The position numbers and the translations under genes were made by a program. The notes beneath the pieces are model-generated. The model was not told the DNA's origin. It worked only from the letters and a program-made list of their open reading frames with translations, and did not search any database. A DNA stretch of 57,769 bases from NCBI GenBank assembly GCA_003331875.1, contig QOQA01000006.1, positions 1 through 57,769 on the forward strand. Direction: 5' to 3'. Shown here piece by piece: positions 1-57,769 of the stretch. The stretch's first letter is position 1. Each line of letters starts with the position of its first letter. The DNA is from Cryomorphaceae bacterium (GTDB lineage: Bacteria; Bacteroidota; Bacteroidia; Flavobacteriales; Flavobacteriaceae).

Positions 1-696
1 GTTAAATTTTGCATTTTTTAAAGAATCTATTAGTGTGTCTAGATCAATATTTTCATCAATTTTTGATTTGTGTTTTGCTTTAAATATTTCTCCATCAACA
101 GTTAAAAATTGAGCAGAGACTTTGAAAGATTTCACTGGCTTAAAACTTTCAATTTCCTTTTCTTTATCTGCAATTAGTCTCAAAGCAACAGATTGAACTC
201 TTCCTGCTGATAATCCTCCTTTTACCTTTCTCCAAAGAACAGGTGAAATTTTATATCCAACTAACCTATCTAAAACTCTTCTAGCTTGTTGAGCGTTTAC
301 AAGGCTTTCATTTATTTCTCTTGGATTTTGAATTGACTTTAATACTGCATTCTTTGTTATCTCGCGGAAGACAATTCTTTTAGTATTATTTTTATTTAGA
401 CCTAAAAGCTCGTATAAATGCCAAGCAATAGCCTCACCCTCTCTGTCTTCATCACTAGCCAACCAAACCATTTCCGCAGTTTTTGATTCCTTTTTAAGTT
501 TTTTTACAATATCTTTTTTATCAGAATTAACAATGTACTTTGGTTCATAATTATTATCTATATTGATACCTAATTCTTTGGAGGGCAAGTCTGCTATATG
601 ACCATTGCTTGAAACAACTTTAAATTCATTTCCTAAGAATTTTTCTATAGTTTTAGCTTTTGCAGGTGACTCAACTATGACTAAATTTTTTGACAT
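1..696 (-). CDS. topA: DNA topoisomerase I, N-terminal part (cut by window edge)
   Basis: Type IA topoisomerase that relaxes negative supercoils by single-strand passage. About 232 residues are visible, running off the left edge. The protein opens [20 protein letters not shown], the typical TOPRIM start of bacterial TopA; the acidic TOPRIM motif follows as [17 protein letters not shown] near residue 100, then the [17 protein letters not shown] segment that leads into the DNA-binding arch. The ATG at 694-696 is the only sensible start. It is divergent from miaB, and the 159-base spacer carries a TACATTTG box and a sigma-54-like element facing topA. The active-site tyrosine lies outside the window, so intactness cannot be judged. 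The identification is certain from the N-terminal motifs. Confidence 0.96.
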
Positions 697-714
697 TTTT
701 GAAATTTAGGTTGA

Positions 715-722
715 CAAATGTA
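715..722 (-). promoter_or_regulatory. Candidate housekeeping -7 box of topA
   Basis: On the minus strand the sequence is TACATTTG, matching the Bacteroidetes -7 consensus TAnnTTTG, 19 bases before the topA ATG. A one-mismatch -33 element (TTCG at 744-747) lies 21 bases upstream. This would be used by the primary sigma factor and would be alternative to the sigma-54-like element at 758-773. Confidence 0.4.
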
Positions 723-757
723 TATGTTTTTTTTTTATGCTCACGAAAAGTAATTAA

Positions 758-773
758 TCAAGTCTTGTGCCAA
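758..773 (-). promoter_or_regulatory. Candidate sigma-54 (-24/-12) promoter facing topA
   Basis: Read on the minus strand the site is TTGGCACAAGACTTGA. It matches the sigma-54 consensus TTGGCAC-N5-TTGC at all positions but the last, with the correct GG-to-G spacing. The predicted transcription start is about 50 bases before the topA ATG. An 11-base palindrome at 812-822 lies upstream at a distance suited to an enhancer-binding protein. A sigma-54 activator gene begins at 2240. Activity is inferred, not shown. Confidence 0.4.
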
Positions 774-811
774 TTGAAAAAATAAATTGAAATCAAAAAT
801 TTAAAAAACAC

Positions 812-822
812 GACAATTTGTC
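812..822. promoter_or_regulatory. Palindrome GACAATTTGTC, possible operator or activator site
   Basis: Perfect arms GACAA and TTGTC around one central base. It sits just upstream of the TATATTTG box of miaB (inside the region between -33 and -7) and about 40 bases upstream of the sigma-54-like element facing topA. It could therefore be an operator for miaB, an upstream activator site for topA, or both. The short length means chance cannot be excluded. Confidence 0.3.
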
Positions 823-831
823 AGGTTTTTT

Positions 832-839
832 TATATTTG
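832..839 (+). promoter_or_regulatory. Candidate -7 box of the miaB operon
   Basis: TATATTTG matches TAnnTTTG exactly and lies 16 bases before the miaB ATG, giving a leader of roughly a dozen bases. No clear TTTG -33 element is present at the usual distance. The same TATATTTG octamer occurs before rplU, atpD, the large TonB receptor and the HU gene in this window. Confidence 0.45.
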
Positions 840-855
840 CCATCATATTAAAATT

Positions 856-2235
856 ATGCTAGCAACTGTTGATAACAAAAAAAAATATTCAATCATTACG
901 TATGGCTGTCAGATGAATTTTTCTGATTCTGAAGTTGTATCATCTATATTAAACAGTAATGGATATCAATCATCTGATAATTATATAAATTCAGACTTAA
1001 TATTACTAAATACATGTTCAATTAGGGAAAAAGCTGAAATTACAATTAGAAAAAAACTCGAGTCATTTAAAAAATTGAAAAAGAAAAACACTAATCTAAA
1101 AATTGGTGTTTTAGGGTGTATGGCTGAAAGATTAAAAGAAAAGTTTTTAATTGAGGAAAAAATTGTCGATTTAGTTGTGGGTCCTGATGCCTACAGGGAT
1201 ATTCCCAATCTTTTGGAAGAGGTTGAGATTGGTAATAGTGCTGTAAATGTAGTTCTATCAAAAGATGAAACATATGGTAATATAGACCCCTCAAGATTAA
1301 ATAGTAATGGAGTTTCTGCATTTGTGTCAATTACAAGGGGTTGTGATAACATGTGTACATTTTGCGTTGTGCCCTTTACAAGAGGAAGGGAAAGAAGTAG
1401 AGATCCTAAAAGTATAATAAAAGAAATTTTAAAGTTAAAAGATGAAGGTTACAGAGAAATAACATTACTAGGACAAAATGTTGATAGTTATTTATGGTAC
1501 GGAGGTGGTTTAAAGAAAGATTTTAAAAATGCCACTGAATTGCAAAAAAAATCGTCATTAACATTTTCTAAACTTTTAGATCTTATAGCATTAAGTTTTA
1601 AAAATATGAGAATAAGATTTTCAACATCTAACCCACAAGATATGTCTGAAGACGTATTAAACATAATGGCTAGACATAAAAATATTTGTAAGCACATTCA
1701 CCTTCCAGTTCAATCTGGAAGCGACAAAATTTTAAGATTAATGAATAGAAAGCATACAGTGTATGATTACAAAAAACTCATTAACAATGTAAAAAAAATT
1801 ATACCTGGTTGTGGGATTTCACATGACATGATTACGGGATTTCCGAATGAAAACGATGATGATCATAAAATGACTTTGGAATTAATGGATTATGTAAAAT
1901 ATGATTTTGGATTTATGTTTAAATACTCTCAAAGACCCGGAACATCGGCTTATAAAAAATTTAAGGATAATGTTCCCGAGAAAATCAAGCAAAAAAGATT
2001 AGAGGAAATTATTAATTTACAGCAAAAACACAGTTTTATGAATTTAAAAAATTATGTAGGTAAAAGTTGTGAAGTATTAATAGAAAAGGAATCCAAAAAG
2101 TCTAATAAATATTGGTGTGGAAGGAATGATCAAAATATAATGGTTGTTTTCCCAAAGCAAAATCACAAGCCAGGTGATTTCGTTAATATTAAGATAAGTG
2201 ATAATACTTCGACAACCTTGATTGGAACTAGTTAA
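856..2235 (+). CDS. miaB: tRNA-2-methylthio-N6-dimethylallyladenosine synthase MiaB
   Basis: Radical-SAM methylthiotransferase that adds the 2-methylthio group to i6A37 in tRNAs reading UNN codons. The 459-residue protein has the UPF0004 domain with cysteines near 18 (YGCQMN), 54 and 88 that hold the auxiliary 4Fe-4S cluster. The radical-SAM CxxxCxxC motif follows at about 163-170 (RGCDNMCTFCVVPFTRGRER), and a C-terminal TRAM domain lies around 395-455. Length is normal for the family, and FTRGRERSR is characteristic of MiaB rather than MtaB or RimO. It is the first gene of a plus-strand block; the next start is four bases after its stop. Flavobacterial genomes usually keep miaB next to the sigma-54 activator seen here. 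Confidence 0.96.
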   Translation: MLATVDNKKKYSIITYGCQMNFSDSEVVSSILNSNGYQSSDNYINSDLILLNTCSIREKAEITIRKKLESFKKLKKKNTNLKIGVLGCMAERLKEKFLIEEKIVDLVVGPDAYRDIPNLLEEVEIGNSAVNVVLSKDETYGNIDPSRLNSNGVSAFVSITRGCDNMCTFCVVPFTRGRERSRDPKSIIKEILKLKDEGYREITLLGQNVDSYLWYGGGLKKDFKNATELQKKSSLTFSKLLDLIALSFKNMRIRFSTSNPQDMSEDVLNIMARHKNICKHIHLPVQSGSDKILRLMNRKHTVYDYKKLINNVKKIIPGCGISHDMITGFPNENDDDHKMTLELMDYVKYDFGFMFKYSQRPGTSAYKKFKDNVPEKIKQKRLEEIINLQQKHSFMNLKNYVGKSCEVLIEKESKKSNKYWCGRNDQNIMVVFPKQNHKPGDFVNIKISDNTSTTLIGTS

Positions 2236-2239
2236 AATT

Positions 2240-3460
2240 ATGAATTCTGAAATACAAAATATTAAACAAAGGTTTGAAATAATCGGAAATGATCATTCAT
2301 TAATGATGGCTATAGAAAAATCTATAAAAGTTTCACCTACTGACATAACGGTTTTAATTATGGGTGAAAGTGGAGTTGGTAAAGAGGTCTTCCCTAAAAT
2401 TATTCACCAATTTTCCCACAGAAAACACAACAAGTACATTGCTGTAAATTGTGGGGCAATTCCCGAAGGTACGATTGACTCAGAACTTTTTGGTCATGAA
2501 AAAGGTGCTTTTACAGGTGCAACAACTAACAGAGCAGGGTATTTTGAAGTCGCAGATGGAGGAACAATATTTCTTGATGAAGTCGGTGAACTTCCGCTGA
2601 GTACTCAGGTTAGATTACTAAGAATTCTTGAAAGTGGTGAGTTTATTAAGGTTGGATCATCAAAAGCTCAAAAAACAAATGTTAGAATTGTAGCAGCAAC
2701 TAATGTCAATATGAACGAAGCAATCTCTAAGGGGAAATTTAGAGAAGATTTGTATTACAGGTTAAGCACTGTTGAAATCAATATTCCTCCGCTCAGAAAG
2801 AGGAAAGATGACATAGTATTGCTGTTTAGAAAATTTGCATCAGACTTTGCAAAAAAATATAATATGCCAACTATACGTCTTGATGAAAAAGCAGAGAACC
2901 TTCTTAAAAGCTATGTCTGGAATGGTAATATTAGGCAATTGAAAAACATAACAGAACAACTTTCTGTGTTAGAAAAAAATAGATCAATTGATTTTAATTT
3001 ATTAAACACCTATTTACCTGAACCAAGATCTAACCTTCCAGCATTAATTAAAGACAATGAAAGCAGTAAGAGTGATTTTAGTTCAGAAAGAGAAATTCTT
3101 TATAAAATTCTTTTTGATATGAAGAAAGATTTAAATGATCTAAAGAGAATTACTAAATATTTAAATATTGACGAAACAAATTCAGATAAATTGAATGATT
3201 TTAATGATTTAATTTCAAAAAAGGAAGATTTTTATGATAAAAGTGAAAAGCCTTATCAAACTGAAAATAATTCTGATAAATTTTCATATGCTGAGGAAGT
3301 TTTAGAGGAAGAGACATTGTCGATACAGCACAACGAGATTGAACTAATAATTAAAGCCCTAGAAAAAAGCAATGGAAAAAGAAAAATTGCTGCAAAAGAA
3401 TTAGGGATAAGTGAAAGAACACTTTACAGAAAAATTAAACAGTATGATATTGAAATATAA
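2240..3460 (+). CDS. Sigma-54-dependent transcriptional activator (enhancer-binding protein, Fis-type HTH)
   Basis: AAA+ ATPase that remodels sigma-54 RNA polymerase at -24/-12 promoters. Counting from the ATG at 2240 (406 residues), Walker A GESGVGKE is at about 42-49, the sigma-54-contacting GAFTGA loop at 89-94 and Walker B GGTIFLDE at 107-114. An arginine-rich sensor segment (FREDLYYRL, PPLRKRKDD) follows, then a roughly 100-residue acidic linker and a Fis-type HTH at the C-terminus (AAKELGISERTLYRKIKQYD). There is no receiver, GAF or PAS domain at the N-terminus, so its signal input is not obvious. An in-frame TTG at 2222 lies inside miaB; the ATG after the miaB stop is preferred. Candidate sigma-54 promoters face groES and topA nearby. 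It overlaps the next gene by 17 bases. Confidence 0.93.
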   Translation: MNSEIQNIKQRFEIIGNDHSLMMAIEKSIKVSPTDITVLIMGESGVGKEVFPKIIHQFSHRKHNKYIAVNCGAIPEGTIDSELFGHEKGAFTGATTNRAGYFEVADGGTIFLDEVGELPLSTQVRLLRILESGEFIKVGSSKAQKTNVRIVAATNVNMNEAISKGKFREDLYYRLSTVEINIPPLRKRKDDIVLLFRKFASDFAKKYNMPTIRLDEKAENLLKSYVWNGNIRQLKNITEQLSVLEKNRSIDFNLLNTYLPEPRSNLPALIKDNESSKSDFSSEREILYKILFDMKKDLNDLKRITKYLNIDETNSDKLNDFNDLISKKEDFYDKSEKPYQTENNSDKFSYAEEVLEEETLSIQHNEIELIIKALEKSNGKRKIAAKELGISERTLYRKIKQYDIEI

Positions 3461-3965
3461 ATTATTTATAGTGTCTTTTTTGACCATTTTAGTTATTAGC
3501 TGTGGTAACTACTCGTTTACAGGCGCTTCCATCCCTGAGGGAACAGAGTCTTTTCAGGTAAATCTTTTTGAAAATAATTCAGGGAATAATGTAGGGTCAA
3601 TTTTTGAACCAGGTCTTGACAAAGACTTTACTGTCGCATTACAAAGTATACTTGAAAACCAAACGAATTTGGAAATGGTACAAAGTAACGGGGATTTAGT
3701 TTATGAGGGAGAGATTACTGAATACAGGGTTAGTCCAATGACTGCTACTGCAAATCTTGATGCAGCTCAAAATAGGTTGACAATAACAATAAATTTAATA
3801 TTTTCAAATTTTAAAAGAGAAGAAGATAGTTTTGAAAGGAGATTTTCATTTTATTTCGACTTTCCAGCTGAACAACAATTAATAGGTATAAAAAGTGAAG
3901 CTCACGAAATTATTTTTGAAAGAATAACTCAAGATATATTTAATGCCTCTTTAGCAAAATGGTAG
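3444..3965 (+). CDS. lptE: LptE-like LPS-assembly lipoprotein
   Basis: Small outer-membrane lipoprotein that most likely plugs the LptD translocon for lipopolysaccharide insertion. From the ATG at 3444 the product is 173 residues: a hydrophobic signal segment (LFIVSFLTILVISC) ends in a lipobox whose cysteine is followed by GNYSFTGASIPEG. The YSFTGAS...T..V..F.N beginning is typical of Bacteroidetes LptE proteins. The rest is an alternating beta-rich domain (LTITINLIFSNF) without other motifs. An earlier in-frame start at 3411 would read through the HTH of the previous gene and is rejected. Position between the sigma-54 activator and secG is the usual Bacteroidetes order. Assignment rests on the N-terminal motif and synteny. 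Confidence 0.75.
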   Translation: MILKYKLFIVSFLTILVISCGNYSFTGASIPEGTESFQVNLFENNSGNNVGSIFEPGLDKDFTVALQSILENQTNLEMVQSNGDLVYEGEITEYRVSPMTATANLDAAQNRLTITINLIFSNFKREEDSFERRFSFYFDFPAEQQLIGIKSEAHEIIFERITQDIFNASLAKW

Positions 3966-4567
3966 ATCATTCAAGAACTGAAATTTTAAAAAAACTTGAT
4001 AACATTAAAAGTTTAGAAAAAAAAGATCAACAACTTTTTAAAAAACTATCAAAAGTATATCCTGTTTTTATTCCATTTAAAATAATAAACTTGATATTAT
4101 CAAAAAAGTATAATACTCTAGACTATGATAAAAATTTAGAAATTTGTGCATCACATATTTCTGACAGGACCTATCTATACGAAATAGTTCAAAATAGAAT
4201 TTTAAATGAAAATCAAAAGTTTGAAATTTTAAAAGATTTAAAAGAAAAGTCTCATGACAATAAAAAATCTTTTGTTGACTGGGTTAAATCGACCAAACCA
4301 TTAACTGAAAATGAGGAATTAAATTCTAAGACAGACATACTTTTTGATTTATTCAAAGACTTTAGTAATAGTAAGAAAAAAGGAAAAGTTAAAAAAATTA
4401 AAAAGGAGGATTATATGACTGAAACTCTTGCTGAGCTGTATATTGAACAGAAGAAATTTAAAGAAGCTTTGAAGGCTTATGAAATTTTGAGTTTGAAATA
4501 TCCAGAAAAAATCAGTTTATTTGCAAACCAAATAATTTTTTTAAAAAAAAAGCTGAATAATGTTTAA
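3959..4567 (+). CDS. Uncharacterised protein with a C-terminal TPR-like repeat
   Basis: A 202-residue soluble, very lysine-rich protein. I do not recognise a named domain in the first 140 residues, which look helical and charged. The last 45 residues (TETLAELYIEQKKFKEALKA, then YEILSLKYPEK) form one good tetratricopeptide-like helix pair. No signal peptide or membrane segment is visible. The start overlaps the previous stop by seven bases and the end overlaps secG by eight, so translation is probably coupled. Genes of this type stand between lptE and secG in many flavobacteria. A role in protein export or envelope assembly would be guesswork. Confidence 0.8.
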   Translation: MVDHSRTEILKKLDNIKSLEKKDQQLFKKLSKVYPVFIPFKIINLILSKKYNTLDYDKNLEICASHISDRTYLYEIVQNRILNENQKFEILKDLKEKSHDNKKSFVDWVKSTKPLTENEELNSKTDILFDLFKDFSNSKKKGKVKKIKKEDYMTETLAELYIEQKKFKEALKAYEILSLKYPEKISLFANQIIFLKKKLNNV

Positions 4568-4886
4568 CATAATTCTTATTCTGATATTAATTTTATCTTT
4601 TTTATTGATTTTAATTATAATGGTTCAAAATCCAAAGGGTGGTGGATTATCTTCTTCTTTTGGAGGAGATACCCAACAAATTGGTGGGGTTAAAAAAACA
4701 ACAGATTTTCTTGATAAAACAACTTGGATACTCTCATCCTTCATATTAATCCTAATATTATTTTCTAACATAACATTAAATTCGGAAACGGATAATTTTG
4801 AATCTGATTTGATTCAGAACCAGGAACAATTAGATATTGAGGAAATTTTAGAAAACCCAGAAGATGATTCAACATTAGAAGAATAA
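4560..4886 (+). CDS. secG: Preprotein translocase subunit SecG
   Basis: Small accessory subunit of the SecYEG channel in the inner membrane. The 108 residues show two hydrophobic helices (about 2-22 and 54-72) separated by the conserved cytoplasmic loop MVQNPKGGGLSSSFGG, which is diagnostic for SecG. The C-terminus is a strongly acidic tail (LDIEEILENPEDDSTLEE), common in Bacteroidetes SecG. It overlaps the preceding TPR-like gene by eight bases and is followed by the 97-base regulatory spacer in front of groES. Confidence 0.95.
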   Translation: MFNIILILILILSFLLILIIMVQNPKGGGLSSSFGGDTQQIGGVKKTTDFLDKTTWILSSFILILILFSNITLNSETDNFESDLIQNQEQLDIEEILENPEDDSTLEE

Positions 4887-4930
4887 TGTCAAGCTGTCAT
4901 AATTGTCTATGATTTTTGATGATTTGACAC
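4887..4930 (+). promoter_or_regulatory. TGTCA/TGACA half-site cluster upstream of groES
   Basis: The first half of the secG-groES spacer holds TGTCAA (4887-4892), TGTCA (4895-4899), TTGTC (4903-4907) and the inverted TTGACA (4924-4929). Their arrangement just upstream of a -24-like TTGGCA suggests binding sites for an activator. No CIRCE element (TTAGCACTC repeat for HrcA) is present. Function is inferred only. Confidence 0.3.
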
Positions 4931-4940
4931 ATTTTACAAA

Positions 4941-4956
4941 TTGGCATGATTGATGA
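4941..4956 (+). promoter_or_regulatory. Candidate sigma-54 promoter of groES-groEL
   Basis: TTGGCATGATTGATGA matches the -24 element TTGGCA perfectly and keeps the invariant G of the -12 element at the correct spacing, but the -12 part is ATGA instead of TTGC. A start about 12 bases downstream would give a leader of about 17 bases before the groES ATG. No TAnnTTTG box is present in this spacer, unlike other genes here, which supports use of a different sigma factor. Medium-to-low confidence. Confidence 0.35.
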
Positions 4957-4983
4957 AAAAATTAAATAAATAAAATAAAAGAA

Positions 4984-5262
4984 ATGAGCAAATTAAATAT
5001 TAAACCCTTGGCTGATAGAGTTCTTGTCGAACCACTTGAAGCTGAAACTAAAACTGCATCAGGAATAATAATTCCTGACACTGCAAAAGAAAAACCACAG
5101 AAAGGTAATATTGTTTCTGTTGGGCCTGGTACAAAGGAAAATCCTGTTACTCTAAAAGAGGGAATGACAGTTTTGTATGGTAAATATTCTGGTACAGAAT
5201 TAAAACTAGATGGTAAAGATTATTTAATTATGAGAGAAAGTGATATTCTCGCAATCGTTTAA
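4984..5262 (+). CDS. groS: Co-chaperonin GroES
   Basis: Heptameric lid of the GroEL folding chamber. The 92 residues match the family length; the N-terminal strand [11 protein letters not shown] is followed by the mobile-loop segment [20 protein letters not shown] that contacts GroEL. Next comes the GxVxxVGPGTKE roof-hairpin region, and the C-terminal [14 protein letters not shown]. It is 18 bases upstream of groEL and clearly in one operon. The upstream spacer carries a sigma-54-like element and TGTCA half-sites rather than CIRCE. Confidence 0.98.
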
Positions 5263-6912
<1,650 letters not shown>

Positions 6913-6930
6913 TTATAAAGGATACACTAA

Positions 6931-6965
6931 AAAAAAGCTACAAATTTTGTAGCTTTTTTTTTTTT
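6931..6965 (+). terminator. Intrinsic terminator after groEL
   Basis: GCTACA (6937-6942) pairs with TGTAGC (6948-6953) around a five-base loop, flanked by an A tract before and twelve Ts after. The A and T tracts extend the stem and make the element bidirectional in principle. Confidence 0.85.
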
Positions 6966-6974
6966 AAAATATAT

Positions 6975-6982
6975 TACATTTA
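6975..6982 (+). promoter_or_regulatory. Candidate -7 box of purH
   Basis: TACATTTA (one mismatch to TAnnTTTG) lies 15 bases before the purH ATG and just after the groEL terminator, where a promoter is required. No well-spaced TTTG -33 element is visible. Confidence 0.3.
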
Positions 6983-6996
6983 CAGATTAAAATCAA

Positions 6997-8502
6997 ATGT
7001 CAAATCAAATTCAAAAGTCAGCATTAATTTCAGTATATAATAAAGATGGAATTGATAAGATAGCTAGTAAACTTGCTAGTTTAAATGTAAAAATACTATC
7101 AACTGGGGGTACAGAAAAATACTTAAATAGCTTCGGTATAAAAACAGAAAAAGTAGAAGATTTAACAAATTATCCATCTATATTTGGTGGCAGAGTTAAA
7201 ACACTACATCCAAAAATATTTGGTGGGATTTTATATCGAAGAGACTTTGATGGTGATGTTACCGAACGTGACAATTTTGATATTCCAAATATTGATTATG
7301 TTATAGTTGACTTATATCCATTTGAAGAAACTGTTAATGGTTCAAAATCACATCAAGAAATAATTGAAAAAATTGACATTGGTGGGATTTCACTAATCAG
7401 AGCTGCTGCAAAAAATTATAAAGATGTAGTTTGTGTTTCTTCGATTAAGCAGTATAAACAATTTTTAACTGATCTTGATCAAAATAAGGGTAATTTCTCA
7501 TTAAGCAAAAGAAAAGAATATGCTATAAATTCATTTAAATTATCATCAAATTATGATAATCAGATTAGTAACTATCTGCAAAATGGAAAACTTGATAAAA
7601 AGAATATTTTAAGGTACGGAGAAAACCCTCATCAAGAGGGCTATTTTAATGGTAATCTGGACGAAATCTTTAAAAAAATATCTGGAAAAGATCTATCCTA
7701 CAATAATCTTCTAGATATTGACTCAGCCTACAATTTAATGTTAGAATTTTGGGATGACATACCAACTTTTGCAATTTTGAAACATAATAATGCATGTGGT
7801 GTTGCGTCTAGGAAGACTATAAATGATGCTTATTTAGATGCACTTTCTGGTGACCCAGTTTCTGCATTTGGAGGTGTTTTAATTTCTAATTCTGAGATAA
7901 ATAAGGAAACCGCACTCGAAATAAATAAATTATTTTGTGAAGTTGTAATGGCTCCAGCATTTGACAATGATGCAACTAAAATTTTACAAGAGAAAAAAAA
8001 TAGAATTATACTAAAAATTAAAAGAAAAAAATTTAATGATAAAATTGTCAGGACATGTCTAAACGGTACTCTAATTCAAGATAGAGATAACATAACTGAC
8101 AAAGTTGATGAGTTAAAATACGTTACAGAAACTAGACCTAATAAAGTTGAGTTAACAGATCTCATTTTTGCCTCTAAGATTTGTAAACACACAAAATCAA
8201 ACACTATTGTTCTTGCAAAGAATTTACAATTACTGTCGTCAGGAACAGGACAAACATCTAGAGTAGATGCACTAAATCAGGCAATTGAAAAAGCTAAAAA
8301 ATTTAATTTTAATTTATATGGTTCAGTTATGGCTAGTGATGCATTTTTCCCATTTCCAGACTGTGTAGAGATTGCTAATAAAAGTGGGATTAAATCTGTT
8401 ATTCAGCCAGGAGGTTCAATTAAAGATAACTTGACAGTTGAATTTTGCAATAACAACGGTATGTCAATGGTAATGACAGGAAATAGACACTTTAAACATT
8501 AA
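6997..8502 (+). CDS. purH: Bifunctional AICAR transformylase / IMP cyclohydrolase PurH
   Basis: Catalyses the last two steps of purine synthesis: formylation of AICAR using 10-formyl-THF, then ring closure to IMP. At 501 residues it is close to the usual length. The N-terminal MGS-like cyclohydrolase domain (about 1-145) shows ALISVYNKDGI, STGGTEKYL and GGRVKTLHPKIFGG; the transformylase domain has RYGENPHQEGYF, the catalytic KHNNACGVA and DALSGDPVSAFGG. The end SVIQPGGSIKD...MVMTGNRHFKH is typical. It sits directly upstream of mreB (30-base gap without a clear promoter), an order common in flavobacteria. Confidence 0.98.
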   Translation: MSNQIQKSALISVYNKDGIDKIASKLASLNVKILSTGGTEKYLNSFGIKTEKVEDLTNYPSIFGGRVKTLHPKIFGGILYRRDFDGDVTERDNFDIPNIDYVIVDLYPFEETVNGSKSHQEIIEKIDIGGISLIRAAAKNYKDVVCVSSIKQYKQFLTDLDQNKGNFSLSKRKEYAINSFKLSSNYDNQISNYLQNGKLDKKNILRYGENPHQEGYFNGNLDEIFKKISGKDLSYNNLLDIDSAYNLMLEFWDDIPTFAILKHNNACGVASRKTINDAYLDALSGDPVSAFGGVLISNSEINKETALEINKLFCEVVMAPAFDNDATKILQEKKNRIILKIKRKKFNDKIVRTCLNGTLIQDRDNITDKVDELKYVTETRPNKVELTDLIFASKICKHTKSNTIVLAKNLQLLSSGTGQTSRVDALNQAIEKAKKFNFNLYGSVMASDAFFPFPDCVEIANKSGIKSVIQPGGSIKDNLTVEFCNNNGMSMVMTGNRHFKH

Positions 8503-8532
8503 TTTTGTTAACTTTAATTAAATTACAAAAGA

Positions 8533-9561
8533 ATGAGTTTTTTTGATTTTTGGACTGAAGCAATAGCAATAGATTTAGGTACTGCGAATACTTTAATTAT
8601 TCATAATGATAAAGTTGTTGTTGATAGCCCTTCCATTGTTGCTATAGACCAAAAAAGTGGTAAAATAATAGCTGTTGGTAAGGAAGCCAATATGATGCAT
8701 GGAAAAACTCACAAAAACATTGAAACTGTGAGGCCTCTAAAGGATGGGGTAATTGCTGACTTTAATGCATCAGAGCAAATGATTGGTCAACTAATTAAGA
8801 GTATACCTACGCTTAATAAAAAATTTTATTCTCCTGCACTAAAAATGGTTATATGTATTCCGTCTGGAATTACTGAAGTTGAGATGAGAGCTGTTAGAGA
8901 GTCTGCTGAAAGAGTTAACGGAAAAGAAGTTTATCTCATTCACGAACCTATGGCTGCTGCAATTGGAATTGGGGTTGATATAATGCAACCAAAAGGAAAT
9001 ATGATTATTGATATTGGAGGTGGAACAACAGAAATCGCTGTTATTGCATTAGCTGGGATAGTTTGTGATAAATCAGTTAAGATTGCAGGCGACGTCTTCA
9101 CCGAAGATATAGTATATTACATGAGAACACAACACAACCTATCGATTGGTGACAGAACTGCAGAAAAAATTAAAATTAATATTGGATCTGCATTAGATGA
9201 ATTAGATAATCCACCCGATGATATGCTAGTTCAGGGAAGAGATTTACTTTCTGGTAAACCAAAAGAGATTTCTATTGGATACAGAGAGATTGCAAAGGCA
9301 CTTGATAAATCAATAATTAGAATTGAAGAGTCCGTTATGGAAACATTATCACAAACACCTCCTGAGCTTGCAGCTGATATTTACAATACAGGTATCTATC
9401 TAGCTGGCGGCGGATCAATGTTAAGAGGACTAGATAAAAGGATTTCAAAAAAAACAGACCTTCCAGTATTTATTGCTGAAGATCCTTTAAGAGCAGTTGT
9501 TCGAGGTACTGGAATCACTTTAAAAAATATAGAACGCTATAAAAGCGTATTAGTCAAGTAA
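8533..9561 (+). CDS. mreB: Rod shape-determining actin homologue MreB
   Basis: Filament-forming actin-like ATPase that guides the elongation machinery along the inner membrane. The 342 residues show the phosphate-1 loop AIDLGTANTLI near residue 12, the connect/phosphate-2 region IIDIGGGTTEIAVIALAGIV near 155 and the adenosine motif IYLAGGGSMLRGLD near 290. The N-terminus MSFFDFWTEAIAIDLG is the flavobacterial form of the amphipathic membrane anchor. It heads the five-gene mre-mrdA-rodA operon (six-base gap to mreC). Confidence 0.98.
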   Translation: MSFFDFWTEAIAIDLGTANTLIIHNDKVVVDSPSIVAIDQKSGKIIAVGKEANMMHGKTHKNIETVRPLKDGVIADFNASEQMIGQLIKSIPTLNKKFYSPALKMVICIPSGITEVEMRAVRESAERVNGKEVYLIHEPMAAAIGIGVDIMQPKGNMIIDIGGGTTEIAVIALAGIVCDKSVKIAGDVFTEDIVYYMRTQHNLSIGDRTAEKIKINIGSALDELDNPPDDMLVQGRDLLSGKPKEISIGYREIAKALDKSIIRIEESVMETLSQTPPELAADIYNTGIYLAGGGSMLRGLDKRISKKTDLPVFIAEDPLRAVVRGTGITLKNIERYKSVLVK

Positions 9562-9566
9562 GTTTA

Positions 9567-10376
9567 ATGCGGAATTTTATAAATTTTTTTATTGAAAAAA
9601 TTGATAAAATTGTATTTCTAATCCTATTAATAATCTCATTTTCTCTTGTGTTAAATCGTAATTTCTTTCAAAATTCGAAATTCAATTTTTTTTCAAATAA
9701 TATCATTTCATCTATTAGTAATCAAACAAAACAAATAAACAACTACCTAAACCTGAAAAACGAGAATTCAAAATTGAGGAGGGAAAATTTAGATCTTAAA
9801 ATCAAACTTAATTCAATATTTAAAGATTCTAAAATTAATTATTACACTGGAGATTACAAAATTAAAATTGCTGATATCATTTCTAATAGTATTAAATATT
9901 CAAAAAACTATTTAATAATAAATAAAGGATATAATGATTCAGTAAAGTTAGATGACGGTTTAATTACTAAGCAAGGTATTATTGGAATTATAAATCAGGT
10001 ATCTCCAAAATACTCAACAGCCATTTCAATTTTGAATAGTGATATAAAAATTAATGCAAAGATCAAAAGAACTAATCACTTCGGGAGTCTTCAATGGGGC
10101 GGTAACGACCATAAAATAATGACTTTATATGATATTCCAAAAAGCGCAAACATAAAAATAAATGATACTGTAGTTAGTGGTGGAATGTCATTTATTTTTC
10201 AAGAAAATATTCCAATTGGTAAAATCAAAAATATTAAACTCAGAGAAGAAAGCAATTATTATATAATTGACCTTGAGTTATTTGAGGACTTTTCATCATT
10301 AAGATCTGTATATATAATATCAAATTCTAATAAAGATGAAATTGATGGTCTAAATATTTATAATGAGATCTATTAG
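9567..10376 (+). CDS. mreC: Rod shape-determining protein MreC
   Basis: Bitopic inner-membrane scaffold that links MreB and PBP2. The 269 residues begin with a short cytoplasmic stretch and one transmembrane helix (about 15-32, IVFLILLIISFSLVLNRNFF). A coiled coil follows (about 58-85, LNLKNENSKLRRENLDLKIK), and then the two beta-barrel domains with the family signature KSYNYLIINKGYNDSV-like region near 115-125 and the LITKQGIIGIINQV segment. Length and order are normal. It overlaps mreD by 14 bases. Confidence 0.95.
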   Translation: MRNFINFFIEKIDKIVFLILLIISFSLVLNRNFFQNSKFNFFSNNIISSISNQTKQINNYLNLKNENSKLRRENLDLKIKLNSIFKDSKINYYTGDYKIKIADIISNSIKYSKNYLIINKGYNDSVKLDDGLITKQGIIGIINQVSPKYSTAISILNSDIKINAKIKRTNHFGSLQWGGNDHKIMTLYDIPKSANIKINDTVVSGGMSFIFQENIPIGKIKNIKLREESNYYIIDLELFEDFSSLRSVYIISNSNKDEIDGLNIYNEIY

Positions 10377-10881
10377 TTCACTTATTTTTTTTCGCTTTAT
10401 AATTATTCTAATTTCTCAAATAATTGTATTTAATAATGTTACTATTTATGGTTCATCGGCAGATATTTATATTATATTTTTATTAGTTTTCCCACAAAAT
10501 ATTAATAAATCATTATACTATTTTATAATTTTTTTATTTGGTATTTTTTTAGACTCATTTTCAAACTCATTTGGAATAATAACTTTTAGTTTATTGATTT
10601 CATGCTATTTAAGACCCTACTTACTTGATTTTTCGTTTGGGAACTTTGACATGAGAAAAGTTGGAAAGGTAAGAGACTACTTGAATAATACAACAATCTA
10701 TCAGAAACTAACTTATATATCACTAGTTGTTTTTAGTCATAATTTCATTATGTATTCTGTTGAAATATTTTCAATTTATAAAATACAACTCATACTTAGA
10801 AATACGACAATTAGTAGTTTAATTTCTATAACTTTGATACTGATCCTTATGTCACTTTTCTACTATAAAAATGAGAGATAA
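10363..10881 (+). CDS. mreD: Rod shape-determining protein MreD
   Basis: Small polytopic inner-membrane protein of the elongasome. The 172 residues contain about five or six hydrophobic helices. Sequence conservation is low in this family, but the size, the FGIFLDSFSNSFGI segment (the GLxxDxxxxxxxG motif of MreD) and its place between mreC and mrdA make the call secure. Overlaps: 14 bases with mreC and 11 bases with mrdA, indicating coupled translation. Confidence 0.92.
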   Translation: MRSISSLIFFRFIIILISQIIVFNNVTIYGSSADIYIIFLLVFPQNINKSLYYFIIFLFGIFLDSFSNSFGIITFSLLISCYLRPYLLDFSFGNFDMRKVGKVRDYLNNTTIYQKLTYISLVVFSHNFIMYSVEIFSIYKIQLILRNTTISSLISITLILILMSLFYYKNER

Positions 10882-12730
10882 ATTATTGCAATTATTAATA
10901 ATATCAGTTGGATTATTGGTAATAGTTAAGCTATTTTCTTTACAGGTTCTAAATAATTCTTTCAGCTTAATTAACAATAACGCATCCGTACAAAAAATAT
11001 ATGAATTTCCAGAAAGAGGATATATATATGATAGAAATAAAAAGCTTGTTGTTTCAAATGATTTCTCTTATGATCTACTTGTTGTCCCAAAGGATGTTAA
11101 CCAAGCAGATAGTATCATAATTTCAAAAGATTTTAATATTGACTTAAAAATTTTTCGTAAAAGGTTTTTAGAAGCCAAGAGGTTTTCAAATGTAAAGGCA
11201 TCAATTTTACTCAGTAATATTTCTAAACACGAATATGCTCCAATTCAAGAGAAGCTATGGAAACATAGTGGTTTTTTTATACAAAAAAAGTCCAAAAGAA
11301 CTTACAACGCCTCCACTGCTGCTAACCTGCTTGGTTACATAAGTGAAGTAAATAAATTTGAAATTGAAAAAAATAGCTACTATGAAATTGGAGAAATGAT
11401 TGGAAGGCAAGGTTTGGAAAAGACATATGAAAATAAACTGAGAGGAATCAAGGGGGTTAAGTTTTTTCAAAAAGATAAGTTCAATAGAATCATTGGTTCG
11501 TTCAAGAATGGGAGTTTTGATACTTTACCTAATGCATCTAAAGATTTGACTATAACAATTGATCTTGATTTACAACAATATGGTGATTCTTTAATGCTGA
11601 ATAAGAGAGGAAGTATAGTTGCAATCGAACCAAAATCTGGTGAAATATTGGCATTAGTAAATTCTCCCTCATATGATTTAAATAGCTTAGTAGATAAAAA
11701 TAGATCTCTTAATTATAAGAAACTTGAAAGTGATTCAGTTGGTAAACCATTATTCGAAAGAGGGCTGCAGGGTCAGTACTCTCCAGGATCAACTTTTAAA
11801 ATAATTAATGCATTAATTGGTTTACAAGAAAATATTATTAATAATAAGACTTTGCATAAATGTGAAGGAGGACATTTTTATGCTAAAAATGCGTTTATGA
11901 GGTGTCATACTAAAGAGGCTACATTCAGTGATTTAAATAATGCAATTTATACATCATGTAATACTTATTTTGCAAAAACCTACAAAGGGATAATTGAAAA
12001 TTATGAAAGTTCGTCAGTTGGTTTGGATAAATGGAATGATTATGTAAAATCATTTGGCTTTGGAAATTATTTAGGATATGATCATCCAAACGGTAAGCCT
12101 GGTTTTATCCCTACTTCAAAATATTATAATAGATGGTATAATAATTCGTGGAGAGCAGTTACAACAATCTCAAACTCCATAGGACAAGGAGAAATATTAA
12201 CAACACCAGTTCAACTAGCAAATTTTGCCGCTACTATAGCAAATCGCGGTTGGTATATAACTCCACATTTTGTCAAAGAAATTGAAAATGATTCAATAAA
12301 TGATGATTTTAAGAGGAAAAATACAACACTAGTTGAACCACAACACTTTGAACCAATTATAAAAGGAATGGTCGATGTAATAGATATTGGGACTGCAACA
12401 AATTCGAAAATCAACGACATAAAAATTGCTGGAAAAACTGGAACTGCTGAAAATTTCGTCAGAATTGGTGGAATAAGAAAACAACTAACAGATCATTCAA
12501 TTTTTATTGGTTTTGCGCCTGCAGATGACCCAAAAATTGCTATATGTGTGTTTATCGAAAATGGATATTGGGGGTCAAGATGGGCGGCACCTATATCAAG
12601 CTTAATGATTGAAAAATATATCAAAAAAGAAATAAATAGAAAGTGGTTAGAAAAATATATTTTAGATGGTGATTTATCCTCTGAGTATCTTAAGCCTTAT
12701 TTAACTACTAATTTCACTATTAATGAGTAG
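10871..12730 (+). CDS. mrdA: Penicillin-binding protein 2 (elongation transpeptidase)
   Basis: Class B PBP that crosslinks peptidoglycan during lateral wall growth, partner of RodA. It is 619 residues with an N-terminal membrane anchor (about 4-20) and a pedestal domain with PERGYIYDRNKKLVV near 50. The transpeptidase domain has the active-site STFK near residue 307 (GQYSPGSTFKIINALIGL), the SCN triad motif (TSCNTYF near 362) and KTGT near 522 (AGKTGTAENF). All three catalytic motifs are intact. It overlaps mreD by 11 and rodA by eight bases. Confidence 0.97.
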   Translation: MRDKLLQLLIISVGLLVIVKLFSLQVLNNSFSLINNNASVQKIYEFPERGYIYDRNKKLVVSNDFSYDLLVVPKDVNQADSIIISKDFNIDLKIFRKRFLEAKRFSNVKASILLSNISKHEYAPIQEKLWKHSGFFIQKKSKRTYNASTAANLLGYISEVNKFEIEKNSYYEIGEMIGRQGLEKTYENKLRGIKGVKFFQKDKFNRIIGSFKNGSFDTLPNASKDLTITIDLDLQQYGDSLMLNKRGSIVAIEPKSGEILALVNSPSYDLNSLVDKNRSLNYKKLESDSVGKPLFERGLQGQYSPGSTFKIINALIGLQENIINNKTLHKCEGGHFYAKNAFMRCHTKEATFSDLNNAIYTSCNTYFAKTYKGIIENYESSSVGLDKWNDYVKSFGFGNYLGYDHPNGKPGFIPTSKYYNRWYNNSWRAVTTISNSIGQGEILTTPVQLANFAATIANRGWYITPHFVKEIENDSINDDFKRKNTTLVEPQHFEPIIKGMVDVIDIGTATNSKINDIKIAGKTGTAENFVRIGGIRKQLTDHSIFIGFAPADDPKIAICVFIENGYWGSRWAAPISSLMIEKYIKKEINRKWLEKYILDGDLSSEYLKPYLTTNFTINE

Positions 12731-13964
12731 CATAAAAGCAAAAAACTTTGATCTTATTTCCTTAATGCTAGTGATATCTTTAATTTTTATTGGGTTAATA
12801 AATATTTATTCTGTTTCCTACAGTGATGCAAATTCGATTGAAAATTTTTTTTCTAAACAATTAATCTTTGTAATATTTTCATTTTCAATTTGTTTAATTC
12901 TAATATTACTAGATATCAATTTTTATTTTAAATATGCTAGTATCATTTATATAATACTACTGTTATCATTGATCCTTGTACTTATTTTTGGTAAAGAAAT
13001 TAACGGCGCAAAATCATGGTTCAACTTTATTGGCTTTAGTTTACAGCCATCAGAAATTATGAAGCCTGTAACTGCTTTAGCAATAGCAAAATATTTAAGT
13101 AATATCCACTCTGATATTAAAAATTTAAAAATTCAGTTCTATAGTTTTATTATAATTTTGGCACCAATATCTTTAATTCTATTACAACCAGACCCTGGAA
13201 CAGCATTAATTTTTTTAAGTTTTTATTTGGTTTTACATATTGTTGGTTTACCATCATTATATCTAAATATTTTCGTTTCTATTTCAATTTTATTTATATC
13301 AACAATAGTAATTGGGATGAATATGATGTTAATAATAATTGGGTGTGTATTTTCAATTATGTTTTTGTATATGATTTATAAAAAAATTAAAAAAAATAAA
13401 CTTATATATCTTTCATTTTTTAGTGTGATAAGTGTTTTAATCTCAACTTTAATTTTTGAAAGTATTTTTGAGCAAAGACATCGTGATAGAATCAATGTTG
13501 TACTTGGTATTGAAAAAGATCTTTCAGGGATTGGTTATAATACAAATCAATCAAAATTAGCATTCAACTCTGGAGGATTTTTTGGTCAAGGTTTTTTAAA
13601 AGGAACTCAAACTAAAGGTGATTTTATTCCAGAGCAACATAGCGATTATATATTTGCTACTATTGGTGAAGAGTGGGGGTTTTTTGGCTCATTAGTTGTG
13701 ATTTCATTATTTATAATATTACTGTTAAGAATGTCTGAAAGAACAGCGAAACAAACAAATTTGTTTTATAAAATTTTTTCATACTCAGCAATCGCGATAA
13801 TTTTTTTTCATTTTACAATAAACATTTCTATGGTTATAGGAATATTTCCAACAGTTGGTATACCATTACCGTTTATAAGTTACGGAGGGTCTTCCTTGCT
13901 TTCATTTATGATTTTATTTGCAGGTTACCTTAAAATAGATAGCCAAAAAAAGAGTAAATGGTAG
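12723..13964 (+). CDS. rodA: Peptidoglycan glycosyltransferase RodA (SEDS family)
   Basis: Polytopic SEDS glycan polymerase that works with PBP2. The 413 residues contain about ten hydrophobic helices. SEDS signatures are present: GAKSWFNFIGFSLQPSEIMK near 95-114, LLQPDPGTALIFL near 155, the extracellular loop FIPEQHSDYIFATIGEEWGF near 302-321 and GIPLPFISYGGSSLLS near 380. The WGF motif with adjacent acidic residues is normal. The stop is only one base away from the stop of the convergent ABC permease gene, so no separate terminator fits between them. Confidence 0.97.
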   Translation: MSSIKAKNFDLISLMLVISLIFIGLINIYSVSYSDANSIENFFSKQLIFVIFSFSICLILILLDINFYFKYASIIYIILLLSLILVLIFGKEINGAKSWFNFIGFSLQPSEIMKPVTALAIAKYLSNIHSDIKNLKIQFYSFIIILAPISLILLQPDPGTALIFLSFYLVLHIVGLPSLYLNIFVSISILFISTIVIGMNMMLIIIGCVFSIMFLYMIYKKIKKNKLIYLSFFSVISVLISTLIFESIFEQRHRDRINVVLGIEKDLSGIGYNTNQSKLAFNSGGFFGQGFLKGTQTKGDFIPEQHSDYIFATIGEEWGFFGSLVVISLFIILLLRMSERTAKQTNLFYKIFSYSAIAIIFFHFTINISMVIGIFPTVGIPLPFISYGGSSLLSFMILFAGYLKIDSQKKSKW

Positions 13965-13965
13965 A

Positions 13966-15027
13966 CTATAAATTTTTTGAGGCAAAGTAATTAGACAAAT
14001 AATAAAAACTGATTACTAAGGATATTAAAAAAATTGATGGTATAACAATCAGGTAGGAATTGCCAAAAATAATATACTGATAATTTTCTTTAATCATATA
14101 ACCCCAACTAGGAGTTGGTGGTTGGGAACCAATCCCTAGAAATGATAATCCACTTTCAAGTAGAATGGAAGAAGCAAAATTTGCAGCAGAAAAGATAAGA
14201 ATAGGTGAAATTATATTAGGAAGAATGTTGTGTAGTAAGATTTTAATATCATTATAACCTAAAACCTTAGATGCAAAAATATAATCTTTGTTCTTTTCAG
14301 AGATAACTTTGCCCCTAACTAATCTAGCAACATCAACCCAAATAGATAAGCCTATTGCAATATATATTTGCCAAAAACCTTTTCCAAGAGCAAGGGATAA
14401 AGCAATAACCATCAAAAGTGTAGGAATTGACCAAAATACATTGATTATCCAAACAATAACCTTATCAGTATAGCCACCATAGTAACCTGAAACTAATCCT
14501 AATAGGATTCCAATAAAATTTGAAATAAATACAGCCATTAAACCAATGGAAAATGAGACTCTAGTACCTAAAATTATCCTACTAAATAAATCTCTACCAT
14601 AAATATCTGTTCCAAAAATAAACTTCTTTTCAATAATAAATCTTTCTATTTGATGTACATTATTATGTATATTACTATTTTTATTAATTAAAATAATTTT
14701 TTCATCAACAACGGATTTTTTACTTTCATCATAATTAATAATTTTAATGATACTATCATTTATAATTTCATAATCATCCATTGTATAAGATTCACTTATT
14801 TTTTTGGATCCAAAGAATAAATCTTTTGCGCTATTTGCAACAGATACATTTTCAAAAAACATTTTTTTGAAACCGGGCTTTTGAGATTTTATAGTCAAAT
14901 TAATGGAGTTAGCATTAATTGTCTTGTCGGGTATTATGAAATAACAAAACACTGAAATAAAAAAAAATAGAGAAATAATTAATACTGATATATATAGTGG
15001 AATTTTCTTTATTGTCAAGGAAGCCAA
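13966..15027 (-). CDS. Oligopeptide/nickel-type ABC transporter permease (DppC/OppC family)
   Basis: Inner-membrane permease of a binding-protein-dependent importer. The 353 residues have one N-terminal helix (about 11-32), a long periplasmic segment to about 125, and then five further helices. The cytoplasmic EAA-type loop is readable as SKVLGYNDIKILLHNILPNI near 250-269, and the C-terminal SGLSFLGIGSQPPTPSWGYM motif is diagnostic for the DppC/OppC group. No ATPase, second permease or binding protein is encoded next to it in this window, so the rest of the transporter must be elsewhere. Substrate unknown. It is seven bases downstream of prc, so it is probably co-transcribed. Confidence 0.88.
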   Translation of the reverse strand: MASLTIKKIPLYISVLIISLFFFISVFCYFIIPDKTINANSINLTIKSQKPGFKKMFFENVSVANSAKDLFFGSKKISESYTMDDYEIINDSIIKIINYDESKKSVVDEKIILINKNSNIHNNVHQIERFIIEKKFIFGTDIYGRDLFSRIILGTRVSFSIGLMAVFISNFIGILLGLVSGYYGGYTDKVIVWIINVFWSIPTLLMVIALSLALGKGFWQIYIAIGLSIWVDVARLVRGKVISEKNKDYIFASKVLGYNDIKILLHNILPNIISPILIFSAANFASSILLESGLSFLGIGSQPPTPSWGYMIKENYQYIIFGNSYLIVIPSIFLISLVISFYYLSNYFASKNL

Positions 15028-15033
15028 AATTTT

Positions 15034-17133
15034 TTATTCAGTTTTATTTTCAGCCAAAATATAATTTGTTTTGATAGAGCTATCAATAAGATCAAGGGTA
15101 TTAACCGCTTGATCAATGAATATATCTTTTGATAGATTTTTATGCCATTTAAGTCTTGCCTCAAATAATTCCTTGTTTGCTTTTATAAAAGTCTTTTCAG
15201 TTTTTAAAAAATTAAAACTCAACTGATTTTCATATGATGAGATTTTATCAAATTGACTAGCTTTAATTTTCTGATCTTTTTGGTATTTTTTATATTTAAC
15301 TAGATTCAATGGAATATTACTGATGTTCTGTTGGCTTTTAATCCAATTTGCTCTTTCGTAAATATCATTAATTATATTATTTTGATTTAATTTCTTATTC
15401 ATTTGGTCAGTAGCATATTTAAATTTATCGTCGTACTTATTCCACTTAGTGTAAGTTGCAGGACCTATTTTATCCCATTTTAAAGGATTTTTTTCGTCTC
15501 TTTCTCCATTAAATAAATACATGTAGCTATCAGGTATTACGATATCACTTTCTACACCCTCCAACTGAACAGATTCACCATTTATTCTGTAAAAGATATC
15601 TGTAGTCACTTTAATTGCCCCCATGTCATAATCAGAATTACTTATAAATCTATTTAAATCAACAATATTTTGCACAGTTCCTTTACCAAATGATTTTTCG
15701 CTACCAATAATGATGGCTCTATTATAATCTTGTAATGCTGCTGAGATAATTTCAGATGCAGATGCACTCATTTCGTTAATCAACACAACTAGAGGGCCAT
15801 TCCAATAGACCTGAGCATCTCTATCATAAAGAATTTTTTTTCTGTTTCCAATTGACTTAACTTGAACAACAGGTCCTTTCTCAATGAAAAGACCAGTCAT
15901 TTCAACGACAGTCTGTAAGGAACCCCCTCCGTTGTTTCTCAGATCAAGAATTAACCCTTTAATGCCATTGTTTTTTAATTTGATAATTTCATTTTTTACA
16001 TCATTGGCAGAATTTCTATTTTTATAATTATCAAAATCAGCATAAAACTTGGGTAAACTTATGTATCCATAATTCTTGCTATTTTTTGAGATTAAAGTTG
16101 ACTTGGCAAATGTTTCTTCAAGCTCAACTTCATCTCTTTTTATTTTAACATCTTTGATTTGACCATCAATTTTTTTAACAGTCAATGTTACTATAGTTCC
16201 AGCCGGACCTTTTATAAGCTTAATAGATTCATCTAACTTCATCCCAAAAATACTAATGGGCTCCTGATCTTCTTGCCCAACAGCTAATATTACATCACCA
16301 ACATCTAATAACTTACCTTTCCAAACAGGACCACCAATAATAACATCTACAATTTTTACATTCCCATCCTCTCTAGATAATCTAGCTCCAATACCATCAA
16401 AACTTCCAGAAATACTTACATCAAATTTTTCTTTATCATCAGGCTTGAAGTAAAAAGTATGAGGATCAAATTGACCTACAAATGAGTTTAAGAAAACTGA
16501 AAACCAATCATCTCGATCAATTTCATTAGCATAATTAAAAAAATCACTAGTATTTTTTTTTGCAGTTGAGATAGCATCAATCTTTATTTGATTGTCATCA
16601 ATAGCATCTGAGCTGTTTTTTTGAGTAATTATATCAAGAATAGAATATTTGATTTGCTTTCTCCACCTTTCATAGAGCTGGTTTTTATTTGAAGAAAATG
16701 GAATAGAGTCGCTATCTAAGTCCATATATTCATTATCAGTGAAATCAAAATTATTATCAAAGATTTTATCTACAAATATTTTAGCGTCAGCTATTCTAGA
16801 CCTGTAAACCTTATGGATTTCTTCAAAAAACTCCAAATCATAAGCTTTTATTTGATCATCAATTTTATACTTATATCTACCTAATTCTTTAATATCATTA
16901 AGAGAAAAAAATCTTTTCTGAGGATCCAGTTTATTTATAAAATCATCAAAAATTTTCAATGATAAATCATCATCTAATTCGATTGAGCTGTAGTGCCCCC
17001 TCTCAACAACATACTTTACAATTTCAAGTAAAACTTTCTCCTTGTCTGGATCATTAAACTTTTCGTTTTTAAGTTTAAAACCAAAAATTACTACAGTTAA
17101 AAGGGTAATTATTATTGAAATTCTCAATTTCAT
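15034..17133 (-). CDS. prc: Carboxy-terminal processing (tail-specific) protease, S41 family
   Basis: Periplasmic PDZ protease that degrades or trims proteins from their C-termini. The 699-residue protein has an N-terminal signal/anchor helix (about 3-20), the TSP N-terminal helical region and a PDZ domain around 245-335 (GDVILAVGQEDQEPISIFG). The S41 catalytic core follows: NEMSASASEIISAALQDYNR with the nucleophile Ser near 460, and GSEKSFGKGTVQ with the general-base Lys about 25 residues later. The C-terminal DUF3340-type helical region follows. Length is typical of Prc, not of short CtpA. It is divergent from surE; a promoter with TTTG and TATATTTA boxes lies at 17142-17174. Confidence 0.95.
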   Translation of the reverse strand: MKLRISIIITLLTVVIFGFKLKNEKFNDPDKEKVLLEIVKYVVERGHYSSIELDDDLSLKIFDDFINKLDPQKRFFSLNDIKELGRYKYKIDDQIKAYDLEFFEEIHKVYRSRIADAKIFVDKIFDNNFDFTDNEYMDLDSDSIPFSSNKNQLYERWRKQIKYSILDIITQKNSSDAIDDNQIKIDAISTAKKNTSDFFNYANEIDRDDWFSVFLNSFVGQFDPHTFYFKPDDKEKFDVSISGSFDGIGARLSREDGNVKIVDVIIGGPVWKGKLLDVGDVILAVGQEDQEPISIFGMKLDESIKLIKGPAGTIVTLTVKKIDGQIKDVKIKRDEVELEETFAKSTLISKNSKNYGYISLPKFYADFDNYKNRNSANDVKNEIIKLKNNGIKGLILDLRNNGGGSLQTVVEMTGLFIEKGPVVQVKSIGNRKKILYDRDAQVYWNGPLVVLINEMSASASEIISAALQDYNRAIIIGSEKSFGKGTVQNIVDLNRFISNSDYDMGAIKVTTDIFYRINGESVQLEGVESDIVIPDSYMYLFNGERDEKNPLKWDKIGPATYTKWNKYDDKFKYATDQMNKKLNQNNIINDIYERANWIKSQQNISNIPLNLVKYKKYQKDQKIKASQFDKISSYENQLSFNFLKTEKTFIKANKELFEARLKWHKNLSKDIFIDQAVNTLDLIDSSIKTNYILAENKTE

Positions 17134-17141
17134 ATCTGTTT

Positions 17142-17174
17142 TAAATATAAGTATTTGATGTTTATGTAAGCAAA
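17142..17174 (-). promoter_or_regulatory. Promoter of prc (-33 TTTG, -7 TATATTTA)
   Basis: On the minus strand TTTG (17171-17174) is followed after 21 bases by TATATTTA (17142-17149). This fits the Bacteroidetes consensus TTTG-N19/21-TAnnTTTG with one mismatch. The implied leader is only a few bases long. Confidence 0.6.
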
Positions 17175-17201
17175 CTCAATGTGAATATATCTTCTTTTAT
17201 T

Positions 17202-17209
17202 TACTTTTG
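17202..17209 (+). promoter_or_regulatory. Candidate -7 box of surE
   Basis: TACTTTTG matches TAnnTTTG exactly. It overlaps an in-frame TTG at 17207 that could otherwise be taken as the surE start; if the box is real, translation must begin at the TTG at 17225. No good TTTG -33 element is seen. Confidence 0.4.
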
Positions 17210-17224
17210 TCAAAAATTAGACCA

Positions 17225-17998
17225 TTGAATAAAAAAAAACCATTAATCTTAGTAACTAATGATGATGGAATAACAGCACCCGGAATTAGATCTCTTATAG
17301 AGGTTATGAATGAAATTGGAAAAGTTGTTGTTATAGCTCCTGACAGCCCCCAATCTGCAATGGGACACGCAATAACAATCAACTCAACATTACACTGTCA
17401 GAAAGTGAATGTGGACTCAGGTCCTCAAATAGAATATTCATGCTCAGGTACTCCTGCTGACTGTATAAAACTTGGTATTAATGAAATTTTGAAAAAAAAA
17501 CCTGACTTGTGTGTTTCTGGTGTAAATCATGGGTCTAATTCTTCGATTAATGTTATTTATTCGGGAACAATGAGTGCTGCTATAGAAGCTTCAATTGAAG
17601 GTGTTCCTGCAATTGGTTTTTCATTGCTTGATTATAGCTGGAAAGCAGATTTTAATCAAATAAAAAATTACATTAAAAAAATTACAATGAAATCTTTAAA
17701 AAATGGGATACCAAATGGTACCGCTCTAAATGTTAATTTCCCCAAATTGAATGAAAAAGAAATAAAAGGAATTAAAATTTGTAATCAAGCAAAAGCTCAT
17801 TGGGTAGAAAAGTTTGATAAAAGAACTAACCCACAAGGTCGAGAGTATTATTGGCTTACAGGTGAATTTATAAATAATGATAACTCAAAAGAGTCAGACG
17901 AGTGGGCCTTAAATAATGGATATATTTCAATTGTGCCCATCACCCATGATTTAACTAAATATTCAGTTTTAAAAAATTTACAAAACTGGGACTTCTAA
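17225..17998 (+). CDS. surE: 5'/3'-nucleotidase SurE
   Basis: Survival-protein-E phosphatase acting on nucleoside monophosphates and short polyphosphates. Metal-binding and catalytic motifs are all visible: PLILVTNDDGITAPGI at the N-terminus, APDSPQSAMGHAIT, CSGTPADCIK and SGVNHGSNSSINVIYSGTMS. There is no ATG start. A TTG at 17225 gives MNKKKPLILVTNDDG (258 residues), the usual spacing to the first motif. A TTG at 17207 would add six residues but overlaps a promoter-like TACTTTTG. Its stop codon is immediately followed by the lpxB ATG. Confidence 0.95.
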   Translation: MNKKKPLILVTNDDGITAPGIRSLIEVMNEIGKVVVIAPDSPQSAMGHAITINSTLHCQKVNVDSGPQIEYSCSGTPADCIKLGINEILKKKPDLCVSGVNHGSNSSINVIYSGTMSAAIEASIEGVPAIGFSLLDYSWKADFNQIKNYIKKITMKSLKNGIPNGTALNVNFPKLNEKEIKGIKICNQAKAHWVEKFDKRTNPQGREYYWLTGEFINNDNSKESDEWALNNGYISIVPITHDLTKYSVLKNLQNWDF

Positions 17999-19084
17999 AT
18001 GAAATATTATATTCTCGCCGGTGAGGCATCTGGAGATCTTCATGGCTCTAAACTAATAGAAGAAATTAAAAAAAATGACTCAAATTCAGAATTCAGGTCG
18101 TGGGGTGGTGAACTTATGTCAAAAGCAGGAGGTAATGTTGTCAAGAGTTTAAATGAATTGGCATTTATGGGCTTTTATGAAGTTCTAATTAATTTATTTA
18201 CTGTAATTAAAAATCTGTCTTTTTGTAAAAAAGATATTAAATCTTATAATCCTGATAAAATAATTTTTATTGATTATCCAGGTCATAATTTGAGAATTGC
18301 TAAGTGGGCAAAACAGGAAGGATTTAAAACTTATTATTACATAAGTCCACAGGTCTGGGCGTGGAAAGAAAATAGAGTCGAGACATTAAAAAAATATATA
18401 GATGAACTTTATGTAATACTTCCCTTTGAAAAGGAATTTTTTAAAACAAAACACAACTATAAGGTCAATTACTTTGGAAATCCAGTACTAAATAATATTG
18501 ATGAATTTATAAATAAAAAGAGATTAAAATTTAAATCAAAAAAACCTATAATATCCATATTACCCGGTAGTAGAAAGCAAGAAGTAAAAAAAATTCTAAT
18601 TGATATAATTAAAGCAACAAATAAATTTCCTGATCATAAATTTGTTATCGCAGGTGTTACTCACATAGATAAAAGATTTTACAAAAGACTAATGAAAGGA
18701 AATAAAAATATTGAGGTTGTTTTTAACAAAACCTATCAACTATTGAATTCATCTGTTTGTTCGATAGTTGCGAGTGGAACTGCTACATTAGAAACTGCTC
18801 TTTTTAATGTTCCTCAAATTGTATGTTATAGGACAAACTTTTTCAATTATTTTATTGCAAAGTTTTTTGTTAAAATCAAGTACATTTCACTAGTCAATAT
18901 AATTATGGGAAGGGAAATTATAAAAGAACTTATTCAAAACAATGTTAGTTCCATAAAAATTGAAAAGGAATTGCGTAAACTTTTAAATAATAAAAAAATA
19001 AATAATGATTACAAGAGTTTAAGAAAGATTATGGGAAATGATAATGCAACCCAAAAAATTGTTTCTCACATTCAAAAAAACTAA
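17999..19084 (+). CDS. lpxB: Lipid-A-disaccharide synthase LpxB
   Basis: GT-B glycosyltransferase that joins UDP-2,3-diacylglucosamine and lipid X to the lipid A disaccharide at the inner membrane. The 361 residues begin KYYILAGEASGDLHGSKLI, the diagnostic N-terminal motif. Also present are IDYPGHNLRIAKWAKQEGF, YYISPQVWAWKENRV, SILPGSRKQEV and SGTATLETALFNVPQIVCYR. Length is slightly short but complete. Starts directly after surE; the 3' end overlaps the convergent leuS by four bases, the two stop codons sharing CTAA. Confidence 0.96.
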   Translation: MKYYILAGEASGDLHGSKLIEEIKKNDSNSEFRSWGGELMSKAGGNVVKSLNELAFMGFYEVLINLFTVIKNLSFCKKDIKSYNPDKIIFIDYPGHNLRIAKWAKQEGFKTYYYISPQVWAWKENRVETLKKYIDELYVILPFEKEFFKTKHNYKVNYFGNPVLNNIDEFINKKRLKFKSKKPIISILPGSRKQEVKKILIDIIKATNKFPDHKFVIAGVTHIDKRFYKRLMKGNKNIEVVFNKTYQLLNSSVCSIVASGTATLETALFNVPQIVCYRTNFFNYFIAKFFVKIKYISLVNIIMGREIIKELIQNNVSSIKIEKELRKLLNNKKINNDYKSLRKIMGNDNATQKIVSHIQKN

Positions 19085-21771
19085 AAAACAATATTGATTA
19101 TTTTATTTTTAACAAAAATAATTTTCTTTATTTTTTTTCCATTCAAATAGCTATTCACTTTTTCATTACGAGATAGCTTTTTTTCTATATCATGATATTC
19201 ACAATCCAAATTAAAAATCATTTTTAACCTTAACTTACCATTGAATGAAATTGGATATTCAAACTCATCCTCAACAAGAATTTGTTCGTTATGTGTAGGG
19301 AAGTCTTGATTGGATATAGTGTCCGAATCTCCAAATTTTGACCAAATTTCCTCACATATGTGCGGAGCAAATGGTGACATTAATAAACATAGGTCTTTAA
19401 GAACCTCCGAAGATTTTTCGTTTATTGATGATAACTCATTGACACAAATCATAAAAGCACTGACACACGTATTGAATGAAAATTTTTCTATGTCTGAATT
19501 GACCTTTTTGATTGTTTTATGTAAAATTTTTAATGACTTTTGATTTGGTTTTAAATGTGAAATACTGAATCCACTTTCATCGTGATAAAGACTCCAAAAC
19601 TTTTTGAGAAAATTATGAACACCCGTAATACCTGCTGTGTTCCAAGGTTTAGATTGTTCAATTGGGCCTAAAAACATCTCATACATCCTCAATGTATCTG
19701 CACCATATTTTTCACAAATTTGATCAGGACTAACAACATTAAATTTTGATTTTGACATTTTTTCAATCTCTCTGCTAACAATAAACTTTTCATTGAATTT
19801 ATACTCGGCATTTTTAAATTTAATGTCAGAATTTTTGAGTTTTTCTAAATTCAGTTCATTATTATTAATCAAAAAATCAATGTCTACATTGATTTTTTGA
19901 ACATCGTATTTTTTAATTAAATCATATGAAATATAGATGTTAGTATTCTTTATTCTATGAATGAAAGCACTATTTCCAAGAATCATTCCTTGATTTACAA
20001 GTTTTTTAAATGGTTCAGGTCCAGAAACGAATCCTAAATCATATAGAACTTTATGCCAAAATCTAGAATATAATAAATGTAGTACAGCGTGTTCTGCTCC
20101 TCCAATATATACATCTACAGGCATCCAATAATCAATTTTATTTTTATCTGCAAATGAATTACTATTAGTTGGATCTAAAAATCTTAGAAAATACCAACAC
20201 GAACCAGCCCACTGGGGCATTGTATTGGTTTCTCTTTCATATTTTTTACCATTTAATAGAATATTTTTCCATGATTTATTTCTAGCCAAAGGCGATGACC
20301 CGTCTCCAGTTGGTTTAAAAGATTCAACCTCAGGCAAGATGAGGGGTAGATCTGTATCGCTTAAAGGAACTTTTGTTTTACCATCAAACATAATTGGAAT
20401 TGGCTCTCCCCAGTATCTTTGTCTAGTGAAAATCCAATCCCTTAATTTATAATTAATAGTTTTTTTACCCAACTCTAAATCCTCTAAAAGTTCGCACACA
20501 ACCTTTTTAAATTTTTTATTATCCAATCCATTATATTTTTCTGAGTTTATAATTTTTCCATCTCCAGTATAGCATTCCCCTTTATTTCCCCCACTAACAA
20601 CGGTAAGAATTTTTAAATTAAACTTTTCTGCAAATTCAAAATCTCTTTCGTCATGACCAGGAACGGCCATGACTGCTCCAGTTCCATAACCAGATAAAAC
20701 ATAATCAGCAATCCAAATTGGGATTTTTTCTTTTGATATAGGGTTTGTTGCGTATGAACCCGTAAACACACCTGTTTTGTCTTTTATATTTTCTTGCCTC
20801 TCTAAATCACTTTTTTGAGAAGATTTTACTATATAATCTTCAACAATATTTTTATTTTCTGTTGTTGTTAACTTAATTGATAACTCATTTTCAGGAGCTA
20901 AAACAAGATATGTAGCCCCATAGATTGTATCAGGTCGCGTAGTAAAAACATCAACGTATGAATTTTTTTCTGTTATAAATCTGATCTGTGCTCCTACAGA
21001 TTTACCTATCCAATTTTTTTGCGATAATTTTATAGATTCTGGCCAATCTAAGAGTTCTAAATCATCTAAAAGACGAGTGGCATATGCAGTTATTCTCATT
21101 ACCCATTGTCGCATTGGTTTTCTTGTTACAGGGTAACCGCCTCTCTCGCTCAAACCTCCAATTACCTCCTCATTTGAAAGGACAGTGCCTAGCTCTTCAC
21201 ACCAATTTACATCTACGTTGTCTAAATATGCAAGCCTCTTTGAATCTACGTATTGAATTTTTTCATGATCATTCAGTTTTTCTGGAATTTCTAATTCAGA
21301 AATATTTTTGGCTTTGTTAATGGACTCGTCAAAAAAAGAGTTATAAAGTTTTAAAAAAATCCATTGAGTCCATCTATAATAATTGGAATCACTTGTCTTA
21401 ATTTCACGATCCCAATCGTAAGAGAGGCCAAGTTTATTTAGTTGATTTTTAAATCTCTCAATATTTTTATCAGTAGTTAACTTAGGGTGTTTACCTGTTT
21501 TAATGGCATATTGCTCAGCAGGAAGACCAAATGAATCAAAACCCATAGGATGTAATACATTAAACCCTTTTTTTCTTTTAAATCTGGATATTATGTCTGA
21601 AGCAATATAACCCAATGGATGTCCAACATGAAGCCCGGATCCACTCGGATAGGGAAACATATCTAAAACATAATATTTGGGCATGTTTTCGTCAACAACA
21701 GTTTTGAAAGTCTTATTTTTAGACCAATAGTTTTGCCATTTACGTTCTATGGATTTAAAATCGTATATCAT
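19081..21771 (-). CDS. leuS: Leucyl-tRNA synthetase
   Basis: Class Ia synthetase charging tRNA-Leu. The 896-residue protein shows the HIGH-type motif MFPYPSGSGLHVGHPLGY near 38-55, a CP1 editing domain (about 225-420, with the conserved TTRPDT and the GTGAVMAVPGHDERD region), KMSKS at about 675 (EKMSKSKFN) and the anticodon-binding C-terminal part. An insert of about 70 residues before KMSKS (with IKNTNIYISYDLIKKYD) is typical of Bacteroidetes LeuRS. It is monocistronic as far as can be seen, divergent from ftsX across a 99-base spacer. Confidence 0.98.
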   Translation of the reverse strand: MIYDFKSIERKWQNYWSKNKTFKTVVDENMPKYYVLDMFPYPSGSGLHVGHPLGYIASDIISRFKRKKGFNVLHPMGFDSFGLPAEQYAIKTGKHPKLTTDKNIERFKNQLNKLGLSYDWDREIKTSDSNYYRWTQWIFLKLYNSFFDESINKAKNISELEIPEKLNDHEKIQYVDSKRLAYLDNVDVNWCEELGTVLSNEEVIGGLSERGGYPVTRKPMRQWVMRITAYATRLLDDLELLDWPESIKLSQKNWIGKSVGAQIRFITEKNSYVDVFTTRPDTIYGATYLVLAPENELSIKLTTTENKNIVEDYIVKSSQKSDLERQENIKDKTGVFTGSYATNPISKEKIPIWIADYVLSGYGTGAVMAVPGHDERDFEFAEKFNLKILTVVSGGNKGECYTGDGKIINSEKYNGLDNKKFKKVVCELLEDLELGKKTINYKLRDWIFTRQRYWGEPIPIMFDGKTKVPLSDTDLPLILPEVESFKPTGDGSSPLARNKSWKNILLNGKKYERETNTMPQWAGSCWYFLRFLDPTNSNSFADKNKIDYWMPVDVYIGGAEHAVLHLLYSRFWHKVLYDLGFVSGPEPFKKLVNQGMILGNSAFIHRIKNTNIYISYDLIKKYDVQKINVDIDFLINNNELNLEKLKNSDIKFKNAEYKFNEKFIVSREIEKMSKSKFNVVSPDQICEKYGADTLRMYEMFLGPIEQSKPWNTAGITGVHNFLKKFWSLYHDESGFSISHLKPNQKSLKILHKTIKKVNSDIEKFSFNTCVSAFMICVNELSSINEKSSEVLKDLCLLMSPFAPHICEEIWSKFGDSDTISNQDFPTHNEQILVEDEFEYPISFNGKLRLKMIFNLDCEYHDIEKKLSRNEKVNSYLNGKKIKKIIFVKNKIINIVF

Positions 21772-21870
21772 TAGATAATAATGACATAAAAATAATACTA
21801 TTGTTTGACAACAAAAAAGTTATAATTGAACTTAAATGACAAACCTTTATTAATTTTATAAAAAAATCAA

Positions 21871-22734
21871 TTGAGAAAAACTTCAAATAGTAAAATCTTC
21901 TCTAACTATTTATTAGTTATAATTAGTACAACTGTCGTTATATTTTTTTTATCATCTTTCCTTGTTATAATCTTAAATTCTGAAAAAATTATCAATGATT
22001 TAAAGGAGAGAATCCCCGTAGTAGTTTTTTTAAAAGAAAATATCACAACAATAGAGTTTGCCCAATTTGAAAAAAAATTAAAAATTAATGAAAGAATAAA
22101 GTCATTTGATTTTATCACTAATGATATAGCTGCTGAAAATTTGAGTAAAGATATTGGTGAAGATTTTTTAGAATTTCTAGGTTATAATCCCCTACTGGAC
22201 TCATTTGATATTTTTTTCTATTCTGAGTACATAAACTCATTCAATGTAGACAAAATAGTTGAGCAACTAAAGAATGAAGATTTTATAAGTGAAGTAACTT
22301 ATGATGCACCATTAATTTTTTTAATCAACTCTAATTTTGAAAAGCTAAAAAAAATCACAATTATTCTTGGATGCTTGTTTATGTTAATATCACTTATACT
22401 GATAAATAATACGATACGACTTTCACTCTATTCAAATAGACTCAATATTAAAACAATGCAATTAGTTGGTGCAAAAAAAAGTTTTATTATGTGGCCCATA
22501 ATTAAAAACCAAATATTTTTTGTTCTTGCAGCATCTATAATATCAAGCTTAATCATTCTTTTAATTTTATATTACTTTTCAAATAATATTTTTGAAATTA
22601 ATATCTATCAAATCCAAAGTTCATTAATTATTTCATTTTGTGCCTCATTATTATTTAGCTTATTAATATCTTTCATTTCAACAACATTAATAACCAATAG
22701 GTTTTTAAATTCAAAAATTGACAAACTATATTGA
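21871..22734 (+). CDS. ftsX: Cell division ABC-transporter-like permease FtsX
   Basis: Inner-membrane partner of FtsE that activates septal peptidoglycan hydrolases. The 287 residues have the family layout: a cytoplasmic N-terminus, one helix (about 13-33), a periplasmic domain to about 160, then three helices (about 163-180, 212-235, 252-274). LVGAKKSFIMWPI (the ATLQLVGAKPxFI motif) is clear. An in-frame TAA precedes the TTG at 21871 and no ATG is available nearby, so TTG is the start. ftsE is not in the window, as is common in Bacteroidetes, where the two genes are separated. The stop overlaps the next ATG (TGATG). Confidence 0.93.
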   Translation: MRKTSNSKIFSNYLLVIISTTVVIFFLSSFLVIILNSEKIINDLKERIPVVVFLKENITTIEFAQFEKKLKINERIKSFDFITNDIAAENLSKDIGEDFLEFLGYNPLLDSFDIFFYSEYINSFNVDKIVEQLKNEDFISEVTYDAPLIFLINSNFEKLKKITIILGCLFMLISLILINNTIRLSLYSNRLNIKTMQLVGAKKSFIMWPIIKNQIFFVLAASIISSLIILLILYYFSNNIFEINIYQIQSSLIISFCASLLFSLLISFISTTLITNRFLNSKIDKLY

Positions 22735-22964
22735 TGAAAAAAGAAAAAAGAAAAATGGTTTTTGGTAAAAAAAATTACCAGTTAATGCTTTTAGGCTTAG
22801 CATTTATAACCCTTGGATTTTTTTTAATGTCCGGTGGAGGGTCTGAAGATCCCAATATTTTCAATGATGAAATTTATAATTTTAGAAGAATTAGAGTTGC
22901 ACCAATTCTGGTTGTTTTTGGGTTTATAATTGAAGTCTATGCTATCGTGAAAAATCCTCGCTAA
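22734..22964 (+). CDS. DUF3098 family small membrane protein
   Basis: A 76-residue protein with two transmembrane helices (about 15-31 and 53-70) joined by a short loop rich in G, S and acidic residues (SGGGSEDPNIFNDEIYNFRR). The FRRIRVAPILVVFGF segment and the place between ftsX and uppP identify the Bacteroidetes DUF3098 family, whose function is unknown. The ATG overlaps the ftsX stop, and the uppP start follows its own stop without a gap, so the four genes ftsX to truB look like one translationally coupled operon. Confidence 0.88.
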   Translation: MKKEKRKMVFGKKNYQLMLLGLAFITLGFFLMSGGGSEDPNIFNDEIYNFRRIRVAPILVVFGFIIEVYAIVKNPR

Positions 22965-23753
22965 GTGGAGATTTTTAAGTCAATTTTATTGGGCATAGTT
23001 CAGGGGCTAACTGAGTTTCTTCCAATTTCATCAAGCGGACATCTTGAAATATTTAAGGTTCTTTTAGTTTATGAAACTGGTTTAAGTAATAATCTTCTTT
23101 TTACTTTAATACTTCATTTAGCTACAAGCTTTAGTGTAATTGTAGTATTTTGGAAAGACTTAAAAAAAATCCTTATTAGTACAGTTAATTTAAAAAAAGA
23201 TGAAAATTCTCATTTTTTAAAACTCATTATTATTTCAATAATACCTGCCGGTGTTATTGGGTTCCTGTTTGAAGATAAAATATCAAACTTTTTTGATGGT
23301 AACTTAGTTTTTGTAGGTTCAATGTTAATATTTACATCTATAATTTTATTTATCTCCGACTTCAAAATAAAGACAACAAATAAATTTAATTACCCCAAAT
23401 CTTTTCTTGTAGGACTATCACAAGCATTAGCAATAGTTCCTGGAATTTCGAGGAGTGGATTAACAATATGCTCCTCTGTTCTAATGGGAATTAATAGAGA
23501 ATTAGCAGCTAAGTTTTCATTTATAATGGTTTTACCTTTAATATTTGGTTCATTTTTAAAAATCATCATTTTTGACGAATTAATTTTCAATCAAGAGATT
23601 CTTAGTTCCTATTTTTTGGGATTTATAAGCGCATTCATCTCTGGAATTTTTGCATGTAAATGGATGATTATAATAGTGAAAAAAAGTAAGTTGAAGTATT
23701 TTTCTATTTATTGTCTAACAGTAGGTCTAATTTGTATTTTTTTTAATTTATAG
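22965..23753 (+). CDS. uppP: Undecaprenyl-diphosphate phosphatase
   Basis: Integral membrane phosphatase (BacA) that recycles the lipid carrier for peptidoglycan and O-antigen synthesis. The 262 residues contain the two catalytic signatures, GIVQGLTEFLPISSSGHLEI near 9-28 and PGISRSGLTICSSVLMGI near 158-175, within about eight helices. Start is GTG, immediately after the TAA of the DUF3098 gene; no ATG alternative exists. Shortness relative to about 265-270 residues is within the family range. Confidence 0.97.
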   Translation: MEIFKSILLGIVQGLTEFLPISSSGHLEIFKVLLVYETGLSNNLLFTLILHLATSFSVIVVFWKDLKKILISTVNLKKDENSHFLKLIIISIIPAGVIGFLFEDKISNFFDGNLVFVGSMLIFTSIILFISDFKIKTTNKFNYPKSFLVGLSQALAIVPGISRSGLTICSSVLMGINRELAAKFSFIMVLPLIFGSFLKIIIFDELIFNQEILSSYFLGFISAFISGIFACKWMIIIVKKSKLKYFSIYCLTVGLICIFFNL

Positions 23754-24446
23754 ATGTTAATTGATAACAAAAAAGTTGAAGAGGGATTAATTCTTCCTGT
23801 TTATAAACCCCTATTTTGGTCATCATTTGATGTTGTGAAAACCATAAGATTTTTTATGAAAAAAAAATATAGATTAAAAAAAATTAAGGTTGGTCATGCA
23901 GGTACGTTAGATCCTCTAGCAACAGGTTTACTATTAATTTGTACAGGAAAAAAAACAAAAGATATTGAGAAACTTCAAGCATTAAAAAAAACTTACTACA
24001 CCACTTTTTATTTTGGTGCTACAACCCCCTCTTTTGATCTTGAAACTGATATAGACCAAGTTTATGATACTGAGCATATTAATAATGATCAGATTATAAA
24101 GACAATTAATAAATTTAAAGGTGAGATAGTTCAAGAACCACCAATATATTCGGCTATCAAAAAAAAGGGAAAGAAATTATATGATCTTGCTAGAAAAGGA
24201 ATAAAAATTAGTGATATAAAAAAAAGAAAAATTAATGTTTTTGAGTTCTGTGTATTAAAAAATAACTTTCCAGAAATTGATTTCAAAATTACTTGTTCAA
24301 AAGGAACATACATAAGAACAATTGCTAATGATTTAGGAAAAAATCTTAACACAGGTGCATTTGTAAAGCACCTGGAAAGGTTTTCAATAGGAGATTACAA
24401 CATTAATAAATCAATTAGCATTAACGAATTTAAATACTCTGATTAA
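23754..24446 (+). CDS. truB: tRNA pseudouridine-55 synthase TruB
   Basis: Makes pseudouridine 55 in the T arm of tRNAs. The 230 residues have KVGHAGTLDPLATGLLLICTG with the catalytic Asp near 51, followed by YYTTFYFGATTPSFDLETD and the GEIVQEPPIYSAIKKKGKKLY segment typical of TruB. The C-terminal CSKGTYIRTIANDLG closes the catalytic domain; the extra PUA domain is absent, as in other Bacteroidetes. It starts directly after the uppP stop and overlaps the convergent aat gene by 17 bases. Confidence 0.97.
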   Translation: MLIDNKKVEEGLILPVYKPLFWSSFDVVKTIRFFMKKKYRLKKIKVGHAGTLDPLATGLLLICTGKKTKDIEKLQALKKTYYTTFYFGATTPSFDLETDIDQVYDTEHINNDQIIKTINKFKGEIVQEPPIYSAIKKKGKKLYDLARKGIKISDIKKRKINVFEFCVLKNNFPEIDFKITCSKGTYIRTIANDLGKNLNTGAFVKHLERFSIGDYNINKSISINEFKYSD

Positions 24447-25074
24447 CTAGTTTTTCTAGAAAACTATCCCTAGATATTTCCTCAGCACCAAGACTCCTTA
24501 AATGTTCTGATGGTACTTGGCAATCAATAAACTTATAGTTATTAGACTTAAGTTCATGGCACAAAAAATATAAAGCAACTTTACTTGCATTTGGTTTTGT
24601 AGAAAACATGCTTTCACCACAAAAAACATTACCTAAGTCTAAGCCATATAACCCACCAATAATCACGTTTTGATACCATACTTCAACTGAGTGTGCGTGT
24701 CCCATTTCATGTAGTTTATTAAAGGATTTTTTTAATCCACTTGTAATCCAAGTACCTTTTTGACCAACTCTTTTAATGTTTGAACAGGACTCAATAACAT
24801 TTTCAAAATTTTCATTGAAACTAACACGATATTCTTTTTTTTTTAAAAAAGATTTAAAGCTTTTTGAAAGCTTAATTTTTTCAGGAAAAAGGACCATCCT
24901 TGGATCAGGACTCCACCAAATTAAATTTTCATCATCATTAAACCACGGAAAAATACCATTTTTATAGGCTTCTAATACTCTTAAAGGATTTAGGTCTCCG
25001 CCAACTGCAACAATGCCTTCACTCGTTGCTAATTTTGGTGAGGGGAATTTATAATCATTTCCTAACTCATACAT
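24430..25074 (-). CDS. aat: Leucyl/phenylalanyl-tRNA-protein transferase
   Basis: N-end rule enzyme that transfers Leu or Phe from tRNA to proteins with N-terminal Arg or Lys, marking them for ClpAP. At 214 residues it is normal size. Signatures include YKNGIFPWFNDDENLIWWSP, DPRMVLFP, GTWITSGLKKSF, GHAHSVEVWYQN and GGLYGLDLGNVFCGESMFS. The first ATG is used, two bases beyond the stop of the upstream DUF3127 gene. The four minus-strand genes greA, HIT, DUF3127 and aat appear to form one operon. Confidence 0.97.
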   Translation of the reverse strand: MYELGNDYKFPSPKLATSEGIVAVGGDLNPLRVLEAYKNGIFPWFNDDENLIWWSPDPRMVLFPEKIKLSKSFKSFLKKKEYRVSFNENFENVIESCSNIKRVGQKGTWITSGLKKSFNKLHEMGHAHSVEVWYQNVIIGGLYGLDLGNVFCGESMFSTKPNASKVALYFLCHELKSNNYKFIDCQVPSEHLRSLGAEEISRDSFLEKLVNQSI

Positions 25075-25076
25075 AA

Positions 25077-25442
25077 TTAAAATGGCAAGTCATCAGAATC
25101 AGATGAATCGTCAGATTTAATATTAATATCATCTGGAATTGGGGGAAGATTACTGTCCACTTGGTTTTGGGTCTTTTCGATTCTCCAACCTTGAATTGAA
25201 TTAAAATATTTTGTTTCACCATCTTTATTTACCCACTCTCGCCCTCTTAAATTTATATCAATTTTAACAAAATCTCCAACAGAAAATGAATCTAGAATTT
25301 CACATCGATCTTGTATGAATTCAACCATAATATTTTGAGGATATTGTTCTTGTGTGGTTATGACAAGTTCTCTTTTTTTAAATCCATTCGAACCATACTC
25401 TTTTGTTTCACTTTTTAGTTTTATTATTCCTGAAATATTCAT
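25077..25442 (-). CDS. DUF3127 protein with SSB-like acidic tail
   Basis: A 121-residue protein of the Bacteroidetes DUF3127 family, predicted OB-like from the pattern GIIKLKSETKEYGSNGFKKR, ELVITTQEQYPQ and VGDFVKIDINLRGREW. The last ten residues, DSSDSDDLPF, repeat the protein-docking tip of single-stranded DNA-binding proteins; the genuine SSB of this window (36290-36724) ends NSDDLPF. This suggests, but does not prove, that it binds nucleic acid and recruits the same partners as SSB. Its start overlaps the HIT stop by four bases. Confidence 0.85.
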   Translation of the reverse strand: MNISGIIKLKSETKEYGSNGFKKRELVITTQEQYPQNIMVEFIQDRCEILDSFSVGDFVKIDINLRGREWVNKDGETKYFNSIQGWRIEKTQNQVDSNLPPIPDDINIKSDDSSDSDDLPF

Positions 25443-25831
25443 TTTAAATTTGATTTAATTTTTTTTACTATTGATTTGAACTCATCATCATTTAAATTTA
25501 TTTTCTGATTAAAATTCATATCACTCATTGATTGTATTGGTATTAAGTGAACGTGAACATGAGGAACTTCAAGACCTATGATGGAAAGTGCAATTCTTTT
25601 ACAATTGATTGATTTTTTTAGTGCTAAAGCAATTTTTCTGGAAAAATTCATAAGTTTTTGATAATCATCAGATTTTAAATCAAATATATAATCAATTTCT
25701 TTTTTTAAAATACATAAGGTATGACCTTTTTGATTAGGGTTGATATCTAAAAAAGCATAACAATCATCTGTCTCATCAATTTTATAACTAGGCAGTTCCT
25801 CTCTTATTATTTTTGTAAAAATTGACGACAA
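25439..25831 (-). CDS. HIT family nucleotide hydrolase/transferase
   Basis: A 130-residue histidine-triad protein (HINT-like). The catalytic triad motif reads HVHVHLIPI near 92-100, preceded by the typical N-terminus SSIFTKIIREELPSYKIDET and the FLDINPNQKGHTLCILK strand pair. Such enzymes hydrolyse AMP-linked phosphoramidates or dinucleoside polyphosphates; the exact substrate cannot be read from sequence. It is one base downstream of greA, an arrangement common in flavobacteria. Confidence 0.93.
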   Translation of the reverse strand: MSSIFTKIIREELPSYKIDETDDCYAFLDINPNQKGHTLCILKKEIDYIFDLKSDDYQKLMNFSRKIALALKKSINCKRIALSIIGLEVPHVHVHLIPIQSMSDMNFNQKINLNDDEFKSIVKKIKSNLK

Positions 25832-25832
25832 A

Positions 25833-26306
25833 TTATGATCTTGTTATTGATAAAATTTCAAAATTAATTGTTCCATTTGGAACTTTTATCTTGGCAACAT
25901 CTCCAACTGACTTACCCAACAGACCTTGACCTATAGGAGAATTTACGGAAATTTTACCAGCTCTTAAGTTTGCCTCACTCTCAGCAACTAAAGTATATTC
26001 TAAAGTAGCTTGATTAGACTGATTTTTTATTTTTACTTTAGATAAAACAAGGACTTTTGAGGAATCAAGTTGTGATTCATCAATAAGTCTAGCGTTTGAA
26101 AGCGTTTGTTCCAATTTTGAAATTTTAAGTTCTAATAATCCTTGTGCTTCTTTTGCAGCGTCATACTCAGCATTTTCGCTTAAATCACCTTTATCTCTAG
26201 CTTCTGCAATTGCTTTTGAAGCATTTGGTCTTTCTACATCTTTCAACTGATTAAGTTCAAGTCTTAATTTGTTTAATCCACCTTTTGTATAATAATTAAT
26301 CTTCAT
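25833..26306 (-). CDS. greA: Transcription elongation factor GreA
   Basis: Binds the secondary channel of RNA polymerase and stimulates cleavage of backtracked RNA. The 157 residues show the coiled-coil N-terminal domain with the acidic tip GDLSENAEYDAAKEAQG near 43-59 and the FKBP-like C-terminal domain with SPIGQGLLGKSVGD. Both functional acidic residues at the tip are present. The ATG is preceded by a run of nine Ts (minus strand) and a five-base-pair hairpin that together look like an intrinsic terminator within the leader, suggesting attenuation. Confidence 0.97.
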   Translation of the reverse strand: MKINYYTKGGLNKLRLELNQLKDVERPNASKAIAEARDKGDLSENAEYDAAKEAQGLLELKISKLEQTLSNARLIDESQLDSSKVLVLSKVKIKNQSNQATLEYTLVAESEANLRAGKISVNSPIGQGLLGKSVGDVAKIKVPNGTINFEILSITRS

Positions 26307-26311
26307 ACACT

Positions 26312-26335
26312 AAAAAAAAACCTCTATTACAGAGG
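26312..26335 (-). terminator. Terminator-like attenuator in the greA leader
   Basis: On the minus strand CCTCT (26331-26335) pairs with AGAGG (26321-26325) across a five-base loop and is followed by nine Ts, ending five bases before the greA ATG. A premature stop here would control greA and the three genes after it. In E. coli greA is also preceded by a terminator that yields a small leader RNA; similarity is in position only. Confidence 0.5.
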
Positions 26336-26370
26336 ACTAACTAATATACAAATTTTAATCTTCTTTTATT

Positions 26371-26378
26371 TAAATTTG
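26371..26378 (+). promoter_or_regulatory. Candidate -7 box of the Rieske-like lipoprotein gene
   Basis: TAAATTTG fits TAnnTTTG exactly and lies ten bases before the ATG at 26389. No matching TTTG -33 element is evident. Confidence 0.35.
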
Positions 26379-26388
26379 AATATTGATA

Positions 26389-26811
26389 ATGAGACTAATC
26401 TTACTTATAATTTTTTTACTATGTGCTTGTGAAAGCTCAAACGTCAATTACAACCCTTTTATTCCAAATTTAAAATTTGATAGGACAATTAATTTAGATT
26501 TACCATTGTACGATAACATCAAGTTTTCAAGTGGGTCCATTGAACTTAACGGAGTTGGAGTATGTGGAATAGTACTTTTTAATTTTAATGGTGATATTTT
26601 AGCATGGGAACAATGTCCACCAAATCACGCTGTTAATTCATCCTGTACAAAATTAAATATATCAGGTGTTCAGCTTTCATGTGAATGCACCCAAAACCTC
26701 TACAGCTTGGCTACAGGTCAGTTGTTAAATAACATTGATCAGAATAATAAATATCCCCTTGTCAGATATAGAACAGAGAGAGTTGGATCTTCATTAAGAA
26801 TTTATAATTAG
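26389..26811 (+). CDS. Rieske-like lipoprotein without cluster ligands
   Basis: A 140-residue lipoprotein: signal segment MRLILLIIFLLCAC with the lipid-modified cysteine near 14. The body (NPFIPNLKFDRTINLDLPLY, GVGVCGIVLFNFNGDILAWE, SLATGQ) resembles the Rieske-fold lipoprotein often found beside greA in flavobacteria. Canonical Rieske ligands are CxH and CxxH; here the corresponding places read CPPNH and CECTQN, so the second histidine is missing and a 2Fe-2S cluster is unlikely. Function unknown. A TTG six bases upstream is a less likely start. The 3' end overlaps the convergent TonB receptor gene by four bases (TTAG shared by both stops). Confidence 0.75.
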   Translation: MRLILLIIFLLCACESSNVNYNPFIPNLKFDRTINLDLPLYDNIKFSSGSIELNGVGVCGIVLFNFNGDILAWEQCPPNHAVNSSCTKLNISGVQLSCECTQNLYSLATGQLLNNIDQNNKYPLVRYRTERVGSSLRIYN

Positions 26812-28943
26812 AAATTAAAATCAAGACCAATAAGGAAATTAATCTCAGCCATCGGATAAAAATATGCCCCTGAATATGTCTTGTTATCAATATCATAAAA
26901 ATAATGACCTCCGTAGCTTTCATATTTTTGATTAAATAAATTATTAATCAAGATCTTTAGTTTAGAATCATCTAAAAATCCTGGTATAGAAAAACTATGA
27001 TTTAAACCCAAATCATTAACTAAGTATGAAGCAAGAACTGAAGAGTCAACGTTTGTATTTGACATATATTGTTTTCCAACATACTTTGTGTTAAAAAACA
27101 GAAGTGTTTTATCGTCTATATTAAATTCAAAAGAATTACCAAAAATTAAGTTTGGTGAAAAAGATATATCTGTTTTTCCAAAATTTTTCAAACTGCCATC
27201 AAATTGAGTCAGATAGTCATTATTTTTGTTAGAACTAAATGTAATATTTGGTTTAATTGTAAAGTAATCATCGATATAGAAAACACCATCGAACTCAACC
27301 CCTGCTCTATAGCTTTCTCCAACATTTGCTCTGATGTAATATCCAACATCATCTCTCTCACCGGTTAAAACTAATTGATCATTGTAGTTCATCAAATATA
27401 AATTGATGTTATATATAGATTTTTTGCCTTTGTATTTCCATCCTAACTCAAAGTCATCCAGCATTTCAGGATAAGGGTTTCCATTTTCATAATCTGTTCT
27501 GGTTGGTTCTCGATGTGCTCTGGCAAATGAAAAGTAAAATTCATTACTTGAATTAAGTTTATAATAAATACCAGCTTTAGGATTAAAAAAATTGAAACTT
27601 TTATTGATATTATCTCCTCCAATCAATACAGCATTATAATTTATATTTCTGTTCTGTAGATCAAGAAAAGCATAAAGTTTATCACTGAATGTGAATTCTA
27701 GTTTTGAAAATAAGTTAAACTCTTCCTTATTTCCAAAATTATCATAGTATCTGTGTCTAATTTCTGAGTTACCTGCATTTCTTGCCCATATAACTTCACC
27801 ATAATGATCTCCAAAATATTTATTTAGAGTTCCTCCTAATATTAATTTTATTGAATTTTTTTCATAAATAAAATTAAAGAGTGAGCCGTAAAAATCATTA
27901 TCCAACCACTTTCTTCTAATTAGATCGGAAATGGCTTGACCACTGTTTTCGTTAATTAAATAATCTAATAAATTTTGATCCTCGGAATATTCCTCATAAT
28001 AACCTCTACCGTGTGTGTAATGAAGTGTTAAATTCGCTTTCCAAGAAGAATTCATTTGATGATTAAAAATCAACTGATAATGGTCTTGTTTGTAATTATC
28101 CTCTTGCTTATCGTAAAACATTTCTTCACCATCAGTATTATAATAAATACCGGCGTAATTGAATCTTCTATTAGTATTTAATGTTTCCCGATCAAGTCCA
28201 TACCATGCTTGATACGTTCTTTCATGACCACCAAATGCAATTAGTTTGATATTTGTTTTATTATAATCGTATGAACCTTGTAAGAAATATCCTTTTAAGT
28301 TTGAAGATGCCCTGTCGATATATCCATCGGAATATATTTTTGATAGGTTACCACTTAGTTCGAAATACTTACCCACACTTCCAGTTGTAAAACTTATAGA
28401 ATTTTTTAATGTTCCATAGCTGCCAAAAGAATTTGACAATTTAAATTTAGGAGCCTGAGATTGTTTTTGAGTAGAAACATTAATACTACCGCCAAAAGCC
28501 CCAGCACCATTAGTTGATGTACCTACCCCGCGCTGAATTTGAATACTTGATATACTGCTGGCAAAATCTGGTAAGTCAACCCAATATGTTGCATGAGATT
28601 CAGAATCATTCAGCGGAACTCCATTTATAGTAACATTAATTCTAAATCCATCAGAACCTCGTATACTCATTCCAGTGTATCCAATTCCATTTCCAGCATC
28701 AGATGTAATATTTACAGATGGTGTCATACTTAGAATAACAGGTATATCTTGACCTAAATTGACACGTGATATATCATTAGCATCCAATAACTTAAATGGC
28801 ACCGGTGTATTTGAAGATGCTCTTATTGCTGTTACAACTACCTCATCTAAATTCTGTTTATTTACTAAAATGGTATCGATTGTATTTTCTTGTGAAAAAA
28901 TAATATTTGAAAATACAAATACCGTTAAAATTAAATTCTTCAT
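26808..28943 (-). CDS. TonB-dependent outer-membrane receptor under TPP control (thiamin-type)
   Basis: Outer-membrane barrel for energised uptake, here probably of thiamin or a precursor. From the ATG at 28943 the protein is 711 residues: a signal peptide (LILTVFVFSNIIFSQ), a plug domain from about 28 to 150 (LDEVVVTAIRASSNTPVPFK, SIRGSDGFRINVTINGVPLN, IQIQRGVGTSTNGAGAFGG) and a beta-barrel ending in aromatic residue F (FLIGLDFNF). An upstream in-frame start at 28979 would fall inside the riboswitch and is rejected. The assignment to thiamin rests on the TPP riboswitch in its leader, not on the receptor sequence. No carboxypeptidase-like N-terminal domain or SusD partner. Confidence 0.9.
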   Translation of the reverse strand: MKNLILTVFVFSNIIFSQENTIDTILVNKQNLDEVVVTAIRASSNTPVPFKLLDANDISRVNLGQDIPVILSMTPSVNITSDAGNGIGYTGMSIRGSDGFRINVTINGVPLNDSESHATYWVDLPDFASSISSIQIQRGVGTSTNGAGAFGGSINVSTQKQSQAPKFKLSNSFGSYGTLKNSISFTTGSVGKYFELSGNLSKIYSDGYIDRASSNLKGYFLQGSYDYNKTNIKLIAFGGHERTYQAWYGLDRETLNTNRRFNYAGIYYNTDGEEMFYDKQEDNYKQDHYQLIFNHQMNSSWKANLTLHYTHGRGYYEEYSEDQNLLDYLINENSGQAISDLIRRKWLDNDFYGSLFNFIYEKNSIKLILGGTLNKYFGDHYGEVIWARNAGNSEIRHRYYDNFGNKEEFNLFSKLEFTFSDKLYAFLDLQNRNINYNAVLIGGDNINKSFNFFNPKAGIYYKLNSSNEFYFSFARAHREPTRTDYENGNPYPEMLDDFELGWKYKGKKSIYNINLYLMNYNDQLVLTGERDDVGYYIRANVGESYRAGVEFDGVFYIDDYFTIKPNITFSSNKNNDYLTQFDGSLKNFGKTDISFSPNLIFGNSFEFNIDDKTLLFFNTKYVGKQYMSNTNVDSSVLASYLVNDLGLNHSFSIPGFLDDSKLKILINNLFNQKYESYGGHYFYDIDNKTYSGAYFYPMAEINFLIGLDFNF

Positions 28944-28974
28944 AATTATATATTTTAACGGGATTCTAAAGTGA

Positions 28975-29045
28975 GTCACATTTTCCTTACAAAAATTACT
29001 TTGTCAGGTTCAATGGGTATAATCTCAGCCGTAGCACCCCAATAA
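28975..29045 (-). promoter_or_regulatory. TPP riboswitch (THI element)
   Basis: Read on the minus strand, conserved THI-box segments occur in order: GGGGTGC, GGCTGAGATTATACCC, GAACCTGA, a short ACAAAGTAATTTTTGT hairpin arm and GTAAGGAAAA. These match the thiamin pyrophosphate aptamer (consensus CUGAGA, ACC, GAACCUGA, GUAGGGAA). It lies about 32 bases before the receptor ATG at 28943. No terminator hairpin follows, so control at translation initiation is more likely. Confidence 0.9.
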
Positions 29046-29059
29046 TTATAGTAAAGTTA

Positions 29060-29094
29060 TAAAAAAAAGCGGCTCGTAAGCCGCTTTTTTAAAT
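29060..29094 (-). terminator. Intrinsic terminator after the zinc-type TonB receptor gene
   Basis: GCGGCT pairs with AGCCGC (29069-29084) with a four-base loop, and A/T tracts on both sides make it bidirectional. It separates the zinc-type receptor transcript (stop at 29096) from the TPP riboswitch that follows on the same strand. Confidence 0.85.
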
Positions 29095-29095
29095 T

Positions 29096-31222
29096 CTAAT
29101 AAGAAATTTTAAGTCCAATAGAAACATTTCTGCCCATATCGAAAAAACCGTAGTTTTTAAATCTGGATAAATGATCGTAATAGTACTTGTCAAAAACATT
29201 TTCTACCTTCCAAAATAGCTGAGCTTTAGCACCAGGATATGAGGTGTTTAATTCATACTGTCCTGAAATATCAACTAGAAAGTTTGAATGAGTTGAATTC
29301 TCTAAAGTTGCAACTTTATCTTGTCTAGCTTTATGTAAAATATCTATTTCGTAGTTAATTTTTTCACTAAAATCTAAATCAAAATTGAGTTTGAAAGTTA
29401 CTGGTGGAATGTCTGGTAACCATCCATCATTTTTCTTTTTACCTCTCAAGTATTCCATTGAAGCATAGTACGATAACCAATCAATTCCAGTTTCAGAAGA
29501 ATATGCAATTTCACCACCTAGAATAGTTGCATCTGATTGTGCGTACTCATAAATAGGCATGAATTCATCCGTCTGAGTACCTGTTGGATTTAAGAATATA
29601 TAATCATTTATATTATTATAAAATAAATCTACAAGTAAACTAGATTTTTCATTAGATGTCTCAAAAGAAATATCAGTTTGAAAATTTTTCTCTACTGACA
29701 ATTGATCAGACCCTATTTCATATCGACCAGTTCCATGATGCTCACCGTCAGAAAACAATTCAGATAGATTTGGAGCTCTATACCCAGAAGCCATATTCAA
29801 TCTAAAAATAGAAGATCCACCAAGATCCAATTTGTAACCAGCTGATGCAGTCATACTTGAATATATTTTTTCAATACCAATTGCATCAATTTTTCTTATG
29901 TCAGCTCTTGCTCCAATCATTAGATTTGAGGAATCAAAATGAAAATGTGAAAGCATAAATAATCCCATATCATTTTTTGTAGCGTTGGGTACTAAGATCT
30001 CTTCTGCATGATTTTCATTAGTTTGGTGAATAAAATTTCCTCCAACAGCAAGCTCAATATTGTCATTTTTTTCATTCACATATTTCCAATCTAAAGAAGT
30101 TAGTCTCAATGTCATATCAAGTGCAGCTTCCTCACCATGCTCATCATGATCATCGTGATCATCATCATGGTCACCATCGTAATCGTCCTCGTCATGATCA
30201 TCATGACCTTCTTCATCGTGATGGCCAAACTCTTTTCTCAAATTCTGAGAAAAACCTACAGTTACTGATAGTGCTGAATTATCAAACTTAACGTCATTTT
30301 TCCAACTTACGATAAAGTTCTCAATGTCTTGGTAACTTTCCTCTTCCTCATGCTCTTCGAGTTCATCATGGTCCTCATCATGATCATCGCTATGATCATC
30401 ATCGTTATGGTCACCATCATCATGGTCATCATGACCCTCTTCATCTCCGTGGGGAACATAAAGTATTGATTCATTGAAATTAAGTCTCAAATCAGAGCTA
30501 TAATTACCCTTTGAATATCCCAAAGCGAGTTGAAAATCTTTCGATTCCATACCCGTACTTTCGTATGCACCATCATTATTGTCAGGTCTTTGAGATCCTG
30601 AGTAATCACCGTTTTCAACAACACTCGCCCTAGCGATTAAACTAAATTCATCAATTGTTGTACTAACTCCAATCGTGGAATTAAAACCAGAATAATTCGT
30701 GTTATAGAATGTACTGAAATCTCCTTTAGTTCCATTGTATTTGAGATATTGTTGAGGATTAAAATACAAGACACCCCCTATGGCATCACTTCCGTATAAA
30801 ATGGAAGCCGGTCCTTTTATCAATTCAACGGAGCTAACACCACCAGTTGCAATATCAATTCCATGTTCATCACCCCACTGTTGATTCTCGTAACGAATGT
30901 TTTGATTAAAAACAACCACTCGATTACTTGATAAACCTCTGATGTTTGGTTTGTATATGCCAGGTCCTGTCGATATGAATGAAAGTCCTGGTGTTTCTCC
31001 AAGGACATCCTTCATTGTTTGAGTATTTACAGCACTCATTTTTGCCAAATCTACTTTTGTAACCTTAATTACATTTTCATCAGCAGTTTCTCCAAAGGGA
31101 GTTGATACGATAACCTCATCCAACATTACTGGCAATATCGAATCAACCTCAACCTCTTGAGAAAAATTTTTATTTGTTATTAGTAGGGCCAATATCAAGG
31201 TAGCCCTCATTAAGTTTTTCAT
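29096..31222 (-). CDS. TonB-dependent receptor with two His/Asp-rich tracts (zinc-type, ZnuD-like)
   Basis: Outer-membrane receptor of 708 residues. A signal peptide (about 1-21) precedes a plug domain (DEVIVSTPFGETADENVIKV, NIRGLSSNRVVVFNQNIRYE, SVELIKGPASILYGSDAIGG) and a barrel ending FDMGRNVSIGLKISY. Two loops, around residues 256-292 and 331-369, consist almost only of His, Asp and Glu and both begin EEGHDDHD. Such tracts are known from zinc receptors (ZnuD family) and would chelate Zn or a similar divalent metal at the cell surface. The gene follows a small His-rich membrane protein. No Zur box was recognised. Nickel or copper cannot be excluded. Confidence 0.9.
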   Translation of the reverse strand: MKNLMRATLILALLITNKNFSQEVEVDSILPVMLDEVIVSTPFGETADENVIKVTKVDLAKMSAVNTQTMKDVLGETPGLSFISTGPGIYKPNIRGLSSNRVVVFNQNIRYENQQWGDEHGIDIATGGVSSVELIKGPASILYGSDAIGGVLYFNPQQYLKYNGTKGDFSTFYNTNYSGFNSTIGVSTTIDEFSLIARASVVENGDYSGSQRPDNNDGAYESTGMESKDFQLALGYSKGNYSSDLRLNFNESILYVPHGDEEGHDDHDDGDHNDDDHSDDHDEDHDELEEHEEEESYQDIENFIVSWKNDVKFDNSALSVTVGFSQNLRKEFGHHDEEGHDDHDEDDYDGDHDDDHDDHDEHGEEAALDMTLRLTSLDWKYVNEKNDNIELAVGGNFIHQTNENHAEEILVPNATKNDMGLFMLSHFHFDSSNLMIGARADIRKIDAIGIEKIYSSMTASAGYKLDLGGSSIFRLNMASGYRAPNLSELFSDGEHHGTGRYEIGSDQLSVEKNFQTDISFETSNEKSSLLVDLFYNNINDYIFLNPTGTQTDEFMPIYEYAQSDATILGGEIAYSSETGIDWLSYYASMEYLRGKKKNDGWLPDIPPVTFKLNFDLDFSEKINYEIDILHKARQDKVATLENSTHSNFLVDISGQYELNTSYPGAKAQLFWKVENVFDKYYYDHLSRFKNYGFFDMGRNVSIGLKISY
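30121..30225. repeat. Low-complexity CATCATGAT-type repeat encoding the second His/Asp tract
   Basis: Imperfect short repeats built from CATCATGATC, ATCGTGATC and CATGGTCACC units. They code for the His/Asp/Glu loop around residues 331-369 of the zinc-type receptor. Such a tract can change length by slippage. Confidence 0.7.
30340..30450. repeat. Low-complexity repeat encoding the first His/Asp tract
   Basis: Same kind of degenerate CATCATGATC units as at 30121-30225, coding for residues of about 256-292 of the receptor. The shared beginning EEGHDDHD points to duplication of a tract within the gene. Confidence 0.7.
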
Positions 31223-31258
31223 ATATATTTTGTTTAATTAAATTTTTTTATCCGTATT

Positions 31259-31582
31259 CTACACTCTAATGGGTGGTGCCCTTGAATTAAAGTTAATAAC
31301 ACCAAAGTTTTTTTGGAATGATTTAGAAAAAATCAAACCAACAGTCAATATAGTTATAATAAACGAATATAAAATTGAATAATAATAGTCAAAATCAGTG
31401 GCAGATCTAAAAATCAAGCAAAAAGTACATATACTTTCAGGTGTTTGAAGTGTTTGATCTGTGCTACTGATGTGAACATGATTATGATCATGATGGTGAT
31501 CATGGAAAAGATTATGTCCAAAATGCAATAGTTGAGGAAGAAAGAGCAAAAAAATAAAAAATGAAACAACAACTTTTTTCAA
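31259..31582 (-). CDS. Small His-rich membrane protein (DUF2946-like)
   Basis: A 107-residue protein with an N-terminal hydrophobic segment (about 4-20), a His cluster FHDHHHDHNHVH near 26-37, a cysteine pair CTFC near 52-55, a second hydrophobic helix (about 68-86) and the ending SRAPPIRV. Short proteins with this N-terminal helix, metal-binding middle and RAPP tail resemble the DUF2946 group found next to metal TonB receptors. A role in delivering or sensing zinc or copper for the receptor downstream (37-base gap) is inferred. Its ATG overlaps the stop of the NadR-like kinase gene by four bases. Confidence 0.75.
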   Translation of the reverse strand: MKKVVVSFFIFLLFLPQLLHFGHNLFHDHHHDHNHVHISSTDQTLQTPESICTFCLIFRSATDFDYYYSILYSFIITILTVGLIFSKSFQKNFGVINFNSRAPPIRV

Positions 31583-32148
31583 GTTTTCCTGATTAAAATT
31601 TCGTCCACAATATTAATAGATTTTTTCAATCTTTCCGAATAATTCCCTGAAATTAATTTAAATGGTTTGTGATTTTTGATCAAGGCTTGTTTAAAATTTT
31701 CAAAAAATAACTTTCTGTCATTGGGTCGATCTCTCAAATCATCCTGAACCCAAGGAACGTCAATATCAAGTAATAAATACAAATCATATTTATTTTTTTT
31801 TGAGTACTTGTTAATGATTGGATCACAAAAATTATCAAAGTATAATCTTGAATAAGTTGCCGTCGTTAAAAGGTCTGTATCGCAAAAAAGTACCTCATTT
31901 GCTTTTTTAATTAATTCATTTTCTGACCTCATTTGACCAATCGCAATTGGAATAAGATCGTGAATCTCACATATCTTATTTTGTTCGGCTAATTTTTTTT
32001 CCAAGAATTCTCTTGCAAATTCTTTAACATAAACGGTTTTAAAGTGTTTTGCAAGCTCAATAGCTAAACTTGTTTTTCCAGTAGACTCTGGACCAAATAG
32101 GACAACCTTTATGAGATCTGTTTTTTGTTGTTGTAAATACTTTTCCAT
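31579..32148 (-). CDS. NadR-like P-loop kinase (AAA_28 family)
   Basis: A 189-residue P-loop protein with Walker A LFGPESTGKTSLAIELA near 18-34, a lid-like region and the DRPNDRKLFFENFKQALI segment near 139-156. It resembles the ribosylnicotinamide-kinase domain of NadR. It overlaps the end of pnuC by 40 bases, an unusually long overlap, and the pairing suggests metabolic trapping of the vitamin carried by PnuC by phosphorylation. Given the nearby TPP riboswitch, the substrate could be thiamin rather than nicotinamide riboside; the sequence alone does not decide. Confidence 0.85.
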   Translation of the reverse strand: MEKYLQQQKTDLIKVVLFGPESTGKTSLAIELAKHFKTVYVKEFAREFLEKKLAEQNKICEIHDLIPIAIGQMRSENELIKKANEVLFCDTDLLTTATYSRLYFDNFCDPIINKYSKKNKYDLYLLLDIDVPWVQDDLRDRPNDRKLFFENFKQALIKNHKPFKLISGNYSERLKKSINIVDEILIRKT

Positions 32149-32741
32149 TTATAATAACCAGCAATTGCAATAAATGTAAAGATAAGATATTGAAAACTAG
32201 AGAATGCCAAGCCCTTACTGAAATACAGAGGAACTGAAATTATATCACCCAAAATCCAAAAAAACCAACTTTCAATTTTTCTACGAGCCATCAACCACAT
32301 ACCTGCAAAAAAAATTGCTGTTGTTATGATGTCCACATATGAAACAAAACCACTCCATTTTTCAAAAAAGGAATACAAATAGGAAACGAAAAGAACTGAC
32401 GAAACAATAATGATCAAAATTATCTTGATATCAGTTGAATGCATTCTTGTAATTGGGGTATATCCTTCATTATTGGATTTTCTAGTCCAATAATACCAAC
32501 CATAAATACTCATCAAAAAATAATAAACATTTATTATCATATCTCCCAACAGTTCCCATTTCACAAGTAAATAAACGAAAATTGAAGTATTAATGATCCC
32601 GGTGGGATATACTAAGACATTATTATTTTTAGAAAACCAAACCGAAAGTAATCCAAAAAAAACAGCAATAAGTTCTAAGCTGATGTCAATGTTTGAATAT
32701 TGACTGTACTGCTCAAAAACTTGATTTATTAACTCACTCAT
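32109..32741 (-). CDS. pnuC: PnuC/PnuT-family vitamin transporter
   Basis: Inner-membrane facilitator of the PnuC family, 210 residues with about seven helices. The family motif is visible as NVYYFLMSIYGWYYWTRKS near 86-104, together with SIWFS-like and FFWILGDIISVPLYFSKGL near 166-184. PnuC proteins carry nicotinamide riboside; PnuT relatives in Bacteroidetes carry thiamin and are often near TPP riboswitches. Here the riboswitch is several genes downstream and controls only the outer-membrane receptor, so either substrate is possible. It overlaps the PPTase gene upstream by four bases. Confidence 0.9.
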   Translation of the reverse strand: MSELINQVFEQYSQYSNIDISLELIAVFFGLLSVWFSKNNNVLVYPTGIINTSIFVYLLVKWELLGDMIINVYYFLMSIYGWYYWTRKSNNEGYTPITRMHSTDIKIILIIIVSSVLFVSYLYSFFEKWSGFVSYVDIITTAIFFAGMWLMARRKIESWFFWILGDIISVPLYFSKGLAFSSFQYLIFTFIAIAGYYKWKSIYNNKKQIS

Positions 32742-33343
32742 AAATATACTATGCTACAAATATAATTTGAAGTAATTATGCTTTTGGATTTTAAATTCAA
32801 AACTTGATCAGAAACATTGATTTTTAGTTGGGATTCATCTCCCAATTCACTAACCAAAATATCGGATTTAAAATTCAACTGACCCACTGAGAAATATTTG
32901 TATGCAGCTTCTTTTATTGTCCACAGCTGAGTCATATCCTCCAAATTGTTTTCATCCATTAATTTTTTTTCAGTTTGGTTAGTAAATTTATCAACTATCC
33001 TTAAAATTTTTTCATTCACAGTTTGTAAATCAATTCCCATTTTTTCTTTTGATAAACAAACCGCTGCATATGACCCTGAATGACTAATTGAAATCTTTAA
33101 ATCATTCTTTAAGAAAGGTGCTCCATTTTTATTGTAAAAAAGTTCATCAGGACTAAATCCTTTAAATTTTAAAATTTGTTGTACTGCTAAAATTTGATTT
33201 TTTTTTAATGCTGATTTATTTGAATCTATTTTTTTTACAATATTATTTGCAATATTATTAATTTCAAATTTTTCTTGATTTCTAATTTTCCAAATCAATA
33301 ATTCAAATCGATTTAAAAAATAGGTGTGATCATATAAGCCCAT
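32738..33343 (-). CDS. 4'-phosphopantetheinyl transferase superfamily protein
   Basis: Transfers phosphopantetheine from CoA to carrier proteins. The 201 residues show the three usual motifs: NGAPFLKNDLKISISHSGSY near 87-106, the Mg-binding MGIDLQTV near 117-124 (GVDIE equivalent) and WTIKEAAYKYF near 146-156. This is the Sfp/AcpT-type rather than the short AcpS. In related flavobacteria such a gene lies in the neighbourhood of gldD, which is about 2.4 kb away here. Target carrier protein unknown; it may serve fatty-acid ACP. Confidence 0.88.
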   Translation of the reverse strand: MGLYDHTYFLNRFELLIWKIRNQEKFEINNIANNIVKKIDSNKSALKKNQILAVQQILKFKGFSPDELFYNKNGAPFLKNDLKISISHSGSYAAVCLSKEKMGIDLQTVNEKILRIVDKFTNQTEKKLMDENNLEDMTQLWTIKEAAYKYFSVGQLNFKSDILVSELGDESQLKINVSDQVLNLKSKSIITSNYICSIVYL

Positions 33344-33370
33344 AAAGACTTAAATATAAATAAATGAGAT

Positions 33371-33631
33371 TTATTTTTCTAAGGGAAGAATAGAAACAAA
33401 AGACTTATTGTCTTTTTTCTTAGTGAATTTTACAACTCCATCAATCTTTGCATGAAGTGTATGGTCTTTACCCAAATAAACGTTATCACCTGCTTTGTGT
33501 TTTGTTCCTCTTTGTCTTACCAGGATGTTACCAGCGTGGGCCATCTGACCACCGAAAATTTTTACACCAAGTCGTTTGGATTCTGATTCTCTACCGTTTT
33601 TGGAACTACCAACACCTTTTTTGTGAGCCAT
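33371..33631 (-). CDS. rpmA: Large-subunit ribosomal protein bL27
   Basis: Ribosomal protein whose N-terminus reaches the peptidyl-transferase centre. The 86 residues begin [20 protein letters not shown] and continue [20 protein letters not shown] and [19 protein letters not shown], all diagnostic. There is no N-terminal extension to be cleaved as in Firmicutes. It is six bases downstream of rplU, the universal bacterial order. Confidence 0.99.
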
Positions 33632-33637
33632 TTTAAA

Positions 33638-34039
33638 TTATTTTTTTGTGTTACTGCTTGTTTTTTTTGCCTTAGTCTTTGGTTTTTCTTCATTTGGCTT
33701 ACTAGATGCTTTAGGTTTCGAAGCAGATTTTTCGTTAACCTTTTCAATGACAATCTCAGTCATCTGTTGCCTGTGGCCATTTTTGACTCTATATCCTTTT
33801 CTTCTTTTCTTCTTGAAAACAATAACTTTTTTATCTTTAAAATGCTTAACAATTTTTGCTTCTACAGATGCACCAGCAACAACAGGATTACCAATTTTAG
33901 TGTTAGATCCGTTGTCAACCATCAACACATTGTCGAATGTAACTTTAGAACCTTCTTTTTGTTGTAATTTATCAACAAAAAGCTTGGTGTTTTTTCCAAC
34001 ATTATATTGTTTACCAGAAATTTTAACTATTGCATTCAT
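33638..34039 (-). CDS. rplU: Large-subunit ribosomal protein bL21 with basic C-terminal extension
   Basis: First gene of the L21-L27 operon. From the ATG at 34037-34039 the protein has 133 residues: MNAIVKISGKQYNVGKNTKL, then VEAKIVKHFKDKKVIVFKKK and KRRKGYRVKNGHRQQMTEIV, which are standard L21. A tail of about 30 residues rich in Lys, Ser, Ala and Thr (SASKPKASSKPNEEKPKTKA) extends beyond the usual end near 103; such tails occur in Bacteroidetes L21. A start at 34054 would begin inside the promoter region and is rejected. Confidence 0.98.
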   Translation of the reverse strand: MNAIVKISGKQYNVGKNTKLFVDKLQQKEGSKVTFDNVLMVDNGSNTKIGNPVVAGASVEAKIVKHFKDKKVIVFKKKRRKGYRVKNGHRQQMTEIVIEKVNEKSASKPKASSKPNEEKPKTKAKKTSSNTKK

Positions 34040-34051
34040 ATTATAGCGGGG

Positions 34052-34084
34052 CAAATATAATTAAATCTCAATAAATTGAACAAA
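34052..34084 (-). promoter_or_regulatory. Promoter of rplU-rpmA (-33 TTTG, -7 TATATTTG)
   Basis: On the minus strand TTTG (34081-34084) and TATATTTG (34052-34059) are separated by 21 bases, a full match to the Bacteroidetes consensus. The implied leader is about eight bases. Confidence 0.65.
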
Positions 34085-34141
34085 AAACATTTAATATTTG
34101 AAAAGACAACTTTTACCCTAAAAATTGGTTAAATTGCTCAG

Positions 34142-34828
34142 ATGAAAAATATATTATCACTTTTTGCATTACTGTTATTTATCAATTCTTACAACCAAGA
34201 GAGTATTTCCCCAAAAGAAGTTATTTATAAATATATAGAATCAATTGGAGGAAAGGATAAATTAGAATCAATTGAATCAATCACAATGTCAGGAAATTTT
34301 GAAATTCCACAGGCCCCATTCAAACCTTCAGTCATTATTAAGCAACAGAATCCAAATTTGACCTCACTTGAATTGAGTGCACCCGAGATGGGGACTATAA
34401 TGAAACAAAAATTTAATGGTGATAATGGCTATATGGAACAAATGGGCCAAAATGTTCCATTTAGCGAGGAACAGATAAATAGTTCAAAATCTAAAAAAGG
34501 GATTTTTGAGGAACTGTACTATGACTCAACAATCTTGAAAATTGATGGATATATCACCATTGGAGGAAGTGATTTAGTAAAAGTTAAAATTGATGATAAA
34601 ACACTCAAATATTATGATATTAATTCAGGTCTTCTTGTTAGAAGTGAAGAAACCATGGAGGTCGAGGGCAACTCAATAACAACCACTAGAAAATTTTCAG
34701 ACTATAAGGATGTAGATGGAATTTTGTATCCTTTCAAAACTGAAATTATCAATGGTATGCAAACCATTACAATTGAATTTGATGAAATTAAATTCAATGA
34801 AGTTTTTGACAAAAACGATTTTAATTAG
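34142..34828 (+). CDS. Outer-membrane lipoprotein-sorting-like (LolA-fold) protein
   Basis: A 228-residue secreted protein: signal peptide (about 1-19, LSLFALLLFINSYNQ), then the pattern VIYKYIESIGGKDKLESIES, ITMSGNFEIPQAP, LVKVKIDDKTLKYYDINSGL and DYKDVDGILYPFKTEI. This is the architecture of Bacteroidetes proteins described as lipoprotein-sorting-like, related to the LolA/LolB fold. In many relatives it follows zinc-protease (M16) genes; here it stands alone, and a role as a lipid or lipoprotein carrier is inferred. The 3' end overlaps the EamA transporter gene by eight bases. Confidence 0.75.
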   Translation: MKNILSLFALLLFINSYNQESISPKEVIYKYIESIGGKDKLESIESITMSGNFEIPQAPFKPSVIIKQQNPNLTSLELSAPEMGTIMKQKFNGDNGYMEQMGQNVPFSEEQINSSKSKKGIFEELYYDSTILKIDGYITIGGSDLVKVKIDDKTLKYYDINSGLLVRSEETMEVEGNSITTTRKFSDYKDVDGILYPFKTEIINGMQTITIEFDEIKFNEVFDKNDFN

Positions 34829-35699
34829 TTTTTGTTTTATTATTTACAAGGTATACTCCTGAAAGAATAATTATAGATGCCACATACTGTTTTGGTGTTA
34901 AAATCTCTCCGTCAATGACACCCCAAAAAATTGCCACAATAGGCATTAAGTATGTTACTGCAGAAGCAAACAAAGGTGAAGCCAGCTTGACAAACTTATT
35001 GAACAGTGTTTGGGCTATAGCGCTGCTGAACAATGCTAGCAAGAAAACAAAAATTATTGATTCATATGTGCTAGTTTGATTAAAACTTAAAGTGAAAAAA
35101 TCTGAGTAAAATAATGTTAAAACAGCTGGAGGCAATATTGAAAGAAAAATTCCTGCTGTAACAGCTGAAGGTGGAATTTCTGTTAAGTAAGTCTTTATTA
35201 AGTTGACGGAGGCTCCATAACCAACAGTAGTAAAAAAAATAAAAATTGAAAAGTAGATATTATAATCAGGAGATACCCCACCATTATATAATAAAAGGAT
35301 CCCACCAAAAAAAGCAATAACCAATCCCACGACTTGCTTTATTGTAAAAGTTAAGCTGAAAAAAATAATTCCAATTATTAGCGTGTTTATTGGAGTTAGA
35401 GTTGTTATAATTGATGCTAGACCACTTTCAATTTCAGTCTGGCCAAAACTTACTAAGTACACAGGGAAAAATGTACCCACATAAGCAGTCAAAACAATCC
35501 ACTTCCAACTTTTGTTTGGTATTTCTTTTAGTGAAGAATATGAATAGATAGAAATTACAATTGCAGTAAAAATAATTCGCAGGCTTCCAACTTGAAGTGG
35601 TGTTAAACCAACTAAACTTTTTTTTATCAATATGAAAGAACTACCCCATATTATGGATAAAATCAATAAAAGAATCCACTTTTTATTATAATTAGTCAT
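34821..35699 (-). CDS. EamA-family (DMT) transporter
   Basis: Ten-helix inner-membrane exporter of the drug/metabolite superfamily, 292 residues. Two EamA repeats are clear: the first begins IIWGSSFILIKKSLVGLTPL near 15-34 and the second includes VTYLMPIVAIFWGVIDGEIL near 248-267. Substrate cannot be told; relatives export amino acids or other small metabolites. It begins four bases into the stop region of gldD, so it is likely in the mutY-ssb-gldD transcript. Confidence 0.92.
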   Translation of the reverse strand: MTNYNKKWILLLILSIIWGSSFILIKKSLVGLTPLQVGSLRIIFTAIVISIYSYSSLKEIPNKSWKWIVLTAYVGTFFPVYLVSFGQTEIESGLASIITTLTPINTLIIGIIFFSLTFTIKQVVGLVIAFFGGILLLYNGGVSPDYNIYFSIFIFFTTVGYGASVNLIKTYLTEIPPSAVTAGIFLSILPPAVLTLFYSDFFTLSFNQTSTYESIIFVFLLALFSSAIAQTLFNKFVKLASPLFASAVTYLMPIVAIFWGVIDGEILTPKQYVASIIILSGVYLVNNKTKTN

Positions 35700-36244
35700 T
35701 TATTCCATTCAAAACTTTCAATGAGTTTCTTTAGATCAGAATTTATATAATTTATGTAAGGAAGCAAAGAATCATAATTAGGTTCTGTTTTGAAAAACAA
35801 ACTTCCTGCCAAAAAATTGGAGACAGAGTCTGTCAAATAAAACTGAACATTGCTGGGTGTATTACCAACATAATTAAACATTCTGGAATAAACTGAAATT
35901 TTACTATCTGTATATTCACTGACTTTAACTTCTATTGCATTTGAGGAATTCTCATATATTTTTTCATCAAATATTTGATTTACTTCACGAAAGTTACTAT
36001 TCAAATTAATTGTGGTAAGAAAAATTTCAGCATTTAAGTCATTGTAAATGATATTAAAATTACAGTCATCAACTGTTTCAATTCTTGCAATATTATTTCT
36101 TAAAAAAGTAAAACCGCAAGGAGATTCAAATAAATTATAGATTGAACTTTTAAATTCTGGAGCAAAAAATGCATTTTGCCTGACTAGCTGATTTGAATCA
36201 CAAGCAACTATAATAAAAAAAAATATTACACAAAAGCTTCTCAT
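35696..36244 (-). CDS. gldD: Gliding-motility lipoprotein GldD
   Basis: Lipoprotein of 182 residues. The signal ends with FFFIIVACDSN, giving a lipidated cysteine near 15. Conserved GldD features follow: ESPCGFTFLRNNIARIE near 40-56, TPSNVQFYLTDSVSNFLAGS near 129-148, LFFKTEPNYDSLLPYINYIN and the ending KKLIESFEW. GldD is needed for gliding and assists the T9SS machinery in Flavobacterium johnsoniae. In most flavobacteria gldE lies between gldD and ssb; here only 45 bases separate them, so gldE is absent from its usual place. Confidence 0.88.
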   Translation of the reverse strand: MRSFCVIFFFIIVACDSNQLVRQNAFFAPEFKSSIYNLFESPCGFTFLRNNIARIETVDDCNFNIIYNDLNAEIFLTTINLNSNFREVNQIFDEKIYENSSNAIEVKVSEYTDSKISVYSRMFNYVGNTPSNVQFYLTDSVSNFLAGSLFFKTEPNYDSLLPYINYINSDLKKLIESFEWNK

Positions 36245-36289
36245 TTAACTCTTTTGTTATCTATTAAATTAAAAGTTCGTAAAGCAATT

Positions 36290-36724
36290 TTAAAAAGGAA
36301 GGTCATCTGAGTTTTCAGAACCCATTGATTGTTGAGAGGGTAACGAAGTAGTTGTCGGTTCATTAACCACTGAACCTGACGTGTCGTTTTTGTTAGATAA
36401 AAAGTTGAACTCAGAAACGTGAATCTCAGTTGAATACCTTTGGACACCATCATCTCCCTTCCATTTTCTTGTTTTTAATTTACCTTCAACATAAACCTTA
36501 TCACCTTTCTTTAAATATTTTGCACAGATTTCAGCAGCTTTATTTTTAACAACTACATTATGCCATTCTGTGTTTACAACTTTTTCACCAGTTTGTTTAT
36601 TGTTATAACTTTCGTTTGTGGCAATCGGAAATCTTCCTAAACAACCTCCATCATCAAAATTTACCATTTTAACATCATCGCCAAGGTTTCCAATTAACAT
36701 TACCTTATTTAAAGATCCACTCAT
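36290..36724 (-). CDS. ssb: Single-stranded DNA-binding protein
   Basis: OB-fold protein that coats single-stranded DNA. The 144 residues open MSGSLNKVMLIGNLGDDVKM and contain EWHNVVVKNKAAEICAKYLK and KGDKVYVEGKLKTRKW, all hallmark segments. A low-complexity linker (GSVVNEPTTTSLPSQQSMGS) leads to the docking tip NSDDLPF, shared with the DUF3127 protein at 25077-25442. It lies between mutY (23 bases upstream) and gldD. Confidence 0.97.
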   Translation of the reverse strand: MSGSLNKVMLIGNLGDDVKMVNFDDGGCLGRFPIATNESYNNKQTGEKVVNTEWHNVVVKNKAAEICAKYLKKGDKVYVEGKLKTRKWKGDDGVQRYSTEIHVSEFNFLSNKNDTSGSVVNEPTTTSLPSQQSMGSENSDDLPF

Positions 36725-36747
36725 GTTTCAAATATAATAAAACATCA

Positions 36748-37797
36748 TTAGAGTATATCATCCAAAACAACTTTTAATGGTCTTGGAAAAGGTATTTTTT
36801 CTAAACTACTAAAATGATACATTTTAGACTTATGATCTTTAATTTTTACTAAATAAAAATTAATCTTCAATTCAACATGAGATAGCTTGTGTTGGAGGGA
36901 TTTTATGAGTTTAATTTTATTAGACTTTAATGTAAATTTTTTTGATAAATTTTTTAGGATCAACTCATTTGTTACTGTTTTATTATTGCTCTTAATCAAA
37001 AAAAACTCAAATAAATTTTTCCAAATTCCTTTATCTGATCTTTTATTCAAAAAAATTTTTTCATTGTGAGACATAATTATGACATAATTCATTTCTTTTT
37101 TTACAACTTTATTTTTTTTTGATTTTACGGGATAATTTTTAACGGTATTAGATAAGTTTGCTTTACATTCTAAAGAGAAAACACAACTATTACAAAGAAA
37201 TTTTTTAGGCTTACACACAGTAGAGCCAAAATCCATTAGCGCCTCATTAAAGTCACCTGGGTTTGAGGAAGACATTTTTTCAGTAATATATTTTTTGATT
37301 TGTTTTTTTGTATTCAAGGAATCAATTGAGTCTTCGATTTTTAATAATCTTGAAACAAATCTTAAAACATTTCCATCAACAACCCCTTGTTTCTCATTAT
37401 TACAAATTGAACTTATTGCAGAAGCTGTATAGTCCCCAACTCCAGGTAAATCAATTAACGAAAAGTAGTCCTTAGGAAATACACCCTCATGGACAGACAA
37501 AACCTGATTTGCAGCTTTATGCATATTTAATGCTCTAGAATAATAACCTAAACCTTCCCATGTTTTTAAAAGTTGTTGCTTACTAGATCGGGCTAATAAT
37601 TTGACATTAGGATATTTTTTAATAAAATTTAAATAATATTTTATTCCGGTTTCTATTCTTGTTTGTTGAAGGATAATTTCAGAGACCCATACAAAATATG
37701 GATCTTTTGTTTTTCTCCACGGAAGATCTCTTTTATTGGTTGAATACCATTTTATTAACTTTTTTGAAAGATCAATATCAGAAAGTGTTTGTATCAA
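36748..37797 (-). CDS. mutY: A/G-specific adenine DNA glycosylase MutY
   Basis: Removes adenine mispaired with 8-oxoguanine. The 349 residues show LPWRKTKDPYFVWVSEIILQ near 25-44 and QTRIETGIKYY. The helix-hairpin-helix LPGVGDYTASAI near 118-129 and the catalytic-Asp segment VDGNVLRFVSR near 138-148 follow. The 4Fe-4S cysteines are CKPKKFLCNSCVFSLEC near 191-207. The C-terminal MutT-like recognition domain follows (FLNKRSDKGIWKNLFEFFLI). No ATG precedes the first motif and an in-frame stop lies 19 bases upstream, so the TTG at 37797 is used as start. Confidence 0.96.
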   Translation of the reverse strand: MIQTLSDIDLSKKLIKWYSTNKRDLPWRKTKDPYFVWVSEIILQQTRIETGIKYYLNFIKKYPNVKLLARSSKQQLLKTWEGLGYYSRALNMHKAANQVLSVHEGVFPKDYFSLIDLPGVGDYTASAISSICNNEKQGVVDGNVLRFVSRLLKIEDSIDSLNTKKQIKKYITEKMSSSNPGDFNEALMDFGSTVCKPKKFLCNSCVFSLECKANLSNTVKNYPVKSKKNKVVKKEMNYVIIMSHNEKIFLNKRSDKGIWKNLFEFFLIKSNNKTVTNELILKNLSKKFTLKSNKIKLIKSLQHKLSHVELKINFYLVKIKDHKSKMYHFSSLEKIPFPRPLKVVLDDIL

Positions 37798-37836
37798 AAA
37801 ATATATCTTAAAAAATTATAAGAGCATATAAATTTA

Positions 37837-37844
37837 TATATTTG
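37837..37844 (+). promoter_or_regulatory. Candidate -7 box of the HU gene
   Basis: TATATTTG, an exact TAnnTTTG match, 32 bases before the HU ATG. No TTTG at the -33 distance. Confidence 0.45.
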
Positions 37845-37876
37845 GCAATCAAAAATTTTAAAAAAATTAAATAAAT

Positions 37877-38158
37877 ATGACGAAAGCAGAATTGATTGCT
37901 AAAATAGCATCAAACTTAGGACTAGAAAAAAATGAAGTGCTTGCTACTGTTGAAGATTTTATGGAAGAAGTTAAGAACTCATTAAGCGAAGGTGAAAATG
38001 TTTATTTAAGAGGTTTTGGAAGTTTTATAGTGAAAAAAAGAGCAGAAAAAACTGGCAGAAATATTTCAAAGAATGTCACCATTAAAATACCAGCTCATTC
38101 AATTCCTTCTTTTAAACCAGCTAAAATTTTTGTAGAAGACGTAAAAAATAACAACTAA
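37877..38158 (+). CDS. hup: HU-family DNA-binding protein
   Basis: Histone-like nucleoid protein that bends DNA as a dimer. The 93 residues match the family: MTKAELIAKIASNLGLEKNE helical base, LRGFGSFIVKKRAEKTGRNI and the arm region with IPAHSIPSFKPAKIF, which carries the intercalating proline. The conserved GFGSF is intact. It is followed within four bases by the tiny basic ribosomal-type gene and then the RNase G/E gene, a gene order kept across flavobacteria. Confidence 0.97.
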   Translation: MTKAELIAKIASNLGLEKNEVLATVEDFMEEVKNSLSEGENVYLRGFGSFIVKKRAEKTGRNISKNVTIKIPAHSIPSFKPAKIFVEDVKNNN

Positions 38159-38161
38159 TTT

Positions 38162-38251
38162 ATGCCTAGCGGAAAAAAAAGAAAAAGACACAAGGTTGCT
38201 ACTCACAAAAGAAAAAAGAGGAGTAGAGCTAACAGACATAAGAAAAAGTAA
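38162..38251 (+). CDS. Tiny basic AURKAIP1/COX24-domain protein (ribosomal, bS22/mS38-like)
   Basis: A 29-residue protein, MPSGKKRKRHKVATHKRKKR followed by SRANRHKKK, of which about two thirds is Lys, Arg or His. This sequence is almost constant in Bacteroidetes and belongs to the AURKAIP1/COX24 group, whose mitochondrial (mS38) and mycobacterial (bS22) members sit on the small ribosomal subunit. It starts three bases after the HU stop. The frame, start and stop are unambiguous despite the small size. The exact ribosomal location in Bacteroidetes is inferred. Confidence 0.88.
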   Translation: MPSGKKRKRHKVATHKRKKRSRANRHKKK

Positions 38252-38277
38252 TTAGTCTGTACGATCATTGAAATATA

Positions 38278-38315
38278 GAGTTTATTAAGATTAAACTCGA
38301 AAAAAAAAAGTTTAA
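38278..38315 (+). promoter_or_regulatory. Mutually exclusive hairpins in the RNase G/E leader
   Basis: GAGTTTA (38278-38284) can pair with TAAACTC (38292-38298), a perfect seven-base stem. TTAAACT (38291-38297) can instead pair with AGTTTAA (38309-38315) across an A-rich loop. The two stems share the middle segment, so only one can form, 16 bases before the GTG start of the ribonuclease gene. Autoregulation by the enzyme is a possibility, not shown. Confidence 0.35.
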
Positions 38316-38330
38316 CTAAAATTATTAATT

Positions 38331-39881
38331 GTGAATAAAGAATTAATTGTAAGATCAATTAATTCAGCTGTAGATTATGCTCTTATACAAGATGGTAGAC
38401 TCATTGAGCTGCACAGGGAAAAAGATAATAATAAATTTGGGGTTGGTGATATTTATATTTCAAAAATAAAAAAAACAATCTCAGGTTTGAATGCATCTTT
38501 TGTTGATGTAGGATATGAAAAAGACGCTTTTCTTCACTACCATGATCTAGGTCCTAGAGTTAAATCTCTTATTAAATTTACCAAGTTAGTCAGTGATGGA
38601 AAAATCACTAATTATTCTCTTGAAAAATTTAAGTTTGAAAAAGAAATTGAAAAACAAGGAAAAATTGATGATGTAATAAATGCAAATCAAAACCTCTTAG
38701 TTCAAATTATAAAAGAACCAATTTCAACGAAAGGCCCAAGAATAAGTTCAGAGCTATCATTTGCTGGTCGATTTCTAGTTCTAATCCCTTTTTCAAATAG
38801 AATTTCTGTTTCTCAAAAAATAAGAAGCAAAGATGAGAGGAATAGATTAAAGGATTTAATTGAAGAATTTAGACCAAAAGGTTTTGGTGTTATAATCAGA
38901 ACTGTAGCTCAAGGGAAAAAAACAGCTGAATTAAGTAAAGATTTACAGAGTTTATACACTCAGTGGGTAAATCTATGTAAAAAAATTAATGGTTCGAAAG
39001 TGCCTTCACGAATCCTGAGCGAATTAAATAGAGGTTCCTCTATACTCAGAGATGTTTTCGACGAAAAATTTAAAGGTGTGTATTGTAATGACAAAAGTTT
39101 ATGCTATGAGCTAAAAGACTATATTGAACAAATTGCTCCTAGTAAAAATTCAATTGTTAAATATTATAAATCCGATACTCCAATTTTTGAACATTTCAGT
39201 ATTGAACGTCAAATAAAATCAGCATTTGGAAGAACAGTATCAATGAGTAAAGGTGCTTACCTAATTATTGAACACACTGAGGCTCTTCATGTTGTTGATG
39301 TTAATAGTGGAAATCGCTCAAATAAAAGTTCTAATCAAGAAGAAATGGCATTAGAAGTTAATTTAATCGCTGCGTCTGAAATTGCGAGACAGTTAAGGCT
39401 CAGAGACATGGGCGGAATAATTGTCCTAGATTTTATTGATATGATAAAAGTAGAGAACAGGAAAAAATTGTTTGATCATTTCAAATCTGAAATGGAATCA
39501 GACAGAGCAAAACACAAAATACTACCTCTTAGTAAAATTGGGTTGATTCAAATGACAAGGCAAAGAGTAAGACCTGAGATGAATATTACTACAAAAGAAA
39601 ATAATCCGAATAGTAATGGAAAAATTGAAGCTCCAATTGTTATTATAGATAAGATTAATAATTCCATTGAAAAAATCCTTAAGAATAAATACATTTCAAA
39701 AAAGAATCTAAAGTTGCATTTACATCCTTTTATTGCAGCTTACATTACGAAAGGTTTTATTTCCAAAAGGGTGATGTGGTTTTTGAAGTATAAAAAATGG
39801 ATCAAGGTTATACCTAGAGATTCATATACTTACTTACACTACAGATTTTTCAACATTAAAGGAAAGATTAATCATCATTAA
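38331..39881 (+). CDS. rng: Ribonuclease G/E family endoribonuclease
   Basis: Single-strand-specific endoribonuclease for rRNA and tRNA processing and mRNA decay. The 516 residues include an S1-like RNA-binding domain near the N-terminus (GDIYISKIKKTISGLNASFV, DVGYEKDAFLHYHDLGP), the 5'-sensor/RNase H-like core, and the Mg-binding catalytic acids in HVVDVNSGN near 321-329 and IIVLDFIDM near 363-371. It has the short RNase G form with no long C-terminal scaffold as in E. coli RNase E. The start is GTG; an ATG-initiated alternative would cut the first strand. A strong terminator follows. Confidence 0.96.
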   Translation: MNKELIVRSINSAVDYALIQDGRLIELHREKDNNKFGVGDIYISKIKKTISGLNASFVDVGYEKDAFLHYHDLGPRVKSLIKFTKLVSDGKITNYSLEKFKFEKEIEKQGKIDDVINANQNLLVQIIKEPISTKGPRISSELSFAGRFLVLIPFSNRISVSQKIRSKDERNRLKDLIEEFRPKGFGVIIRTVAQGKKTAELSKDLQSLYTQWVNLCKKINGSKVPSRILSELNRGSSILRDVFDEKFKGVYCNDKSLCYELKDYIEQIAPSKNSIVKYYKSDTPIFEHFSIERQIKSAFGRTVSMSKGAYLIIEHTEALHVVDVNSGNRSNKSSNQEEMALEVNLIAASEIARQLRLRDMGGIIVLDFIDMIKVENRKKLFDHFKSEMESDRAKHKILPLSKIGLIQMTRQRVRPEMNITTKENNPNSNGKIEAPIVIIDKINNSIEKILKNKYISKKNLKLHLHPFIAAYITKGFISKRVMWFLKYKKWIKVIPRDSYTYLHYRFFNIKGKINHH

Positions 39882-39909
39882 AAAGCGGCTTATGCCGCTT
39901 TTTTTTTTA
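39881..39909 (+). terminator. Intrinsic terminator after the RNase G/E gene
   Basis: AGCGGC (39884-39889) pairs with GCCGCT (39894-39899) around a four-base loop and is followed by a run of ten Ts. It ends 12 bases before recX, so recX needs its own promoter or read-through. Confidence 0.9.
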
Positions 39910-39920
39910 TATTATGTAAA

Positions 39921-40382
39921 GTGAATAAATACTTAAGTATTCCAGATCTTCTTAAAAAAGGAGAATATTATTGTTCATATCAAGAAAGATGTCACTTGGA
40001 AGTTTACAAGAAACTGAAAACATTTAGTTCGTCTAACTCAGATATTAATGAAGTAATTGGTAAATTAATTGCTGATAATTATTTAAACGAAACACGTTTT
40101 TCAGAAAGTTTTGTCAGAGGAAAATTCAAAAATAAAAATTGGGGAAGGGTTAGATTGAGTTTAGAATTAAAAAAAAGATCTATATCGAAAAAAAATATTG
40201 AGATTGCAATGAAACAAATTGATGAGGATAATTATGAAAATAAATTTAAAGAACGTTTTTATTTTTTAGTTGAAAAATTCAAAAATGAAAAGAAACTTAT
40301 GATGAAAAAAAAGATTTTTGATTATTTTAACTACCGAGGTTGGGAACATACAATCATTTATAATGAAATCAATAAACTCTAA
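39921..40382 (+). CDS. recX: Regulatory protein RecX
   Basis: Modulator of RecA filaments and activity. The 153 residues form three-helix repeats: KGEYYCSYQERCHLEVYKKL, IADNYLNETRFSESFVRGKF and KNKNWGRVRLSLELKKRSIS, which match the RecX motifs with YLNExRFxxSFVRxKxxxxWG. The start is GTG, 12 bases after the terminator of the previous gene. recA itself is not in this window. Its end overlaps the amidohydrolase start at 40363. Confidence 0.93.
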   Translation: MNKYLSIPDLLKKGEYYCSYQERCHLEVYKKLKTFSSSNSDINEVIGKLIADNYLNETRFSESFVRGKFKNKNWGRVRLSLELKKRSISKKNIEIAMKQIDEDNYENKFKERFYFLVEKFKNEKKLMMKKKIFDYFNYRGWEHTIIYNEINKL

Positions 40383-41991
40383 ACTCTTTTTTTTTATTGC
40401 TGTCTTTTTAATTATCAGTTTTGGTAAAAATGAAGTTGATCTGGTCGTGATAAACGCCAAAATATATACTGTTAACGATCAGTTTTCTATTGCAAAATCA
40501 ATGGCAATAAAAAATGGAGAAATTATAGATATCGATATTGATAATTTAGATTCTAAGTACAATTCCAAAAAAATAATTGATTTAGCTGGGCAAACGATCA
40601 TTCCCGGAATTATTGACTCTCATTGCCACTTTTATAATCTAGGTCTTGACCAACAAGTTGTTGATTTAAGAGAAACTAAATCCTTTGAGGAAATTATTCA
40701 AAGACTAAAAAACTATGAATTAAAAAATGATACAGATGTAATACTGGGCAGAGGATGGGATCAGAATGATTGGGATAAAAAAAGTTTTCCTGTGAACACA
40801 AAACTAAATGAGGAATTTAAGGATAAATTAGTTGTGCTTGAAAGAATTGATGGGCACGCATATATAGTGAATGATAATGTTCTCCAACTGTCTGGAATTG
40901 ATAAAAACACTTTGGTTCGCGGAGGACTAGTACTATTGAAAGATGACAAGCCAACAGGTGTTTTAATCGACGGTCCGATGTCACTAGTTGATCAAGTTTT
41001 ACCAGAAAAAACTTTGAATGAAAAAATTAATGCATTGAAACAAGCTGAAGATATTTGTTTTAGTTATGGTCTTACAACTGTTGATGATGCAGGCTTAAGT
41101 ACCAATATAACTTCTATTATTGATAGTCTACATAAATCAAATGACTTAAAAATTAAGATTTATGCAATGATCAGTGTTTCAAGAAAAAATATTGAAAAAT
41201 TTAAAAAAGAAGGGATATATAAATCAAAAAAACTAAATATCAGATCATTTAAGGTATATGGGGATGGGGCATTAGGCTCAAGAGGAGCTGTACTGAAAAA
41301 TCCATATTGTGATGATCCTCATAACTATGGAATTCTTAGAACTAGTACAGAAGATTTAAAATTTTATGCAAAAGAAATTGCTAACATGGGTTTTCAGATG
41401 AACACACACGCAATTGGTGATTCAACTGTTTCTGTTTTATTAAATGAGTACAAAAAGGTACTTCATGCAATCGATGATCCACGTTGGAGAATCGAACATT
41501 CGCAAGTTGTGGATGCTAATGAATTCGAATTATATAATGATAAAATTTTACCATCAATCCAGCCTACACATGCTACAAGTGATATGTACTGGGCATACGA
41601 CAGATTAGGTGATAGAATAAAAGGTGCATACGCATTCAAAAACTTACTCAAATCCTCAGGTAAAGTAGCTTTGGGGACTGATTTTCCAGTTGAGAAAGTA
41701 AATCCATTTCATACATTCTACAGTTCGGTAGAAAGAAAAGATCTTAAAGGATATCCGGAAAATGGATTCCAAATGGAAAATTCCTTGAGCAGGGAAGAAA
41801 CATTAAAAGGTATGACAATTTGGGGGGCTTACTTTAATTTTGAGGATCATGAAAAAGGGAGTCTTGAAATTGGTAAAAGTGCAGATTTTGTTGTGTTAAA
41901 TCAAAATATAATGGAAATAGAAGCAGAATTAATTCCAAAAACTGAGGTTGTCTATACGTTCCTTGATGGTGAACTTGTCTACTCTAGATAG
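40363..41991 (+). CDS. YtcJ-like metal-dependent amidohydrolase
   Basis: Amidohydrolase of the YtcJ/Amidohydro_3 group, 542 residues from the ATG at 40363. An N-terminal hydrophobic segment (SKLFFFIAVFLIISFG) suggests export or membrane anchoring. The barrel shows the metal-binding GIIDSHCHFYNLGLD near 78-92, LGRGWDQNDWD near 128-138, SFKVYGDGALGSRGA near 303-317, the second His site in NTHAIGD near 348-354 and the catalytic-Asp segment LGTDFPVEKVNPF near 443-455. Substrates of this family are mostly unknown. It overlaps recX by 20 bases and the convergent TonB receptor gene by 13. Confidence 0.93.
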   Translation: MKSINSKLFFFIAVFLIISFGKNEVDLVVINAKIYTVNDQFSIAKSMAIKNGEIIDIDIDNLDSKYNSKKIIDLAGQTIIPGIIDSHCHFYNLGLDQQVVDLRETKSFEEIIQRLKNYELKNDTDVILGRGWDQNDWDKKSFPVNTKLNEEFKDKLVVLERIDGHAYIVNDNVLQLSGIDKNTLVRGGLVLLKDDKPTGVLIDGPMSLVDQVLPEKTLNEKINALKQAEDICFSYGLTTVDDAGLSTNITSIIDSLHKSNDLKIKIYAMISVSRKNIEKFKKEGIYKSKKLNIRSFKVYGDGALGSRGAVLKNPYCDDPHNYGILRTSTEDLKFYAKEIANMGFQMNTHAIGDSTVSVLLNEYKKVLHAIDDPRWRIEHSQVVDANEFELYNDKILPSIQPTHATSDMYWAYDRLGDRIKGAYAFKNLLKSSGKVALGTDFPVEKVNPFHTFYSSVERKDLKGYPENGFQMENSLSREETLKGMTIWGAYFNFEDHEKGSLEIGKSADFVVLNQNIMEIEAELIPKTEVVYTFLDGELVYSR

Positions 41992-43790
41992 TTGATAAAT
42001 CCAAATAAAAAATTCCTGCCTGGCATTGGAACCAAATTGGTTTCTGAATACGAGGTGTCCAAAATATTATTTATAGAAATAAATAAATAACTTTTATTAC
42101 CTAGCCGATAATTAATATTAGTATCAACAACAGAGTGATTCGATTTATCAGATCTTTCACCATACTTATATATTAAGTTTTGAGATAATCTGCCTGAATA
42201 ATTTAACAATAACCTAGTTGTTAATTGGTGCCTGAATGAATTGATTGCATATCGAGAAAAGTTTATTTCATTAACATAAGAATCATCGAAGAGATAAGTG
42301 TACCCCACCCTAATTAGATTTATATAATTAAAATCAAAATCAAAACCTTTTGTATCCAAATTTCTAATATTTGTTGCTTTCCACTTATCACCTTCACTTT
42401 CTTTAACATAGTCAATAATATTAGTAGATTTTCTTTGAAAAAAAGAGGTTGAAAATTTAATTTTTTCACTATCGTATTTAAAACCCAATTCGTTACTTAT
42501 TGCATGCTCAGGTTCTAAATCAGGATTTCCTATAGTATTACGGTCTGAATAATAAAGATCAGTATAAGTTGGAATTCTATATGTTTTTCCAAAATTTGCA
42601 TATAATTTAGATTTTTCTGAAATATGGTACCCTAAATCAAGACCAGGAAAAAAATGAAAAGATAAGTCAGAAAAGTATGAAACTGAAAAGCCTGGTGATA
42701 TAATAAGTTTATCATTCATCATCTTGAATGTATGATCTAAATAAATTGTTGATGTAAATCTTTCATGAGAACCTAAATTGTTACTTGAAATGTAAGATTG
42801 TGAATTATCAATACCAAAATTTGAAAAACTTCCAGAATCATAATACTTGATAAAATTCAAATCAAAATAGATTTTATTTGATATATGAAGATTTCTATAT
42901 ATTTCAGGATTATCCCTGATATAAATATATTCGTCTTGATTTCTTCTCCAATACAGTTTAGGTTTAATAATCAGTTTTTCTTTTTCAAATTTTGTTGAAA
43001 ATCCGAAAAAACTTGATTGGGTTTCTTCATATTGATCAATTGCATCTGGACTTGCATAAAAACCATTTGCTCCAAACTTTTTCTCTGTAAAACCGGAGAC
43101 TAAATCAATAGATCCATTTTTAGATTTTATGTTGGCTTTCATAAAAATGAAATCATTTTTAAAATCGGTATTATATCTATATCCATCAGACCTAGTTCTG
43201 TGAAAAGCGATTAAAGAATTGAATTTATCTTCAATACTAGTCCTCAAATTAACTGAATAATTGAACTGATCATATGAGCCAGATGAAATATCATTAGCAA
43301 AAATTTCTACAACTTTATTTTGAGATTTTTTTAGTAATTTGGTTACAATATTAATAGATCCATTAAATGCATTTTGTCCAAAAATTCTTGCTGCCGGCCC
43401 CTTTATAATTTCTATTCTTTCAATTAACTGAATAGGTAAAAGTAGGTTTAACGTATGATGGCCTGTTTGAATATCATCCATTTTCATTCCATCAATCAAA
43501 AGCAATGTTTGATCAAAGCCACCACCCCTTATGTATAAATCAGCTTGTGTTCCAGAGACCCCTCTTCTTCTTATATCTAAACCAGTAACTAATTGAAGAA
43601 GTTCTGTAACATTTCGTACTGCAGTCTCTTGAATTGTTTTTGAATCAACTACTTGAACAGATCTAAAGTTTTTGCTAAAAGGTATACTTATTTTAGAGTC
43701 TGAAACTACAACCTCATCAAGCTGCTGAGTAGTTTGTGAACTAATGGTTAGTGAAATAAATATTAGTATTACAATTAGTTTTTCTTTCAA
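41979..43790 (-). CDS. TonB-dependent receptor in the atpDC transcript
   Basis: Outer-membrane receptor of 603 residues. It has a signal peptide (about 1-18), a plug domain from about 22 to 155 (LDEVVVSDSKISIPFSKNFR, DLYIRGGGFDQTLLLIDGMK, IQTGHHTLNLLLPIQLIERI) and a barrel ending in FLFGFINYLE. The GHHTLNL plug motif recalls Bacteroidetes receptors of the BtuB/CirA type, so a vitamin or siderophore ligand is possible, but no riboswitch or partner is present. Only 11 bases separate it from atpC, so it is most likely transcribed with the ATP synthase genes. Confidence 0.9.
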   Translation of the reverse strand: MKEKLIVILIFISLTISSQTTQQLDEVVVSDSKISIPFSKNFRSVQVVDSKTIQETAVRNVTELLQLVTGLDIRRRGVSGTQADLYIRGGGFDQTLLLIDGMKMDDIQTGHHTLNLLLPIQLIERIEIIKGPAARIFGQNAFNGSINIVTKLLKKSQNKVVEIFANDISSGSYDQFNYSVNLRTSIEDKFNSLIAFHRTRSDGYRYNTDFKNDFIFMKANIKSKNGSIDLVSGFTEKKFGANGFYASPDAIDQYEETQSSFFGFSTKFEKEKLIIKPKLYWRRNQDEYIYIRDNPEIYRNLHISNKIYFDLNFIKYYDSGSFSNFGIDNSQSYISSNNLGSHERFTSTIYLDHTFKMMNDKLIISPGFSVSYFSDLSFHFFPGLDLGYHISEKSKLYANFGKTYRIPTYTDLYYSDRNTIGNPDLEPEHAISNELGFKYDSEKIKFSTSFFQRKSTNIIDYVKESEGDKWKATNIRNLDTKGFDFDFNYINLIRVGYTYLFDDSYVNEINFSRYAINSFRHQLTTRLLLNYSGRLSQNLIYKYGERSDKSNHSVVDTNINYRLGNKSYLFISINNILDTSYSETNLVPMPGRNFLFGFINYLE

Positions 43791-43801
43791 AAAATAAAAA
43801 A

Positions 43802-44071
43802 TTAGTCAACTAAAATAATTAGCTTGTTTTTTTTCATTTCAACTACACCAGATTTTATCTCTAATGATGCTCTACCATTTGAAAAATCCAAAACATCACT
43901 TTTTACATCACTATCAACTCCATCTATTAGTATTTCTCCTTTTTTCAAAGTAGATACTATTGGTGCATGATTATTTAAAACCTGAAAGTAACCTTCAGAA
44001 CCTGGCAAATGAACGGAATTTACTTCACCAGTCAATATAGTTTTTTCTGGGCTTACAATCTCTAATTGCAT
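43802..44071 (-). CDS. atpC: ATP synthase epsilon subunit
   Basis: Regulatory subunit of the F1 rotor. From the ATG at 44071 it has 89 residues, MQLEIVSPEKTILTGEVNSV with VHLPGSEGYFQVLNNHAPIV, the beta-sandwich domain of epsilon. The C-terminal helical hairpin of longer epsilon subunits is missing, as in other Bacteroidetes. An in-frame start 18 bases upstream lies inside atpD and is less likely. It is one base downstream of atpD. The remaining ATP synthase genes are elsewhere, the usual Bacteroidetes split. Confidence 0.94.
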   Translation of the reverse strand: MQLEIVSPEKTILTGEVNSVHLPGSEGYFQVLNNHAPIVSTLKKGEILIDGVDSDVKSDVLDFSNGRASLEIKSGVVEMKKNKLIILVD

Positions 44072-44072
44072 A

Positions 44073-45599
<1,527 letters not shown>

Positions 45600-45611
45600 T
45601 TATAGGATATA

Positions 45612-45619
45612 CAAATATA
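45612..45619 (-). promoter_or_regulatory. Candidate -7 box of atpD
   Basis: TATATTTG on the minus strand, 24 bases before the atpD ATG, exact match to TAnnTTTG. A TTTG -33 element at the right distance is not seen. Confidence 0.45.
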
Positions 45620-45654
45620 ACCTAAACTTGTATTTTTTGTGAATAAATAAAATA

Positions 45655-45686
45655 AAAAAAGGCGCCTAAAAAAGCGCCTTTATTAA
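45655..45686 (-). terminator. Intrinsic terminator after the large TonB receptor gene
   Basis: AAGGCGC (45659-45665) pairs with GCGCCTT (45674-45680) across an eight-base loop, with A/T tracts on both sides. It ends the receptor transcript (stop at 45704) before the atpD promoter. Confidence 0.85.
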
Positions 45687-45703
45687 CAATTTTTGTTGAT
45701 ATG

Positions 45704-48619
45704 TTACGGATTCAAAGTAAACTTAACATAGTATTGACTACCAATTAGTCCAGTGTAAGGTATACTGGCATAATCGTCACCTGTTAAGTTGACAGCTCCA
45801 ACTTTAATTACACTTTGTAATTCAGGAACATCAAAACTCATGGATGCATTGAAAACCCAATTTGCTGGAATGATACCATCTGCAAAAGTGGATTCATATA
45901 AAAATGCATTGTGATAACTAGCGGAAATATTAAAACCAATGTTATCACCAATTTCAGTAGATCCTAAAGATAATCTTCCACGAACCTTAGGGGTATTGAA
46001 TGAAGTCTCATAACTTGGATCAATATTACTTCTATCCATCTCGTTGTATGCGAACTTTGCTCCAAAGTCAAACTTTCCAAATATTTTTGCATCCAGTCCA
46101 ATATCTAATCCCATAGTACTGACAACCTCATCAGTGTTGTTATCAACGGCATAAATAGCAACGTCATTAGCTTGAACTGCAGCCAAAGCAGAACCATTAG
46201 CTACGCTTCCATAAAAAGGAACTATAACATTCTTAGAGGCAATGAAGTTTTGATACTTTGCCCAGTAAGCATTGATATCAATAGAAAGTTTTTTACCATT
46301 ATATCGATACCCAACTTCTCTTGATTGAACATATTCTGGCTCAACATTATCTAATTCAGCAACTACAGCAACTCCACCATTTATTAGCTCCTCAGCTTTG
46401 TAGGAATTATTCATAACCATATCACCAGTTACAGTGTATGATCCACCGAATGTATTGTGCACGTATCTAAATCTTTCAACACTGTCAGGTGAAGATCCAA
46501 ATAATACAACTGGAAAACCACTTTGAGAACCACTTCCCAGTCCAATGTACATATCTTGCATTGTTGGTGTTCTCATGGCTGTTTGATATGAGACTCTTAC
46601 ATTATGTCTTGGAGCTAAATTAATTAAAGCACCAACTCTTGGTGTAAAACTGCCCTCATAATTTTGTGCTTTATCATATCTTAAGGCACCATTTAAACTC
46701 ACAGCACCATCAAAAATATCTCTTTGAACGCTTGCAAAAAGACCTGTTTCGCTAGTTTTTATTGGACCATCGTAATCTGTAAATAATGTCCCATTAGATC
46801 TAAGTACGTATTCTCGAAATGAACCACCAATAACCATATCAAATCCATCAACGAGGTCACTCAAGTCATAATTGGCTTCAAAACTATTAGAAATCGTATT
46901 ATCTAGTACAACAGCGCCACCATCCGATATAGGTGTCTTTGTAATTCGATCATAAGCAGCATTAAATTCAGGACTTCCAGGTACTAACATGTTTCTGTTG
47001 GCTATACTTCTTGCGCCGGCATGTGCAACAAAATTCATTGATGGATTGACTAAGAAGTCGTACATACTGGTTTCTCCAAAAAATAAAATACCAACAAGCA
47101 TTTCATTGATAGCCACTAATGGATCAGGGCTAATTTGGGCTGCTAGTAAAAGAAAGTAATTTTGAAGATATGAACCAAACCAAGCTCCGGCACCACCAGG
47201 CTGAGAGGCAAATAAGTTACCACCCAGGGCATCAAGCTGTGTTGTATTACCAGAACTCTCAATTGTTTTATAAGCTCTAGCTGTAAAGTTTTTGGTCTTA
47301 TATTCCAACTTATGTTGTTGGATACCAAAATTCAACATTTTGAATCTCGAACTTCCTTGAAGAAGCGTATTACCTCGACCGTTGTTAAAAACATAACTAA
47401 GCTCTGAATTACCGTTAAATCGGTAATGAGCAGCAACATTGAACTTAAAATTAGATGCCTCACCTTTAGGATCAATATCCATTTCTTTATATCCGGTAGT
47501 CCAAATCTCTTGCGTACCAAAATAGTTTGGGGCAAATGCATTAAATAATGATGCATAATAACTTGTTTGGGCCGCAGGTAAACCCAGTTGTGCACCAAGA
47601 CCTGGTAAAACACCTTGAGTGAAAGCATTTGTCATATCCCAGGTTGTTTGTTGCTCTCCATAAGTATTGTAACCATCGTATGTTGGGAATAATGACGGAT
47701 CAACTTCTTCCAATCTACCAGGGAAGAATGGGACTTCGTTATTACGGTCTGAATAATCAGCAGCCGCCCAATCTTTTCCCTTAACATATGCAAGAGTAGC
47801 TTTTACGGCAAACTTGTCATTAAAAGCATGGGCAAAGCGCATTCCAAAATCGTAGTAGTGATTATCTCCAGCGACATCTTGGGATGTAATACCTTGCGTT
47901 AAATATGCACTTAATCCTTGAAAATCGAATGGATTTTTTGTATTCATTACTAAGATTCCCTTATAAGCATTGGGTCCATACAGCGCAGATGATGCACCAG
48001 GTAAAAACTCCACATTATAAAGATCTAATTCACTAACACCTGCTAAATTTCCCGCAGAGAAATTTAAGCCAGGGGCTTCATTGTTCATACCATCAACAAC
48101 TTGTACAAAACCCTCATTCCAAGCAGTTGAAAAACCTCTTGCATTGACTGTTTGATTAATTATTCCTGTTGTTATGACCTGAACACCTTTAAGTTGTTCT
48201 AGACTTTGATAAAAATCTGCCCCAGTGGAAGCAGCAATATCTGTATAATCAAATCTTTCAACCGTAACTGGAGATTTAAAAAGACTTTGAGCAGTTCTAG
48301 ATGCTGATAAGATTACCTCATCAAGTAAATTTTCCGAATCACTCAATGTAACAGTGAGAGATGCATCTGCTGCACTTACTGTTATTGTAGCTGTTTCAAA
48401 ACCTATACTAGAAACAGTCAAAGTAAATGGTGGTTTTGCATCTACATCGATTGAAAATTCACCATTAAAGTCAGAAACTGATCCTGTTGTTGTATCGAAA
48501 ACAACGTTAGCACCAGGTATAGGAGTATTGTTACTATCAACTACCAAACCTGTTACATTAGTTTGCGCGAAAATGAATGTACTTATTAGTACAAGCATAA
48601 GGGACAAAATATTTCTCAT
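45704..48619 (-). CDS. Large TonB-dependent receptor with carboxypeptidase-like N-terminal domain
   Basis: A 971-residue outer-membrane receptor. The signal peptide (about 1-18) is followed by a CarboxypepD_reg-like domain (about 22-100, VTGLVVDSNNTPIPGANVVF and ADASLTVTLSDSENLLDEVI). Then come the plug domain (VNARGFSTAWNEGFVQVVDG, FLPGASSALYGPNAYKGIL) and a long barrel ending GLIGSQYYVKFTLNP. This SusC-like N-terminal extension without a SusD gene next to it suggests uptake of peptides or other small compounds rather than a classical glycan pair, but the ligand is unknown. G/A-rich extracellular loops differ from the lysine-rich neighbouring proteins. Confidence 0.92.
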   Translation of the reverse strand: MRNILSLMLVLISTFIFAQTNVTGLVVDSNNTPIPGANVVFDTTTGSVSDFNGEFSIDVDAKPPFTLTVSSIGFETATITVSAADASLTVTLSDSENLLDEVILSASRTAQSLFKSPVTVERFDYTDIAASTGADFYQSLEQLKGVQVITTGIINQTVNARGFSTAWNEGFVQVVDGMNNEAPGLNFSAGNLAGVSELDLYNVEFLPGASSALYGPNAYKGILVMNTKNPFDFQGLSAYLTQGITSQDVAGDNHYYDFGMRFAHAFNDKFAVKATLAYVKGKDWAAADYSDRNNEVPFFPGRLEEVDPSLFPTYDGYNTYGEQQTTWDMTNAFTQGVLPGLGAQLGLPAAQTSYYASLFNAFAPNYFGTQEIWTTGYKEMDIDPKGEASNFKFNVAAHYRFNGNSELSYVFNNGRGNTLLQGSSRFKMLNFGIQQHKLEYKTKNFTARAYKTIESSGNTTQLDALGGNLFASQPGGAGAWFGSYLQNYFLLLAAQISPDPLVAINEMLVGILFFGETSMYDFLVNPSMNFVAHAGARSIANRNMLVPGSPEFNAAYDRITKTPISDGGAVVLDNTISNSFEANYDLSDLVDGFDMVIGGSFREYVLRSNGTLFTDYDGPIKTSETGLFASVQRDIFDGAVSLNGALRYDKAQNYEGSFTPRVGALINLAPRHNVRVSYQTAMRTPTMQDMYIGLGSGSQSGFPVVLFGSSPDSVERFRYVHNTFGGSYTVTGDMVMNNSYKAEELINGGVAVVAELDNVEPEYVQSREVGYRYNGKKLSIDINAYWAKYQNFIASKNVIVPFYGSVANGSALAAVQANDVAIYAVDNNTDEVVSTMGLDIGLDAKIFGKFDFGAKFAYNEMDRSNIDPSYETSFNTPKVRGRLSLGSTEIGDNIGFNISASYHNAFLYESTFADGIIPANWVFNASMSFDVPELQSVIKVGAVNLTGDDYASIPYTGLIGSQYYVKFTLNP

Positions 48620-48651
48620 ATTTTTAAATTTAATTAGTCGTTTATATTCTG

Positions 48652-48659
48652 CAAATATA
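48652..48659 (-). promoter_or_regulatory. Candidate -7 box of the large TonB receptor gene
   Basis: TATATTTG on the minus strand, 32 bases upstream of the receptor ATG. No TTTG at the -33 distance. The same octamer as before miaB, rplU, HU and atpD. Confidence 0.4.
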
Positions 48660-48730
48660 AAAGATTTCTGTAAAAGTAATATTTTTGAGGATCTATAACA
48701 GAGAATTCGTTAAAAATATACCCTTTATAA

Positions 48731-49381
48731 TTAGAATACGTAAAAGATAAACCCCAATCTAAACTGCTTTAAACCTGAAATATCACTGTCAATACTTTCA
48801 TTAAAAAAAGGATTTATTGATTGGTATACGCTAATATTCCAAGTATTAAACCCAACATTTAGTGTAAGTCCTATTTGATCTTTTTCGATGGGAAAGTCAT
48901 CAATTTCATTACTTAACGCAACATCCTCATAGATATATTTTGATTGAATAACCTTAGAATACCTCAAACCTGCATAAATTCTCCAGAATTTGTAATTATC
49001 AATAGATGAATTTCTCCATCTTATTTCAAAAGGGATTTGCAATTCTGTATAATTATATCTGTTAATATTGGTTGAACCTAAATTTTGTATAAACTCAAAG
49101 TTTAGGTTATTATACTTTAGATTATTATTTAATGAGTTGTGTGATAAACCCAAACCAATACCCAATGCATACTTTCCGTTATTGCTTAAAGGAATATCCT
49201 TTATAAAACCATAACTTATTGAATAAGAAAATTTATTTTCTTTGAATTCATCAACTTTTCCACCAATTGAGTTGTAAGATAATCCCAGGTAAAATTGATC
49301 TTCAAAATAACTTTGATTTTCCTGAGAATACAAGCTAAAATTAAGAAATAGTAAGATGTAAAATAATCCTCTTATTATCAT
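48731..49381 (-). CDS. Outer-membrane beta-barrel protein (PorT-like)
   Basis: A 216-residue protein with a signal peptide (about 1-20, LFYILLFLNFSLYSQE) and a pattern of alternating amphipathic strands (DQFYLGLSYNSIGGKV, SYSISYGFIKDIPL, YALGIGLGLSHNSLNN, FRLGFIFYVF) that predicts an eight-stranded barrel. The final aromatic residue F is the usual outer-membrane insertion signal. Similar small barrel proteins follow exbD genes in other flavobacteria and are called PorT-like. A role in transport or secretion is not demonstrated by the sequence. It is 43 bases downstream of exbD. Confidence 0.75.
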   Translation of the reverse strand: MIIRGLFYILLFLNFSLYSQENQSYFEDQFYLGLSYNSIGGKVDEFKENKFSYSISYGFIKDIPLSNNGKYALGIGLGLSHNSLNNNLKYNNLNFEFIQNLGSTNINRYNYTELQIPFEIRWRNSSIDNYKFWRIYAGLRYSKVIQSKYIYEDVALSNEIDDFPIEKDQIGLTLNVGFNTWNISVYQSINPFFNESIDSDISGLKQFRLGFIFYVF

Positions 49382-49424
49382 TGGGAAATTTTAATAAAGA
49401 TAAAAAAAACTCTAGTGTTAGTGT

Positions 49425-49904
49425 TTATTGATTTTGTGAGTAATCACCAATCCTAGTTGTGTAGTTAATTTTAAGAGCATTAACTTTTCTCAATTCCTGT
49501 TTAATATCACTTATTAAACCCATTTTTGTTTCACCATCAACTTTGAGTGCAGTCGTCAACACGTTTTGAAGCTCCTCTCTCTTAGCAGCTCTTTCTGCAA
49601 GGACATAAGCTCCAACATCGGACACAGTTGCAAATTTATCATTTAGTTGAATTCTAGGTTGATTCCCATACTTGTCTTGGTATCTAGAGCTTGGTTTTCC
49701 TGCATAGATGTAGATCACCCTGTCTTTTTTATCTAATTTTTGGACTTGGTCAGCAGCAGGTAAGGTATTTTGAATTAAAAGTGTGTTATCTCTAAGAACT
49801 GTAGCAACCATAAAAAAGAAAAGAAGCATAAAAACAATATCTGGTAAAGATGCTGTTGAAATCTTTGGTAACTCTCCACTTCCTTTTTTCTTAAATTTTG
49901 ACAT
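49425..49904 (-). CDS. exbD: ExbD/TolR-family protein (second copy)
   Basis: Bitopic inner-membrane energy-coupling protein, 159 residues. The transmembrane helix (about 25-43) carries the essential aspartate in SLPDIVFMLLFFFMVAT. The periplasmic part has VIYIYAGKPSS and the ALKVDGETKMGLISDIKQEL segment of the ExbD fold. It is two bases downstream of the longer ExbD gene, and the two probably form a mixed ring with the ExbB protein at 50989-51786. Confidence 0.94.
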   Translation of the reverse strand: MSKFKKKGSGELPKISTASLPDIVFMLLFFFMVATVLRDNTLLIQNTLPAADQVQKLDKKDRVIYIYAGKPSSRYQDKYGNQPRIQLNDKFATVSDVGAYVLAERAAKREELQNVLTTALKVDGETKMGLISDIKQELRKVNALKINYTTRIGDYSQNQ

Positions 49905-49906
49905 AA

Positions 49907-50530
49907 CTAACTTGTTTTATTTGGCTCAGCTTCAGATAATTTCATTGGATACATGAGTTTTATTACAGAAATTTTTTCTTTTAACTTTTCCTTTACTGAT
50001 TTTTCAGTTCTTGGATCAGTATACCTCTTGTCTGCTTCGATATAGCTCATATTTTCTTCAGGGTAGAGCTTTGTAAACTCTCTATTTCTTAACTGATTGT
50101 AAGCTGCAACTAACTCATTTTGAACAGAAATATAAACCTTATAGTCAGTTTCTCTATCGTTTTTAAGAGAGATTATTGCTTTATCTGGGTTGTCAGATGA
50201 AGAACGGTCTCTTTCTCCTAGACAGTAGTCACATGCCTCCTCGGCTAGTCCACCACCATTATCTAAAAAAGCAACAGCTTCTTTTCTTAGATCACTCAAA
50301 TCCATCAACTCTTCCTCAACAAGTATTTGATTATTTTTATTAACCACAACGGTAAAAATATTTCTTTCCTTGATGATAGGGGGATCAATTATTTCTTCCA
50401 TTGGTGGAAGCTTCCTGTTGATACCCGAATCAGTCTCAATTGTAGTTGTTACAAGAAAGAAGATCAATAGCAGGAAAGCAATATCTGCCATTGAACCAGC
50501 ATTAACTTCAGGTGCTGATCTTCTCGACAT
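49907..50530 (-). CDS. exbD: ExbD/TolR-family protein (first copy)
   Basis: Inner-membrane proton-motive-force coupling protein of 207 residues. The helix near 14-30 includes MADIAFLLLIFFLVTTTI with the conserved aspartate. The periplasmic domain is longer than usual and contains an unusual Cys-containing insert EEACDYCLGERDRSSSDNP near 97-115 that is absent from the second ExbD. The rest (KAIISLKNDRETDYKVYISV) matches the family. Three bases downstream of the small membrane gene. Confidence 0.94.
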   Translation of the reverse strand: MSRRSAPEVNAGSMADIAFLLLIFFLVTTTIETDSGINRKLPPMEEIIDPPIIKERNIFTVVVNKNNQILVEEELMDLSDLRKEAVAFLDNGGGLAEEACDYCLGERDRSSSDNPDKAIISLKNDRETDYKVYISVQNELVAAYNQLRNREFTKLYPEENMSYIEADKRYTDPRTEKSVKEKLKEKISVIKLMYPMKLSEAEPNKTS

Positions 50531-50532
50531 AA

Positions 50533-50982
50533 TTATTTTTTAAACAATTTACTAATAGAGTTATAGACCATTAAGCCCCCAGCGATCAAAACCAAGAAAT
50601 AGAAAGTCTTTATACCAGTTTCTACAAGTTTTGAACCAGTAGCGGATAATACTTTACCATCTCCCATAGATGTTTCTATACCAGATGAAAACACAAAAGC
50701 AATAACAATAACAATCAAAAATGATCCAATAGACATTCCGAACTTTTTAAGTTTGGATTTATCTGAAGCAATATTTTTAAAGGAGAAAATAAGTGTTGAT
50801 AAAGTAACAATTGATAAAACTACGATTGCTAACCAAATCATGTATGAAACGAAACCATAATTTCCTTGCATTGCATTAGCTTCAATCGATTCATCACCTT
50901 GAAATATTAAAATGATAAGGAACAGTATGCCCAACAGACCCAATGTCCAAGAAACTATGTTAGTTATTTTTTGAATATTCAT
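50533..50982 (-). CDS. Uncharacterised four-helix membrane protein of the exb operon
   Basis: A 149-residue protein with four predicted helices (about 9-27, 46-66, 82-101 and 123-141). No domain with known function is recognised. It occupies the place between exbB and the exbD pair, six bases after exbB and three before exbD, and such a gene is found there in related flavobacteria. It may be an accessory subunit of the TonB motor; this is inferred from context only. Confidence 0.8.
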   Translation of the reverse strand: MNIQKITNIVSWTLGLLGILFLIILIFQGDESIEANAMQGNYGFVSYMIWLAIVVLSIVTLSTLIFSFKNIASDKSKLKKFGMSIGSFLIVIVIAFVFSSGIETSMGDGKVLSATGSKLVETGIKTFYFLVLIAGGLMVYNSISKLFKK

Positions 50983-50988
50983 CGTGAA

Positions 50989-51786
50989 TTATTTCTTGTG
51001 AGAAACTAAAATATCAATCAATGTAATTGAAGCATCTTCCATATCATTAACAATACTGTCAATTTTTGCCACGATGTAATTGTAAAATATCTGCAGTATA
51101 ATGGCGACTATCAAACCAAATACGGTTGTTAAAAGTGCGACTTTAATACCCCCGGCAACAAGTGATGGCTGCATATCACCAGCAGCTTGAATTTTATCAA
51201 AAGCTTGGATCATCCCTATAACAGTACCCATGAAACCAAGCATAGGTGCAAGTGCGATAAATAATGAAATCCACGAAACATTTTTTTCGAGTTGACCCAT
51301 TTGAACCCCACCATAGGCAACTACAGCTTTTTCAGCACTTTCAACGCCTTCACCAGCCCTATCTAAACCCTGGTAAAATATTGATGCAACAGGACCTGGT
51401 GTATTTCTACAAATTTCTTTTGCAGAATCAACTCCCCCGGATTTCAGTGCTGATTCAATGTCCTCAACTAATTTTTCAGTATTGGTGGTAGCAAAGTTTA
51501 AATAAATAATTCTTTCAATCGCAATGGCAAGACCCAAGATCAAACAAGCTAAAACAATACCCATAAAACCAGGACCGCCTTCAATGAATCTATTTTTTAA
51601 TTCTTGAGTAAATCCAACAGATGGAGCTTCAGCCCCAGTCATTTGAGGTTCCTCTTGAACTTCTTCAACAGGCATCTCAACAACTTCAACTTCTTCCTCT
51701 TGTTCTTGATGCAAATTTGCATGGTTTTGTTGTGGAATAAAGTAAATCAATCCAAATGCAAAAGCTATAGTTAGTAATTTTTTCAT
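50989..51786 (-). CDS. exbB: MotA/TolQ/ExbB proton-channel protein
   Basis: Proton channel that drives TonB-dependent transport. The 265 residues have an N-terminal hydrophobic segment (about 3-16), a strongly acidic stretch (QEEEVEVVEMPVEEVQEEPQ near 28-47) and three further helices. The ExbB core contains WISLFIALAPMLGFMGTVIG near 171-190 and the conserved MIQAFDKIQAAGDMQPSLVA. An acidic insert of this kind before the first core helix is common in Bacteroidetes. A promoter with TTTG and TATATTTA boxes precedes it. Confidence 0.95.
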   Translation of the reverse strand: MKKLLTIAFAFGLIYFIPQQNHANLHQEQEEEVEVVEMPVEEVQEEPQMTGAEAPSVGFTQELKNRFIEGGPGFMGIVLACLILGLAIAIERIIYLNFATTNTEKLVEDIESALKSGGVDSAKEICRNTPGPVASIFYQGLDRAGEGVESAEKAVVAYGGVQMGQLEKNVSWISLFIALAPMLGFMGTVIGMIQAFDKIQAAGDMQPSLVAGGIKVALLTTVFGLIVAIILQIFYNYIVAKIDSIVNDMEDASITLIDILVSHKK

Positions 51787-51816
51787 TTTTCTATTATTAT
51801 AATTTTTTCGGAAAGC

Positions 51817-51847
51817 TAAATATATAGAAAAAACTTAAAAACACAAA
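51817..51847 (-). promoter_or_regulatory. Promoter of the exbB operon (-33 TTTG, -7 TATATTTA)
   Basis: On the minus strand TTTG (51844-51847) and TATATTTA (51817-51824) are separated by 19 bases, matching the Bacteroidetes consensus with one mismatch. It should drive exbB, the four-helix gene, both exbD genes and perhaps the barrel protein. Confidence 0.6.
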
Positions 51848-51880
51848 TCAAAATCGATTAAGTGTTAGCCCTTTAAGTTG

Positions 51881-51968
51881 CAGAGAGGAAGGGATTCGAA
51901 CCCTCGATACGCTATTAACGTATACACGCTTTCCAAGCGTGCGCCTTAAACCACTCGGCCACCTCTCT
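51881..51968 (-). tRNA. tRNA-Ser (anticodon GGA)
   Basis: An 88-base class II tRNA. The acceptor stem AGAGAGG pairs with CCTCTCT; the D arm is GCCGAGTGGTTTAAGGC. The anticodon arm CACGC-TTGGAAA-GCGTG carries GGA (51932-51934 on the minus strand). A long variable arm and the T arm GAGGGTTCGAATCCCTT follow. CCA is not encoded. Its first two bases fall inside the TAG stop of tatD, so it is most likely cut from the tatD transcript. Confidence 0.97.
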
Positions 51969-52749
51969 AAAAATTTTGGGATTCGAAATTAAAAATTTTA
52001 TGTGAATTCAGGCTTGTTTGCTCAATAATTTTATGGCTTTTTAAATCATAAATTTCACTCAATTTCTCAATTATATGAGTTATGTAAGAGCTCTCATTTC
52101 TTTTTCCTCTGTGAGGTACAGGTGCTAAATATGGAGAATCTGTTTCTAAAACAATATTTTTTAAACTGACTTTATGCAGGAATTGATCAATTTTACCATT
52201 TTTAAAAGTTACTACACCACCAATTCCTAAACTAAAATCTAAATCTATAATTCTTTTCGCATGTTCGAAAGTTCCCGTAAAACAATGGAAAATACCTCTT
52301 AAACCTTTCTTTTTTTTCTTCTCCAAAATATTAATTACATCTTCATATGCATCTCTGCAATGAATTATTATTGGTAAATTTTTTTGTAATGCTAAATCGA
52401 TTTGAATTTCAAAAGTTTCGATTTGTTGTTTATAAAATTCCGTCCCCCAATGTTTATCTAAACCAATTTCACCCACAGCAACAAATTCATTTATATCGAT
52501 AAGTCTTTTTACAAAGTCAAGCTCTTGGATATAGTTTTTATCAACATATACAGGGTGTAATCCAAGCATTAAGAAAATATTTTTTGGATATTTTCTTTTG
52601 CATTCAATCATTTTATTATAATACTTTGACGAAATGGACGGAAAAACAAATTTAGAAATATTATTTTCTAGAGATAGTCTAATAACATCATCAAAATCAT
52701 CATCAAATTGATCCAAATATAGATGAGTATGCGTATCAACGATTTCCAT
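51967..52749 (-). CDS. tatD: TatD-family metal-dependent DNase
   Basis: TIM-barrel hydrolase of 260 residues. Metal-binding motifs are all visible: VDTHTHLYLDQFDDDFDDVI at the N-terminus, VGEIGLDKHWG near 91-101, PIIIHCRDAYEDV near 125-137, GIFHCFTGTFEHAKRI near 149-164 and VLETDSPYLAPVPHRGKRNE near 197-216. Proteins of this group act as 3'-5' exonucleases or in DNA repair. The TAG stop overlaps the first two bases of tRNA-Ser. Confidence 0.95.
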   Translation of the reverse strand: MEIVDTHTHLYLDQFDDDFDDVIRLSLENNISKFVFPSISSKYYNKMIECKRKYPKNIFLMLGLHPVYVDKNYIQELDFVKRLIDINEFVAVGEIGLDKHWGTEFYKQQIETFEIQIDLALQKNLPIIIHCRDAYEDVINILEKKKKKGLRGIFHCFTGTFEHAKRIIDLDFSLGIGGVVTFKNGKIDQFLHKVSLKNIVLETDSPYLAPVPHRGKRNESSYITHIIEKLSEIYDLKSHKIIEQTSLNSHKIFNFESQNF

Positions 52750-52789
52750 AATAATAAAGTTATTTAATTTAGTACTAATTTTTTTTAAT

Positions 52790-53224
52790 ATGCAAGTTGA
52801 AAAAGGAAATAATTATCTTTCAAAAAAAATTCAAATTCTTAAATCAGGACACTTAATAACTGATTGCTTAGTAAATGGGGTATCTGCGAAAGTCATTATA
52901 GATACCGGAGCTTCAAATTCTTGCATTGATTCAAACAGTTCAGAAATATTTAAGGTTAAAGTTGAAAATTATGATGAACAAGCATCGAGTGCTACAGAAA
53001 AAATAAAAAACATGTTCATATCCAAAAATAATTCAATTGATATTGTAGGGTTTGTTATCAAAAATTTTAAATTATTTGTTTTTGATATGAATCATATTAA
53101 TGAAACCCTAGAGGAAAATGAGTGCATTAAAATTGATGGGATTATTGGAAATGATATTTTAAATACATATGAAGCAATTATAAATTTTAAATTAAAAAAA
53201 ATTTATTTAAAATTAGATCTCTAA
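52790..53224 (+). CDS. Retropepsin-like aspartic protease (clan AA)
   Basis: A 144-residue single-domain aspartic protease homologue. The catalytic motif [12 protein letters not shown] lies near 36-47, preceded by the strand [14 protein letters not shown], and the second family motif [17 protein letters not shown] is near 121-137, followed by [10 protein letters not shown]. Length fits a half-site enzyme that would work as a dimer. There is no signal peptide or membrane segment, so it is probably cytosolic. The target is unknown. It is divergent from tatD and overlaps the 3' end of sucB by 12 bases. Confidence 0.85.
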
Positions 53225-54442
53225 GGACTTTTCAAGATCATTGTTCATCAAGAATTCCAAAGGGTTTTCAAGTGCTTCTTTTATTTTAAGTAAAAACCCT
53301 ACTGACTCTTTTCCATCAATAATCCTGTGGTCGTAACTAAGAGCCAAGTACATCATTGGATGTATTTCAACTTTACCATCAACAGCAATTGGTCTTTCAA
53401 TAATATTGTGCATTCCTAAAATAGAGGATTGAGGTGGATTGAGAATTGGAGTTGATAACATTGAGCCAAACACACCTCCATTTGAAATAGTAAAAGTCCC
53501 ACCCTCCATATCTTCAATGGATATTTCACCATCTCTTGCTTTTACAGCCAAACGCTTAATTTCCTTTTCAATACCACTAAAAGTCAACTTATCAGCATCT
53601 CTCACCACAGGTACTAACAAACCTTTGGGACCTGACACAGCAATGCTGATATCATAAAAATCAAAGCTTAATTTGTAATCTTCGTCAATCATTGCGTGAA
53701 CATCTGGAAACTCCTTGAGTGCATTAACAACTGCTTTTGTAAAAAAGCTCATAAAACCTAAACCAACACCATGTTTATCTTTAAAAATTTCCTTAAATTT
53801 TTTTCTTATTTCAAAAATTGGAGTCATATTAACCTCATTAAAGGTTGTTAACATTGCTGTCTCGTTCTTAACTGCAACTAACCTTTGTGAAACCTTTCTT
53901 CTGAGCATTGATAATTTCTTTCGCTCTGTTTTTCTTCCCTTAGAAATTAAACTATCATCAATCTTTGGTAATACTTTTAGAGCATCTTGTTTTGTAATTC
54001 TACCGTCTCTCCCAGAACCAATTACATCTAATGGGTTGATGCCCTTTTCACTGAGAATTTTTGATGCAGCAGGTGAGGGAGTGGAGTTACTAGATTTATC
54101 AGAAATGACTATACCGGCATTTGATTCACGTTCTAAATCTTGATCTACAACTTGATCATCTGTGACTGGTTTTGAAGGTTCAACAATATCTTCAGTTGGC
54201 TTTTTTACTGATGTATCAATATGGCAAACTATATTTCCAACCGGAACTACATCTCCTTCATTAGCTTTGAGTGTAATAACTCCTGACTCCTCAGCAGGCA
54301 AGTCAAGAGTTGCTTTATCTGAATCCACTTCAGCAATTGTTTGATCTTTTTCAACATAATCACCATCAGCCACAAGCCATTGTGCTATTTCAACTTCTGA
54401 AATAGACTCGCCAGGTGATGGGACTTTCATTTCTAGTATCAT
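53213..54442 (-). CDS. sucB: Dihydrolipoyllysine succinyltransferase (E2 of 2-oxoglutarate dehydrogenase)
   Basis: Core of the 2-oxoglutarate dehydrogenase complex. The 409 residues have a lipoyl domain with the modified lysine in [17 protein letters not shown] near 42-58, a hinge and an E3/E1-binding domain ([20 protein letters not shown] near 120-139). The catalytic domain (about 175-405) follows, with [15 protein letters not shown] near 377-391 carrying the active-site His and Asp. It lies one base after the PNGase F-like gene, which separates it from sucA. Confidence 0.97.
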
Positions 54443-54443
54443 T

Positions 54444-55847
54444 TTAATTAGATATTATTGCTCGTTCAATTTCACTATTACTTTTTAATATCAAAAATGA
54501 AGATATGGCATAAAAAGCATTTTTGTTGTTATACCCCGTTGTTCCAACGAAATCATTTGTCCAGTTCTCAAAGTCATATTCATAATTCAGAGTTTTATTA
54601 GATACGTTGTTACTAAATTTATCAATTCTAACAGGAACAGTCATTCCAGGACACCAACCTGCTCTGTCAGGTTGCCAATTCCCCCCCTGATTATTAATTG
54701 GATTTTGAGAACAACCAATTGGCCCCATGTAATGACTGAACAAATTGGAATTATCTATTTTAATATTATGCGTTCTAAAACACCATTCAGCGCATGCTCT
54801 TCCGTCAGAATCAGCGGGTGTAGCATGTCCCCAACCAGTTACTATGGTTCTTATATGGGCACTTTCTACATTATTTCCTATTTGTAATGATTTTATTAAA
54901 TCAAACTTATCTAAATCAATCTCTGTATTCCCATTTAACCCACCATAAGGAACACCACCTAAGGAATTTCCATTATGCTGAATAATTCTAGATACTTTGT
55001 AATATTTATAATCAGGTGTACCCGGTATAAAATCAAACTCTAGTGATACTATCCATCCAGAGCCAACCCAAGTTTCAACAAAAATTCTAAGCTCAACATT
55101 TCCCTCCAATAAATCTTTAAAATCTGTTACATCAAACTCAAGTCCTCTAGTAAGTTTATTATTATCAACACCGTAAGGGGTAATGTGACGACCTATCTCA
55201 AACCACTCATTTGTAATTTTATCTCTTACCATTATATTGGCATATCTGTCCCAAGGATCGCAACCCCCAGACGGACAATCCAATCTTAAATACATTTTAA
55301 TAATTTCAATATCACTTGTATCATTGTGTAAATCAAAACTTTGAACCGACGATTGACCATGCCCTCCCCCCCAAGCAATTCTTTGGTTCGAGAAAGCTCT
55401 GTAATTATACCTAAATTGAGATGCTGTTCCTGCTAAACTTACATTTGCATTTCCAGCTCCTGGACTTTCAAACAAAATACTTCCATTCAAATTTCCTAAC
55501 TCAGAGGGGGAAAATCTCACAAAAATATTGCTTGAGGAAGAACCATTAATTGATATAGAATTTGAAAAATTAATATTATCCGAGGATACTTCAAAATCAC
55601 CGGAGACAGTAATTGTAATACTTGAATCCAGGTTGTTAGGGTTTACATTAACAGTTTGTGCCGCTGATTTTTTGGTAACCATCGTATCTGAGAAATCAAT
55701 TGATGATGGATTTACTATGATTGACTTGCTAACAACATTTTGATTACTTGAATCACCACCATCTTTACTACAATAAACAAATACAAAAGCCATTAAGACT
55801 AGAGTTATTGGTTTAATTATTTTTAGATTTATGTTCTTAAACATCAT
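54444..55847 (-). CDS. Peptide-N-glycosidase F-like lipoprotein (N-glycan deglycosylase)
   Basis: Expected to release N-linked glycans by cleaving the bond between GlcNAc and asparagine. The 467 residues start with a lipoprotein signal ending VFVYC, so Cys26 is lipidated; SKDGGDSS follows and may direct it to the cell surface. Residues of about 42-142 resemble a hydin/ASH-like Ig domain. The rest matches PNGase F of Elizabethkingia: [12 protein letters not shown] near 196-207, [49 protein letters not shown] near 352-364, PINNQGGNW and DRAGWCPGM. The three known catalytic acids (Asp60, Glu118, Glu206 in PNGase F) correspond to Asp200, Glu258 and Glu354 here. No T9SS C-terminal domain is seen. 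Placed between sucA and sucB. A second ATG at 55844 is equally possible as start. Confidence 0.92.
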
Positions 55848-55850
55848 TAA

Positions 55851-57769
55851 TTATTTTTTAAAATTATCTTTTTTTTCATCAAATACATAGTCAATTACTT
55901 GCTGATGTCTTCTTTTAAACCTAACAGAACTACCAGATGCTGGAGAACTATAGAATCGTCTAGATGCAACTCTAAATGATTTTGCAAAATCCAAATGCAT
56001 TAATACGTGTCCCCATGCACCCATATTTCTTGGCTCTTCTTGTGCCCACACAACATCTTTTGAATCGTATTTATTAATTAATTTTTTAATGGATTCGATG
56101 GGCAGAGGAAACAATTGTTCTATTCTAACGATCGCAACATTTTTTATCTGATTATTTTCCCTAAAATCAATTAAATCATAAAAAAACTTACCACTGCAAA
56201 AGACAAGTTTTTCAGGGCTTTCAATATTTTCATCATCAATTACAGGGTTAAACTTACCATCAATTAAATCATATTTTGACGATATAACTTTTGGGTTTCT
56301 TAAAAGACTTTTAGGTGTCATTAAAACCAGTGGCTTTCTATATTTTGTAATAACTTGTCTTCTTAGGAGATGAAATAAATTCGCTGGTGTTGTACAGTTT
56401 GCAACAAACATATTGTCCTTGGCACACAATTGAAGGTACCTTTCAAGTCTTGCAGATGAGTGTTCTGCACCCTGACCTTCATATCCGTGCGGAAGCATCA
56501 AAATTAATCCGTTTTGAAGTTTCCATTTATCTTCAGCTGAAGATAAATATTGATCGATCATTATTTGTGCTCCGTTACTAAAGTCTCCAAATTGTGCTTC
56601 CCATATTGTTAAGGTTTGAGGTGAAGCAAGTGCATAGCCATATTCATAACCCATTACACCATATTCTGATAATGAAGAATTATATATTTCAAACGTACCT
56701 TGGTCTTCAGATATATTGTTTAATGGTACATATTCATCCTCAGATTTTTCCTTTTTAAGAATGGCATGTCTGTGAGAAAAAGTTCCCCTTTCAACATCTT
56801 GACCAGAAATTCTTACGTTATAACCCTCTTTCAAAACAGTACCATAGGCAAGTGTTTCAGCTATTGCCCAATCTACCTTGTCCTCTATAAAATACATTGT
56901 CTTTCTATCTGACATTAATTTTGAAATTTTTCTTAAATATTGATCAGGGCTATTTAGCTCAAACAAACTTTCTGAAACTTCATCCAAATCTTTTTTAGTT
57001 ACACAAGTTTTGACTTTTTTCATCATGTCAGATTTCTTAACAGACTTAAACCCTTTCCATTCATGTTCCATAAAAGGGGTTATAATGGCATTTTTTTCTT
57101 TTTTAGAATCAACTAGATCTGAGTCTAACTCATTAGCATAATCCCTTTCCATTTTCTTTAATTCGGTGTCTGAGATTATATTTTCTGATATTAATTTCTG
57201 AGCATATATGTCTTTAACAGAGGGATGATTTGAAATAGATTTGTAAAGTTTTGGCTGAGTAAATCTTGGTTCATCTCCTTCATTATGACCGTATTTTCTA
57301 TACCCTAATAAATCGATAAAAACATCTCTTTTATACCTCATTCTGTAATCTATAGCAAAATTTGAAGCGTGTACAACAGCTTCAGCATCATCAGCATTTA
57401 CATGCAATATCGGACACAAATTTGCTTTGCCCACATCAGTACAATATGTGGATGACCTTCCATCAGCATAATTAGTGGTAAAACCTATCTGATTATTCAC
57501 CACTATGTGAATGGTTCCACCAGTTTTAAAGCCTTTGAGTCTTTCCATTTGAACAACTTCATATACAACACCTTGACCAGCAATAGCTGCATCACCATGT
57601 ATGATTACTGGTAGTACATTTTCAATATTTTCTTTATGATATTTATCTTGCTTTGCTCGTGTGATTCCTTGTACAACAGGTCCAACTGATTCGAGATGAG
57701 ATGGATTTGGAGCCAAATTAATAAAAACATTAATTCCTGAGTCTGATTTTCTTTTTGAGGTCCACCCTA
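55851..57769 (-). CDS. sucA: 2-oxoglutarate dehydrogenase E1, C-terminal part (cut by window edge)
   Basis: Thiamin-diphosphate-dependent decarboxylase of the 2-oxoglutarate dehydrogenase complex. The reading frame is open to the right edge; the visible 638 residues cover the C-terminal two thirds. Motifs include APNPSHLESVGPVVQGI, VIIHGDAAIAGQGVVYEV, VNNQIGFTTNYADGRSSTYC, VFIDLLGYRKYGHNEGDEPR and LPHGYEGQGAEHSSARLERY. The end is VWAQEEPRNMGAWGHV and RRHQQVIDYVF. An internal TTG at 57716 is not a real start. Its stop is three bases before the PNGase F-like gene. Confidence 0.97.
   Translation of the reverse strand, partial: GWTSKRKSDSGINVFINLAPNPSHLESVGPVVQGITRAKQDKYHKENIENVLPVIIHGDAAIAGQGVVYEVVQMERLKGFKTGGTIHIVVNNQIGFTTNYADGRSSTYCTDVGKANLCPILHVNADDAEAVVHASNFAIDYRMRYKRDVFIDLLGYRKYGHNEGDEPRFTQPKLYKSISNHPSVKDIYAQKLISENIISDTELKKMERDYANELDSDLVDSKKEKNAIITPFMEHEWKGFKSVKKSDMMKKVKTCVTKKDLDEVSESLFELNSPDQYLRKISKLMSDRKTMYFIEDKVDWAIAETLAYGTVLKEGYNVRISGQDVERGTFSHRHAILKKEKSEDEYVPLNNISEDQGTFEIYNSSLSEYGVMGYEYGYALASPQTLTIWEAQFGDFSNGAQIMIDQYLSSAEDKWKLQNGLILMLPHGYEGQGAEHSSARLERYLQLCAKDNMFVANCTTPANLFHLLRRQVITKYRKPLVLMTPKSLLRNPKVISSKYDLIDGKFNPVIDDENIESPEKLVFCSGKFFYDLIDFRENNQIKNVAIVRIEQLFPLPIESIKKLINKYDSKDVVWAQEEPRNMGAWGHVLMHLDFAKSFRVASRRFYSSPASGSSVRFKRRHQQVIDYVFDEKKDNFKK

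Follow-up and report, generated by a model that had tools for sequence, protein, structure and literature searches.

The window, a stretch of 57,769 nucleotides, carries a gene for a PNGase F-type lipoprotein of 467 aa between sucA and sucB, in the minus-strand order sucA, PNGase, sucB and with spacers of 3 and 1 bp (Table 1). We posit that a PNGase F gene resident in the genus moved into the sucA-sucB junction, most likely once, and was inherited vertically thereafter. Order and spacing make it the probable middle cistron of a sucA-PNGase-sucB operon, a position that would provide a steady, growth-linked level of the enzyme. The lipoprotein, probably anchored in the outer membrane and facing outwards, would cleave N-glycans off eukaryotic glycoproteins, by hydrolysis of the GlcNAc-Asn bond as its family identity suggests. 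The benefit would most likely be that glycoproteins are opened to proteases and the peptides eaten, and the operon position would represent an expression niche and not evidence of a TCA-cycle regulatory circuit. Taken jointly, a single relocation, vertical inheritance, growth-linked expression as a middle cistron and peptide access without such a circuit form the account that we favour with moderate confidence.

The locus shows that a core metabolic gene pair, usually adjacent, can become the lasting home of an accessory surface enzyme. Among the matches listed for open-licence PMC articles (titles and beginnings of abstracts), no paper dealt with a PNGase gene within sucA-sucB.

Gene order at the sucA-sucB locus

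The window is an entire contig (G000:C24) that ends within sucA, the 5' part and promoter of which lie off the contig. The sucA stop codon occupies positions 55851-55853 (minus strand), and the spacer behind it would measure 6 bp if the second ATG of the PNGase ORF were the start. The usual sucAB pair, on the same strand and with a short gap, is here interrupted by 1.4 kb. The coordinates agree with the first-pass annotation, which had placed the PNGase gene three bases after sucA and one base before sucB. The convergent retropepsin-like gene overlaps the 3' end of sucB by 12 bp and delimits the probable operon on that side; a retropepsin-like aspartyl protease gene is found at the equivalent place in several relatives.

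Table 1. Features of the sucA-PNGase-sucB locus in the window.
Feature	Coordinates	Strand	Basis
sucA, 2-oxoglutarate dehydrogenase E1, C-terminal 638 aa	55851..57767	-	NF006914 equivalog, 908 bits, above cut-off; Pfam E1_dh, Transket_pyr, OxoGdeHyase_C
Spacer sucA-PNGase, 3 bp	55848..55850	-	ORF coordinates
PNGase F-type lipoprotein gene, 467 aa	54444..55847	-	Pfam PF09112/PF09113; phmmer; Foldseek
Signal peptide, codons 1-26, ending in lipobox VFVYC	55770..55847	-	Inspection
Ig-like N-terminal domain of ASH/choice-of-anchor D type, residues 43-131	55455..55721	-	Profile scores below curated cut-offs
PNGase F catalytic region, residues 147-467	54447..55409	-	Alignment, predicted fold; D200, E258, E354
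Spacer PNGase-sucB, 1 bp	54443..54443	-	ORF coordinates
sucB, dihydrolipoyllysine-residue succinyltransferase, 409 aa	53213..54442	-	NF004309/TIGR01347 equivalogs above cut-off
Retropepsin-like aspartyl protease gene, convergent	52790..53224	+	PF13650, PF13975, PF08284 above cut-off

Identity and location of the PNGase

According to its sequence, predicted fold and active-site residues, the window protein is a true PNGase F. It scored above the Pfam cut-offs for N-glycanase_N (25.3 bits, cut-off 22.4) and N-glycanase_C (39 bits, cut-off 25), and phmmer matched it to 3pms, 1pnf and 1pgs at E about 1e-108. The alignment of residues 147-467 covers almost the full length of the Elizabethkingia meningoseptica enzyme (E 6e-109). 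This PNGase F/EMTypeI (1PNF, 1PGS, 3PMS) is the closest known counterpart in the comparison, with 50-51% identity, a near end-to-end alignment of the catalytic region and TM-scores by target of 0.90-0.91; the window protein differs in its lipobox, its N-terminal Ig-like domain and the position of its gene within sucA-sucB. The predicted structure matches the catalytic fold of 1PGS, which consists of two eight-stranded beta-sheets (Foldseek TM-score by target 0.91, rmsd 2.9, 51% identity), the model having a mean pLDDT of 79.7 with residues 341-349 mostly below 50. The N-terminal domain is predicted to consist of beta-strands, with pLDDT mostly above 90, and its Foldseek matches include CEP192 SPD-2 domains.

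D200, E258 and E354 of the window protein align with the active-site residues D60, E118 and E206 of PNGase F. These three positions are kept in 93/93, 91/93 and 93/93 rows of an alignment in which three genomes are represented twice, the other two rows having Asp at the E118 position. The numbering of E118 follows text excerpts of PMC9522356, according to which Gly at this position marks type II PNGases, while Glu or Asp marks type I enzymes that are blocked by core alpha1,3-fucose. With Glu in the window protein and Asp in that of G011, a congener, both would fall on the type I side. PNGF-II and B035DRAFT_03341 of B. massiliensis (4R4Z, 7ZGN), type II enzymes with an NBL domain, belong to the same superfamily and likewise have an extra N-terminal domain, but match more weakly (TM-score by target 0.42-0.45, 11-13% identity) and have Gly where the window protein has Glu.

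The product is a lipoprotein that is probably surface-exposed at the outer membrane. The residues behind the lipobox, SKDGGD, partially resemble the export signal of Bacteroidota surface lipoproteins, for which the optimum is given as C-X-K-(D/E)2-X in a passage of PMC5080379; the window protein reads C-S-K-D-G-G, in which K at +3 is followed by just one acidic residue, at +4. The Pfam domains, the E. meningoseptica alignment and the lipobox recognized by inspection thus bear out the first-pass description of a PNGase F lipoprotein with a full catalytic region.

The sucA-sucB gap in the genus and beyond

The PNGase gene lies between sucA and sucB in 12 of the 16 genus genomes that have both genes. 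It is alone in the gap in nine of them (the window and eight other assemblies) and accompanied by extra genes in three. The spacer to sucA measures 3 bp in five genomes, 6-8 bp in four and about 3 kb, with the extra genes, in three; the spacer to sucB is 1 bp in five and 39-41 bp in six, and G011 has an 8-bp overlap. The first-pass annotation had allowed for an assembly error. The window does come from a fragmented genome of 1.08 Mb and 75% completeness, but the same order without extra genes recurs in the eight other assemblies, with PNGase identities of 59-89%, and with extra genes in three more. This excludes an assembly error and leaves an artefact of assembly or binning with a negligible probability.

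Outside the genus, sucA and sucB are no more than 150 bp apart in 83 of 93 genomes that carry both on one contig and strand, in line with the earlier statement that the pair is usually contiguous. Nine other genera carry a close PNGase, none of them between sucA and sucB, and in the closest sampled other genus (G026), where a search for PNGase gave no match, the two genes are 9 bp apart. Other Flavobacteriaceae PNGase F genes (L021-L095; Psychroserpens, Bizionia, Lacinutrix and others) encode proteins of 42-56% identity, many but not all with the N-terminal domain; they differ from the window locus in that sucA is absent from the examined flanks in 75/75 and in that an M1 aminopeptidase gene follows in 14/75.

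The gap occasionally takes in other genes in this family. It holds metK-ahcY-PEMT in three congeners (G007, G010, G020) and homologous M23-type peptidase genes in four other genera (G030, G040, G060, G088), assigned by Pfam in two and by BLASTP homology in the others. The latter loci resemble that of the window in having a co-directional gene at near-zero spacing to sucA, but the inserted protein is of a family unrelated to PNGase. Since both sets of genes enter it, the gap is not PNGase-specific, and we therefore suggest that it would serve the PNGase gene as an expression niche.

The same observations weigh against a functional coupling, in which deglycosylated proteins would yield glutamate-family amino acids entering the TCA cycle as 2-oxoglutarate, and co-expression of PNGase with 2-oxoglutarate dehydrogenase would be selected since higher flux and higher PNGase levels would be needed at once. 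Such a coupling is consistent with the short spacers, with M1 aminopeptidase genes adjoining PNGase in other genera and with the retention of the arrangement in 12/12 genomes of two subclades (sucA proteins 74-76% identical to that of the window). We consider it unlikely, given the other occupants of the gap and the location of PNGase elsewhere in the nine other genera and in the congeners G001, G004 and G016. That the locus forms an adaptive unit, in which co-transcription and almost contiguous cistrons tie the dose of a surface deglycosylase to 2-oxoglutarate dehydrogenase and a glycoprotein-eater couples its glutamate-family amino-acid supply to the burning complex, appears quite unlikely.

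Descent and selection

The trees are consistent with a single move within the genus, after which the gene was retained by vertical descent. The PNGases located in sucAB form one clade (support 100), sister to those of G001, G004 and G016 (support 100). A locus tree agrees (support 99), but it is built from sucA and sucB themselves, both with exchange tracts, and so cannot stand in for a separate species tree. In this locus tree G008 falls outside the 12-genome clade (support 83) and yet has metK directly after sucA, as in G007, G010 and G020, its sucA-sucB interval being unassembled; the insertion may therefore predate the clade and have been lost in G004, G014 and G016. A recent acquisition from another genus is not favoured, as the PNGases of the genus form one clade (100). 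A phage origin was set aside as well, one scan with short patterns having found no relative among viral contigs.

Strong purifying selection and the kept catalytic residues indicate that the gene is in use: dN/dS was 0.067-0.091 in eight pairs excluding G011, similar to sucA and sucB. The PNGase of G011 is an outlier (65-66% identity, dS 1.45-1.82). Such use does not argue against a neutral position, that is a chance landing without positional benefit that persists since removal would risk sucB expression; other genes in the gap of other lineages and three chromosomal places of PNGase within the genus agree with it. We regard it as very improbable.

Between G017 and G018, identity drops over PNGase. 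The dS of PNGase (1.43) matches that of other neighbouring genes (1.26-2.08), and values are low (0.22-0.48) in dinB, a cupin gene, sucA and sucB. It was therefore these flanks that were exchanged and not PNGase, and the idea that PNGase is an allelic cassette open to exchange was rejected. The PNGase tree groups G018 with G010 and G020 and not with G017 and G015, the alternative placement not being rejected (AU p 0.204).

Expression

The near-zero spacing makes co-transcription of sucA, PNGase and sucB likely. A terminator scan found none where 1.9 were expected in shuffles and hence carries little information. Sigma-70-like sites numbered 38 on both strands, compared with 23.5 in shuffles, but flavobacteria rely on a different promoter consensus. 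This Bacteroidota consensus was matched in 1/9 PNGase genes, 0/9 sucA ends and 0/6 upstream regions in a scan without a positive control. An internal promoter may be present within the PNGase gene. Of the two options in the first-pass annotation, insertion without disturbance of expression is simpler and fits better, while purposeful co-expression is unsupported.

Sugar or peptide use

A scavenging role, in which the N-glycans of glycoproteins (algal or other) supply carbon, would accord with the study of Bacteroides PNGases within N-glycan breakdown, as excerpts of PMC9522356 present it, and with the sister subclade, where 6/6 genomes have nagB together with a partial, weakly scoring GH20 match. 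For the window's subclade, no GH92, GH20 or nagB was found in 6/6 incomplete genomes (the genomes surveyed being 55-87% complete), in a survey limited to these three markers. Given the completeness, and with misses taken as independent, the probability of overlooking one present gene in all six is roughly 2 in 10,000. Sugar use is therefore not evident in this subclade, where the chief benefit probably does not come from the released sugar, and we hold glycan scavenging to be decidedly unlikely.

The negative search for these three markers leads us to propose peptide access, as does an M1 aminopeptidase gene that is found downstream of PNGase in 14 of 75 other loci, always co-directional and in 12 cases at a distance of 33-187 bp. 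Uncultured flavobacteria for which the search for three usual markers of N-glycan/GlcNAc use was negative may hence live on the peptide part of glycoproteins. With growth-linked expression, peptide access is a better reading than the purposeful link of glycan scavenging to the TCA cycle proposed earlier, which is at odds with the enzyme lying elsewhere in relatives, with unrelated genes in the gap and with the marker survey. Sugar use is possible in the sister subclade, judging from its gene content.

A PNGase F-type lipoprotein gene between sucA and sucB

The first-pass annotation had described a gene with a full PNGase F catalytic region between sucA and sucB, and both its position and its identity were confirmed. 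Profile searches identified the flanking genes as the 2-oxoglutarate dehydrogenase E1 (sucA) and E2 (sucB) equivalogs, and the spacers between the minus-strand reading frames measure 3 bp (sucA-PNGase) and 1 bp (PNGase-sucB). The arrangement is kept in 12 genomes of the genus, six each in the window's subclade and a sister subclade, which extends the observation beyond the one contig. The near-zero spacing argues for one predicted sucA-PNGase-sucB transcript, to which the count of terminator-like sites (0 found vs 1.9 expected) adds little. A convergent retropepsin-like aspartyl protease gene shares 12 bp with the 3' end of sucB, and such a gene occupies the same site next to sucB in several relatives.

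Coordinates of the features discussed, in the window and in loci (L) of other genomes (G)
Feature	Location	Strand	Remark
sucA 3' part	window 57767-55851	minus	contig ends inside gene
PNGase gene, 467 codons	window 55847-54444	minus	middle frame of three
sucB	window 54442-53213	minus	third frame of three
Retropepsin-like protease gene	window 52790-53224		convergent with sucB
metK, ahcY, PEMT-type gene	L128:3207-6224		G010
Short PNGase gene	L130:6316-7389		G007
345-aa ORF	L131:6915-7952		G004, opposite strand, between sucA and sucB
metK and inverted sucB piece	L132:3-1675		G008
Divergent PNGase gene	L138:7723-9135		G011
Homologous gap genes, four genera	L205:3827-4792, L206:3802-4767, L207:3545-4510, L208:3740-4702		between sucA and sucB

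In the 467-aa protein, both PNGase F domains of Pfam were recognised, and its genome has no other PNGase match. Residues 147-467 align with PNGase F of Elizabethkingia meningoseptica (E 6e-109), and the predicted model resembles the structures 1PNF, 1PGS and 3PMS of that enzyme (TM-score by target 0.90-0.91, 50-51% identity). D200, E258 and E354 align with its active-site residues D60, E118 and E206, which are kept in 93, 91 and 93 rows, respectively, of a 93-row alignment in which three genomes are present twice (G068/L053, G077/L045, G089/L058); both exceptions, the congener G011 and locus L063, carry Asp at the E118 position. Glu or Asp at this position goes with a block of activity by core alpha1,3-fucose, according to PMC9522356, and type I specificity would therefore be expected for the window protein. 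At the N-terminus, the lipobox VFVYC precedes SKDGGD, a stretch that is in part similar to the export signal of Bacteroidota lipoproteins described in PMC5080379. An Ig-like ASH-type domain spans residues 43-131, with scores below the curated cut-offs. The 357-aa PNGase of G007 has a lipobox-like start and lacks the N-terminal Ig-like domain.

Distribution and history within the genus

PNGase was found in 15 of 23 genus genomes, and sucA and sucB in the same 16, the other seven having a match to neither; the isolate names of the named loci L016-L020 point to a marine origin. PNGase lies between sucA and sucB in 12 of these 16 (L016-L020 represent five of the 12 and were counted once). Nothing else occupies the interval in nine (G000, G003, G009, G011, G015, G017, G018, G019, G021), and three further genes, metK, ahcY and one for a membrane methyltransferase of PEMT type (Pfam, G010 copies), separate sucA from PNGase in G010 and, in the same order, in G020 (L129) and G007 (L130). 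In seven congeners, metK shares a contig with sucA and lies ~22-48 kb upstream of it; ahcY comes next in all six looked at. By eye, from ORF starts, the stretch upstream of sucA in G009 and G017 looks like a surface-polysaccharide region. Of the four remaining genomes, G014 and G016 have a sucA-sucB gap of 9 bp with no PNGase between, and the ORF in the gap of G004 is without a Pfam match. In G008, where no PNGase was found and the interval is incompletely assembled, metK directly follows sucA, and then comes the inverted sucB piece, perhaps an amplification chimera, at which the contig begins.

In a locus tree of sucA, sucB and TatD (18 genomes, TatD in 15), the 12 form one clade (support 99), with G004, G014, G016 and G008 beside it (support 83 for G008). 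Outside lies G026, from another genus; its sucA and sucB are separated by 9 bp, and its genome gave no PNGase match. The same 12 form one clade in the PNGase tree (100), and the PNGases of G001, G004 and G016 are its sister group (100). The two trees disagree within the clade; on G018, for example, the conflict is not significant. In G016 and G004, PNGase comes after a gene of 171 or 181 aa and lies between genes of 311 and 303/304 aa, with further ORFs in G004. The 311-aa and 303-type genes are consecutive in G014, G008 and G002, without PNGase and the 171/181-aa gene, and G001 has PNGase at a third chromosomal place. From these other places and the trees, it follows that PNGase is a resident gene of the genus that changed its place. 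The simplest account has PNGase entering sucA-sucB once, in the common ancestor of these 12. An older insertion with later losses is possible, since G008, outside this clade, has the sucA-metK neighbourhood.

The sucA-sucB gap in other genera

The family sample comprised 100 genomes, one per genus, including the window's, all but the latter being at least 80% complete. Both genes were present in 95 other-genus genomes, on one contig and strand in 93. The gap, measured between match ends with the sucA stop codon counted in, was ≤150 bp in 83 of the 93, 151-400 bp in three and >400 bp in seven, in agreement with the earlier view that the pair is usually contiguous. Five of the seven widest gaps were looked at, leaving out G090 and G113: G030, G040, G060 and G088 share a homologous gene of 320-321 aa (50-65% identical among the four; an M23 peptidase by Pfam in both genera tested), and in G045 the gap encodes one protein with a Plug domain and one with DUF4299. 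Close PNGases (E ≤1e-100) occurred in nine other genera and a weak match only in five more; judged by contig and position, not one of the 14 has it next to sucA or sucB. From a named-genome set, 80 of 84 stretches encoding a relative were kept, 75 of them besides L016-L020; the 75 include at least five of the nine close-PNGase genera. The flanks of the 75 (≤6 kb, some cut short) contain no sucA match, and one distant E2-like match (27%) was seen in L021.

The first-pass annotation had offered, as one of two options, that co-expression has a purpose, for example tying glycoprotein scavenging to central metabolism. Such a purposeful link is possible, but it finds no direct support, because unrelated genes also occupy the gap and PNGase has other places in relatives. 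The best account is that an ordinary, functional PNGase F lipoprotein would use the sucAB operon as an expression niche.

Function and selection

The M1 aminopeptidase gene downstream of PNGase on the same strand in 14 of the 75 loci (33-187 bp off in 12 of these), together with the absence of GH92, GH20 and nagB matches throughout the window's subclade (six genomes: G000, G003, G009, G011, G019, G021), points to peptides rather than sugars. These genomes are 57-87% complete, but chance is an unlikely cause of an absence common to all six. Genus-wide, GH92 was found in 1, nagB in 12 and GH20 in 16 of 23 genomes, the GH20 matches being both weak (E 1e-9 to 1e-18) and partial, and the sister subclade (G007, G010, G015, G017, G018, G020) has GH20 and nagB in 6/6 each. 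G013, which is not placed in the locus tree, has no GH20 or nagB match either. Sugar use by the window's subclade is possible, the glycosidases searched for being GH92 and GH20, with nagB in addition.

The dN/dS of PNGase (0.067-0.091; NG86, eight pairs without G011) is close to that of sucA (0.038-0.071) and sucB (0.066-0.095). The PNGase of G011, which has Asp at the E118 position, is divergent (65-66% identity, dN/dS 0.14-0.18) and has ordinary flanks. The G017-G018 pair shows tracts of low synonymous divergence in the flanks and not in PNGase, so that the gene appears to lie between exchange tracts on both sides. In L135 and L136, the loci of this pair, synonymous divergence of dinB, a cupin gene, sucA and sucB is far below that of the other neighbours and of PNGase.
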